Part shown: positions 1 to 64,000 of the stretch, in pieces | Layout: each line of letters begins with the position of its first letter | Position numbering within the stretch: position 1 is the stretch's first letter | NCBI GenBank assembly: GCA_009733575.1 | Contig: ML769399.1 | Coordinates: forward strand, 222,653-286,652 | DNA: 64,000 bases | Reading direction: 5' to 3' | Source of the DNA: Gymnopus androsaceus JB14 | Taxonomy: Eukaryota > Basidiomycota > Agaricomycetes > Agaricales > Omphalotaceae | Notes under the pieces: generated by a model | Database searches by the model: none | What the model saw: the letters and a program-made list of their open reading frames with translations, nothing else | What the model was told of the DNA's origin: nothing | Position numbers and translations under genes: made by a program

Positions 1-848
1 CTTTAAACCTTCTCCCTCTTACCGTCCGTACTTTGCCTCGTCTAGGCCTCGGTACTTACCGTATCAGTTGGCGCCATACTTGCTACTTTGTCCAAAACAA
101 CTGAAACAACGACATCCAGTAGCAGTTCGACTCCACCAATAGACCTACAGCGATACACCCTAGGCATAGCTATGGTACTAACCTCCCTCCTCCTAACGGG
201 TATCCTCGGTGTGTTACAAGAGCAGACATACAAAAAATACGGCCCGTGTTGGAAGGAGGGGGTATTTTATATGGTGGGGCTTCCTCCTTCGAATTAGCAA
301 CGTCTTAGCCTTATTGTATCCTATCCTCAGCACGTTCTCTCCCTCCCAGTATTCCTCTTCCTCGCTCAAGACGTCAGACAGGGACTGGCGAGTCTCAACC
401 ACCCTAGCGATACAAGCTCCGGCTCCGCATTGACCTCATGGTTAATCCTCGCCGGTAACCTCATCACTCAGCTCGTCTGCGTTTCTGGCGTGAATAGACT
501 AACCTCTGTAAGTTCTACCATAATGCGTACTGCGTTTTTTGTTCCTAATTCTCCGTTCTCCTCATCATTCACGTTTCGCATCTCTCCTTCATTCAACAGC
601 GCGTCTCATCCGTATCAACCAACCTCGTCCTAACCACTCGCAAAGCCATCAGCTTATGCTTTAGCGTGTGGTGGTTCGGGTCAGGGTGGAATTTGGAGCT
701 AGCTATGGGCGCGGGGATGGTGTTTTTGGGGAGTTTGGTGTTTTCGATTGGGGGGAGTGCGAGTACTAAAAGTGCGGGTAGTGGAGGTGAGAGTGGGAGT
801 GTGCGTAGAAGTAGTCGACAGTCGAAAGAGAAGGAGAAGGAGGAGTGA
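1..848 (+). CDS. YEA4: UDP-sugar transporter, YEA4/SLC35B4-like, 3' part
   Basis: This is the C-terminal part of a multi-pass Golgi/ER nucleotide-sugar transporter; the 5' part lies outside the window. Readable exons are about 46-273, 331-507 and 600-848, joined by introns 274-330 and 508-599 (GT-AG). The first exon carries a membrane helix and the family hallmark LLTGILGVLQEQTYKKYG. After splicing come HVLSLPVFLFLAQD, then LITQLVCVSGVNRLTS, and finally the last helices (VWWFGSGWNLELAMGAGMV). The tail is a short Ser/Arg/Lys-rich cytosolic stretch ending at the stop at 846-848. Known members of the UAA family carry UDP-GlcNAc or UDP-xylose across the Golgi/ER membrane; the substrate here is inferred. 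The last ~45 coding bases and about 150 bases of 3' flank recur at 6525-6710, which marks the left edge of a tandem duplication. Confidence 0.85.
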
Positions 849-1546
849 ATGGTGAATAGAGTGTAGTGTATACTCAGTATCTATCTATGCTTATGAGTGT
901 AATAAATTTAGATATGTTTCCGGCCACCGCACGATATCAGACGCTTTGACGTCCGTTCAGCCGGGCCGGCCGACCGGTAGTCACGAAATTCTCAACCAGC
1001 TCTAGTTCTTTCTAACTTCCTAGTGACTGACTATCTCAGTGTAGTAGGACTATTCCAAGACTATTCAATGTTCCGAGCTGGTTCGGCTTTGAGAAAGGCG
1101 ATGTATGCTGATGTATGTGATCTTTCTACGCCTTTATCTCAGCCGTGTTGAACTGGCGTTTTGCCTAGATCGCGGTCTTCCTTATTCAAGAAAGAGTCTG
1201 CTAAGGCCAATGATGTGCTTTCGTGGATGCCCAAGCGAAAATCGTGCCAGTACATATCAATTCTCGCAAGCTCACTGCTGACGTTTTGGCTCGTTTTGGT
1301 CGTTGACTTCGGTGAGTCCTGGATTATGGTTTTGCTCATACAGTGCCAGAATTATGTTTTTTACACATGTAGCTCATTTCGCTCTCTCACAATATGCGAG
1401 ATTGGATAAATACCAAGCTCCAGGAAACATCGGACAAATTTCTACGTGACAAACCTGCTGATTCACACAAGCTCGTCCGAACGTATTCCGAGTTCGGTGA
1501 TGACTCGGGCTGAACCTTTTGTGCAGGGTTCGCCCGGTCTCGTAGG
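849..1546. other. intergenic, left copy of duplicated 5' flank
   Basis: No gene is visible here. The part just after the YEA4 stop (about 849-1000) matches 6573-6710. The part from about 1072 (ccgagctggttcggcttt) matches the stretch starting near 7733. The copy-1 flank lacks the roughly 1 kb found between these two blocks in the copy-2 flank. Confidence 0.6.
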
Positions 1547-1576
1547 AATGGTCAGACCATTAGGACTGGTATAAAT
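1547..1576 (+). promoter_or_regulatory. palindrome plus TATA box of reductase copy 1
   Basis: A perfect 7+7 inverted repeat, AATGGTC-A-GACCATT (1547-1561), is followed at once by TATAAA (1570-1575), about 100 bp before the ATG at 1671. The same arrangement and spacing stand before copy 2, so the element moved with the duplication. The palindrome may bind a dimeric regulator; that is inference. Confidence 0.5.
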
Positions 1577-1670
1577 CCGGGTTGCGCAGAAGCCTTTTTG
1601 TCAATAATCCACGTTGAATAACAACTAGACCTCTCTCAACAAACATTCAACTTCGTCTATATCTCAAACG

Positions 1671-4600
1671 ATGTCTTCTGCTCTCATCACAATGCTTCCC
1701 TCTCTCGGAAAGTCGTCGTTGAACCTGCCTGATCTTCTCGACTTTCATCTCGAGCATAACCCCAACTTTCCTGTTTATGTTTATGCCGAGCCCGGTTCTA
1801 ACAGAACCGCTGAAATCAGGATGCTCGAATACATTCGTGCTGCCCATCGTATCGGAAAGGCTGTTCGTGGCGACTCTCAGCTCGGCGATGTCATTGCAAT
1901 CGTCGCGAATCTAGATGCTATAGTATATTCTGCTTTAATCGTCGGTATCATGAAGGCCGGCTTAGTGGTGAGTTGATTCTGATATAGTCAGGATATACTA
2001 TATCCTGAGTATATCATTACTGCGGTACGGACACTGAAGCTAATTTTTCCTTACTTAGCCTTTCCCTATGTCCCCACGAAACTCGCCAACGGCCCTTTTG
2101 CATCTCATTCGCGAATCGTCCGCGCATAGAATAATTATGACACAAGCTACTCTGCAAGCCGTCGTCAATGGTCTCAAAGCTGAACTAGAAACGTTCGATC
2201 CTACTTATGCCCTAAGCTTCGAAGAAGCGCCTGCGCTACACGACGCCTATCCCTTCCTCGGGAAAGAAACAGCAGAGGATCCTTTTACACCCATCAGCGC
2301 AACGTTTTCACCCAACGATTTGGACAAAAGCATTTACCTACACTCATCAGGATCGACTGGACTCCCGAAGCCGATATTATACACTTACCAATTTATCAAG
2401 GATGCCACCGCGCTAAGTAAGTGATTCTATTTCCTTCACGAGTTATTTGCTCATGCCTCAAAGTGCAAATATCTAAATTGCGCAAAGCTATTTCTGAAAA
2501 CCCCATATATGGTGCTATAGGTCTTCCGACGTTCCATATGATGGGTTTCTTTTTCCAAGTACTCACACCTCTGTATGGGCTTATCACGACCGCAGTTCTT
2601 GGACCTACTGTGACAAGTCCAGACGCTGTACCAATCTTAGGAACAGCGGAGAATATTCTAGAGGCTGCCAAAGTCGTGAAACCCTTGGCCATGGTGACAG
2701 TCCCCACCTTTTTCCACATTTGGTCGCAGTCCGATGATGCTGTGGAATTCCTTCGAACTCTTCGCGCTTTGGTGCGTCCTTTTCGACTCATACTTTATCC
2801 ATACTCTTGACACCGTTTCGCATGTAGTCATACGCTGGAGGACCCCTTCCTCCCCGAATAGCTGAATCACTTATCTCCCGAGGAGTCATCGTTACATCTG
2901 GATACGGCGGGACAGAATTTGGCGCTGTTACTGAACTACGAATGGACACTGAGACATGGCAATATTTCGAGTTCAGGGAAGGGACCAATATTCGCTGGGT
3001 GGCTCAAGGGGATGGAACATACGAGGCTCAATTCTTGGTACGTCCATTGACTACGTATGAGTACGGATCTTTGACTTAACGTGCTGTCGATAGACCTCTG
3101 AGACTCACCATGTTGCTATCGAGAATCTCCCGGACATCCCTGGTTATTCAACTTCAGATTTGTTCGAGCCACATCCGACCATTCCCAATCTATGGAAAAT
3201 GTGAGCGCCGAACGGCTACAACTCTTTACGTTTCTCATCCCTTATAGTGTTGGTCGAATCGACGATGTGATTATCCACTCGAGCGGCGAAAAAACCTGTC
3301 CCGGCACCAATGGAGGGCATCATCTCAGCTAATCCCATGTACGAGTCGCTCCCTCCCGAATGCCTCTACTCACCCTGAAGCTTATTGTTCATAGCGTCAG
3401 CGGAGCGATCATGTTCGGAAGGCAGCGAGATCAGCCAGGAATTCTCCTTGAACCTTTACCGGCCTATCAAGTCGATGTAAACGATAGCGCACAAATCAGT
3501 AAATTCAGGAATCTGATCTGGTAAATAAGCTTGGTTTTATCGTGTCGATTGTACCTTGACCCGATTTCTGTCTCAAGGCCCGCGATCGAAGAAGCCAACA
3601 AGGTTGCACCTGCGTTTAGTAGAATCTTCAAAGAGATGATCCTTATTGTCGATCCCCAAAAACCTCTTCCTCGTGTGGGAAAAGGTACTGTGGCAAGGAA
3701 AGCCGCCCTGGCGCTGTATGATTCTGAAATTGACGATTTGTAAGTCAAATGTACGTTGCATAACTTGGTTCTAACGCTACCGTTCTTCATACAGGTATGA
3801 AACTATAGAATCAAACTCGGGAGGCGATTCGATTGAACCGCCTAAAAGCTGGGAAGTAGCGGACATCCAGCCCTGGCTTGTTGGTCAAATCTCGGACATT
3901 CTTTCAACAGAAGCTCCTGCTATCACTGCAGATCTATTCGAGAACGGGTTTGATAGGTATGTGTTTCCAGATGTTAAAATTGGCCAACTTAATAATAATG
4001 ATCACCCAAAGTCTCTCTGCGACAATCCTTCGTCTTCGTCTGGTCGGCGCTTTTCGGAAATCAGGTATCGCCTCCCTTGCATCCACAATTACTCAAGGCA
4101 TAGTCTACAGCTATCCTACGATCACAATGCTAGCAGACGTTCTTGAGAAGGTTGTCACCAATCCTGGTGAGGGCACCATTGCGTCAAAGAGTCACGAAGA
4201 ATCTATAGAAGAAATGATCTCCAAGTACTCACAGGGTTTAGATACTCCCCTTCCACACCCCATTCCAGTCGATCCGACACAGCAATACGTTTTGCTGACA
4301 GGGTCTACTGGGAACCTTGGAGCTCAGCTGCTCGAGACATTGCTATTGGATGACTCTGTAGCCCGTGTGTATACTCTCAATCGACCATCTACCAAAACAT
4401 CGATGCATGAGAGACACCTCGCTCGGTTCCAGGACAAGGCTCTCGATGTTTCCCTTTTGTTGTCGCCGAAATTAGTCTTTTTATCCGGAGAAACCTCACG
4501 CGAAGATCTCGGCCTCCCTGAGGATACTTTGAAGGAGGTGTGTACCATCTATGACTGCGTTGATCTTTTCTTCCTGACCAAGTCAATAGCTCCGTCTAAA

Positions 4601-5656
4601 CCTGACTATGGTAATTCACAGTGCTTGGAGACTAGATTTCAATATGTCACTTGCATCATTCGAATCGCATGTCAAAGGTTCCCGAGTATTAATCAATGTT
4701 GCTCGGTCTAGCCGCCATTCCTCCTCAGTCAGATTTTTGTTCACATCATCGATTGGATCGACTCAGTCGTGGGATTCCAAAACGCAAGGTCCATACCCTG
4801 AGCATGTTGTCATGGACGCAAAATACGCCGTTGGGGGAGGTTATGGGGAGAGTAAATATGTTACTGAACGGGTACGTGTGTTGATTAGGCTCATGAATCT
4901 CCCTGACCAATTTGTATGTACAGATACTGGCAAAGAGTGGACTCGAAGCGACATCATTCCGGATTGGTCAAGTTACAGGTGGAGCTCCAAATGGTGCTTG
5001 GGCAACGAGTGACTGGGTCCCAATCCTTGTCCGATCAAGTTTAAGCATTGGTGTGCTACCAGATGCCTTTGGGGTGCGTACATATATCTTTCTCCTTTAA
5101 ACTTACCGACGCTTACTGTCCTTCGTAGGTTGTCTCGTGGATACCAATGGATGCAGTATGCAACGCTTTGCTCGACGTCGGGTTCAGTCACGAGCCAGTG
5201 CCTATAGCTGTAAATATTGTGCATCCAAAGCCAGTATCCTGGACTTATGTTGTCCAGAACATTCGAGCCGCTCTCGTTGAGGAGAAGCATCTATCTTCCG
5301 ATTCCCTTCCGCTTGTACCCTACCATGATTGGGTCGACACAGTCGAAACGCATGCAAAAAATCCAACGGCGACGGACACACAAAATATCGTGAGTTTAAC
5401 GCTTTGTGGGGAATGTGGTATGCTTATGTTTGCTTTCTTTTAGCCTGCTGTGAAACTACTCGATTTCTTTCGGCTACAATCCAATGCAGATAATGCTATC
5501 AGGAAATCCGGAGCAACTACTTTTGAAAGCACGGGTTTAGCTCCATTAAAAACAGCGAATGTTCAGAGGTTGAGCGAAAGGATAAGGAACCTCAAGCCTC
5601 TTGATGATATGATTGTACGGAAATGGGTTAGATATTGGATAGATGCGGGTCTCTAA
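1671..5656 (+). pseudogene. adenylate-forming reductase (A-T-R), copy 1, frameshifted
   Basis: The gene is an NRPS-like carboxylic-acid reductase: adenylation domain, carrier (T) domain, then an NADPH-dependent reductase domain. It has 14 exons; first introns are 1968-2058, 2417-2463, 2772-2827, 3038-3093 and 3201-3247. Visible motifs: SSGSTGLPKP (A3), SGYGGTEFG (A5), GRIDDVIIHSSGEKT (A8), RVGKGTVARKA (A10 lysine), FDSLSAT (carrier serine, its codon split AG|T by an intron), GSTGNLG (NADPH loop) and GGGYGESKYV (catalytic Tyr/Lys). Relative to copies 2-4 there is one extra C at about 3295, directly after GEKT. It leads to a stop at 3330-3332, so only the first half of the A domain can be made. 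The downstream exons are still open, so the lesion is recent or a sequencing error. A family role in reducing an aryl or amino acid to an aldehyde is known; the substrate is not predictable here. Confidence 0.85.
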
Positions 5657-6277
5657 ATAGTTACAGACAGTAAACTTATGTTGTCTTCCTGCTTTTGATA
5701 TATATAATGAAGTACTCAAATCCCAAGATCGGTCAGCTAAGACTAGCTTTGACCAGCCAAACTTACTACATTTGTATATCGTGTAAGTGTCGTGTTTGAA
5801 TTTGATATATTTTTGATTGATTTCATTGAAGGCTACGTATAAAGAACTCAAGAAGAACACAAGAAGCACTAGATGGTCATTGGAAACCACCACGTATGGC
5901 TTAGCGGTCAAAGCGTGAAATATGAAGTCGCTCGAAGTGTTCGACAACGAGTAGTACTACATATTAATGGTTACGGCGTAGAGGTACACCTTCCATATAT
6001 ATGACCAGAATATTCACGTCAGCCTAAATGGAGGTCTTCATCGCTTAAGACTAACATCCTCATCTATAACCAGAGTGCAGTAGCTATGATTTATTTGTAG
6101 AACAACTGGGCTCAAGCTTTTTTTGTTGTTGGAGTGAGTTAAAGTAGCATACCTCCGCTGTGTAATAATTAATTTCACATATTACTTCCTTTTCAGCAAA
6201 AGGCAGGGAAATGACAGTTAAACTTTAATCATTTCGAGTTCACCAGACTTGGTATATAGTACATGTTATCAAGCGCT
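5657..6277. other. 3' flank of copy 1, duplicated
   Basis: This is non-coding DNA after the reductase stop. It matches 12207-12760 after copy 2 with small indels; the shared block includes atcgcttaagactaacatcc (about 6039) and ttcaccagacttggtatata (about 6239). It is the gap between two tail-to-tail genes, reductase and protease, in the ancestral unit. Confidence 0.6.
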
Positions 6278-6524
6278 TTAATTAGCCGTAAATTTCGTAA
6301 AAGGAGTGGTAGCAAGGCCGACTTGACTGTTGGTGTTGTCTGCAAAGGGAGGAAATCCAGCAGCTGTAAGAAAATGAAAAATACTGACAAAGAATCCTTT
6401 CACTTCCCGAAAACGGAGTAGAAACAATCAAGGAAGACATATCCGTTGATAAAGTTGAAACCTGGGACGAGGGGCACGTTAGTATCGTGATCTAGTACAG
6501 GGACAGCTATAATTCACCATCTTT
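6278..6524 (-). pseudogene. truncated aspartic protease, last exons only
   Basis: On the minus strand this reads FNFINGYVFLDCFYSVFG and then, after an intron, NTNSQVGLATTPF to a stop at 6278-6280. These match the last exons of the full protease genes at 12761-14582 and 41627-43439 (GYVFLERFYSVF, NSRVGFATTPF). Both catalytic Asp exons are missing. Homology ends abruptly near 6524, where the sequence switches to a copy of the YEA4 tail, so the piece was left by the tandem duplication. Confidence 0.8.
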
Positions 6525-6710
6525 GTGAATAGGAGTAGTCGACAGTCGAAAGAGAAGGAGAAGGAGAAGTGAATATAGTATAGTTTAGACTAAGTATCTA
6601 TCTATACCTATAAGTGTAATAAATTTAGATAGGTTTTCGTCTAAAGTACGATATCAGACGCTTTGACAGTTCGTTTGGCCAATCGGCGCTTGACCGGCGC
6701 TAGTTCTTTC
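6525..6710 (+). repeat. second copy of the YEA4 tail and 3' flank
   Basis: The block ggagtagtcgacagtcgaaa and what follows matches 797-1000: the end of the YEA4 coding region, its stop, and the 3' flank (tgtaataaatttagata, acgatatcagacgctttgac). It lacks any upstream transporter sequence, so it is a dead fragment. It defines the start of the second tandem unit. Confidence 0.8.
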
Positions 6711-7732
6711 ACCATGCTAACATTGCGCTACGCTTCTCATGACAGTTTTCCACTTGCAATACCTTGGAGCCTCGATGCGAAAATTGAACTGAAACGATGC
6801 CAATAACGCAATAGGAATCTGCAAAAACTTGATCGAAATCGAAATCGAGCACGTCTTTCTGTCAGATTGAAAGCCGTAGAGGCTAACACTCCAGCTACAA
6901 CACCCCACTCGTTGAAACCAAAACTAACATCGGAATCCAGGCTCGTTGGTCTCAGGTGTTTTAGTGACGGTTACAACTACGGTAATACATTGGCTTAGAG
7001 ACTCGGAGCGACTCGAGCGACTTGGGGATGGTTGTGAGTGGTCCTTAATCCTGCGTGCCAAAACACTTAAACCAATTCTTAACGGACGGATTCCAGTCCC
7101 ATGGTTAATCAGCTCCGCCTTCTGTCTCTGACGAACTGAAGATTGCATCATTACTCTCTGCTCCCAACACGAGCTGACCATCCGGATCGGCGAGTCCCAG
7201 GATTCATTTCTCACTTTAGCTGTTTAAACATACGAATGTTCAATGCACATAGTGGTGCGAGTATGGAGGAGGAGCAAGCCATCATGGAGGAAGGTCGTTG
7301 GTCGATGCCGTGGAGTATGAAGTGAGTTCTCTTCCCTTTTGACATACGGTATTGCGTTCATTGAAGGAAGTGCAAAGTTTTAATTTATTGGCACTCGGGT
7401 TATTGGCACTCGGGTAGAGTCACTACAATACATGTGTATTTGCACTGGCTTGAATGATACTTTCACTCATGGCCACATCTGCTTCAACCGACTCGGACGT
7501 CCTTTCTTTGAGTCTTTCGTCTACCGTCTGGTATGCTCATGCACTATCTGCTCTCAAGGAATCAAATCCCCTCGATGGTCTTACTACCAACTGTGCATTT
7601 TCTTCGTTTCCTCAACCCTCTGCACGGTCGGTTGGCGCTCGTTACGCCGCCTGGGATGCGGACTTGTAAAAGTCGATCTCCGATGACGCCTCGGGAAATT
7701 ATTGGATATCAAAGACTCTGATAACACTTTAG
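6711..7732. other. about 1 kb insertion in the copy-2 5' flank, content unknown
   Basis: Copy 1 has only about 90 bp between the two blocks that border this segment. It holds no recognisable gene. Two short plus-strand ORFs look mildly coding: one ends in MPWSMK just before a gtgagt donor-like site (7321), and one is Ser/Ala-rich at 7454-7669. A 15-bp motif (ttattggcactcggg) is repeated twice in tandem at about 7385-7415. I see no terminal repeats, so the origin of the insertion is open. Confidence 0.45.
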
Positions 7733-8121
7733 TCCGAGCTGGTTCGGCTTTGTACAACAGACCATGTATGTGATCTTTCTACATCTTTATCTTGGCTGTG
7801 TTATAATTAAACCGGCGTATTGCGGTCTTAGTTCATATGCATGCGAAACTTGGCTATCGATACATAGTTTCAACCAAAGTTGAAATTCGTCAGCGACTAC
7901 AGCGTTGAGGCCAATAAGGCCAAATTGAGACCGTCAGTAGGCCGTTGAAGTCCAGACCGCTATTCAACCATCAGTCTCACGACCCCCTATCCGACGGCGT
8001 GAGGATCTGTAACTCTTGGTTAATTCAGTCAATAGCTTGCATTGATTCGGTCATGATTCGGGCTAACTATGGCTTTCGCAGATTGTGGATCTTTTGTGCA
8101 GAGTTCACCCGTTCTCGTAGG
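7733..8121. other. upstream region of copy 2, homologous to copy 1
   Basis: This matches about 1072-1546 in patches (gagctggttcggctttg, tgtatgtgatctttctac). No gene is seen. Confidence 0.5.
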
Positions 8122-8150
8122 AATGGTCGGACCATTGGAACTGGTATAAA
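8122..8150 (+). promoter_or_regulatory. palindrome plus TATA box of reductase copy 2
   Basis: AATGGTC-G-GACCATT lies at 8122-8136 and TATAAA at 8145-8150, about 100 bp before the ATG at 8245. Only the central base of the palindrome differs from copy 1, as expected for a two-fold symmetric site under constraint or for recent duplication. Confidence 0.5.
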
Positions 8151-8244
8151 GTGGGGTTGCGCAAAAACCCTTTTGCCAATAATCCACGCTCAATAACAAC
8201 TAAAACTCTCTCAGCAAACACTCGATCTCGCCTATCTCAAACAA

Positions 8245-11200
8245 TGTCTTCTGCTCTCACCACAATACTCCCCTCTCTCGGAAAGTCGTCATTGAACCTG
8301 CCTGATCTTCTCGACTTTCATCTCGAGCATAACCCCGACTATCCAGTCTATGTTTATGCCGAGCCCGGTTCTAACAGAGCCGCCGAAATCAGGATGCTCG
8401 AATACATTCGTGCAGCCCATCGTATCGGAAAGGCTATTCGTGGCGGCGATTCTCAGCCCGGCGATGTCATTGCAATCGTCGCAAATCTAGATGCTATAGT
8501 ATATTCTGCTTTAATCGTCGGTATCATGAAGGCCGGCTTAGTGGTGAGTTTGGTTCTGATATAATACGGTACGGACACTGAAGCCAATCTTTTCCTGACT
8601 TAGCCATTCCCTATATCCCCACGGAACTCGCCAACCGCCCTTTTGCATCTCATTCGCGAATCGTCCGCGCATAGAATAATCGTGACACAAGCTACTCTGC
8701 AGGCCGTGGTCGATGGTCTCAAAGCTGAACTAGAAACGTTTGATCCTACTTATGCCCTAAGCTTCGAAGAAGCACCTGCGCTACACGACGCCTATCCCTT
8801 CCTCGGGAAAGAAACAGCAGAGGATCCTTTTACACCCATCAGCGCAACGTTTTCACCCAAGGATTTGGATAAAAGCATTTACCTACACTCATCAGGATCG
8901 ACTGGACTCCCGAAGCCGATATTATATACTTACCAATTTATCAAGGATGCCTCCGCGCTAAGTGAGTGATCCTATTTTCTTCGCGAGCTATGTGCTCATG
9001 CTTCAAAGTGCACATACCCAAATTACGCGAAGCTATTTCCGAAAGACCTATAAATGGCGCTATAGGTCTTCCGACGTTCCATATGATGGGTTTCTTTTTC
9101 CAAGTACTCATACCTCTGTACGGCCTTGTCACGACCGCAATATTTGCACCTACCGTGACAAGGCCAGACGCTGTACCAATCTTAGGAACAGCGGAGAATG
9201 TTCTAGAGGCTGCCAAAATCGTGAAAGTCTCGGCCATGATGACAGTCCCCACCTTTCTCCACATTTGGTCGCAGTCTGAGGACGCTGTGGAATTCCTACG
9301 AACTCTTCGCGTCTTGGTGAGTCCTTTTCGACTCATACCTTATCCGTGCTCTTGACACTGTTTCGCATGTAGTCATACGCTGGAGGTCCTCTTCCTCCTC
9401 GAACTGCTGAATCACTCATCTCCCGAGGAGTCATCGTTGCTTCTGCATTCGGCGGGACAGAATTTGGCGCTGTTTCTGAACTGCGAATGGACAATGAGAC
9501 ATGGCAATATTTCGAGTTCAGGGAAGGGACCAATATTCGCTGGGTCGCTCAAGGGGATGGAACATACGAGGCTCAATTCTTGGTAGGTCCATAGACTATT
9601 GAACTAATCTTTGACTGACCGTGCTGTCGATAGACATCTGAGACTCACCATGTTGCTATCGAGAATCTCCCGGACATCCCTGGTTATTCAACTTCAGATT
9701 TGTTCGAGCCACATCCGACCATTCCCAACCTATGGAAAATGTGAGTGCTGGACGGTTTTGTTACAATCTTTATGTTTCTCATTCCTTACAGTGTTGGTCG
9801 GATCGACGACGTGATTATTCACTCGAGCGGCGAAAAAACTGTCCCAGCACCAATGGAGGCCATCATCTCAGCTAATCCCATGTAAGAGTTTGACTTTCCC
9901 TCCCGAATGCTGCTTCTCATCCTCGAGCTTATCATTTACAGCGTCAGCGCAGCGATCATGTTCGGAAGGCAGCGAGACCAGCCAGGAATTCTCCTTGAAC
10001 CTTTACCGGCCTATGAGGTCGATGTAAACGATAGCGCACAAGTCAGTAAATTCAGGAATCAGATCTGGTAAGTGAGCTTGGTTTTATCATGTCAATTGTA
10101 CATTGACCCGATTTCTATTTCAAGGCCCGCGATCGAAGAAGCCAACAAGGTTGCACCTGCGTTTAGTAGAATCTTCAAGGAGATGATCCTTGTTGTTGAT
10201 CACCAGAAACCTCTTCCTCGTGTGGGGAAAGGTACTGTGGCAAGGAAAGCGGCCCTGGCGCTGTATGACTCTGAAATTGACAACTTGTAAGTTGAATGTA
10301 CGCTGCATAACTTGGTTCTAACGCTGCTGTTCTTCGACCAGGTATGAAACTATAGAATCAAACTCGGGAGGCGATTCGATTGAACCGCCTAAAAGCTGGG
10401 AAGTAGCGGACATCCAGCCCTGGCTTGTTGGTCAAATCTCGGACATTCTTTCAGCAGAAGCTCCTGCTATCACTGCAGATCTATTCGAGAACGGGTTTGA
10501 TAGGTGCGTTTTGAACATTGAAGTTCGCCAACTCACTAATGATCACCCAAAGTCTCTCTGCGACAATCCTTCGTCTTCGTTTAGTAGGCGCATTTCGGAA
10601 ATCAGGTATCGCCTCCCTTGCATCCACAATCACTCAAGGGATAGTCTACAACTATCCTACGATTGAAATGCTTGCGGACGTTCTTGAGAAGGTCGTCGCC
10701 AATCCTAGTGAAGGCGCCATTGCTCTGAACGCATCAAAGAGTCACGAAGAATCTATAGAAGAAATGATCTCCAAGTACTCACAGGGTTTAGACGCTCCGC
10801 TTCCACACCCTGTTCCAGTCGATCCGACACAGCAATACGTTTTGCTAACAGGGTCTACTGGGAACCTTGGAGCTCAGCTGCTAGAGTCATTGTTGTTGAA
10901 TGACTCTGTATCCCGTGTGTATACCCTCAATCGACCATCTAGTAAAACATCAATGCATGAGAGACATCTCGCTCGGTTCCAGGACAAGGCTCTCGATGTT
11001 TCCCTTTTGTCATCGCCGAAATTAGTCTTTTTAGCTGGAGAAACCTCACGCGATGATCTCGGCCTCCCTGAGGATACTTTGAAGGAAGTGGGTACCATCC
11101 GTAACTACATTCATCTCTTCGTTCTGACCAAATCAACAGCTCCGTCAAAACTTGACTATGGTTATTCACAATGCTTGGAGACTGGACTTCAATCTGTCAC

Positions 11201-12206
11201 TTGCATCATTCGAATCGCATGTCAAAGGTTCCCGAGTCCTAATCGATCTCGCTCGGTCTAGCCGACATTCCTCCTCAGTCAGATTCTTGTTCACATCATC
11301 GATTAGTTCGACTCAGTCGTGGGATGCAAAAACACAAGGTCCATACCCCGAACATGTTATCGTGGACGCAAAATACGCCGTTGGGGGAGGTTATGGGGAG
11401 AGTAAATATGTTACTGAACGGGTACGTGTATTGATTAGGCTCATGAATCTCCCTGACCAATTTATACGTGCAGATACTGGCAAAGAGTGGACTCGAAGCA
11501 ACATCATTCCGGATTGGTCAAGTTACAGGTGGAGCTCCAAATGGTGCTTGGGCAACGAGTGACTGGGTTCCAATCCTTGTCCGATCAAGTTTAAGCATTG
11601 GTGTGCTACCAGATGCCTTTGGGGTGCGTACATATCTTTCTCCTTTAAATTTACCAAAGCTTACTGTCCTCCATAGGTCATCTCGTGGATACCAATGGAT
11701 GCAGTATGCAACGCTTTGCTCGACGTCGGGTTCAGTCGCGAGCCAGCGCCTATAGCTGTAAATGTTGTGCATCCGAAACCAGTATCCTGGACTTATGTTG
11801 TCCAGAACATTCGAGCCGCTCTCGTTGAGGAGAAGCATCTCTCTTCCGATTCCCTTCCGCTTGTACCATATCATGATTGGGTCGACACAGTCGAGAAGCA
11901 TACAAAAAATCCAACGGGGGCGGACACACAAAATATCGTGAGTGTAACGCTTTGTGGGGAATTTGGCAGATATTTATGTTTGCTTTCTTTTAGCCTGCTG
12001 TGAAACTGCTCGATTTCTTTCGACTACAATCCAACGCCGATGATGTTATCAGAAAATCCGGTGAAACTACCTGTGAAAGCACGGGTTTACCTCCATTACA
12101 AACGGCGAATGTTGAGAGGTTGAGTGAAAGGATAAGGAACCTCAAGCCTCTTGATGATATCATTGCACGGAAATGGGTTAGATATTGGATAGATGCGGGT
12201 CTCTAA
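8245..12206 (+). CDS. adenylate-forming reductase (A-T-R), copy 2
   Basis: This is an intact NRPS-like reductase of roughly 1,060 residues in 14 exons. Its A domain activates a carboxylic acid as AMP ester, the carrier serine (FDSLSAT, interrupted by an intron within the Ser codon) holds it as thioester, and the SDR-type R domain (GSTGNLG; YGESK with Tyr and Lys) releases an aldehyde. A8 reads GRIDDVIIHSSGEKTVPAP, with none of copy 1's extra base. In A5 the usual Tyr is Phe (SAFGGTEFG against SGYGGTEFG in the other copies), and the residue before QKPLP near A10 is His rather than Pro. Start chosen at ATG 8245 because MSSAL is shared by all copies. Its 3' end faces protease A 555 bp away. No condensation or thioesterase domain is present. 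Family assignment is firm; the substrate is unknown. Confidence 0.9.
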
Positions 12207-12760
12207 ATCGTTACAGATAGTAGATCTGTGTTGTCTTTATAGTGTGAAGCAAATCCCCAAGATCGGTCCGCTAAGACCAGCTTTGACCAGCCACTTACTA
12301 CATTTGTATATTGTGTTGTACTCGAATTTGATATATTATGTATTTGATTGATTTCATTGAGGGATACTACGTACAAAGAACTCGAGAAGAACTCTAGAAG
12401 CACAATTGCAGTGCGGCTTAGCGGTCAAAGCGTGAAATATAAGTCGCTCGAAGCGCTACATATTGATGGCTACGGCAAAGAGTTACACCTAATATATATA
12501 TGACCAGAACATTCACATCAGAGGTCCTCATCGCTTAAGACCAACATCCTCTTCATAACCAGAATGCGGTAGCAATAATGTTGTGTAGAACAACTGGGCT
12601 TAAGCTTTATTTGCTGCAGTGAACCAAAGTAGCATACCTCTGTCATGTAATTTTTAAATATCACTTCCTTTTTAGCAAAGCGCAGGTAGTAAATGGCGGT
12701 TATTTTTTTTTTCATTTTGAGTTCACCAGACTTGGTATATAATACATGTTATCAAGTGCT
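12207..12760. other. tail-to-tail gap between reductase copy 2 and protease A
   Basis: Non-coding; the counterpart of 5657-6277. It must hold both polyadenylation regions. No gene is visible. Confidence 0.6.
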
Positions 12761-14582
12761 TTAGTTAGTCGTGGCGGTCGTGAAAGGAGTGGTAGCAAAC
12801 CCGACTCGACTGTTGGTGGTGTCTACAAAGGGAAGAAATCCAGCCGCCGTAAGAAAAAGAAAAATTTTGACACAGAATTTTACTTACCGAAAACGGAGTA
12901 GAAACGCTCTAGGAAGACGTAACCGTTGATGAAGTTGAAACCTGGAACGAAGAGCGCGTTAGTATCGTGACTTACTACAGGTATAGCTGTAACCTACCTT
13001 CTTCCTCAGCGCCGAGATCAGCCACAATGAGGAAAATGTCATCAGCGGCACCGCCGATATCTTCATTCAATGAACGAGGGAAGATCTGAGCGTTGGGTGT
13101 TAAGGAGAATTCGGTCTGCGTCATGGCTTTCATTAGCATAGTATCAAAAGCTGAAATTATCGTCAGAAGCTTACACCGCCGATGGTGAAAACAAGGTCCT
13201 CGAGAGCATCGAACTGAGCAGTAGTGATTTGGAAAAGGCCGACCTCTTCATTTTCTTTGCCCTGTGAGTTCAATTAAGAGTCAGCCTGTCGGAAATAGCT
13301 GTATAAAATGGGCCACCTACTCCGACAGCATCGATATAGGCGTCGAAAGCATTGGTCGTGAGCATAAGGAGAGTTGTTCCACTGTTTAAGGGAAGGTTAC
13401 CCCGCGCATTCGTCGCAACTTCCAGAGAGCAACTCACGTGTCAACGATGCCTTCCGTGGAAGCTTGGATGGTTTTTCCGGCGTAGGAGATAGTCTGGGTA
13501 ATACCCCAGAAGTCTCCAACCTTCGGGCTGTAGGCCAACAACTCAGTAGCTACATGAATAGGTTCTTGGAAAACGTACGTGAAGGTGATATCACCAGTGA
13601 ACTTGGTACTGTCAGTACCACCTGAAAATAATTATTTAAGTACCAACCAGCTGTTATAGATCAGCGATGAACTCACCGAAGTGAGTTCACCATTAGTGAC
13701 CTCTTCGGAAGTTGTGGGCTCGAAAGAGATAGCAACGAGTCTTTCGGCAATAGTGCCTTGGGAGAAGAGGTTGTCAGTGACAGTGGGCACAGTGGCAACA
13801 CCGCTGACGGTGTCTTCAGTCAAGTCATCGGGACCGATACTAAAGAAGTGCGTTAAATGATCTGTCGCTTGACAAAAGGGATAAAGCTTACCCAATGATA
13901 CCGTCGGTGCCCTCAAAGCCCTCGGAGGAAGATGCAACACCAATTGACTGAGAATTGATAACGAGCTCGGATGTAAGAGTGACTCTGTCAATAAACTCCG
14001 TTCCTATGGATGAATGAAAAATGGTCCAATAGCTCTAGACTGAGAAAACGTACCCTCGAAATCTCCAGATCCATATGAGACTTCCACGCGATCTCCAGTG
14101 TCTGTTGAAGTGGAGGTGGCGACATATTTCGTGGTTGCGCCGACCCATGTGTTGCTAGAACCTGGCATAGAAATCGATATTCGCGCCCGTTTATTATACA
14201 CTAAGCGTTACCTGTATCGACAATTAATTGAACTTTTAACAACCGTGGTTAGTAACTCTTCCGAAGGCAATACGGATAGCCACCTACATTGCTGGTCATT
14301 CGCACCTACGCCCACGGACGCGATGTAGGAGACGACCTCGTTGATAACAGGCTCTGATTGCCTCTTCTTCTTCCTGAATTCGCCAAGGTCCCGAGCCATG
14401 ACACGCTCCTTGAAGTTCTGTGCCCTGTTAAGACCAGAAGCGACAACATTGTGTCCACTGGTGAGGTTCTGGATCCTGGTGATGGGTATAGAGAGAATGG
14501 GGGACCGGTCGATGATGACCGGGTTGGCAGCCACACTCAGTGAGAGGGTAATGAAGGTAAGCAGGGATGTGGCAGAGAACAT
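12761..14582 (-). CDS. secreted aspartic protease (A1/pepsin family), copy A
   Basis: The protein begins with a hydrophobic signal peptide (MFSATSLLTFITLSLSVAANP) and a propeptide. The two-lobed pepsin fold follows. The first catalytic Asp is in QLIVDT|GSSNTWVGA, where the intron falls within the DTG codon run. The second is in GIVDT|GTTLL, again with the intron in the DTG motif. The C-terminal end is NSRVGFATTPFTTATTN, with the stop at 12761-12763. About ten small introns split the gene. The closest known type is polyporopepsin-like fungal proteases; extracellular or vacuolar protein digestion is inferred. Its promoter shares about 45 bp before the ATG with protease B (caattccttagggccttgg). 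It converges with reductase copy 2. Confidence 0.85.
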
Positions 14583-16283
14583 CTTGCAAGTAGTGCGCAG
14601 AGGAAGGAAGTACCCAAGTGTGAAGCCAAGGCCCTAAGGAATTGGGGCTCGATCCATCTGCTTTTAAGTATCCACAACAATATTAGTTACTCAACAGTGT
14701 TTGATCCTGATCGATACCTACCTACCATAAGATTGGCACATGCAGCTTTCATGTAGAAGCAATGATCTCCCGAATTAGTATCCCCTATCTCGAAATAGAA
14801 GTGAAAGACACAGTGTCGATATTTATACTGAAGTTTGGTGTGAGTAAACAACTGCGATAGGTAGTTGGAATGTATTACTTGAATACTATTCACACTCCCC
14901 GCAGTTCTAAAAACAAAGAAGTTCGGACCTTTTACTTTCCGGAAGGAACCTATTCAACTCGTCGCTGAAACTTAGCAGTAGTTATCAATTGAAGATTCAG
15001 CCACACCAGAGAAGAGAGTTTCAGCAAAGCAACGGTTTATTTCCCTTCTTTATGTTTTCGGAAGGGCGGTGAGAGGAAGTATATGCTACCACCGAAAGCC
15101 TCCCGTGAACTAACAGTTTCCTAGCACCGATCCCAAATCATGAACTGCCTTTAAATCAAATCACCGACACCTTCACGCCAATACATTCAGATTATACTCG
15201 GTCCTGCACGTTGGTGACTTTGTGCACACAATACGGCTCGTTGTTCTCGGCGTTAGCAGTTAAACAACGCTCACCTGTTACCTGAATGAAGTTGGGTGCA
15301 ATTCAATTCAACATTCCAAGCGAAATCGAGGCGATATCGCACCATACTTCGTTCGGACTGGCGTTTTGAGAAGCAGCATCGATGAGAAGAATAGATAAGA
15401 AACTAATAAAGTAGAGCCATACGGCCATAACGGCCTTTCTTTCGTGCAATATGTTCGTTTGCTTTGGTCACTGGTGTGTGTGTGTGTGTGAACGGATTGT
15501 TATCGCTAGGATCCCGTGCCCTTGGAGAACGTCTGGTCTAAAGCACAAAAGGAAAAATAATCTCAAACGAAAAAAGATTTCCAAGCGCTAAAGTGCTTTA
15601 GCGCCCACTCAAGTACCTTCTGTTTTTCATTCCACGAGGTCGAGCATTTCAGAGTTCAAAGCGACATATACTATGCGGCTACTACAGCTACGAATACCAA
15701 TGACGATGGGGTAGGAGGATATTCTCGAGGTCGGTAACCTTGAAGTTTGAGGTGAGTTTCCATTCCAATTTTACTATCGCATTTGCTAAGAGTAAAGCCG
15801 CTGTCACCAAACCAACGACTACCCGCCGCGTTCGTCTTATCATCGTTATCAAGGATTCATCGCAAGCGATTTGCATCCTAGCACTTCCTTCTTATGTCTG
15901 CGCCACAGAGCCCCTCGCCGAGGACTCCCTTTCCGAGTTCCGCAATCTAAACCAAGAAGAGATTTGGGAATTCGAAGAATTCTGGCCACCATGACGCGCT
16001 ATGATAAGCGGTGTCCTGACTCGAGATTTGTAAAGGACTGAGCTGGTGAAGCTGTGACCGAGGGTTTTGGACAAGGAAATACCTCTCTTCAATCATCTTC
16101 TCTACTTTCCCTGTTCAGTCGCCGATGTTATACCAGATTATACTCCTGACGATACCATGCTACACTGCTCATTTCAATCAGGCTCGAGACACTACTTCCA
16201 ATACTTGTTATGTATACTACATAATAGCGTCTATTTTTTAACTCCGGCGCTAGTTGCGGTTCCCACTTTCTATATCGACCGCC
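14583..16283. other. intergenic, protease A promoter and unassigned DNA
   Basis: The first 100 bp beyond the protease ATG match the protease B promoter. The rest shows no convincing gene. An ORF at 15740-15994 (+) ends in an acidic, aromatic tail but has no recognisable domain. A (gt)n run lies near 15475-15490. Confidence 0.5.
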
Positions 16284-17714
16284 ATGTCTATACACATTGA
16301 ACTGCCGGTGGAATTGTACGAGCAGATTATTGATTTCGCATTGGATTCTCAAGAGCGAAGCAAATCAATAGCCGATATCCTCAATTTCGCTCTCGTGTGC
16401 AGATTATGGACTCAGCGATCTAGATATCACCTTGAACTCTCTCTGGACGAATCTAGAGTAAAGTTCCAAAAGCTACAGAGATTTACAGATCTGTGCAATC
16501 ATCCATCGTGTACGCTTCATTATGTCGGAGCGTTGTCTGTATCCAACACTGGGAATACGCGCATAGGCTTGGAACGGAGACCACAAGATCATAAAGCAGC
16601 CAATGCCTTGTTCTCGAGGCGGTTCCATTCAAAAGGAAGAGAGGCCATACTTGAGAGTGTTTTCACGCAGCTGAAAACACTCACGATCGGTTATTTAGGA
16701 AAGTTTTTAACTAAACTTCTTAAATTAGCAGATTATAAACTGATACGAGTTATTTATCTCTTCAGGATGGTGGACCTTGAACGATGTGTCTCGTAGCAGT
16801 TTACATAACGGGTTCCGTTCGGTAACTAAACTCGTTCTGCGCAACGTCAGTTTCATGGAACTTGGACAATTTCATGAACTGATATGCTCCTTCCCTATGC
16901 TTGAAATGCTACACCTTGCCTTAATCCAACCGCTTCCCACCATGCCAGATTCCCTCGAAGTTGTTAAGGATCCCACCTTGGAGCTTCCATTGAATCTTCA
17001 TTCGATTGAAATCATAACTTCGGACTGGGCCACGCTCGGGGCTCTTTCTACGATTACTCCTTGTTCTTCCCTTCGTCGTTTCAAATGGAAATCCATTGTG
17101 TTCTACCAGCTGGATGAAGAGTGTCGTGTGGTTGGAAAGTTGCTGGCTTCAGCCGACTCCTCCCTTGTCGAACTTTCCCTCACTTTCGATGTAGATTCGC
17201 TGAGCAATGATATAAATATCAGGAATCCCAGCTCGGAAATCGCTAGTGAGTGGATAGTTTTTGCTGGACCGCTTGTATTCATATACTTACAATTTTGTTA
17301 GGTCAACGATTTCAACAATTCCACGACTGTGTGGATCTGGCGAAAAATCCCTCTCTTCAGAAGCTTACTCTCGATATTCGCCCCGATCCATACCTTGTTC
17401 TATTCCTCAAGCATTCCCTTGGAGACGTTGCATCCTTTTCGCATAATGAAGCACTCAGCGTGCAATCCCTTTCCATTCCATACTTGGAGAATGTGATATT
17501 TTCCTTGAAAACTCATATTCGTCCAAATGATGGGTTGAAGGAATCTGACCTGGATATTGGCTTGCAACACCCTGCCCTAGCGAATATCCGGAAATTGGAA
17601 TTTGAAGTGCAGGGGTTCTTCCCTCGCGATACTACCCTGGAGAAGATTGGGGAGATATTGAAGGGGCTTGTAGATCGCCAAGTTGTGTTCGAACCTAGAA
17701 AAACACCGTCATAA
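16284..17714 (+). CDS. F-box-like protein
   Basis: Three exons (16284-16689, 16766-17245, 17302-17714) encode about 432 residues. The N-terminus MSIHIELPVELYEQIIDFAL followed by the LNFALVCRLW segment is the F-box pattern found in the very large agaricomycete F-box families. The rest is leucine-rich with irregular spacing (LTKLVLRNV-, LEMLHLAL-, LQKLTLDI-like strands), as in an LRR-type substrate-binding part. Known members link targets to Skp1-Cullin ubiquitin ligases; the target is unknown. The frame requires a donor at 16690 rather than the more obvious GTTTTT at 16703, because only the former keeps phase. ATG 16284 is chosen because the F-box starts directly after it. Confidence 0.75.
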
Positions 17715-17936
17715 TAATAATCTCAATATCAGTAGGTACCTTTATAATTTTACTAGATGTCGGACCATTGTAATACTCCAGCATAATAAGCAATGAAATT
17801 ACTGGTGCTTCGGACTTTTTCATTCAGGTTTGCAGTTGCATTATCATGATAGAGGTAACGGAAATGGTAGAGGGACTACGGTTCATGACACCAGAACCAT
17901 GATATGGAAAATTAGATGTAAACAATAACTTCATAG

Positions 17937-20900
17937 TTATATATCGTCCTCCGGACCATCTTCAATCATCTTCGCATAATCCTCATAACTAGCGAATGTC
18001 GGCAACGACTTGAGCTTTTTCCTCTTCTTCTTGTCCTCGTCGTTCCTCTTCCGCTTCTTACTCTTCTCGTCACCGCCAATCCCACCCCATTCCTCTTCAT
18101 CATGGTCGTTGTCATCAGCGTCCGATCCATCATACTCGATTAGACCGTCAGGAACATCGCCATCCAATGAGATAAGATCTTCATTGTCAGAGCCTTCCAC
18201 CAGCGATAGACCATCGTCCGAATCTCCGTCAATATCTTCGTCATCAAGAGATCCAAGATCAGCTGAATCGTCCAGGTCATCGTCGGGGTCTGAATCGTTC
18301 ATAAGGTCATCGTTGTCTCCCAGTACTTTGGGCATAGTAGCTTGCATGGCCTGCGCATGAACATGTACATATAAGTCATCGTAGACAAAAGGAATGTCAT
18401 TCGGACACACCTTCCAGATCTCCTCTTCATCAAGGTCACTATTGTCCTCTTCGTCTTCGTCCTGAAACTTCACCTTTAGCCTTCTCAGCCTCGTCACCTG
18501 TCAAATCCATTTCTTCATCGCCACTGGAATCTGCATTATCTGCGCCGCTAACTCTCATCGCCAGACTCCCCCGCTTCCTCGTCCTCGTCCTCGTCCTCCT
18601 CAGATAGCTGTCCGTCGGTAGTCTTCGCCTTGACACGTTCGTTCTTTCTCGTAAAGTATTTGTGGAAGAACAGCTATGATCGATATCAGTATGCTATCGA
18701 GACTTGCAACAAGCGAATCAAAAACAAACCTGATCAACCGGGACGTCCTCTACTCTCTTTTTCAAGAACCTCTCCTCATTCATCAACATATTTTCACTAC
18801 CGACTACATCTCCCTTCATAAGCTTGACCCCTTCAATGCCACTAGCAGCAGGCTGCATGGCACTAACACCTTTCCCTTTCCCATTGACACCTGTAGCATC
18901 AGCTGAGATTTTCTTCGCATTTTTGTAGACGAATCGATCGAGGAAGTGGGAGAGGGTGTTGAGAGAAAGGTCGGCACTGGCCGTTAGCGGCTGAGAAGCT
19001 AATAGCTGTTGGGCGTGAAGAGATATCGTTGGGTGGTAGTGCCGAAGCAGCGGAGTCTACGCAGAGCATCGTTTAGCCTATAGGAATAACTGGCGAAATT
19101 CAATGGTCCATAACTACGCACCAGTTCCCAAAGGGGTGATGAAGAAGCATGAGCGTATTGCGGGTCTCGTTTCCGTGGATCATAAGGCTCCCCATCCTGT
19201 TGTGCAGGTTCGTTGATCATACTGCGCAAGCCAGGTATTGAGCTGAACAACTAGGGGAAAAAACCCGTAACAATCAGCATCTGTAGCATGATATCATAGT
19301 AAAATCATCTTACCTCTCCGAGTAGATACAACCCTCCCGCGATGAACTCGGTTGCACCGTTACCCCCACTAACAAGCACCTGTACAAATCGCTTAATGAG
19401 GGCCTTGATTCGCTCATTGTCAAGGTTTCCGGCATCAGCTTTAATAGATTTGAACAAAAGGTTCAGATACATTGCCTGCTTGGAAGATGTCGCGAGCCTC
19501 CCGTCATGCAGAGATGCATAGAGAGTGCGGTAATAGCGGTCAATAATAGATTTTGATGTGGACGCTGACGAGGACGAGTCTGATGCGAACGGGGAGAGAG
19601 AAGCTGATATGTGCTGGATCAACAACAGGGCTTGAAGGGAGATGTTGAAGGTAGATTTGTGAGTGATGAGGAAGAGCGTGTCGATGTGCTTCAAGAGCCT
19701 AAAAGAAGCCACATCAGAAGAGGCACGTTTGAGAATCATGAAGACGCTCACCCGACATCTTTAGCATCGATCTTTGCGAAGGGTAATGCCCGGTTTACGC
19801 CCGTAAGGATGGCAGAAATAAGCTTGGAGTTTTCGTCTTCTACTTCCGCGAAGCCAGCTGCCCCTTTGACTTCGTCAGGTTTACCCTTCCCTTTCCCCTT
19901 TTTCCGTTTGCCTTCAAACACCCTTCCGCGCTTGTCCACCTTGACTTCCGTCTCCTGATCATGGTCAGCAGCAGCGCCTCCATCTTCGTCAGAGATCTTC
20001 CCTTCTCCCAGTAACTCTTTGAACATCTCGAAATACACATCGATCAGTTTCAAAGCCACTTCGCGGTCAGCAGGAGTGAGAACGATCTGATTGAACGTTA
20101 TCGTAGCATAGTACCGGGCATGGGTATTGATTGGCTTTTTCTCCTCCGTAGACGCAGAGGCTTTTCCTTTTCCTTTCGCAGTCGCGGTCGCGGAAGCTGT
20201 AGGTTTTGATATAGGTGTGTCGTCATCAGCGAAACGGATTTTACGGTTAGTTATATTTGCAGGAAGCTGAGATGTCGATGCAGCGAATGCTGCCGCAGCT
20301 GATACAGTAGCTGCTGCAGTTAAAGCGGCAGGGCGAAGTACTAGAGCGGTAATCTCGCGGACAACTACGCCTTTCATGGGTGCATGGGGCTGGAGGAGTT
20401 GTAGAATGTGATATGAAGCACGAGAGCAAATAGCCTTGTCCGTGTCGCCCTAGACGTATAGTATTAGCCACGAAATAAAGCCAAATGGACAATGATATCT
20501 TACGAGTTTGTTCACGAGCAATCGCAGCAAGTTCTGCTCTTGTTCCGGTTTGTCGCGGAGTAATGTGAATATAAGGTTGAGCGTTTGGGTGCGGACGTAG
20601 GCTAACGGATCGAGGGAGAGGGATTCGAGAATCTGCAGTACCGAGAAAAAGTATTTCTTCAACCAATCCTCAAAGTACCAGGCTACAAGGTGTTGATCTG
20701 TAACGTCGGGATGCAGCAAAGGCTGATCGCGGAAGTATCTGTCCAAGATGATGAGACAAAAAATACAACGACTTGACAAGGTGCGCACTTTAGTTTCCGT
20801 TCAGGTGCTCCCCCGCCTATCCACCAATCCACAATACAACGAAGGGCTTTGAGACTTTCCTCTCGTCCTCCTTGACCCTTTCCTCGTTCTGACATCCCTT

Positions 20901-21738
20901 TCAGTGTCTCCAACGCCTTGACATTGTGTACGGGACTACTTTGGACAAGCAGAGTGAGGGCACTCAGTCTGTCCGAAAGGGTACCTGACTGTATGATTTT
21001 GGATAGGAACGAAGCCTCGGATGCGGAAGAACTGTTGGACGATGATTTGAACGTTTCTACATCCTCTGCGTGAAGCTGTGCGGCTCGCGCATTCAGAGAA
21101 CCAAGCTGAGCAGGAGTGATTGTCGATAGGGCAGTACTAGCAACGTTCAGACGTGGAACGGCGTTGATACCACTGCGAGGAGGGAGGAAAAACGAAATTA
21201 GACTTGGAGTTTACTGTAATCTTCTTCGGTAGCTCGATTTTCGGGGTAGGGTTTGCAGCAGGAGTCGCACGGAGGTGCAGCTTTTGAGATGCTCGCTGAT
21301 GCTGCATCTGATTTTTGGCCACGAGTTTGTTCGGCTTTTTTGGATACAGATTTCGGAGTAGGCTTCTCTTCTACTTTAGAGACACGAGATTTTTGGGAAT
21401 TGTTCAAAGTCTTTGGCTCAAGCTTCTCAGTCTCTGCAGGTTCAGGTACATCCAAATTTAAGCCTTTTAAAAATTTGGAAACGTCGTTGGACAGGGTTGG
21501 CTGTAGATTGATTAATAAAAATATACGAAGATTATACTAGTGCTCACATCTACAGCAGCAGATCCTGATGCCGATAGTTTCGTCCACATCTTTAGACCAG
21601 CTCGTAATCTTCCGCATTTCCCCCAAGGGCTGCAATCTGCTCCTTCAAAACCGCATTGCTTTTCTCTTTTGGTTTCGATTTCTGCGACCCTGTGGCCGGT
21701 GCAGCTTTGTGGCCTTTCTCTTTCCGTACGCGAGCCAT
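17937..21738 (-). CDS. MAK21: ribosome biogenesis factor Mak21/Noc1 (CBF/Mak21 family)
   Basis: The protein begins MARVRKEKGHKAA at 21738 and continues through a Lys/Ser-rich N-terminal part. An Armadillo-like central region includes the CBF/Mak21 domain (segment about 19305-20377, with INTHARYYATITFNQIVL and GGLYLLGE). It contains the family hallmark YDPRKRDPQYAHA (about 19155-19190), then a long acidic tail, and ends ASYEDYAKMIEDG at 17937. Known Mak21/Noc1 works with Noc2 in early 60S pre-ribosome assembly in the nucleolus. Multiple introns are present. In the acidic tail (about 18450-18620) the open frame changes twice without a plausible intron. For an essential gene this suggests base-calling errors in Glu/Asp-rich repeats, or an unusual splice. 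It faces the oxidoreductase gene head to head across 544 bp. Confidence 0.85.
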
Positions 21739-22282
21739 TTAACGCGAAGAAAGGAAAGAATAAAAGTACAGCTTTGACATAAAATTACTGGATCAGTCAT
21801 GTGAGATTCGAGTAAGCGCTGGAAATTGTGGCGCAATCGTTCCACAACTTGGTCTCTTGAATAACCACAAATAAAGCCCTGGTGATGAAACAAGTCGATT
21901 TGAATAACCCTCATGCTGCTCCGCCAAATTCTGCCAACCGCTGCTCCGTTCGACGTCAGCGTCCATCTGGCCCTGCCAAACTCTGATATCAATCTTACCT
22001 GGGCCGTCTAATTTTTAAGGCTCTTTACTCCTTCAGAGTTTTAAACAAATTATCATCTTTGCCATCTCCTTCCCTTTCTGTCGCGCGTTTGATCCGAGCC
22101 CAAGGATGCGCGACGCTGATCGCTGCGAGGGTCACACATGGTTTACATTCCCTAAAATTCGGTCGGGATTTGAATATTTTCAACCTTATACCTTCTTCTC
22201 AATGACTAGAACAGGTCAGTATTTTGATTGCATTTCACCGAAGAAATACCAGTTCACTGCTCCTTAACAACATTGTACAGTC
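21739..22282. promoter_or_regulatory. divergent promoter region MAK21 / oxidoreductase
   Basis: Non-coding DNA between two divergent starts. No clear TATA box is seen. It is rich in C/T runs near 22060-22085 and 22190-22200, as usual for fungal promoters. Confidence 0.4.
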
Positions 22283-23714
22283 ATGTCGAAACCCTCCACC
22301 TCAAACTCGTCTTGCTGCTCCAAATTATTCCAGCCTATCCGCGTCGGGAGGTTATGCCTCCAACACCGGATCGTTTATCCCCCTCAGACGCGATACAAAG
22401 CAACCAGGAACGGACATGTACCTTTGCTCCCCCTTGTGAAGGAGTACTATTCCCAGCGGGCGAGTATGCCAGGAACACTCATCATTACTGAAGCTGCTTT
22501 GGTCTCCGACAAGGCCGGGGGCAAGACTCATTTACCTGGGATATGGAATGAAAGCCAAATCAAAGCTTGGAAAGTGGTGAGTGGTTTTTATAGTCAATCA
22601 TACCTCCGAACGATGCGCATTGGCTCATTTTTCTTTCTTCTAGGTAGCAGATGAAATCCATGCCAAAGGCTGCATGGTGTTCATGCAGATCTGGGGACTT
22701 GGCAGGGCAGCAGAATACGAAGATCCAGGTCTTGAAGATGACTCTGCACCGTTTGAATACGTGTCAGCCTCAGACGTGCAGCTTCCTGGGCTCAAACCTC
22801 CCAGGCCCCTGACCATTTCCGAGATTCAAGAGTATATCACAGATTTTGGTAAAGCAGCGGCAAACGCGGTACACGGAGCAGGGTTCGATGGAGTGGAGCT
22901 GCACGCAGCAAATGGGTATCTTTTGGACCAGTTCATTCAAGATGTAACGAACAAACGAACAGATGAATTCGGCGGTAGCGTCGAAGCGCGGTGCCGATTC
23001 GTGTTGGAAGTAATGCGGGAGGTGTGTAAGGCAGTGGGTCAGGACCGAGCTTCTCTGAGGCTCAGTCCCTGGAGTTTATTTCAGAGCAAGTATTTTTGTT
23101 TACCGGTCACGACTTGAAGTAGGCAGCTGACGATTTTTCTCCTCTGTACTCTATCCATCAATGTAGACATGCGAATGACGGATCCCGTGCCAACTTTCAG
23201 CTATCTAGTCACCAAGCTCAAAGAGGAATTTCCAAACCTCGCGTACCTCCACCTCGTCGAGCCACAAATCAACGGGTCCCGAACTCAACACTTGGACAAC
23301 ATCGTCTCAACCGACTCGAATGACTTTTTACGAGATATATGGCGCCCACGGCCATTCATTTCCGCTGGTGGATATACCAGAGCAACAGCCATGCAGATAG
23401 CAGACGAAAAGGGTGATTTGATTGCTTTTGGGAGATATTTTATTTCGAATGCAAGTGCCTTGTTCCTTCTCTTTGCGGCCTTCACTAACCCACTTTGATT
23501 CTTTTTTTTCGTTCCTGTACAGCCCGATCTTCCATTCAGGATCAAACACGACCTCCCTTTGGTCCCATATGATAGGGACACCTTCTACATCCGTGGTGAC
23601 ACTAGTGGTCGTGGTTACATCGATTATCCATTCTACACTTCGAATGATTCAGATGCGCTTGAAGGTCTCCTCAACAGCGAGGAAGCGTTAAAAAGGCTGG
23701 TTAATGATGTTTAA
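22283..23714 (+). CDS. NADH:flavin oxidoreductase, old yellow enzyme type
   Basis: Exons 22283-22576, 22644-23085, 23167-23450 and 23523-23714 give about 403 residues, normal for fungal OYEs. The family residues seen are PPQTRY near residue 35 (FMN contact), QIWGLGR (usual form QLWHLGR, here His to Gly), [13 protein letters not shown] (substrate-binding His/Asn and Tyr), [13 protein letters not shown] and [10 protein letters not shown] plus [15 protein letters not shown] (FMN phosphate region). Known enzymes reduce activated C=C bonds with NAD(P)H and FMN. Introns 2 and 3 both use a GC donor (GCAAGT at 23086 and 23451): the protein aligns only if these are accepted, because no GT donor keeps the frame. 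ATG 22283 gives the expected start before the FQPIRVG segment. Confidence 0.9.
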
Positions 23715-23902
23715 AATTCATAAAATGGTGTAGAACCTGATTATGAACCTGATTATACTTATACTTATTGCAAACCGTGGCTTTGAGAGAGAAGCGGCGT
23801 CGTCAGCTGACTATGAATGCTGATTGGTTTTCAGGCTGCTGCAGTGCTGCCTGAGATGAAGCACTAGTACATGATTACGCGGTAGTGGATGTAGATGCAC
23901 GC

Positions 23903-24480
23903 AAATCCTCATTCACCATGAGGAGGAAGGGGAGACGTTGTGGAATCACCACAGTACAATTTCGCGCGAAATCACCAGAGTGCAACAGTGAGCGGAGTTT
24001 GATTATCCTGTCGATGGTACTGATATTTCCCAAAAAAAACTGTAGGACGCCCACAAATCCTCATTCACCATGAGGAGGAAGGGGAGACGTTGTGGAATCA
24101 CCACAGTACAATTTCGCGCGAGTGCAACAGTGAGCGGAGTTTGATTATCCTGTCGATGGCACTGATATTTCCCAAAAAAAAAAAAAACTGTAGGACGCCC
24201 ACAAATCCTCATTTACCATGAGAAAGAAGGGGAGACGTTCTGGAATCACCGCAGTACGATTTCGCGCGCCAGAGTTTCAAACTCCGCGATTATCCTATCG
24301 ATGGCACTACTGTTTCCCAAAAGAAAAATTACGCACTCAAATCCTCATTCACCACGAGGAGGAAGGGGAGACGTACGTGGAATCACCGCAGTACGATTTC
24401 GCGCGAAATGCAAAAGTGAGTAGAGTTTTTTTCAAACTCCGCGATTATCCTGTCGATGGCACTGAAATTTCCCAAAAAAT
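23903..24480. repeat. tandem minisatellite, 4 units of about 137-152 bp
   Basis: Four units start with aaatcctcattcacc at 23903, 24055, 24202 and 24339. Each carries a purine-rich block (gaggaaggggagacg), a TTTCGCGC core and a gattatcctgtcgatgg block. Units 1 and 4 contain the perfect palindrome ATTTCGCGCGAAAT. Units differ by small deletions and by the length of an A-run. Short ORFs here are repeat artefacts. Confidence 0.8.
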
Positions 24481-26238
24481 GGTTCATCCAGATGGATGGC
24501 TTCAAGTTTCCGATTCCGATTTCTACCAGCACCTAACAAATTTCCAAGTAGCTAGCAGCTCAACTCCTCCCGAATTACTAGCCAGGAGTATGTGTTCGGG
24601 AAGCTCTATCCCCCGAATTAACCTCTATACTCGGGCCAAAGTCACTTACAACAAGTACACACTGCTTTGATCAGATTTAGTGCAGCGATTGAGTCTGATG
24701 TCTGTTTATAAACAGGAAATCAAGTCCTGCAAATGTTTGTCCTCATGGCTCTTCATTTGAGGTGAAACAAAATTGAAGGTCACTAGAGAATCGAGAATAT
24801 CTCATGAGGTATTTTTTCTGGGGAACAAAGAGCTTCACATGCCTTGTTGTAGTGAGAGCCTGAGTCCACATTGCACCAGCTATACCGATCCGACGTGACT
24901 TGACGTGGAATACCATTCATCTAGGATTATACTTACCTTCATAACTGTGCATTCTCGCAAACTCCTTCCTAGACGGCCAGGGAATGGATCAACGTACGTA
25001 TAAATTTTCTCTGATCTCAAATACCAGCGTTGTGGCTCACAGCAGGCTGCGACAAGCTCGAGATGCTAAGCGGTTTCGACCTTACGAAACTACCTTTCTG
25101 AGAGAAAAGTGCTTGGTGAGTACGAGTGGGAAAATGACATGCAGATGAGTTCTGGCCATCTCCAAGCTACATAACTTCGGATAAATGAATCTGGTTGAAA
25201 TTTTGTTTACTAGAGTGCTACGACATGAGGCCGCTACTTCCCGCGTAGTTGAGGGGGAGGAGTTGTGTACATGCCATTTTGTGTACTGGTTCCTACACAA
25301 TACTTACGTCGTCCAGCTACGTCGCGAGGCGAGTGCACATTTCATGAGCCTAGGAGAAAGGATGATAGCGGATGGTTCGTACGTTCGTGGTAGAGAGTAG
25401 CTTAAGGACGTACTTCTATTTGTCTGTGCCCCATTATCAATGCTTGAGCTTGTGTCGTTTAGCCCCCACTTTCTCATAGTGAACCCTTTAATAGCTGAAC
25501 CACATTCAGCAGCGGAACATGTTTCCCCGGCAGACATCCCAAGTATACTCGGCTGTACGGATCTCCATGGACTCAACTATGTCTACAGTGACTCTGGAAA
25601 TCAGAATTCCAAGTATTGGATGCGAATCTCTGGCAGCCGGTCAATCCTGGTAGAGGAGACATCTCCTACCTCGCCATCAAGAGTCTGAAGTAAACCGGAG
25701 GCCACAAGTACAATTCTTCATGCCTCTCACCCATTCAAACAATGGCAGCTCTGTTCCCCACATCCAATCACGACGTATTAAAAACAGCAAGACTTACCTG
25801 CCAAAGCCTAACTTGAAAATTAGCAGGCTCTTTCATGATGTGCGCCAGCACGAGCAATGCATGGACGGGTTTGAATATTCCAAAGAGGTAAAATTTCAAG
25901 GTTCATTCAACCCCTGAGTCCCGTTTCAGGAAATGATTACACGCGTACGCACAGCGGGCACTCTCCCCTTGAATCCAATGTACCTATTCAATGACCTGGC
26001 TGGCTGTGGCCGACCATGTATTGAATCCATGAATTCGTGTAATTTGAAGCGAAGAGCCAATGAGATTTTTACAATTCAGCATGAAGTGTGAACAGCAGAT
26101 TCATACGAATATCTTCTTTAGGTATGATACATTCAATTTTTTGCGCAAAGCGGCGAAAGGTAAATTGTCTGTAATTGTCCAAGCCATGAGATACATTTCC
26201 TGTAGCCAAAGATTAGGTAGATGGGAGCTGGTACCAAT
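24481..26238. other. intergenic, no convincing gene
   Basis: ORFs of up to about 82 codons are present (for example 25440-25688) but show no domain, no matching splice pattern and no coding bias that I can support. No repeats were noticed. Confidence 0.4.
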
Positions 26239-27581
26239 TTACATATGCGACATGAACAAGAGATAACCGTTGGGATCAATGATTTTGGGATCCCGATCGC
26301 TGAGAACAGCTTTATAGCAGAGAATCCGAAGGGGTTTACATTCGTCCCCGATTGCAGACCCCCAGCCTGGCACCTGAGAGGATATCTTTTCACGCATGAG
26401 CGCTGTTAGATATTTGTTCTCGGACTCGTTTGAATTATGTGGCCACCTGAAAGCTGGGTAAAACGTGAAAGAACGCTTTGCGTTGTCCCCACATACCTGA
26501 AAGCTGGATTCATGGCCCACATAGGAACAATCCGAGCGCCCTCCCAGTCAAGGACTGTAACGATTTTCGTGGGGTCGCCACGGGAAACGAGAACATTGTG
26601 AGTAGAAAAATCTATATGTTCTATACTTAAACGAGACGCGTCCTTGTGTTTGCTCCTTCGTAAATCCTGGGACTGACGTATCAGGTCCAAAACAGCATCG
26701 ATTCGCTGTGATGCTTCGGGTGTAGGTGGGAGCGACAGGCGGTATGCGAGATCCTGACGCGCACTTGCTTCAAGCCATTCCTGCGCGCTGGAGAAGGGGC
26801 CGCACCTGTGCTCATCGGGAGGAGCAATGGCATAGTGATTCTTGGAAGGGAGAAAGGTCAGAGGTCCAACGAAAAATTGGCCCTCTCGACGCTGGAACAA
26901 GCTTCCGATTTCATCGAAAGATTGTTGCAAAGATTTCAGCATAAGTTCAGCCCATATATTTGCCAAAGACAGAGCCAACTGTTCGCGTTGATGCGCCGTT
27001 AGGGTACTCCAGATTTGATCGACATTTTGACCATCAACCTAATCAACTTCAATAACTAACTCTGCCTAAATTGGTCAAGACCTACGTATTCCATGACCAT
27101 CCATTTACCACCAACACGGCCGTCTACATCGGCGTCGTATCCATATACGCTTGGAACAGGAATTTTCGAATGTGTTTTCAAAAAGCACATTGTAGCGATC
27201 TAAAGCAAAGTTCAGTCAACGAGATCATCTACGCAGAGTTCCCGCGAACCTCTGATTGCATTTTACAAGGTGAAGATATGCCAGTTCCATCTTCCCTTTT
27301 TGGGAATACAGACTCAACGCGAACAAGTCTTTTTCCGATCCGTGCCATTTGTGCTATGTATGTCTTGACCAAGTAAAATACGATGAGATTGAAGTTCGAA
27401 GTCCAGCTAGAAATTAGTATGTACCAGATGATGACTGCCTGTGAAACTGTGAGCATTCAGACCGCACGCAAATGGAGAAAAAAGTCATACCTTGTACGTG
27501 CATCTCGAAAGACTCGCATTTTTCGGCTAGTAAAGCTTCAACGCGCGCTCTGAGGACGTTTACGTTCGTAGAACTAGACAT
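26239..27581 (-). CDS. aminoglycoside phosphotransferase (APH)-fold kinase-like protein
   Basis: The gene starts at ATG 27581 (MSSSTNVNVLRARVEALL). Later exons give ARIGKRLVRVESVFPK, SEIATMCFLKTHSKIPVPSV (spliced), GGKWMVMEY and VDGQNVDQIW. The catalytic loop reads IEHIDFSTHNVLV (Brenner HxDxxxxN motif, all present) and the metal-binding loop VLDWEGARIVP. The last exon begins after intron 26447-26496 and reads FRWPHNSNESE to a stop at 26239. This is the common fungal APH family; a small-molecule kinase role is known for bacterial homologues, but the fungal substrate is unknown. The junction between exons 1 and 2 near 27430-27491 is not resolved, and the N-lobe glycine-rich loop is poorly visible. 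The last intron has a 13-bp direct repeat (CCAGCTTTCAGGT) at its two borders. Confidence 0.75.
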
Positions 27582-28706
27582 CACAGAGGATAGAGTTATT
27601 GAGGGTCCATGCGTAGCGTTTTGCTCTCTTCAAAACCATCGATATCGTGGACGTCCAGTCGCCGATCCGTATTCGCCGGCCCCAAAGTGACAGCGTTTGG
27701 GTGAAGTTCATGGACGCGATTCTTCTTTGTGATAGTTTAGAACTTGAAAAACGGGGTGAAACGCCATTTTCTAATGTTCTGGCAGAATCTGACATAGCTC
27801 TTAACATGCTTGTGTGCGGGAACCCGATGAAGATTCGATGCACATCGACTTTTGAAGAACTTATTTCCCATTCACAGCGAACGGATTCAACGGAGATTGA
27901 ACAAAATGCGTCCTGCAATAGGCTCTTTATAATGTCAATAAACTTTGCTTTTCATTTTGTTGCGGTCGAATTTCGTCCCCTCGATCTGATCGAGACGCTG
28001 TCACTCAGTGAAAGTTGAAGGTCAGCGCTGTCACTTGGGTAATGCCCGGAACGAGAAACCAACATCTAGTACCGTGTGTAACTACTAAAAAATGTGCTGA
28101 CTGGTCATGTTATCTAGCTCCCATAATCATCGTTGCTTTTTTCCTACCTGAAGACGGGTGTTACGACTGGTTTCGCATGGTGTTATCCAATACTATAACT
28201 TTCCATTGACATATAGTTCATGCTCTCATCGGACGGGAGAGTGGGTGCGCTATGTACCGTCTCGTGTCCACCCAAATCAGGAGGCACATTTTCCTTTGCT
28301 GTGATATCTTATCTAGCCCTGCATTGCGCCCTGATTCAAGTGCAAAAGCATCGTGGGGCTTCTACCACTGCAGGAAAAGGAAATGATTCCGATCCGGGAA
28401 GGAAGGGTGAACAATTCTGGTATAGAGAAGTCAAAACAAGGTTTCTAGCAGGCGGAGATACCGTTTAGTTACTTCGTTTACTGTGTTGAACATGATGTTC
28501 ATTACCATAGGTTCCAGAATCCATCGGACCCGGCGCCACCTCGAGGTAATGACATCGTGTGGAACGACAGTCTTGCTCGATGAGTAGCTTGGCCCCCTCT
28601 CTCTCCTTTCTTCACAGTTGCATATAAAGTCGAGGTCCTGTCCTCCTCCTTACCGATACTCATCGTGCCACACTTGAACCAACACAACATCTCACATTCA
28701 TACACG
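27582..28706. other. intergenic; TATA box of the small gene
   Basis: No gene recognised. TATAAA at 28623-28628 lies 79 bp before the ATG at 28707, followed by a C/T-rich leader. ORFs at 27647-28018 (+) and 27574-27918 (-) overlap and neither has a recognisable domain. Confidence 0.4.
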
Positions 28707-28955
28707 ATGCCCACCAATGAACCAACGACCAAGGAGTGGAGACCAGGTTTTTTCTCAGTCGGAGAAGACTGTTGCATATGGCTACGTGATCCCAAGAGCC
28801 GCTGCGGATATTCCCTGTCTTCCTTTAGATGCATAATTGACCGTAAGTACCCCTTCATCAGCTCCTACCACAACCTTACACCATCTGGATGACATGCTAA
28901 CATCTTTCCCTTCCCTGTAGATCGAGGCGACGAGAAGAACAAGGTCAATCCTTGA
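28707..28955 (+). CDS. small protein, about 56 residues, unknown function
   Basis: Two exons (28707-28842 and 28921-28955) are joined by a GTAAGT...CCCTGTAG intron. The split codon (C|AT) gives His, and the protein ends KNKVNP. The sequence is short, has four Cys, no signal peptide and no transmembrane helix. An upstream TATA box and a clean intron favour a real gene. The pattern EWRPGFFSVGEDCCIWLRD faintly recalls PLAC8 proteins, but too little is present to assign it. Confidence 0.45.
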
Positions 28956-29876
28956 CCTCTACCAAACTTCGTGGAGTTCCCAAGTTCTTACCATCTTTGT
29001 CTCTTTCCCTTTCGCAGCCACCCAACTTGAGCTACTGGGAGAAGCTCTGAATCTTCAACAATTTCACAGGCGGCTTTTCACGTCCCCAGTGCCGCATGTC
29101 ATATTTGGTTCGTTATATTTCATGTTTCGCCCCCTCGATCATCGAACCCTTGAATTGATTTGGGGTTTTGTTGTAGGACCCTCAAAGTTTTCACCTCTCT
29201 TCTCCTCACTTATGATTCTTACGGTCTTACGCCTGCAGTTTACTGAATTGCGATGTCCCCCAACCATACACACGACTTATTTACGTCCTGTCTTTTTGCG
29301 AACGACGACGACACGCGCTGTTCTACTATCATCTATCACACCACGCTCATGATATACCACGAAGATGTAGTACCAGTTCCCATACACTGCCGTCGGATTC
29401 ACTTTCTTTTTACTTCTATTCCATGTACCATCATCCAGTATTTTACGAGCTCGACCCCTGGCTATCAACGCTCCTTATCCCTATTCCTGCTCTATCATAT
29501 CTAATCTCATAGCGAGGTATTGGCGCAAGGAACCTTCCCAGCAGCATAGACTTGAGTAACCGCAGAGGGTTATAGTGCGAAGCGAGTCTAGCCCATAAAC
29601 GTGCTGCCAGCCATCAAAATGTAAATGAGCAGACATCCACGCAATTCACGAAGGAAGAATAAATAAATAGAACGATCCCTGTCTGTCGATCTACAACCCC
29701 AGATGGAAGCAAGGATACACACACCCCAAAAGTGCCGTTCTCCCTCGCTGCGGGGGTGCCGAAAGAAGGGTACATAGTACAAAGATGGACTTCAAAAAGA
29801 AGGCGAAGAAACACTCACTATATTGAAAGAAGATTCTTCCAAATGTTACCGGCTGGTTCTAAGCAAAACATATTAA
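28956..29876. other. intergenic, no gene seen
   Basis: This is T/C-rich non-coding DNA downstream of the small gene and of GPI1, which converge here. Candidate ORFs are short and unsupported. Confidence 0.4.
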
Positions 29877-32174
29877 TTAGTAACCGAATTTCCCAAGCTG
29901 AAGTCGGGACAAGCTTAAAACACCGAAAAAGGTTACATTGCGCAACGCATCCAGCCAGAGACGCGGAGTGGAGAAAAGAGTACACACCTCAAGAACAGGA
30001 ACCAACGTCGTGGCTAAATGCTGCGAGCCTTTAGACTCCGAGTCATTTGAATTTCCATCTAGAGTGGCTCTAGCTCCAGGAACAGCCATCCCCCCTAAAT
30101 TCGCACTCCTACTCCCATCTCCGACTCTGTCTGGTACAAAATTAAAGTATATCCCCCCGGGTAACCGCCAAGGATCCTTGACTCTCAATACCAATGCAAA
30201 CAATGGGAAATGGTTCATAAACGCTAGTTGCATTTCTAGACTCGCTTGGATAAGGATCGTTGATAGTCGGAGCTATGATAAGAGCAGCGAGATTAGACAT
30301 CCAATCATGAATGGAAAAGCTAGAGTATACTCACCAAAGCAAACAGCGCATAATACGCTAACACCGTAGGAAACAAAAACGCCAAGAGAGTAAACAGGAT
30401 CGTGCCAAACAAAAGCTGATCATTATCATACTCCCAAGAATCGGTTCGATTTCGCAGAACATTGAAGCGTTTTCCTGCGAGCAGAATTAGAATGATAAAT
30501 AACATCTCTTTTCAACGACACCCGAAAACAAAGAAGAGGCAGGACTGCCGAAAATATAAAACTCACCTCGAAACAACCTCCATAAGCTCCCCATCCCCCA
30601 AAGCACCTTGGCATATACTATTCTTGTAATCGCATAGCACACGTAGATATGCACTGTAAATACCGCAAACATGTCGTAGAAAAGAGCAATGGACATGGTT
30701 AACCCGCCCATACCTCCTGATAGTATTTATTAGTATATTGGAGAGGTCCAAAGTGTTAAGGTACGTACCAAGGAGCGCACCAAAGGCGGAAATGAGTCCG
30801 AAAGTGTAGATAATGGTGGTGAGGTGAGGGAAGATGATATGTCGAAGGACGCCTATAATGATAGGTAAGCCTCTGGTACAGACGCGATAGAGTAAAGCAA
30901 AGTGAATCCGAACTATACTGAGATACTCACTTCCCCAGACATCAACCAAATCAACAAAGGTCCCCGAATAAAACCGACTGAGCTCCGTGTTGAGCTTCAG
31001 CCCAGCCGGCCACGAGTCTAACCAACGAAGAGCCCATTGGAGCCATGAGATGAGGACGTCCTAAGGAGAGAAGGAATGTTTTGGTGAGAGAAATTCAAGA
31101 AAGAGCGTCAGCAAGACCTACTTGCGCAAGCACCCTCATCAACCTTGCCAAAACCTCATCATTCTCGCATAAAAATGTCCCAAAAGCATACCCGATCGTT
31201 ATGTCGTTGATAATGAGCCAGACAGTGTTGAAGAAGCTGAAGAAAGGATTGAAGTGGTGGAATGAATGAAGATACTATTGCACATACCTAGAATATTCGA
31301 TCGAATAGACTTCAACCCTACTACTGCTTTCCCGATTTCTAAGGGCAGTCATTTGACGGACCAGGATGGTCAATTGCCCCGTACGGACGTCCATTTGCTG
31401 GACTGCGAAATTAGAGCAAGATCAGGTCTACATGAAAGCGAAATACTCACCACTCAACGATACGTCTTTCAAAAGTGAAAACACCGATGTATTGCAGATG
31501 GCCTGGATCGGTCGAGAGAATAGCAATAGGGAGATTGAGAAGGCATTAGCTAGTAAATCCGAAACTTGGTTTGCTCGAAGTATTGTCGAACTAGAGGAAG
31601 ACCTGGAGAAGGATTGAGATACAGCAGCGTCAACTACGCTTGCTACATTGAGCTATGGTCAATAACTTTAGGATTAACTATGGAAAGAAGGAACGAGCAC
31701 GGACTTGGTTCACAACATCTCTGCTAATTCCACCATGGCTCGACTTGAGTTCGCCAGTACCATTCGCCGCATCCATATCCAAACCAAACGCATCCATAGA
31801 GTAAAATCTCAACGTCTTAGCCTGATGTCGGTGGTAGAACACGATACTGGATTCATTATATTCTCTGTAAAGCTTTCAGTACAAGTCCAATATGAAAGCC
31901 AATTGTAAACGTACCCGATTTGAACCAACTGTAGTGAAGGAACTCTCATCCCTTTGTCGAAATCACATCTTCCCAGTAATTTTACCTTCCCCAGTTCCGC
32001 CACGTTTACAGATTCAAGGAGCTTCAAGACCTCTCCAGTTTCCAAGTCTTCTGAATCGCGTATGACGCCCGCTACAGTAACAGATCCAGCGTCGTTAGCC
32101 CAACCAAATGCGTGTCCGGATTCTTTGCTATCTAATGGCCAAAAAATGGAGGTAGGAGAGTGAATTGAAGGCAT
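29877..32174 (-). CDS. GPI1: GPI-anchor GlcNAc transferase subunit Gpi1/PIG-Q
   Basis: This is a subunit of the ER-membrane complex that makes GlcNAc-PI, the first step of GPI-anchor synthesis. From ATG 32174 the N-terminus has SIFWPLDSKESGHAFGWAND and VTVAGVIRD. After several introns the membrane core reads FNTVWLIINDITIGYAFGTF, then DVLISWLQWALRWLDSWPAG, LTTIIYTFGLISAFGA, GGLTMSIALFYDMFAVFTVH, LWGMGSLWRLFRGKRFNVLR and DNDQLLFGTILFTLLAFLFP. The C-terminal exon has NHFPLFALVLRVKDPWRLPG. These are the conserved Gpi1 blocks in the expected order. The stop is at 29877-29879. The exons between about 31300 and 31900 are only partly resolved. A tRNA-Phe gene starts 110 bp upstream on the other strand. 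Confidence 0.9.
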
Positions 32175-32283
32175 GATTTTTGCTTCAGTGCATTTGGTGT
32201 GCATAAAGAAGACAAGAATGCATAACGGCAATTCTGAGGAGGAATGTCGTGTGAAATAACGTGAAAATGTAGTTTTCCATAAT

Positions 32284-32365
32284 GGGGGTATAGCTCAGCT
32301 GGGAGAGCAGCAGACTGAAGTCACGATTCTTCTGAAGGTCCCGCGTTCGATCCGCGGTACCCCCA
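32284..32365 (+). tRNA. tRNA-Phe (GAA) with a 9-nt intron
   Basis: The acceptor stem GGGGGTA/TACCCCC, D-arm GCTC-AGCTGGGA-GAGC and T-arm CCGCG-TTCGATC-CGCGG all pair perfectly. The anticodon loop reads CTGAAG, giving anticodon GAA (Phe). A 9-nt intron (tcacgattc) follows position 37, the canonical site, and then the 3' strand TCTG. Base pair 27-43 (G-A) does not form. The CCA end is not encoded, as expected in eukaryotes. Confidence 0.9.
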
Positions 32366-33240
32366 TACGCAAGAGCCAGTGAATGTGTTTTTTTCCCTCC
32401 ACATTGTTCCAATGTTTGCCAAATACATTTTTCACCAGTCCTTGATACACCACCGCTCGTTGGCACAGGGTCATATGTATTGAAACTGAATAGATTACAA
32501 CAGGCGTTAAGTTTAATTTCTAAAGATTTTTATGCGCACCAGTCAATGGCACACCAGTAAATGCATACTGTAGGAGACTACAGGGTAGCCTCCCTCTCCA
32601 AAAAATAATCATAAATTTGTTTCAATGTAAAGTAAAGCTTCCACCAACTCAGATAAGTAATAACTAGAATCTGCAATATAACCTGAACTAGTTAACTAAT
32701 TACGGTCTCAACCATGACTGCCTATTATATCCAAATCAGTGTCGAGAGGTGGGTGGGAAGGCAGGTATCCAAGAGGCAACATGGATTAACTGCTTTGGCA
32801 AATAGTTAATCGACTGTTCAGAACACAAAGGGAAGCGACTTAATCATTTTCATAATTAACCAGATGATTTAGTCATCACATGTATGCAAAGTTAAGCGGA
32901 TTAACCACTTGCTTCTTGCTTTTTCCCCTCATGATCCACTTCCTTTGCTTGCTGAACAAGCATGACTGCGACAGCCACCAGGAGGTAGGAACTGAATCCA
33001 TTGTTCAACAACAGATTCATTTATTCTGCAAAGATTAGTAGCAGTTGGATGGCTGACTGGGGAAGTTTTGGGCTCCGTGACAGTAAGAGACTTACTATCA
33101 ACTTAAAATCATTCAATCCCCACCTTCATGTCCTTCTTCCAGGCCTATCTCAATGGTTACCTCCAATATCCTCTCCATACCTTTTTCCCATACCTATCTC
33201 CTTTGGCTCCGATTGCATGGTTATCTGGAGTATCTGGATG
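32366..33240. other. gene desert, left part
   Basis: AT-rich, no genes. Scattered TTAACCA/TTAACTA words begin at about 32690 and become dense to the right. Confidence 0.5.
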
Positions 33241-33690
33241 AGCAATGCAAGTATATTAACCACTATCAATCGAAGACAAGTACTATATTAACCACTCATA
33301 ATCAATTCAAAGGATTAACCACTTTCAATCGAAGGCAAGTCAATTAACCACTTACATGAAGGATTAACCAACTCTCTGGAGCATTAACTACTTGCATGAA
33401 TTAACCAGTTACACAATAAATTAACCACTTCGTTAGTAAGCTATGGAAGGATTAACCAACTCTCGGGAACATTAACTACTTGCAATCAGAGGCATGGATT
33501 AATCAGTTACACAATAAATTAATCACTGTGCTATTAAGCTATGCAAAGATTAACCAACTGCGAAGGTTGCAGGTCTCAATTAACCACTGTGGCTATTGAG
33601 AGATTAACCAACTATAGAAGTAAGCAGGCATTGTTCTCATTAACCAATTCGGAGGTAAAAAGCAGCCATGGTTGAGGCCGTAAATGATTA
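33241..33690. repeat. degenerate tandem repeat rich in ATTAACCA
   Basis: At least 16 occurrences of TTAACC(A) or close variants occur within 450 bp. Two longer units of about 88-98 bp can be aligned: one starts at ggattaaccaactctc near 33361, the next at the same words near 33449. Both continue acattaactacttgcat-, agttacacaataaatta and end in a variant of gctatgcaa. Two shorter decayed units follow. Further left, ccactatcaatcgaagacaa and ccactttcaatcgaaggcaa form another pair. Confidence 0.7.
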
Positions 33691-34798
33691 ACCAGTTTTG
33701 GTTGTGTTTTTCCTAGAATATTTGCCTCAAAATTGTCAAAACAAGATTTGACCATGCCAAGGAACGGTGAAAGACTGTAGGTGCTTCATTCCCGACTTGG
33801 TATGGGCCAACGCTACCGCGTGGCGGTTACTCATCGCAGGAGTCCGCTTGAAATCCAAGAACAAAGATAGAAGTATGTATATACAGTATTTAACCACTCC
33901 TTTGAACACCAAATCTGTATACTGCTTACTGTGCATCATGTACTGGAGTTGATGCTCTGTTGAGCATCTCATTCGAAAGCTGGATATCAGAAGGGGTAAA
34001 CTGCTAATTTACATGCCATTTGGTGGAGAAATGAATGTGCTATGGCAGGATCATTCTTGAGCATGCAAAAAAGGTCATTACCACTCATTTGAACATCCCA
34101 TTCTACATGTGGTTCTGGCATCTTTTGAGGGGTAATTTGTGCTTGAAATAATGTTTGGATAGTGCATCTATCTGAATGACACTTCACTGCAAGACTTCCA
34201 TAAGATTGAAACTGACACTCAATGAGCACCATCCCTATTCTCATCAAAACTGTAAAACTGGAATTCCTCTGCAAGTATTAATGACAAGCATCAACATATG
34301 GATACCTACATAGTTGTGGAGCTCATCTGCATCTACTGACAACAAAAGTACATCATTAACATAAATATTGGTTCTGTGATACCAGATTTTCTTTTTTGGA
34401 CTCTTTCAAAAAATTATACCAATCTGTCTATGCTGAGAGGGATGAATATATACACACATCAGCAAAACCTGGGTGTTGGCCATAGAAGCCATAGTTCTCT
34501 ACAGAGCTATGAAGTGCTAGCCTATGGGTTCCTATGAGCTCCTGTGGGATTGAGCCAACTGTCAAACTTATTTTGACATCTTATCATCTATCACTCAGCT
34601 CCATGGGTGCTGGTGAGCACTATATAAGAGTTGATGCACATTGTTGCAGCATTGCAACATCAACTTCTTTCCTCTGACAGTGAGTACCTGCTGCATTATT
34701 TCTCATTTATCTACTAACAGGTATCACCAGTAGTCATGACCACTCATGAGTAGTAATAGTAGTACTAAAGCTCATTAGTACTGTATGTACAAGTCGTT
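33691..34798. other. gene desert, middle part
   Basis: No gene. A word of 19 bp, catcagcaaaacctgggtg at about 34457, recurs at about 36240, on the other side of the LTR element. The stretch from 34620 has a TATATAAG and looks like a dead promoter. Confidence 0.45.
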
Positions 34799-34803
34799 AT
34801 ATT

Positions 34804-34990
34804 TGTTGGATTTTGATTTTGCCGAGTGCCATTGCTTGCCACAGCCTCCGATTGGAAATTAGTATTTACCATATATAAGCCTGATTGTAGTATGTTGATC
34901 CTCCATCCATTTGCCTCCCAACTCCCACTACAAGGCACAAACAGAATAGCTGCCTTCTCTTGAGTGACGCCGAACCTGTGTATCCCAACA
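34804..34990. repeat. left LTR, 187 bp
   Basis: Starts TGTTGGA, ends CCCAACA; preceded by the ATATT target duplication. About 90% similar by eye to 35820-36017. Confidence 0.9.
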
Positions 34991-35819
34991 CAAATGGATC
35001 CTGGCTAGTCTAGTGAGCCAGTAAATAGCGCTACAAGGATCTTTGGGTTGAGCCCCTATCCTCACCATCGTCACTCGAGTCATTGTCCATTCTTTCAATT
35101 CTATCCAAGTCGCCTGGCAAGGTGCAACCAATGATATTCTGCCCCCTTGACATGTTTGCTACCACTTGATGAACCCCAATTCCCTTCCCCAGCATTGACG
35201 ATTGCTGTGGATGTTGCCAAGTCACTATGATGACTCAGAAGAACCCCTGTTGATTTGTGCAGCTACAATGAATGCCACGCACACCGTTATTTTGCCAATG
35301 AAGAAGACCTTGAAGACCTTGCAGGCACCATCTACAATGAAAGACAATGTCCTGTTTCTGAGACCAAAGATGATCCTGTTAGAAATAATAAATGGAGTTT
35401 AAATGATTGTGTAGCCGTTTGACCTCGACTGGGCCCTGAGGCAAACGGGTAAGGTACATGAGTAACTACATACTGTATTTATACCTGCAAGAATAACTAT
35501 GTCATAGTACATATAACAGGAAAGTGGGTACTATGTGAGTATCGGTGGCTACTATGCATACAGTAAAGTGGCTACTGTGAGTATATGCATAAATACTGTG
35601 GGTGTATGCACAAATATCTCCTGTGATATTATAAATTCATAAGTATGTTGTAATGTGGGCTAAAATAGATTTTCTGTGAATTCCAACAGATCCCCCACTG
35701 ACTATGATGAACATTGACAGCTACCTGTTTGTTCCCCATTCCTGTCGAAGATTTTTCCTGCTTGTCACTTTCCGAGGGTGCGTTGTGCCTGAGAGGCTCA
35801 CATGGCACTCGCAAGGGTG

Positions 35820-36017
35820 TGTTGGATTTTGATTTTGCCAAGTGCCATTGCTTGCCATGGCCTCCAATTAGAAATTAGTATTTACCGTATATAAGCCTGA
35901 TTGTAGTATGTCGATCCCCCATTTGTTTGCCTCCCAACTCCCACTACAAGGCACAAACGGAATATATCCGTTGATGCTGCCTTCTCTCGAGTGACGCTGA
36001 ACCTGTGTATCCCAACA
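35820..36017. repeat. right LTR, 198 bp
   Basis: Starts TGTTGGA, ends CCCAACA; followed by the ATATT target duplication. It carries an extra tatccgttgat-like segment compared with the left LTR. Confidence 0.9.
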
Positions 36018-36283
36018 ATATTAAGTAGTCTCGCTACATTGTACTACTAGTAGTGCTACAGATGCATCAATATATTATTTATATGATTACTTGCAGTCAT
36101 TTGGTATTGAATGTATTTCTGACAGATGTCATTTTTGTGATATCCATTGCTCTTATAGCAGTTTATAGCATTCCATAGCATAGTTTTCCACAGAGGGGAC
36201 CTTGCTATGGGTTCTATGGCTGCTATGAATGCTGTGGAGCATCAGCAAAACCTGGGTGAATGCTACAGCAATCACAGTGATCT

Positions 36284-36341
36284 ACAGCAATCCACAGCAG
36301 CCACAGAGCTGTACAGTTCTGTGGCTGCTGTGGATTGCTGT
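36284..36341. repeat. perfect hairpin, 24-bp arms
   Basis: The left arm (36284-36307, cagcaatccacagcagccac core) and the right arm (36318-36341) are exact reverse complements with a 10-nt loop that itself contains CTGTACAG. Related CACAG/CTGTGG words are dense from 36170 to 36345 and again at 36810-36900, so a small repeat family is present here. Confidence 0.8.
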
Positions 36342-38594
36342 GGATTGCTGTAAGTCAGCCATTGCTCAATCATTCTGACACCTGTCAGTCCCAACTGATG
36401 GATACCATGTCAGGAACATCAAACACTATTTAATGAGCACACAATGGAATTCTGACAAGTTCAACTTCTCTTCCTCCCCCACCAGTGAGCTTGAACTGAC
36501 TCTGACATTAAGTTCTCCTCTCTGAGTCCACACTTTTTAAGGTATTTAATATTTCTTTTACCTTAGTGATCTGCAACAAGTACTTACTAAGTAGACATTG
36601 GGGTAGCAGCTACTAGTACTTAGTCAGTTAGAGTATCACACTGTTGTTAGACCTGGTAGTCAGTTGTACTGGTAGCGGCGAACTAGTAGCTTTTGCATTA
36701 ACAATGATTTTATGATATGATTTTGCTCTTGCAAATGGAAACCATTCATAGGAATAAAATATTCCTTATTGAATACAACCCTGACACTGATGTCAGACAA
36801 GGTTCCTGTGAGATCCACAGCAGTTCACAGCAATCCACAGTTCTGTACAGAGGGGTACCTTGCTGTGGCCTCTGTGAGTACTGCAGGTTCTGCTGATGCA
36901 GTTGAGTGTGTTGAGCCTTGATACATTCCATATCTTCAATTTGAACACCATTTGCATTTGCCCAGTAATGTCCTAGTCTCAGAAAATGCTGCTGTTCAAA
37001 TGAGTGATCATGTTCAAAGGACTGGTTAAATACTGTATTGAATATAAGTACTATTGATGAGCAAGAAGTTAAAAAGGACCTGGAACTTGGAAGTCAAAAA
37101 ATCACAGTAAATTGCTTGCAGTGCTTGCACATTGCACTCATTCTGCTTAAAATTTTTTAATATCAGGTCTCATACATGTTTCAAAGACATCTTTCTGTTT
37201 ACTTTGAAATAATGTTATGAGGAAAAAATTCAGGATCTTTGAACTTATGCAAAATCACACTTATTTCAGGTTCCCATGAGGTCCTTGATTTTTAGAGCCA
37301 CAAATACTTCATGGGCAAGTACAATGTTTTAACAGTACCTTTGGTACATGTATATAATTAGTACTGCAAGTCTGTTAAGGTGCCCGATGTGTAGATGTTG
37401 TTTTGCAAGCAAGAAGTGCCAAAAAATGCAGTTTCGGACACTGCCAATGCCATTAAGCGCTTTTTATCGGACTTGACATGCGCACGGCAAAGCGTGGAAA
37501 GGAAATACTATAATAATCTTATCTTACGTAAAAGCTTACATAAGCTGGAAACAGTAACTCGGCAATAAATTGCACTCGTAACTCTCACTGCCACTCGTCC
37601 GGAACCATTACCAGCGTCAATCATACGTTCCGGCCTTGGCCCGCGTGTCTAGATAGAGTTGTAGTGCGAGTGTAGTGCGAGTGTTTCAATTGGGCCAACT
37701 TCCAAGCCGCAGCTAAACCTCGTCGACTATCCGCATTGACTATATAATTATTATATACATAGCATACTCTAGCACACTGCTTATCTTATGGAGTCTACTA
37801 ATACTATATAATCGAAGGCCGGGATTAGCAGGGGATTCCGCAGGCTTATCATCATGGCACATTGCACAAAGACGGACGGCTGCCGAAAGAACAGCTACCG
37901 GATGGAAGGCAGGAAGGCAGGAACGAAGAGGAAGTTCGGATAATCCGTAGGTTTTACACATCATTTATGCGTACTACTAAACTACGTCGTATGCACTTAC
38001 CAACCCGTCAAAATAAATGTCACAGTGTGAATAATATTTCCTCTTTCTAGTGATTCACGACGAAGAAGCTATATATCCACAGACACCACACTAGATTTCT
38101 GTTCAGCAAAAATTGAGATCGACGCGACTTCCTTATTAAGTACTTGCTTTTTAAATTCGTGATCCGACGAAGATCCGTCTTCAATCCGACGAGGATCCGT
38201 CTTCAAGCGAGGTTTAACAAGTCCGCCATATCTTGGGGGATCCGCACCATTATCATAACACGGTTACGGCAAATTTATGGTGCTTTACGACGGTATCTTC
38301 AACGAAAGCTTGTTTAGGTCCCTCAATTCTGATATCTGCTATTACCTCGAGCTCAATTGTACCACCTCTTCTTCTTCTTTCAGCTACAAAAACCCTCCAG
38401 CCTTTGGGAGAGCTTTGTGAGTTTGGAGGAAAAGTGGCGCAAAATCGCGGGTGGCAGGCTATGGCGGTGTAAAGGTTTATCCGGAAGCGAGGTATAAAAT
38501 GATCCCAATTTACCTTCAGAAATCATCGCCCGGTGCGCCCTCATTGTTTTATTCTTTCAATATCCTTCGGAGCTGGTCTCTGACGCTGATTACT
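36342..38594. other. gene desert, right part, and promoter of the secreted protein
   Basis: No gene. Near 36810-36900 a second block repeats cacagcaatccacag and cagagggg(t)accttgct, the latter also near 36192. A short direct repeat, gatccgtcttcaa(t/g)c, occurs at 38171 and 38193. A TATAAA at 38493-38498 may serve the gene at 38595. Confidence 0.45.
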
Positions 38595-39589
38595 ATGATC
38601 TTCGCTACGAATCTCCTTGTTTGCTTTTCCCTGTTAATTGGACTGGTGACCGTCAATAGCACCCCCATCAACTCGGGCGCTCTTCAGAGTCGAACAGAGC
38701 CCACTCTTGTTGGGTATCAATTTTATGGCAGCTCAGATTCATGGAATAAGGTCATCAAGGTGGATGTTTTTCTTCTTCATTACATGCAGCTTACGCTGAC
38801 CGGTATCTTCATATATGTCAGGGAAAGATAGGCAATAAAAAATCAATGCCAATGAAATATGCAGAAAAAGATATACCTAACTACGCAGTAATACATAAGA
38901 ATTGCCCAGCGGAAATTACCGATAATTATGTGGTGAGGATACTCGTCTTGCTACTTAAGTATTTCTCTTGTTCACGATTTTAACTTAGGGTGTCGTAACT
39001 ACTACGAATGCCGAGGCAGCGATCAAAGCTTTGGCTCCACTGGTGAGTTCCTCTTTCGTTTTGGTTTTTGTCGAATTTACAGCAATTGATTTATCCTCGA
39101 CAGCTGTACATCCAATATTCAGATATCAAACAGCCGTTTACCGAGGCCGAGTACAAGGCCTATGTCAGCTCGAAGGAACATGCCGCAGAAACATCGTCAA
39201 TAAATAAAGAAGCTGCTGGCAATGTCATCACCAACGTGCAAGCTGTTGGTCCTACGATGCTTATTTCAGGTCATAGCCTGGTGAGCGACAAGAACCTAGA
39301 ATTCACGGTTTACACTCGAGGTGGGTACTTTCTGGTTCAAACTCGAGATAAATGTAATCAATGTTTCTCCGTGTAGCCGCATTCGAGGAGAAGTATGGGC
39401 ACAAGCCAGCCGCGTACTGGGCGCCCTTCAAATCGTACGTCAAAGGGTGGCCCCTGGAGTTGGGAGCATTGTAGCTTCGGGTTGGCTGGTAATGCCGGTT
39501 CGAATAAGAGATTTACTGTATGTTATGAGTTTCCCGAGCTGACGAAAGAGTGTGGAGTCGAAACGACTTCGGAAGGGAAGGAGGGGTGA
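38595..39589 (+). CDS. secreted protein of unknown family, possibly frameshifted
   Basis: ATG 38595 opens a signal peptide (MIFATNLLVCFSLLIGLVTV). Exon 1 ends at 38759 (NKVIK). Further exons read GKIGNKKSMPMKYAEKD..., then VVTTTNAEAAIKALAPL, then IKQPFTEAEYKAYVSSKEHA and GNVITNVQAVGPTMLISGHS. The last exon reads AAFEEKYGHKPAAYWAPFKS. In that frame a stop falls at 39472-39474. The next frame, however, continues with coding-looking FGLAGNAGSNKRFTVCYEFP and ends at 39587-39589. The true end may therefore need a frame change near 39442-39450, through a lesion or sequencing error. Family and function are not recognised; an extracellular role is inferred from the signal peptide only. Confidence 0.55.
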
Positions 39590-39720
39590 GTTCTTTTTGA
39601 TAATAATCACCAGTAGTGTGGAGGAGGTGTAATACGGTAGATCGTATGTGTGTAGAAGATGCAGAGAATAAATGTGAGAATAAGTAGATGTGAAATAAAG
39701 CCCGAGGAAAGAAAATAGAG

Positions 39721-40416
39721 TTATATGACAATACATGGCCGTTTCTTTCCCCGCCTACCCTTCACACTCTCTTTGAGAGCGCGGCCAGTTTTTGCTGAAC
39801 ATTCGATGTATTTTGCCATACCAGCGCTTTGTTGTGGTGATATTGCTGTTTGACCTTGCGCTGCAAGCATACGCTTCGTTTGATTATCATTCTGCAGATC
39901 AGTCTTAGTTCCAACAAGGAGAGGTATGTTTTCGCAGAAGTGTGCTACTTAGATAGATCTTAATCATTAGGAGCCATAGAGCGGTGATCAAGTGACGGAC
40001 GCAAGACTAGTTGGGAAATCAATGGAAAACATGATTAGGATGACATCGCTCTCTGGGTAGCTGAACGGTCGTAATCGGTGGTATTCCTCCTGCCCTGTGG
40101 TATCCCATAAAGCCAATTAATTCTATTTCCTTCCCTTTAAATTGTACTTGAGTCACATTATACATTTGAGTCACATAGTTCTCGAATACGGTTGGAATAT
40201 ACGCCTGCGAGTCTCAGAGTAGACAGAGGGAATTAGGATAGAGTATAGCTGGTATTTGCAGTGAAAGATCAATCACCTCCGGGAATCGATTTTCAGCGTA
40301 TACAATTAGTAGACACGTCTTTCCACATCCACCCACGGCATATTAGTAGAAATTACTGAAGAAACTTCAGCCTTTACCATATCCTTACCATCTCCTACAA
40401 CAAGTTTTCGTTTCAT
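39721..40416 (-). pseudogene. Rho-family small GTPase, decayed
   Basis: Minus-strand blocks appear in the Rho order: MKRKLVV and GGCGKTCLLIV (G1), AYIPTVFENYV (switch I), [20 protein letters not shown] (switch II), LLLVGTKTDL (G4), KYIECSAKTG (G5), a basic stretch GRRGKKRP and the prenylation box CIVI at the stop (39721-39723). Lesions: one extra base between KEIEL and ALWDT (about 40108) shifts the frame; the expected segment before HFCENIPLLLVG (switch II to G4) is missing and has in-frame stops; about 10 residues before the basic tail are gone. The 5' introns look normal. This is probably a dying paralogue of a functional Rho gene elsewhere. Confidence 0.75.
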
Positions 40417-41626
40417 ATCCGATCGACGCTGTAAGTTCTATTGGTTCGCTTCATAAGAGGAGTCCATGGTGAACATTTAACACGTTGAGTCTTGAGTCCT
40501 CTTGACAATGTGTCAACAAGTTGAAGCGCTTGCGCATATAGACGCCCTCGGTACCGGTGCTTGTTTTCCGGCTTTTCTTCTTAACTCCCACTTCTTCGTG
40601 CCATCCTCTCGACTAAAAGGTTTTTTGCTTTACCGTCTTCAATAATTTCAATTTATCATTCACACCAACCTTGCGAAAGCTTCACTAGTAATCGGGTATT
40701 GTTGGCCGTCTAGACCCCGATCATGAGTCTGAACGACGATATCAAAGACGATAGACTGAGGGTCTTTGTATAGAGGTTATGGCGTTGCATGGCGTCAAAG
40801 AATGTGCGTATGCAGGATCCGGGTTTTCTCCTCAATATCATATACTGATAAGTGGGGATGCATGCGCCTAGGACCTAAGGAAGGAAGGAACAGTCGACGA
40901 ACGCATTGAAAACATGTCGATGACGCATTGGAAACCGCCTCGCCCGTCATCTGGTGCTGCATGAACTGTTACGATTGTGGCAGCTCCTTGTGGAGCTGCA
41001 GAATCAACAGCTCTCGCAGCTCACTCGCAGGCCCTGTTGCCTGATCTTGCATCATATGTTTCTTCTGTTTCGTACTCTGCCTTTCGTAACATGAACACTG
41101 ATGCTGTGATTTGACGCTACAAAGCACAAGAAAGACGCAGGACAACGCTTCCTTGGAACTCAGTTGAACTTTTATTTAATCCAAAAATCACAGCCATTCC
41201 AAGTTCTTAGCCATGCGTTCCGCTGGCAAGACGTCTTTCCAGCCAATTTTGCGCTTCTAATTCCGAGAGGACGCGGGATATTGGGATGAGTACTACTGTT
41301 CGGCGATAAAAATCATAAAAATGCATGCAAGTAAGGGAAGAAAAACCGTGTGGCACGGTGGCTTCTAATTTATTTCGCGATTTATTCTCATCGACTTATC
41401 TCAGCTTCGATCCAGGAGATATCATAGATCGTCGCGTGCTTCAATAAATTAGGTTAGAAGAAGGCTACATGTGCTAATTTTGGATGAGTGTTGCTTCGAT
41501 CAAGATCTGAATACCAGTGCTGAGCGCAATGGTGAGGTTTAAAAGCAGATGCATCGAGCCTCAATTCCTTAGGGCCTTGGCTTTAGACTTCTTCAGTCCT
41601 TCCTTCCTCTTTACACCGCTCACAAG
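40417..41626. other. intergenic; protease B promoter at the right end
   Basis: No gene. The last 100 bp before 41627 match the protease A promoter (aaaagcagatg, caattccttagggccttgg). Confidence 0.5.
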
Positions 41627-43439
41627 ATGTTCTCTACCACCTCCCTGCTTACCTTTGTTACCCTCGCACTGAGCGTGGCTGCCAACCCAGTCATCGTTGA
41701 CCGCTCCCCTGTTCTCTCTGTCCCCATCACCAGGTTCCAGAACCTCACCAGCGGACACAATGTTATCGCCTCTGGTCTTAACAGGGCACAGAATTTTAAG
41801 CAGCGTATCACCGCTCGGGACCTTGGTGAATTCAGAAAGAGGCAAGCAGAGCCTGTTATCAACGAGGCCGTCTCCTACATTGCATCCGTGGGCGTAGGTG
41901 CAAATGACGAGCAATGTAAGCGACTTTCTGCATTCCCTTCGGAGACTTTCTAACCGCGGTTATTTAAAGTCCAATTAATTGTCGATACAGGTAACGCTTA
42001 GTGTTTAGTAAACAGGTTCGAATATCGATTTCTATGCCAGGTTCTAGCAACACATGGGTCGGCGCAGACACGAAATATGTCGCTACCTCCACTTCAACAG
42101 ACACTGGAGACAGCGTGTCAGTCTCCTATGGATCTGGAGACTTCTCGGGTACTTTTCCCCAGTCTAAAGCTATTGGACTATTTCTCACTCGTCCATAGGA
42201 ACGGAGTTTATCGACAAAGTCACTCTCGCATCGGATCTCGTTATCACTTCTCAGTCAATCGGTGTTGCATCCTCCTCCTCGGGCTTTTCGGGCACCGACG
42301 GTATCATTGGGTAAGCTTTCTCCCTTTTGTCAAGCGACAGATCATTTAACGCACTTCTTCAGTATCGGTCCCGATGACTTGACTGAAGACACCGTCAGCG
42401 GTGTTTCCACTGTGCCCACTGTCACTGACAACCTCTTCACCCAAGGCACTATCGCTGAAAAAGTTGTTGCTATCTCCTTCGAGCCCGCGACTTCCGAAGA
42501 GGTCACCAATGGTGAACTCTTCTTTGGTGAGTGCATCGCTTAAATATAACAGCTGTGGTCAGCACTTACGGAATTTTTTCAGGTGGCACTGACAGCACCA
42601 AGTTCACTGGTGATATCACTTACACGTAAGTTTTCCTATATTTCCTATATTTCCTATGCGCTACTAACTTTGTTGGCATACAGCACGAAGGTTGGAGACT
42701 ACTGGGGTATCTCCCAGACTATCTCCTACGCCGGAAAGACCATCCAAACTTCCACCGAAGGTATCGTTGACACGTGAGTTGCTCTCTGGGAGTTGTGACG
42801 AATGCGCGCGGTAACCTTCCCTTAAACAGTGGAACAACTCTTCTTTACCTCGAAGAAACTGCCTTCAATGCTTACATCAAGGCTACTGGAGTGGGTAGCT
42901 CATTTTTCTAGCTCTTTATGTCCGCTGACTATCTCCCAGGGAAAACTCAATGAAGCGACTGGCCTTTACACCATCACAACTGCTCAGTTAGACGCTCTCG
43001 AGGACCTTGTTTTCACCATCGGCGGTGTAAGCTTTCAACGATATTGCAGCCTTGGTGACTACGCTAACGAAAAGCTATGACGCAGACCGAATTCTCTTTG
43101 ACACCCAACGCTCAGATCTGGCCTCGTTCATTGAACGCAGATATCGGCGGAAGCGCTGACGACATCTATCTCGTTGTTGCTGATCTCGGTGGTGAGGAAG
43201 ATGGTGAGTTACAGCTATATCTGCGGTATAATCATGATACTAACGTGCTCCTCATTTCAGGTTTCAACTTCATCAACGGTTACGTCTTCCTTGAGCGTTT
43301 CTACTCCGTTTTCGGTAAGTAAACAGTTTCTCTGTCATCTTTTTTTTGGCTTACGACGAGGCGTCTTCCTTTTACAGACACCACCAACTCTCGAGTCGGG
43401 TTTGCCACCACTCCTTTCACGACGGCTACAACCAACTAA
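41627..43439 (+). CDS. secreted aspartic protease (A1/pepsin family), copy B
   Basis: This is the paralogue of the gene at 12761-14582 with the same signal peptide (MFSTTSLLTFVTLALSVAANP), propeptide and exon pattern. The first active-site exon junction gives LIVDT|GSSNTWVGA and the second GIVDT|GTTLLYLEE, so both catalytic Asp residues are kept. The later exons read EFSLTPNAQIWPRSLNADIG, NFINGYVFLERFYSVF and NSRVGFATTPFTTATTN, with the stop at 43437-43439. It converges with reductase copy 3, whose stop is 402 bp away, mirroring the protease A / copy 2 pair in inverted orientation. A short intron near 43028-43078 and the exon before it could be drawn in more than one way. Confidence 0.85.
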
Positions 43440-43840
43440 AGCATCTGATTACTTGTACTATGTAGAAAATGAAGTGGATCCCTGTCGGCTGTAACTTATT
43501 TGTGTGTAGAGTTAACGGAAATGGAACTTGCTTTGAAATTCGTTCTCCAACCGGTCTGGCACTAAGATGGAACTCTACTATGGATGTAAAGGATGCAAAA
43601 TTTAAGATACGTGCTGCTGTCGGCGCGTTACACCGACTCTGAACTACCAAATAAACAGATTTAACCAGTCGAAGCAGAAGTTAGCTAGTGAGCAGAATGT
43701 GCTGTAAGTCGAGATCTTTATGCCTTTCCCTTTCTGATCATATCAATGAAATAATTTGCGAGTATTCTCTAAGTTTGGGATTCAACTATCTATTCAAAAG
43801 TAGGAAGAGCATACAAGTTTACTATTGTGTCTCGAAGCAT
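43440..43840. other. tail-to-tail gap, protease B and reductase copy 3
   Basis: Non-coding. The part from about 43610 (ggcgcgttacaccgactctg, then cagtcgaagcagaagt) matches 57396-57675 beyond copy 4, although copy 4 has no protease next to it. Confidence 0.55.
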
Positions 43841-46800
43841 TTAGAGTCCCGCATCTATCCAATATCTAACCCATTTCCGTACAATCGTATCATCGAGAGG
43901 CTTGAGAGCCCTTGTCCTTTCGCTCAACCTCTCAACATTCGTCGTTTGTAATGGAGCTAAACCCGCACTTTCAAAGGTAGCTTCTCCGTATTTTCTGATA
44001 GCGTCATCTGCATTGGATTGCAGCCGATAGAAATCGAGCAGTTTCACAGCAGGCTAAAAGAAAGCAAACATAAGCATCTGACATTCTCCACAAAGCGCTA
44101 CACTCACGATATTTTGTGTGTCCGCCTCCGTTGGATTTTTTGCATGCTTCTCGACTGTATCGACCCAATCATGATATGGTACAAGCGGAAGGGAATCGGA
44201 AGAGAGATGCTTCTCCTCAACGAGAGCGGCTCGAATGCTCTGGATAACATAAGTCCAGGATACTGGTTTTGGATGTACAACATTTACTGCTATGGGCGCT
44301 GGGTCGCGACTGAACCCGACGTCGAGTAAAGCACTGCACACTGCATCCATTGGTATCCACGAGACAACCTACGGAAGACAGTAAGCGTCGGCAAATTCAA
44401 AGGAGAAAGATGTATACATACTCCAAAGGCATCCGGCAGCACGCCAATGCTTAAACTTGATCGGACAATGATTGGGACCCAATCACTCGTTGCCCAAGCA
44501 CCATTTGGAGCTCCACCTGTAACTTGACCAATCCGGAATGATGTCGCTTCGAGTCCACTCTTTGCCAGTATCTGTACATACGAGCTAGTCAGGGAGATTC
44601 TTGAGCCCAACCAACACACGTACCCGTTCAGTAACATATTTACTCTCGCCATAACCTCCCCCAACGGCGTATTTTGCGTCCATGACAACGTGCTCGGGGT
44701 ATGGACCTTGCGTTTTGGCATCCCACGACTGAGTCGATCCAATCGATGATGTGAACAAGAATCTGACTGAGGAGGAATGGCTGCTAGACCGAGCGAGATC
44801 GATTAGGACTCGAGAACCTTTGACATGCGATTCGAACGATGCAAGTGACAGATTGAAGTCCAGTCTCCAAGCATTGTGAATAACCATGGTCAAGTTTTGA
44901 CGGAGCTGTTGACTTGGTTAGAACAAAGAGATCATTGTAGTTATGGATGGTACTCACTTCCTTCAAAGTATCCTCAGGCAGGCCGAGATCTTCGCGTGAG
45001 GTTTCTCCGGATAAAAAGACTAATTTCGGCGATGACAAAAGGGAAACATCGAGAACCTTGTCCTGGAACCGAGCGAGATGTCTCTCATACATTGATGTTT
45101 TGGTAGATGGTCGATTGAGGGTATACACGCGGGCTACAGAGTCATCCAGCAGCAATGACTCTAGCAGCTGAGCTCCAAGGTTCCCAGTAGACCCTGTCAG
45201 CAAAACATATTGCTGTGTCGGATCGACTGGAACAGTGTGTGGAAGCGGAGTCTCTAAACCTTGCGAGTACTTGGAGATCATTTCTTCTATAGATTCTTCG
45301 TGACTCTTTGATGCATTCAGAGCAATGGCGCCTTCACTAGGATTGGCGAAAACCTTCTCAAGAACGTCTGCAAGCATTTCAATCGTAGGATAGCTGTAGA
45401 CTATGCCCTGAGTGATTGTGGATGCAAGGGAGGCAATACCCGATTTTCGAAATGCGCCTACCAAACGAAGACGAAGGATTGTCGCAGAGAGACTTTGGGT
45501 CCTCATTAGTGAGTTGGCAAACTTCAATGTTCAAAACGTACCTATCAAACCCGTGCTCAAATAGATCTGCAGTAATAGCAGGAGCCTCTGTTGAGAGAAT
45601 GTCCGAGATTTGACCAACAAGCCAGGACTGGATGTCGGCTACTTCCCAGCTTTTAGGCGGTTCGATCGAATCGCCTCCCGAGTTTGATTCTATAGTTTCA
45701 TACCTGTACGAAGAACAGCAACGTTAGAACCAAGTTATGCAGCGTACATTCAACTTACAAGTTGTCAATTTCAGAGTCATACAGTGCCAGGGCCGCTTTT
45801 CTTGCCACAGTACCTTTTCCCACACGAGGAAGAGGTTTTTGGGGATCGACAATAAGGATCATCTCCTTGAAGATTCTACTAAACGCAGGTGCAATCTTGT
45901 TGGCTTCTTCGATCGCGGGCCTTGAGACAGAAATCCGGTCAATGTACAATCGACTCGATGAACCAAGCTCACTCACCAGATCTGATTTCTGAATTTACTG
46001 ACTTGCGCGCTATCATTTACATCGACTGTATACGCCGGTAAAAGTTCAACGAGGATTCCTGTTTGGTCTCGCTGCCTTCCGAATATGATTGCTCCATTGA
46101 CCCTATAACGATAATGAGAAGAAGCACCCAGAGAAGAAAGTAAAAACCCTTACATGGGATTAGCTGAGATGATGGCCTCCATTGGTGCGGGAACGGTTTT
46201 TTCACCGCTCGAGTGAATGATCACGTCGTCGATTCGACCGACACTTCAACGAATGAGAAACACAGAGAGTGCAACAAATCGTAAGGTACTCACATTTTCC
46301 ATAGATTGGGAATGGTCGGATGGGGCTCGAACAAATCTGAAGTTGAATAACCAGGAACGTCCGGGAGGTTCTCGATAGCAACATGGTGAGTCTCAGAAGT
46401 CTATCGACAGCATGGTCAGTCAAAGATCAGTGTTCAATAGTAATGGACCTACCAAGAATTGAGCCTCGTATGTTCCATCTCCTTGAGCCACCCAGCGAAT
46501 ATTGGTCCCTTCCATGAACTCGAAATACTGCCATGTCTCGGTGTCCATTCGTAATTCGGTAACAACGCCAAATTCTGTCCCACCGTATCCAGAGGTAACT
46601 GTGACTCCTCGGGCAATAAGGGATTCGGCAATTCGTGGAGCAAGAGGTCCTCCGCCGTAGGTCTGCATGGCGAACGGTGTCAGAGGTATAAGGGGCGTAC
46701 GATTTCAGGACAACTTACCAAGAAGCGAAGAGTACGAAGGAATTCCACAGCATCATCAGACTGCGACCAAATGTGGAAAAAGGCCGGGACTGCCATCATG

Positions 46801-47784
46801 GCCGAGAGTTTCACGACTTTGGCAGCCTCTAGAATATTCTCCGCTGTTCCCAATATGGGTACAGCGTCTGCCCTTGTCACAGTAGGTGCAAATACCGCAG
46901 TCGTGATAAGTCCATATAGAGGCATGAGCACTTGGAAGCAAAAGCCCATCATGTGGAATGTTGGAAGACCTATAGCACCCATTAAGCCGTTTTCAGAGAT
47001 AGCTTCGCGCAATTTGGGTATGTACACTTCATGATATTAGTTAGCTCATGAGGGAAACATAGAATTGGCATCACTCACGTAGCGCGGCATCGTTCTTAAT
47101 AACTTCGTGAGTAAGTAATATTGGCTTCGGGAATCCGGTTGATCCTGAGGAGTGGAGGTAAATGCCTTTGTCTAAATCTTTAGGTGAAATCGCTGGGCTG
47201 ATGGGCGTAAAAGGGTCCTCTGTAGTCTCTTTCCCAAGGAAGGGATACGCGTCGTGTAGCGCAGGTGCTTCTTCGATGCTCAGCACGTAAGTTGGATCGG
47301 ACATTTCTAGTTCGGCTTTGAGACCATCCACGACGCCCTGCAGAGTAGCTTGTGTCATGATTATTCTATGCGCGGACGATTTGCGAATGAGATGCAAGAG
47401 CGCCGCTGGCGAGTTCCGTGGGGAGATAGGAAACGGCTAAGTAGGAAGATCAGCTGGTATCGCTATCGCGTATTGCATCAGACCCACCACTAAGCCAGCC
47501 TTCATGATACCGACAATTAAGGCAGAATATACTATAGCATCTATATTAGCGACGATTGCAACAACATCGCCTGGCTGGGAGTCGCTACGAATAGCTTTTC
47601 CGATACGATGAGCTGCGCGAACGTATTCGAGCATCCTAATCTTGGTGGTTCTATCAGAACCAGGCTCGGCATAAACATAGACAGGAAAGTCGGGGTTATG
47701 CTCGAGATTAAAGTCGAGAAGGTCAGGCAGGTTCAACCGCGACTTTCCGAGAGAGGGGAGCATTGATGCGAGAGCGGAAGACAT
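43841..47784 (-). CDS. adenylate-forming reductase (A-T-R), copy 3
   Basis: This is an intact paralogue of copy 2 with the same 14-exon pattern, about 1,060 residues. Motifs: SSGSTGFPKPILLTH (A3; copies 1 and 2 have LPKPILYTY), SGYGGTEFG, GRIDDVIIHSSGEKTVPAP, RVGKGTVARKA, a carrier serine in FDSLSAT with the codon split by an intron, GSTGNLG, and YGESK in the reductase domain. The linker between T and R domains has the longer form (ALNASKSHEES) shared with copy 2, and the carrier-domain intron is also of the copy-2 type. Start at 47784 (MSSALASMLPSLGKS). TATAAA lies 94 bp upstream. No broken frame was found. Confidence 0.9.
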
Positions 47785-47877
47785 TGTTTGAGAAAGACGA
47801 GGTTGAGTGTTGTGCTGAGAGAGATCTAGTTGTTATTGAGTGTGTATTGTTGGCGAAAAGGTTTTGTGCAGCTCCAT

Positions 47878-47883
47878 TTTATA
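47878..47883 (-). promoter_or_regulatory. TATA box of reductase copy 3
   Basis: TATAAA on the minus strand, 94 bp before the ATG at 47784. The same spacing is seen before copy 4. The AATGGTC palindrome of copies 1 and 2 is absent. A different palindrome, CCGAACGCGTTCGG, sits at 47999-48012. Confidence 0.5.
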
Positions 47884-49990
47884 TGAATCCCAGCGGTTCA
47901 GCCTTCCTACGAGAACGACCGCTGCACATGATGGTGACATAGTTCTGGCATATTAGTAGATGGTCATACTTAGAAGCGGTCCGTTCCTACAGGACAGACC
48001 GAACGCGTTCGGACTCTTCGGATCCGGAAATGATTGAATTAGTAGATAACACCCTGGAACGAACTTGGGGTGAAATTCAGTGCATGAATCTCGAGCAAGA
48101 CTTGCACCTTCAGGTTGCAAGTCTGGGTTCGTTGGCCAATAGCCAGTGAATCTGAGGCGGAGAAACACACAAAACGACTCTTATTCTGGAGCGGCGTCAG
48201 CGAGCAGCATCAAAAGAAGCTTGAGCATGAGAATTTGATACGGCCTGATATGGCAACTGGAAGTACGATGCTGCTCGGACATCGCAATCAATTGACTATA
48301 CCAACGGCCAGGCTTTTTGTGCCGACTCTTGAGAAAAGGCTACAACAGGTTAATAAGCAGTGAAAGGAGTCGGAAGATAAAAGAATCGCATACATGGTTT
48401 GCTGTCCCCGGTACCCCATCAGCTAGTAGACTGGTGGTCAGTTGAACGTACTAGTCGTATTGAAAGCATTCAGTTTCCTAGATAGTCGGCCACCATGATG
48501 TGTTTTATGTTGTGAATTGCCAGTGTCCTCCGCCTTTCTTCACGCTGATGAATCAGAAAAGACCACAGCTGCGATCAAGAGACGATTCCGATCACCTGAA
48601 TATCACGCGTCCTCAGAGAACCGGCGCTTGTCCATAACTTGAATGATTACCGCAATTACCGAGCCCACATTGCATTTTGTCTAGTCTGCGTCGCTCTTCA
48701 AATCCAAAATTAATCTTACCATAACTAGTAGCTAAATTACACTCTAAACCCCAAACTGTCCTGTCGAATCGGTTGCTGCGGTTCTCACAGCAACACATTG
48801 CTTCCAGCCATTCTTGCGTCGACGTTTAAAAGCTCCTACTGGAGCCTACGCTTCGAATTCGGCCCTTTCTTCACTCTCGCTGAAACCCTCGCGTATATCC
48901 ATCAAAAAAGCTCCTTGGCTTTCTGTGCATCGGTCGAAGTCTGAGCTCACTCTATATGCTCATGTAAGTTTTCACACCATTATGTCAATGCATAAATTAA
49001 AGATATTATTCTCGGAAAGTTCATCACGGACGCGCTTATCGGACGATGAGAGTCAGAGACTTTGTGGAATTCGGGTGGCACGGTCGCATTTGTCTTTTCA
49101 TTGGATGGCAGTGACGCGTAGTAGGCCTTGCGGTAGGCTATCAAGAGATCGCAGTATGGGATAATAATGCGACAAGAACGACGTGTACTGTATGGATATC
49201 AGCCTCATTCAGATTTCGTTGAAGAGGCTCCCAAGGCTTGGTATCCAAAAGGTACGGACGTTATTCATCTAGCCTTATCGATCCTAAAATCATTAATTAC
49301 ATTTCTCGAAGATGAACGTCTGATATCAAGCTTTCAGCATGCTCATCGTGCATGTCGTTCGTCGGCGTTATGAGTCGTGCCTTTCCGCGGTGAATCTTTC
49401 TATTCAGAGGTTTAACGTCGGCGTTGAATCGACATCTCTTTCTGTCGACCATCGAAGATGTAAGCCCGAGTCAGGAATTCTGTGTTTACAGAGAGTGGAT
49501 TAAACTATGCACTGATGAATGCTCTTTTCCCAGTAAGGATTAAACTATTCGTCTTCGACCTTGATGATATCTTTTTTTTGTGTAGGAATCATCTCAACGT
49601 GTCTCTAAGTTCCCATCTCTTCCCGGTAGTAGATGAAGCGCCAAGCTGCGGGAAGACCGTTTTTGAAGAGACCCGTCTCACAACCCGCTTTGAGATTGGC
49701 AACGGCCAGTGGGCTCGCCGGCGCACTTGGGCGACGACAGAAGGTTTGCCATGGTAACGTCTGGGCACGAAAATTAAAAAGGGAGGAGCAATCACATTTT
49801 ACGTCATTTCACGCCGTTTCGTGGTAAAGCAGGCACCTGAATTCGAACCCTGATTCGAAGCTCTTTTCTCTTTTTTTCTTCCGAACGTTGAACTCGACAA
49901 CTGGTGTCGCTGGACGAAAAGTTCACCACTTTCGCTATTTGACGCTCGACCCTCTTTTCATTCATTTTTTTTCATTCATTTTGAAGAGTA
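47884..49990. other. intergenic between reductase copy 3 and the Ser-rich gene
   Basis: The part up to about 48400 matches the copy-4 upstream region (61716-62260). Beyond it, several open stretches (48814-48960 ending at a GTAAGT, 49167-49373 with FVEEAPKAWYPKG) could belong to an unrecognised or broken gene, but I cannot join them. C/T-rich runs near 49865-49980 are the leader of the next gene. Confidence 0.45.
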
Positions 49991-52200
49991 ATGGTCGAGA
50001 AGGAGAAGAGAAGAAAGAAGAACGATAATGGGTCGGATGTAAAAGATGCTGAGAGGGATGCAGGATATGCGACCGGCTACGAGACAGATGGTGCTTCTAC
50101 GTCTGCTAAATCTAGTCGGGCCAAGCTGAAGAAGAAGAAATTGCGAAAAGCTAATGGGGACGGTTACGAAACAGACGACGGTTACATGTCTACTTCGACC
50201 AAGTCGCCTCCTCTGCGTAAATCCAAGTCCAAGTCTCGTTTCTTCAAGCTGGGAAACAGGTCGAAACCAAGTATGGATGAGGATGAGACAGTACAAAGTC
50301 CTGTCGAATCTCCTCCTCCTGTACCTACTCCAGCCTTTCGTCTTCCCATCGCGGCTAGGTTTGCCACCACTCTGAACTTGGACATGGGCAATGCGGTACT
50401 CGAGCCTCCCATTGGACCTCTTGGACTGACTACGACCACAAATTCAGTCACCGCTGGCTCCGTGTCTGCGTCCTTCTCCAGGTCATTGATGGCACCCTCC
50501 GAGGACGCGGAGTCATCTATCGGTGTCAGCGAACCATCCATAATGAGCGCTACTACTTCGAGCAAGCGTGGTATCATCCGCTTTGCCAGCGATAGCAGTG
50601 ATAATCACGGAACGACTGGTTCTAGTAACGGTCATTCTCTCCTCTCCAGATTCACGACTGCCTCTTCCAGCTCGGCTTCGACTACTGGATCGAAGACTTC
50701 GCCCACTCTAAAGTCGATAAATATCTCTTATCCTCTCACCCGTTCACCATCTCCTCCCTCACCTCCTCTTTTCGCACAGCCTATAGCCATGCCGGCCTCA
50801 CCTACCAAGTCGAACACGAAGCGAGCTCCTCGGCCGCTCCTTTTGCACTCTACACCTTCAGATCAAGAGAAATTTGGATCGCGGTCCCGCAACGATTCAC
50901 CCTCTGAATGGACCCCCAGTCCCGCGAGTTCTCCATTCGTTGTGGTTACTCCTAACCTTGGCAGCTCGGATTCATCTCCTTCAACAAGTGCTCGGCCAGG
51001 CATGTTTCTTTTTCTTGTTAAATTAAGCGCCATACTAACCTTATGCTAGGTTTGACTTCTGCGGCTTCGAGTAGCACCAAAACCGCCACCCGTTTATACA
51101 TACCTTCTCCTCGTCTCGGTCGTTCCCGTGACCCATCTCCTGCAGGTTCCATGCGAAATATAGTTCCCTCCACGGAGTTTGTCGTCCCATCGCCGTCAAA
51201 TGAGGTTTTTATGCCTCCCAGTAGTCTGGGTCACTATGATCTTCCACCGCCTAGTCCGCCGCCCACCGTCCCTCTTCCCGAGGTACCCACTGCTGCAGAA
51301 CAGCAACATCGTCGAGGTCAGTTCTCCGCTCAGCAGCATTCTCACCTCGATATCGACCGATCTGCTTCTCCTGTCGACGGGCCTCAGCGTGGCCGAGTCT
51401 CTCCTTTCCCTACTCGACCTGTACCAACGACCGGACTGGTCCGTGGTCCTAGCCGTGGGTTTGAAAGTCGAGTGCGTGTGAAGAGATATCGAGATATCTA
51501 CGCTATGCCTTCTCCACCTGGTGGATGGCAGAACAACCTCTCGAAGGATTCTGGGTATGCTTCTAGCCCCGAGACACCTAGCTTCAAGCGTCATGCGCGG
51601 CAAAGCACTAGAGTCGGGATTCAAGTTGAACAGCCTAGTGACGATGAAGATGTATATGATGAAGCGGAGGACTTGATACGCGGATTTACAGATGATGGAC
51701 GTAGTGTTTCTGCAATGGGCCACCAGCGGGACTTTGAGCCGGAGGCCGCTTTAGATCGGAGGAGATCACTGGAAGCTTACTACAACAACAACACCTACGA
51801 GGTCTCCCGATCTCGGCAGAGTCCTATTCCTTCAAGATCTCCTCGAAGATCATTTAGCCCTTACGCTTCCGAGGACGAGCTATCTGACGACAAGTCCCGA
51901 TACACCTCGGACGAGAAGCACTCTATGTATAAGGTGAAAAACTCGAGCCAGGCTCGGAGTCTTGCGAGCGGGGCGGATGATCGCTGGAGCATGAGCTTCG
52001 ACGGGGAGAGCCGTGCTAGCTTCATGGATGCTGACAAAAGCGACGAAGCTCGCGAACGATTCATTCGACGAATCGAAACTATGTTTGATGAAAACGGGAG
52101 GGAGCTTCCGCCCAATCTGGGTGTTGGAAGGAATGCTGTGGTTCCCCCAGTACCGAAAATCCCTATGGGGTTTCAAAGTAGTTCGTCGACGTGGATATGA
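49991..52200 (+). CDS. Ser/Pro-rich, likely disordered protein of unknown function
   Basis: Two exons (49991-50999, 51050-52200) give about 719 residues. The N-terminus is basic (MVEKEKRRKKNDN), followed by two GYETD repeats (GYATGYETDG, GYETDDGYMST) and a KSKSKSRFFKLGNRSK stretch. Long Ser/Thr/Pro tracts contain many SP sites. The C-terminal part is charged, with SDDEDVYDEAEDL and ARERFIRRIETMFDENGREL, the latter probably helical. No catalytic domain is seen. The intron 51000-51049 uses a GC donor (GCATGT); the nearby GT is out of phase. The many SP sites suggest regulation by proline-directed kinases, which is inference. Confidence 0.75.
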
Positions 52201-52902
52201 ACATTGTCATCAGGTTTTCTGTTCCCGAACGTCTCTGTTATCTAAGTCTTGGGGAGAGTGTGGCTTTCTTTTTGGTTTTCAATGTTGTCGATTTTTGTGG
52301 CTTGCTTTACGTGCATTTTCTATCTTGCATTCTGAATCTGAATCTTTGAACACATACAAGACTTGTATTATCATTCCTTTGACTCACGTACCTACTATAC
52401 CATTCCCTGCTAGCCAGCTTTATACAGTCCTTTAACACATACTTATCTAGAGTCTTTGTACATTTATACCCGATCCTTGTAAAACTAGCCATAGCTTCTT
52501 ACTTCTTTGAACCGTGTTGGCTGAAGTTCTGCAGCTAATCTCTCAGTCCAGTCCTTGGTGTCTGGCGCTCATCAATCATCATGACAATGTAATGCGCTCA
52601 GGCAAGTACTTATGTATTCATCTCTCGTCTGCGCAGCAGAATTCCTTCTCTTGTGATTCGTTAGCACAGCTTGAAAGTACGACCGAGATAGTGTTCGTTC
52701 TACTGCCATTGCGCCTCTTGCGCAGCTAGAACGTGGCCAAAACGCGGGAATCATTGACCAATGACAATGTTCGGTACCTTGTTCCTCAAGTAATTCAGTC
52801 ATTTCGGGCTTCAAAGTTCCATAATATTAAATCCCGTAGTCAAGTGACATTCAGTCCTTTCTTTTCCCCACCATCTGTCTTCCTACATACCCATTCCAAC
52901 TT
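52201..52902. other. intergenic, no gene seen
   Basis: 3' flank of the Ser-rich gene and promoter of the GTPase gene. C/T-rich just before 52903. Confidence 0.4.
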
Positions 52903-53074
52903 ATGTCGAGCTCTTCATCCGAACCTCTCGCTGCTGTTGGATCCGTTTCAAACGCACCTGAGAAGTTCGCTAATGTCTCCCAAACAGTAAAGGAATACTG
53001 TCCTCGAATTCGTGTCTTGGTTATGGGTAGAAGGAACGCAGGGAAGACAACTTTGCTCAAAAAAATGACCAATA

Positions 53075-53670
53075 CAGTGTTCTATGGTTCCTTGAGCCAC
53101 TATGGCTCCTTGAACCACCAACCGTAATTTTTTTTTGCAGGGTGTATTTACCTTAAAGTACTGTCACAAACTTAATGAACGTACATGATGCATTGTTGAG
53201 AAAATACTCAGAGTGTTAGCTCCCAATCTCAAGATGCAGGAAATCAAACATCAAGTATTTTGGAATATTTTTCATTCGAAAACATATATTTTCGTTTACT
53301 AGCTGAATACTGATACTCAGGGCCCTGACAAAAATGGTACATAAATACATAATCGCTATTTCCAGCATCTGAGATACTCAGCCTTGTGGAAGGAGGATGT
53401 CTGTTCCTTAAGTGAGCAACATAAGTATGACAGCACAATTTGATCTGCCAAATTTGGCGTGGTTCAAGGAGCCATAAACGTGAGAATCAACTAATTCTTT
53501 AGATATTTTTGCGGAACTCCCTACAGCAATGTTTTCCCTTTTTTGATTATCTAAAAACACTTGTTCTTTCTTTTAGCAAAATACTAGATACAAAGAATTT
53601 GCTACTTCTTGCAGAACAAAAAATCGCAAGGAAAATTCAAAGTTCTGGTTCAAGGAGCCATAGAACACTG
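53075..53670. mobile_element. 596-bp TIR element (MITE), TA target site
   Basis: The ends are inverted repeats of about 24 bp with two mismatches: CAGTGTTCTATGG(T/C)TCC at the left and its complement at the right. The dinucleotide TA lies on both sides (53073-53074 and 53671-53672). TA duplication and CAGTG ends point to the Tc1/mariner-pogo group. No transposase ORF is present, so it is non-autonomous. Removing the element with one TA rejoins KKMTN and SSDGKF in frame. A second, inner inverted pair (tatggctccttgaaccac, 53101-53118 and 53459-53476, exact) suggests a nested or internally duplicated structure. Confidence 0.9.
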
Positions 53671-54913
53671 TAGTTCAGATGGTAAATTCGTTCTTCGCAA
53701 TGAGAAGGGAGAGTTGGTACGTGTTCCCTTCCCGTATCTGCTATAATCTTCCTGGTGCTCACGCTCATCTACTAGGTCCGCGACACATTCTTTCAAGATA
53801 AGGATGGGAATTCGGTACTTTGTGTCTTCTATGGCTATTTCTTCCCTGAAGCTAACCTCTGTTTAGGTTAACCCTGATACAATTCTGGACCCTTCGGTAG
53901 AGGCAAGTATCATCAGCAGTGTCTGTACCATCTTTGAACCAACTGCAAATAGCGTGGTCAAGCTAAAATTGACTACGAGATCACCTACCCCAGGTATGAG
54001 TCAGAATGACTAAAACAGTATATACACTCTCATTGGATGTACACCTTTGCAGTGATAATGACTATGTGTTCCATGACTCAAAGGGAATGGAGGCTGGATC
54101 TAGTGATGAATTAGTTGTGTTAAGAGAATTTATTCAGCGGAAACGAAAGATGAAGGCGTTGAGCCAACGATTGCATGTAATTTGGTAAGTAAGTTTGCCA
54201 TTTTCAGAAACAATTGTTAATGTAAAACTCCAGGCTCTGTCTTCCAGTAGACAATGATCGTCCCTTGGGGCCACAAGAAATGGCTTTCTTGAATGAAGAT
54301 TGGATAGATGGAGGCATGTCTTCAATGTTTTCCAATTGTCAAGCAAAATCAATTGACATCTTGAATTCAGTACCTGTCATCGCCATCTTCACAAAATTTG
54401 AGTGGAGAGTCACCAAAGCTTATGGTCATTTACGAGATGAGAAAATGTTGATGGGACAAGCCAAAAAAGCAGCACGTTCAAAAGCCTTTGCAGATTTTGA
54501 TGAGATTCGACAGGAACGGTTTGCCAATGTACGCCACTCACCTGCTACTTGGGTGTATCTCCAAGGTATTCTGCATTCATACATCATTTATAACAAGAAC
54601 TAATCCTGAGCTGTCCAGATATGCACAAGCTGCATGGAAGTTGTGATGAGCTTACTTTCAAAACCCGAGTCACAGTGGAAAAGGATGTCAATCCATACCT
54701 TTTCCACAAAATCAAAGACAACAGGATCAACATTCAAATGTCTATTGCTCTTCTTTAGTCAGTAATCTTCTTACCTGCTTGATGTTTTTCTTGACAAGAA
54801 AACTCCCAAATAGTGTCATTACTTTGTCAAAGGTCAAAAAGGATTTTGCAATCGGACCTGATAGTCAATTAAAAGAATGGACTGTTTTCTTACTTTCTCT
54901 TTTTCCATACTGG

Positions 54914-55975
54914 GTAAGCTGTTTATTTCATCTCCTGATTTTCACTACTTGTTAACATCAGCCATATATCCTTAGGATGTAAGTCAGATGAATACTCAAA
55001 TATTTTTGGCCCTCTTCTAATCCTCTACACAGCATGTGAGCTTAATCACTAGCAGCAACTTAAATTACTCATTTTATTCTTGGTTGGCTGCAGTATCTTG
55101 TGAGTTCCCTTTGACATCATTTCAATCTTTGTTAACAACTGTTTTTCTGCTCACTTGTTATGATCAGAATGTAAGTGATCTTATTTCCTCTCACCTCAAT
55201 TAAACTAGCTATTGAGACAAGAACTTATCCCCAGGTGGTGAGTATTGCTGCTCTACCTGGAAAGATTGTGTTTGGGAATTTATACATGCGCGGTATTTCC
55301 TACTCAGCAAGTAAGTTTCAAAAATCTTTGGATTACCATTGATTCTAACTCAAGCTTTTTAGCATGTGAGCATTTTGGGATTCTTAAAAAATATTTACAT
55401 TGTACTAAGTTGACTCCTACCATCAGCAAGTATGATTGACCTACCTGCACTTCAATTTCCTTTACTGAAACCACCCAACTGAAGTGGGTACGCCTATCAC
55501 TTCTGACAAGGTTATGCTGGTAATCCAACGCGGCTCTTCTATTCTATACACAGAATGTAAGTGTGGTATTGCTACTGTCCCATCAATACTGACCCGACTG
55601 TGCAGTGGGTAAGTCCATTTTACGCTGCACAGATGCTCGAGCCTCAAATCATCATTTTAGAATGTAAGTTGTTTGAGATTTAGGAAATTCGGCTCATACC
55701 TATACTTTTGGCATACAGTTTGATGAAAAGCAGTTTAAACTGGTGCGTAACTCCGACTCAAGCTTTCCGCTTCTCGATATAACTGTAATTTAGGCCGTAC
55801 GTGCGTTCCTATATTTACTACATAACAATGCTGAGATTTCTGGATTCCGTCCTTTCCTCAAAGATAGTAAGTCTCTCGGTGGTTTGGTTTCATCTTGTGA
55901 GAAATTGACATACGTTATGTAGAAGGTTTGCTCAAGTGGCATATAACCGAACTGCCAGCTTCAGCTACTTTCTAG
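54914..55975 (+). other. micro-exon ladder: 17 consecutive introns with mostly 3-nt exons
   Basis: Introns: 54914-54975, 54979-55032, 55036-55093, 55100-55167, 55171-55234, 55238-55307, 55311-55362, 55366-55426, 55430-55484, 55488-55553, 55557-55605, 55609-55660, 55664-55718, 55743-55793, 55797-55863, 55867-55922 and 55926-55975. Each is 49-70 nt, starts GTRAGN or a close variant and ends YAG in nearly every case. Exons between them are GAT, CAT, TATCTT, AAT, GTG, CAA, CAT, CAA, TGG, AAT, TGG, AAT, a 24-nt exon (FDEKQFKL), GCC, ATA and AAG. All junctions are phase 0, and the frame enters from ...LFPYW and leaves into VGSDIK. Reading the whole stretch as one 1,062-nt intron would also keep frame, so transcript data are needed. 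Confidence 0.65.
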
Positions 55976-56860
55976 GTTGGCAGCGACATAAAGGCAGTGG
56001 ATGCAATCATGGGAGCGTGCCTGTCTTGGGTGAATTCATTTTCTCCGAGTTCCAGATTCCAAGCATACACTGACCCATCATCCTTTAGTTGGATAAAGGC
56101 GACAAAAAGGATTTGCAATTGCTCAATTTCTTTGTCGGTTAGTATTTTGGTGTCAATAGCCTCGTGTGTTTTTCACTGTAATCTCTGCCACCCAGACGTC
56201 CTCATAATTGCAGAAAACTCATTCTGGGTCCAGGACCGAAAACCCTGGAATCATGTCAACGACGTTATTTCACAATACAGAAACTGTCCACAGCGGGCGT
56301 CGGTTAGATCAACGGTGTTGAAGTTGCAGAAGGAGATGAATGCTCCGCGGTATCAACATGGAGCCCTTGTATGGCAAGGACCTCTACAGAGCCCAAGTTT
56401 GACAGCGCTCGCAGTCTATTTTGCACCCTTGTTGTCGGAGCATCGCTTCCTCTCTGTTTTACTATGTATGTTTGCCTTGGATTTTGACAAAGCAAGAAAA
56501 CTACTAATGTCGAATTTCGATAGGACATATGCGCTAGAATTCATTCGTATTTTTTCAACATGTATTTGTGTAGCCTACTTTGTATCAATGATTCAATTCT
56601 CGAACCATATCTATTCAACGTGTATTTTTCAACCTTTCAACTATATGAACTCATGTACTGCTAAGTACTAGGCTAAGCCCCGAACAAGCTAACAAGAATA
56701 TTAAATCACCGTATTGCTATCTATAGGCAAGTCAAAGCTGGGAATCGTGACTAAAATTACAAAAAAAATACATTTCGACAGATTGGACTAATATGAAGAT
56801 ACAAAGAAAACTACATACATGGAACAATACATTCGTATCATGTTCGTGAAAGAATCACCC

Positions 56861-57378
56861 TTAAAGTGCTCCGGGACATACACCTTCCGCCCATTCTGTA
56901 TCGCTACGCACAGTGGTAAGGTTCTCATACCCATTGTCCGTCCTCACTCCTCCAACACTCTCGTACTTCTTCAAAACCTCCTGATTAATATGCTTCGAGT
57001 CACGAGCAGGTGCAACGAGTTGTGGTGAGAAATAGCAACCTGGCTTCACAGTCTAACTAGAAAAATACAAGATGAGCATTGATGGTTGGATGTCAACGAT
57101 ATGTACTTACCACAACCAGATTCTTCTGTAAGGGAAGCCTTATTGGTGTCGGGTTAACAGCACACTTGGGACGTCATGAACATCCATACCCAGGCTATGA
57201 CCCAAGCCGTGAGGTTAAAACGCAGAGATGCGAGAATTTTCTCCTCGTCATGTTCGGGATCCCAGGCGTCATCACATCACCAGTGGGGACAGTGGATGAA
57301 ACCGACGAGGGAGAAGGAGACTCGAAGATGCCAAGGCGCTGGAAACCTTGTACGAGGATGCGATGGCACATAAGATGA
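56861..57378 (-). pseudogene. prolidase (Xaa-Pro dipeptidase) relic, C-terminal part
   Basis: Minus-strand blocks in order are CHRILVQGFQRLGIFESPSP, then in another frame PHGLGHSLGMDVHDVPS (the metal-binding His region of M24B prolidases), then after a stop and intron TVKPGCYFSPQLVAPARDS, VGGVR and DNGYENLTT to a stop at 56861-56863. In known enzymes the motif TVEPG supplies a metal-binding Glu, here Lys; the segment after VGGVR that holds the last metal Glu is deleted. With frameshifts and stops this is a dead fragment. No N-terminal part was found nearby. Confidence 0.75.
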
Positions 57379-57675
57379 ACGGCATAATACGGGCTGCTCT
57401 CAGCGCGTTACATTGAATCTGAAATTCCTAATAGCTTTAAGCAGTCGAAGCAGAAGTGAGCACAGCTCCGATGAGCGCAATGACCTTCATGCCCTTTCCT
57501 TTCCTGATAGAATGAATCGCTATCCAAGTTCGTTATCTTGTCCGGTCGAAGCTGGTGTCAGCTTATCGATCGCGTCTGAATCAGATTCAACCAAATTGGA
57601 GCGCTCTATACTATACTATCTATCCTTACCAAAAGTAGGAAGAGCATACAAATTTACTACTGTGTCTCGAAACAT
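57379..57675. repeat. 3' flank of copy 4, homologous to that of copy 3
   Basis: Matches about 43610-43840 (gcgcgttaca, cagtcgaagcagaagt, aagtaggaagagcatacaa). This shows the duplicated unit extends about 250 bp past the reductase stop before the neighbouring genes differ (protease B there, prolidase relic here). Confidence 0.6.
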
Positions 57676-60600
57676 TTAGAGTCCCGCATCTATCCAATAT
57701 CTAACCCATTTCCGTACAATCGTATCATCGAGAGGCTCGAGAGTCCTTATCTTTTTGCTCAACCTCTCAACATTCGTCGTTTTTAATGGAGTTAAAGCCG
57801 CGCTTTCAAAGGTAGTTTCTCCGGATTTTCTGAGAGCATCATCTGCATTGGATTGCAGCCGATAGAAATCGAGCAGTTTCACAGCAGGCTAAAAGAAACC
57901 AAACATAAGTATTTGACACATTCTCCACAAAGCGCTACACTCACGATATTTTGTGTGTCTGCCTCAGTGGGATTGTTCGCATGTCTCTCGACTGTGTCGA
58001 CCCAATCATGATATGGTATAAGGGGAAGGGAATCGGAAGAGAGATGCTTCTCCTCAATGAGAGCGGCTCGAATGCTCTGGATAACATAGGTCCAAGATAC
58101 TGGTTTTGGATGCACAACATTTACAGTTATGGGCGCTGGCTCGCGACTGAACCCGACGTCGAGCAAAGCACTGCACACTGCATCCATTGGTATCCACGAG
58201 ACAACCTACGAAGGTCAGTAAGCGTCGGTAAATCCAAAAGAGAAAGATATATGTACATACCCCAAAGGCATCTGGTAGCACGCCAATGCTTAAACTTGAT
58301 TGGACAATGATTGGGACCCAATCACTCATTGCCCAAGCACCATTTGGAGCTCCACCTGTAACTTGACCAATCCGGAATGAAGTCGCTTCGAGTCCACTCT
58401 TCGCCAGTATCTGTACGTACGAATCGGTCAGGGAGATTCATGAGCCCAGCCAACACACACGTACCCGTTCAGTAACATATTTACTCTCGCCATAACCTCC
58501 CCCAACAGCGTATTTTGCGTCCATGACAACGTGCTCGGGGTATGGACCTTGCGTGTGGGCATCCCACGACTGAGCCGAACTAATCGATGATGTGAACAAG
58601 AATCGGACTGAGGAGGAATGGCGGCTAGACCGAGCGAGATCGATTAGAACTCGGGAACCTTTGACATGCGATTCGAACGATGCAAGTGACAAATTGAAGT
58701 CCAATCTCCAAGCATTGTGAATAACCATAGTCAAGTTTTGACGGAGCTGTTGATTTGCTCAGAATGAAGAGATCAATGTAGTTGCAGATGGTACTCACCT
58801 CTGTTAAAGTATCCTCAGGCAGACCGAGATCTTCGCGTGAGGTTTCTCCGGATAAAAAGACCAATTTCGGCGATGACAAAAGGGAAACATCGAGAGCCTT
58901 GTCCTGGAACCGAGCAATATGTCTCTCATACATCGATGTTTTGGTAGATGGTCGATTGAGGGTATACACGCGGGCTACAGAGTCATCCAGCAGCAATGTC
59001 TCTAGCAGCTGAGCTCCAAGGTTCCCAGTAGACCCTGTCAGCAAAACGTATTGCTGTGTCGGATCGACTGGAACAGGGTGTGGAAGGGGAGTGTCTAAAC
59101 CCTGTGAGTACTTGGAGATCATTTCTTCTATAGATTCTTCGTGACTCTTTGTCGCAATGGTGCCTTCACTGGGATTGGCGACAACCTTCTCAAGAACGTT
59201 TGCAAGCATTTCAATCGTAGGATAGCTGTAGACTATGCCCTGAGTGATTGTGGATGCAAGGGAGGCAATACCCGATTTTCGAAATGCGCCTACTAAACGA
59301 AGACGAAGGATTGTCGCAGAGAGACTTTGGGTGATCATTAGTGAGTTGACCAACGTTAATATCTGGAAACACATACCTATCGAACCCGTACTCAAACAGA
59401 TCTGCAGTAATAGCAGGAGCTTCTGTTGAAAGAATATCCGAGATTTGACCAACAAGCCAGGGCTGGATGTCGGCTACTTCCCAGCTTTTAGGCGGCTCGA
59501 TGGAATCGCCTCCCGAGTTTGATTCTATAGTTTCATACCTGTACGAAGAACAATAGCGTTAGAACCAAGTTATGCAGCATACATTCAACTTACAAGTTGT
59601 CAATTTCAGAGTCATACAACACCAGGGCCGCTTTTCTTGCCACAGTACCTTTTCCCACACGGGGAAGAGGTTTTTGGGGATCGACGATGAGAATCATCTC
59701 CTTGAAGATTCTACTAAACGCAGGTGCAACTTTGTTGGCTTCTTCGATCGTGGGCCTTGAGACAGAAATCCGGTCAATGTACAATCGACTCGATAAACCA
59801 AGTTCACTCACCAGATCTGATTCCTGAATTTACTGACTTGCGCGCTATCATTTACGTCGACTGTATATGTCGGTAAAAGTTCAACGAGAATTCCTGGCTG
59901 GTCTCGCTGCCTTCCGAATACAATTGCTCCATTGACCCTATAACGATAATGAGAAGAAGCATCCAGAGAAGAAAGTAAAAACCCTTACATGGGATTAGCT
60001 GAGATGATGGCCTCCATTGGTGCGGGAACGGTTTTTTCACCGCTCGAGTGGATGATCACGTCGTCGATTCGACCGACACTTCAATTGAATGAGAAATACA
60101 AAGAGTGCAACAAATCGTAAGGTACTCACATTTTCCATAGATTGGGAATGGTCGGATGGGGCTCGAACAAATCTGAGGTTGAATAGCCAGGGACGTCCGG
60201 GAGGTTCTCGATGGCAACATGGTGAGTCTCAGAAGTCTATCGATAGCACGGTCAATGAAAGACTAGTGTTCAATAGTAAATGGACCTACCAAGAATTGAG
60301 CCTCGTATGTTCCATCTCCTTGAGCCACCCAGCGAATATTAGTCCCTTCCATGAACTCGAAATATTGCCATGTCTCGGTGTCCATTCGTAATTCGGTAAC
60401 AACGCCAAATTCTGTCCCGCCGTATCCAGATACAACGATGACTCCTCGGGAGATGAGTGATTCGGCAATTCGTGGGGAAAGAGGTCCTCCAGCGTAGATC
60501 TGCATGGGAAACGGCGTCAAGAGTACGAATGGCGTATGAGTCGGAAAGGACTCACCAAGAAGCGGAGCGTTCGTAGAAATTCCACGGCATCGTCAGACTG

Positions 60601-61616
60601 CGACCAAAGGTGGAAAAAGGTCGGGACTGCCAACATAGACGAAGGTTTCACAACTTTGGCAGCCTCCAGAATATTCTCCGCTGTTCCTAAGATTGGTACA
60701 GCGTCTGGCCTTGTTACCGTAGGTGCAAACACTGCAGTAGTGATAAGTCCGTACAGAGGTATGAGTACTTGGTAACAAAAACCCATCATATGGAATGTCG
60801 GAAGACCTATAGCACCACTTATGGGTTTTTCGGAAACTTCTTCGCGCAATTTGGATATTTGCACTTCAAGACATGAGTACATAGCTTGCGAAGGCAATAA
60901 GATCACTCACGTAGCGCGGCGTCATCCTTCATAATTTGGTGAGTAAGTAATATTGGCTTTGGGAATCCAGTCGATCCTGAGGAGTGGAGGTAAATGCCTT
61001 TGTCCAAATCTTTAGGTGACAATGCTGGGCTGATGGGCGTAAAAGGGTCCTCTGCAGTCTCTTTCCCAAGGAAGGGATACGCGTCGTGTAGCGCAGGTGC
61101 TTCTTCGATGCTCAGCATATAACTAGGATCGGACATTTCTAGTTCGGCTTTGAGACCATCGACGACGCCCTGCAGAGTGGTTTGCGTCATGATTATTCTA
61201 TGCGTGGACGATTTTCGAATGAGATGCAAGAGGGCAGCTGACGAGTTCCGTGGGGAGATAGGAAACGGCTAAGTAGGAAGATCAGCTGGTATCGCTATCG
61301 CGCATTGCATCAGACCCACCACTAAGCCAGCCTTCATGATACCGACAATTAAGGCAGAATATACTATAGCATCTATATTGGCGACGATTGCAATAACATC
61401 GCCTGGCTGGGAGTCCCTACGAATAGCTTTTCCGATACGATGGGCTGCACGAGCGTATTCGAGCATCCTGATTTCGGTGGTTGTATCAGAACCAGGGTCG
61501 GCATAAACATAGACAGGAAAGTCGGGGTTATGCTTGAGGTTAAAGTCGAGAAGGTCAGGCAGGTTCAACTGCGACTTTCCGAGAGAGGGGAGCATTGATG
61601 CGAGAGCGGAAGACAT
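57676..61616 (-). CDS. adenylate-forming reductase (A-T-R), copy 4
   Basis: The fourth paralogue, apparently intact, has the same exon pattern and about 1,060 residues. Motifs: SSGSTGFPKPILLTH (as copy 3), SGYGGTEFG, GRIDDVIIHSSGEKTVPAP, RVGKGTVARKA, FDSLSAT carrier serine, GSTGNLG, YGESK. Unlike copy 3, its T-R linker lacks three residues (TIATKSHEES) and its carrier-domain intron is of the copy-1 type (gtatgtgtttccagat), although its A domain is closest to copy 3. Start at 61616; TATAAA 94 bp upstream. The gene next to its 3' end is a prolidase relic, not a protease. Substrate unknown. Confidence 0.9.
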
Positions 61617-61709
61617 TGTTTGAGAAAGACGAGGTTGAGAGTTGTGCTGAGAGAGATCTAGTTGTTATTGAGTGTGTATTGTTGGCGAAAAGCTTTTGTG
61701 CAGCTCCAT

Positions 61710-61715
61710 TTTATA
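61710..61715 (-). promoter_or_regulatory. TATA box of reductase copy 4
   Basis: TATAAA on the minus strand at the same 94-bp distance from the ATG as in copy 3, inside a conserved 160-bp promoter block. Confidence 0.5.
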
Positions 61716-64000
61716 TGAATCCCAGCGGTTCAGCCTTCCTACGAGAACGAACGCTGCACATGATGATGACATAGTTCTGGCATACCATAGTCTATAGTAC
61801 TAGTAGATGGCCATACTTTGAAGCGGTCCGTTCCTATAGGACAGACCGAACACGTTTAGAGTTTCGGACTCGGAGATAATGAAATGAATAGATTACACGA
61901 ACGGAGTACATGAATCCGAGCAAGACCGATTTCTTTGCAACTTCGAGTCACCAGCCAGTGAATCTGAGGCGAAGAAACATAATTCTGGACCGGCGTCAGC
62001 GGGCAGCATCGAAAGAAGCTTGAGAATGAGAACTTGATATACCGGCATGATATGGCAACTGGAAGTAAGATGCTGCTCGGACGGCAATGAATTGACTATA
62101 CCATTCGACATCAACGGCCAGGCATTTTGTGCTGACTCTTCATGAGAAAAAGCTAATAAGCAGTGAAAAGAGTCGCCTTCATGAGAAAAAGCTACAACAG
62201 GTTAATAAGCAGTGAAAAGAGTCGGAAGATAAAAGAAGCGCATACATGGTTTGCTTTCCCCGAAAACCCATTATACCTAGTAGACTTGGTAATTAAGTAG
62301 CAGCGCTCTGTGAATCATACTTTCAGCATGAGTTGTGTTGAGCATTGCTGGATCTGAGTCAAAGTGAATTATTATTATGTATCCGCTTTTCTTTGATAGA
62401 TCAGAACGAGCTAGGTCAACAACAGGGGGCCCAAGCATAATTTTAGCTGTGGCAGCAACAGACTCGTCATTGTCAAGCTATTTCGAAAAACGGAGGCCAC
62501 AGATTTCCTGAGGTGGCGAAAGCAATTCAGCTCTGATAGGGCTCTTAGGTGAATGAATTGAAGTGAGGAGCTGAATGCTAGATTGTGTCGATTGCTTTTT
62601 CTTGGACCAGGCTGTACTGACAGTCCTTCTAATATCTGCATGTGGCAACTGCCAATATCCAAGTTCCAACAATGAAAGCCTTGTGCGTTAACCAGATTTT
62701 GAGGCGACGCGTTTCCCGAATTCAAAGAATGTTGCATTTTGAAAAGAACACTAGAAATAAAACATTAGACAAATGTTGCACCGCTGAAAATAAAGATGGT
62801 GGTTGTACTGGTAGAACCGTAGAAGATAGGCGGGATTCGTTCCGGGCGTCCGCAGAATATCTCTTTTTCTTTAACCACCATGCATTGTCCATTTCTGAAG
62901 AAAAACCTTTGGCTGCCTGAAATTATGACCCGAAACCCTGCTTGAACTCTTGGAATAATCGCATTTTCTTCAACCAAAGAAGATGGACAGACAGAAGATG
63001 GACAGACAAGTGCTCTAGAGCACAGTTTGATGACACAAATTCCGCTACAAGTCTCAACGAATACTAGATCCGTCTCACAGAGGCAAAAGAGCCTGCTACA
63101 GCTTAGCCACAGTAAGTCATTCAAATATATCTACCCGCTCCGTTGTACTGATAACTGTACTCCAGCCATAGGTCCATACTATGATTTCAAAGAGACCAAC
63201 GCAGTATTCTGTTGAAACTAATATCTGCATAGATGGCTCAAAGGTATGTTTCTTTCTGCTTATCTCTCAATTTATATGTAGCTTAGTTGGTACTAGGATC
63301 CCACCCACACCTGCTTCAAGTGTTCGATTTCCGAATTCGATGGAAATGTCTTCTCGATTCCGTCTATCCTCTTATCTCATACATCCTTCCTACGAACCCA
63401 AAATGGCCTAATTCTGAAAATCCAATACTCAAACGACGACCTGCGAGCAAACCGACTTTCACTTCAATCTTCTTTGCCGACTCATCACAACTTCTAGTCT
63501 CGTTAGGCTCGTCGAGGTTGTCGACTTGGACGCAACGACCTTCTGAGAGTCATCCGCGGCGTAATGGATTCGACAACACGTACTGCGGCTTCACCTTCTC
63601 GCTCTCATCGGTTGCTATTCAGTGGAATTGCTTCGTTGAGGAAGGTATCGGTACCGGGAATGCGTTCCCACTTGGGATATAAATCGCAGTGGTTCACGCT
63701 GGTGGGATGTTAGGCTTTGCAGAGAAGGCTGGTACACTGCTATCCGTTGCACTCGAGCTTCCTCCATGGCCTGTGTACCCCATTGTGGATGCGATGGGAG
63801 AGGAATCATCGATTGATTGGCCGCAGGGACTGACTCGTCGTCCCATCTAGCTTCAATTTTCACGCCCAACTCTTCGACAGTCACCCACTAGCACTGCACA
63901 ATGTCTGTATCTCATCAAAGCCGGTCTCAATCAGCTTTTTTCACGTAGGATAATGGGTTACTGGCTTGACTGAGGTGTACATGATGGCTCGGATGATCCC
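61716..64000. other. copy-4 upstream region and unassigned right end
   Basis: Up to about 62260 this matches the copy-3 upstream region. A local duplication (gagaaaaagct(ac)aa...taataagcagtgaaaagagtcg) is visible at 62143-62222. Beyond, ORFs at 62765-63124 (-), 63287-63682 (+) and 63615-63884 (-) overlap one another; none has a recognisable domain or splice pattern. A gene may be cut by the window edge. Confidence 0.4.

Follow-up and report, generated by a model that had tools for sequence, protein, structure and literature searches.

Results

A GTPase gene interrupted by a ladder of one-codon exons

We analysed a 64,000-nt stretch of the genome of Gymnopus androsaceus JB14, hereafter the window. 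It carries an Agaricales 'G domain' gene in which a ladder of short introns and one-codon exons lies between the GTPase part and a C-terminal domain. The features of the gene are listed below.

52903..53072, + strand: first coding exon of the GTPase gene, MSSSSSEP... GRRNAGKTTLLKKMTN, with the P-loop, up to the inserted element; start codon placed by eye
53073..53672, no strand assigned: insertion within the P-loop exon, a 600-bp element that has inverted repeats of 27 nt and TA at each end
53680..54739, + strand: GTPase-domain exons, seven pieces, with introns of 49-59 nt
54799..54913, + strand: last ordinary exon upstream of the ladder, ending ...KEWTVFLLSLFPYW; 24 residues 71% identical to P0014
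54914..55718, + strand: ladder proper, 13 introns and 12 micro-exons, D H YL N V Q H Q W N W N
54976..54978, + strand: micro-exon GAT (D)
55033..55035, + strand: micro-exon CAT (H)
55094..55099, + strand: micro-exon TATCTT (YL)
55168..55170, + strand: micro-exon AAT (N)
55235..55237, + strand: micro-exon GTG (V)
55308..55310, + strand: micro-exon CAA (Q)
55363..55365, + strand: micro-exon CAT (H)
55427..55429, + strand: micro-exon CAA (Q)
55485..55487, + strand: micro-exon TGG (W)
55554..55556, + strand: micro-exon AAT (N)
55606..55608, + strand: micro-exon TGG (W)
55661..55663, + strand: micro-exon AAT (N)
55719..55742, + strand: 24-nt exon FDEKQFKL; counterpart FAEKEFKL in the Collybiopsis confluens model P0014
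55743..55975, + strand: uncertain ladder end, either GCC at 55794, ATA at 55864 and AAG at 55923 or a larger exon from 55794
55976..56465, + strand: ordinary C-terminal-domain exons (VGSDIKAVDAIMGACLSW ... DVLIIAENSFWVQDRKPWNH ...), putative 3' end

The P-loop of the window gene is GRRNAGKTTLLKK, and the C-terminal domain directly 3' of the ladder reads VDVLIIAENSFW...KPWNH. Eighteen related proteins, annotated as 'G domain-containing' or hypothetical, were found in Rhodocollybia, Collybiopsis, Marasmius and others. P0001 scored above the Pfam MMR_HSR1 cut-off (25.3 against 21.9), and P0019, P0002 and P0012 fell just under it. The motif G..NAGKTT, which agrees with the P-loop GTPase pattern GxxxxGKT, was invariant across a five-row alignment. 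WD40 and NACHT domains were not detected by Pfam at E values up to 1 in the window pieces, P0019, P0001, P0002 or P0012. Foldseek was used to look for a GTPase-plus-helical fold like that of dynamin-like or immunity-related GTPases: in the 50 matches listed, BDLP (rank 1), IniA and IIGP1 appeared among many G-alpha chains, with TM scores by query of at most 0.31, and model confidence of the C-terminal part was mostly below 50. The GTPase part was joined to the last pre-ladder exon by eye at a weak donor, GTCTAT at 54740, a first guess having produced a stop at the joint.

The inverted repeats of the element at 53073-53672 are 93% complementary. By eye, its flanks are in frame (MTN-SSDGKF, where relatives have MTQSSDGKV), so the insertion is probably young; it may disable the window copy. 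About 27 kb downstream (L009 ~3930-4650, corresponding to C17 ~304930-305650) lies a partial and broken copy of the gene's 3' region, in which donors of the last ladder introns are altered. Upstream of this broken copy, a candidate tyrosine-recombinase retroelement was seen by eye.

The ladder exceeds chance and ends ambiguously

A program recount of the window letters from 54914 to 55975 recovered exactly what the sequence-only reading had described: 17 introns, each 49-70 nt long, with 16 exons between them. Of these exons, 14 measure 3 nt, and the other two measure 6 nt and 24 nt. All 17 donors are GT and all 17 acceptors AG, the weakest donor being the last (GTTTGC). Every intron is in phase 0 and every exon a multiple of 3, and the frame continues from ...SLFPYW into VGSDIKAVDAIM. 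Both strands of the 64-kb window, and shuffles of it, were scanned with a chain finder whose rules for donors and acceptors were fixed. On the + strand it found nine consecutive 3-nt exons, or 16 exons when lengths of 3k up to 24 were accepted, against a chain of 1 for 3-nt exons on the - strand and chains of 1 or 2 in 20 Markov shuffles of the 64 kb. With control exon lengths of 1, 2, 4, 5, 6 and 7, the chain was 1 on the + strand and 1-2 on the - strand. These results confirm that the window ladder is real and extends beyond a chance run.

The solid part of the ladder comprises the 12 micro-exons at 54976-55663 and the 24-nt exon. The final three one-codon exons (GCC, ATA and AAG) are uncertain, and other in-frame chains at the 3' end, such as FKL-I-VGSD, fit homologs equally well or better. 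In addition, an open stretch at 55794-55871, AVRAFLYLLHNNAEISGFRPFLKDS, covers part of the fifteenth intron of the sequence-only reading and runs beyond it, and this stretch may be an exon instead. An exon starting at 55794 would include ISGFRPFLKDSKS, matching IEGWTPFLKLSES of P0001 at 8 of 13 residues, and has no obvious donor for an in-frame join to the next exon.

GTAAGT or GTGAGT donors occur in nine of the 17 window ladder introns, against one of the seven ordinary introns listed for the window gene, and in 407 of 489 introns of the family arrays, where the donor-choice scoring favours such donors. Strong intronic donors would fit the need at sites where the exon side cannot pair. A common origin of the window introns with each other was considered and rejected, as their mean local score lay inside the shuffle range; their scores against the C72 and C425 intron consensus were of the same size as among themselves. 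The window copy is best seen as an old, diverged family member whose introns are no longer alike, and its descent from tandem duplication would follow from the paralogs.

Ladders recur across the gene family

In the 83-Mb genome, 40 exon-level GTPase matches were found. Besides the window copy, 14 paralogs (C425, C824, C297, C171, C43, C9, C111, C161, C331, C72, C137, C514, C497 and C200) carry a ladder on the same strand downstream of the GTPase part, making 15 ladder-bearing family loci with the window and 16 arrays with one further array on C82. The latter (C82:184300-193000; L045, L046, L074 and L075) comprises several dozen units, in which D, F, W and Y codons are frequent, and tblastn found no GTPase in the 8.7 kb joined there. 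Within about 1.5 kb of flank at each of 12 further GTPase loci, chains did not exceed 1; one of these loci, C514:9254, has an N gap near the expected ladder place. The locus-by-locus scan left out five further GTPase loci.

When the whole genome was searched for a CAG-acceptor pattern of two one-codon exons in succession, 59 matches were obtained, of which 50 fell in C425, three in the window, two in C82 and four in simple repeats, against six matches for the reversed control. A longer-spaced version of the pattern added C297 and simple repeats. Introner elements are near-identical introns dispersed through many unrelated genes; the similar introns described here stand in tandem inside genes of one family, and the genome searches returned known ladders and simple repeats only, within the CAG form of the pattern; most arrays would need the TAG form.

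Eight ladder GTPase genes, those on C72, C161, C331, C137, C9, C514, C497 and C200 (loci L021, L024-L027, L029, L031 and L032), lie head to head with a second GTPase paralog within about 1.5 kb, a layout reminiscent of paired immune receptors. For the partners on C514, C497 and C9 (L038, L039 and L040), no ladder was found in about 1.5 kb downstream.

Splice sites are constrained and codons hypervariable in paralog arrays

In the paralog ladders, introns that range from similar to identical are arrayed in tandem, and a single codon, usually NNT, comes after each. These arrays contain up to about 55 units, and the longest runs are 54 (C425) and 44 (C514). The median intron measures 61 nt in C425, 67 nt in C514, C497 and C200, 68 nt in C82, 73 nt in C72, C161, C331 and C137, and 72-76 nt in C824, C171, C43, C111, C9 and C297. 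In the 16 arrays, 478 of 535 micro-exons are 3 nt long, a count that includes a few spurious longer exons chained ahead of the ladders in C200, C497 and C425; the two TAA codons, in C200 and C497, lie in that part of the chains. The third base is T in 423 of the 478 one-codon exons. A codon of the form NNT is never a stop, and such codons cover 15 amino acids. When only the 3-nt exons of the longest run per array were counted, none of 442 was a stop and 44 were NNR; by our own arithmetic, zero stops would have about a 1% chance if the NNR codons were random. In C72, 28 units of equal length show no variation at any of 73 intron sites and carry the codons GAT, TAT and ACT.

For a test of constraint, units were located in 15 arrays from the intron interior alone, with splice signals unused. 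The interior departed from the array consensus at 1497 of 22,308 sites (6.7%). Only units with at most one mismatch across the 6 nt adjoining a site were kept, and in these the donor G and T were off consensus in 5 and 6 of 395 (1.3 and 1.5%) and the acceptor A and G in 5 and 4 of 389 (1.3 and 1.0%), against 212, 176 and 39 of 395 (54, 45 and 10%) for codon positions 1, 2 and 3. A fixed-offset test on 453 copies found GT at the exact offset in 409 and AG in 404, with pi of 0.152 for GT and 0.177 for AG against 0.119 for the interior; splice sites thus seemed no better kept, in a test that was spoiled by indels next to the splice sites.

Sites were then ranked by variability after units with an intron more than 8 nt off the median had been dropped. 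No intron site was more variable than codon position 1 in any of the 15 arrays, and at most one per array was more variable than position 2; position 3 was invariant in seven of the 15 and raised in C514, C497, C200 and C82. Among unit pairs with identical introns, filtered in the same way, the codon differed in 519 of 899 (C72, 197/378; C425, 252/410; C497, 32/51; C137, 24/42; C171, 13/16; C200, 1/1; C824, 0/1). Since array units share ancestry, P values are rough. Furthermore, paralog pairs were compared whose upstream 1.2-1.4 kb are 89-96% identical. In 12 pairs, ladder differences amounted to 40-75% at position 1, 0-75% at position 2 (0-10% only in three C514/C497/C200 pairs), 0-27% at position 3 and 3-17% in introns. 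The GTPase part gave a pN/pS of 0.34-0.82 in all 15 pairs, indicating ordinary, if relaxed, constraint outside the ladder.

Exons of 2 or 4 nt, which break the frame, are rare, and all end in T. Read straight through with these exons, C72 and C425 meet stop codons; some ladder copies may be dead, or these exons may be skipped. Within C425, codon blocks such as LLLDD are repeated, as judged by eye. Our data show the ladder architecture and that it recurs through the family, with constrained splice sites and hypervariable codons.

Two homologs carry residues at the ladder position

P0001, an uninterrupted 372-aa open reading frame on a 1435-nt contig, has in-frame residues at the ladder place and reads SLFPYWNNFFHMERHYEVHWDWIEGWTPFLKLSESDQEIV...VVSW where the window gene reads SLFPYW-DHYLNVQHQWNWN-FDEKQFKL...CLSW. 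The alignment score was reached by random triplets of the same 1062 nt in 0.135% of 20,000 draws, by random ladder residues in 0.7%, and by permutations of the window's own ladder residues in 12.9%. P0019, a 458-aa protein on a 1727-nt contig that is 63% identical to the C425 paralog, has an in-frame stretch rich in Y, H, E, L and R at the ladder position. Because genes of this family are intron-rich and the frames of P0001 and P0019 are uninterrupted over such lengths, both probably represent spliced RNA, that is, cDNA, and their segments may come from ladders. In protein searches with C-terminal regions, only P0019 was recovered. In this alignment, a check that the sequence-only reading had called for, length and composition of the window ladder find support, and the order of its residues does not reach significance. 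That the micro-exons are real is supported by the contiguous in-frame segment of P0001 and the conserved splice sites of the paralogs, except that the last three of the window are doubtful.

Gene models of relatives differ at this place. In the Collybiopsis confluens model P0014 (LFPYW-FAEKEFKL), FPYW is fused directly to the counterpart of the 24-nt exon, and P0012 has unrelated residues at the ladder place before its C-terminal domain resumes. Other NCBI models of relatives end before the ladder place or diverge there. Such truncated or skipping models would be expected if gene callers had passed over one-codon exons.

Discussion

We consider it likely, at a probability of roughly 0.8, that this GTPase family owes a diversifying segment to a one-residue-per-intron array, which has grown through tandem duplication. 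The array would be protein-coding, with one codon after each spliceosomal intron, and would specify about 15-55 residues. For Gymnopus androsaceus JB14, the ladder codons are predicted to be spliced together and translated. Introns of about 50-76 nt, mostly with strong GTAAGT or GTGAGT donors, would be removed one by one. Since no more than 3 nt lie between neighbours, removal most likely follows an order and is not simultaneous. The homogeneous arrays and repeated codon blocks suggest that array length changes by tandem duplication of the intron-plus-codon unit, in steps of one residue or one block with the frame intact, and that recombination keeps the introns alike. Serial intron gain at codon boundaries, one of the options in the sequence-only reading, finds support, and in a more specific form, since in the paralogs the intron-plus-codon unit is duplicated head to tail. 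The first two codon bases change far faster than the introns, most likely through diversifying selection on amino acids; the third base is usually T, and in an NNT codon such changes never create a stop. A bolder proposal, to which we give only limited credence, is a dedicated diversity-generating architecture, built of tandem intron-plus-codon arrays, in which a targeted process preferentially changes the two leading bases of the one-codon NNT exons and produces a stop-free, frame-safe hypervariable recognition segment, the GTPase family possibly acting in putative non-self recognition.

Such a targeted process at two codon bases is the main rival to diversifying selection. A mutational or joining process at the exon site, on the two bases that lie between AG and T-GTAAGT, with new units receiving a random filler of 1-3 nt at each junction, would explain why the third base is T in most one-codon exons and invariably so in seven arrays, although T to C is silent, why every 2- or 4-nt exon has T as its last base, the pattern that variable-length filler would leave, and why codons vary in C72 next to invariant introns. 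Even so, we think it rather unlikely: the codon blocks repeated in C425 imply that codons are inherited through duplications, in most arrays position 3 changes about as fast as the introns do, which is what selection on amino acids would predict for a site where most changes are silent, and we know of no enzyme or template for targeted codon change. Still less probable is the reading of the arrays as minisatellites in one long intron, with incidental GT and AG and untranslated codons. Tandem repeats they certainly are, and the NCBI models that stop before, diverge at or skip the ladder place would suit this reading; against it, in mismatch-filtered units that were found without them, GT and AG surpass the interior in conservation about fivefold, the hypervariable sites are the two bases between AG and T-GT, the arrays keep to the coding strand and the same gene position in 15 GTPase loci, and P0001 and P0019 retain residues there.

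A recursive, or ratchet, track that removes a single 1-kb intron stepwise and adds no residues had also been put forward in the sequence-only reading, and the regular succession of acceptor and donor sites does recall one. Recursive sites regenerate a donor directly at AG|GT. In the window ladder 3 nt intervene, AG|GT occurs at just one of the 16 exon starts (GTG at 55235), and the homologs P0001 and P0019 keep residues at this place, which makes ratchet splicing very improbable. Skipping of micro-exons, a further option of that reading, may yield protein variants. For the window gene itself, by contrast, we see an even chance that it is a decaying pseudogene with an unused relic of a ladder. 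The insertion in its P-loop exon, the uncertain 3' end of the ladder and the second, clearly broken copy downstream point that way; on the other side, frames are open and splice sites canonical over most of the remaining gene. Decay of this one copy would be compatible with the family-wide explanation and would leave the family-wide feature untouched.

In its working, the proposed diversifying array most resembles the HNWD family of Podospora anserina, the NLR-WD40 proteins that include het-d and het-e. HNWD repeats undergo concerted evolution, with diversification at four codon positions in each (PMC1805685, PMC2873952). Both systems consist of near-identical tandem repeats in a multigene NTPase family, and array length shifts by rearrangement in HNWD and probably in the ladders. 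Diversifying selection acts on a few codon positions of the HNWD repeat against a homogenised background, and the ladders likewise keep their repeats alike and show excess change at specific codons. The HNWD repeat, as presented there, is a translated WD40 unit, whereas the ladder repeat is an intron plus one codon and would be almost entirely spliced out; the HNWD domains are WD40 and NACHT rather than a GTPase, and the ladder family is not a member.

Schistosome micro-exon genes contain runs of short exons in multiples of 3, and short symmetric exons of such lengths are common to both systems. The ladder differs from them in its one-codon exons and its short, often near-identical introns, and it forms one segment of an otherwise ordinary gene: micro-exons encode 24 of the 492 residues in the window gene model rather than most of the coding sequence. 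TAL effector repeats are near-identical with two variable positions, and diversity-generating retroelements randomise codons in a stop-free manner; the ladder differs from both in that its unit is an intron, with no known template repeat or reverse transcriptase. Isolated 3-nt exons are on record: the fungal gene lipS of Dactylellina haptotyla has two (PMC5639578) and homothorax of Drosophila has one (PMC7392893); in the portions of these accounts consulted, they stand singly or in twos rather than in an array, with no mention of hypervariation. Tiny exons and frequent introns of 45-55 bp are described for P450 genes of the basidiomycete Phanerochaete, where, in the part of the source seen, the shortest exon is 6 bp, the exons are spread over the gene set and no tandem array is mentioned (PMC1184071). 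Among the open-access papers that the literature searches listed, none described an array of one-codon exons that builds a protein segment at one amino acid per intron.

The ladder raises the question of how a spliceosome copes with dozens of introns spaced by a mere 3 nt, and such structures seem to escape gene callers. As each repeat couples a homogenised, spliced-out carrier to a hypervariable codon, intron drift could serve as a yardstick for selection on single residues. If confirmed, the one-residue-per-intron array would be a new route for protein diversification in eukaryotes.
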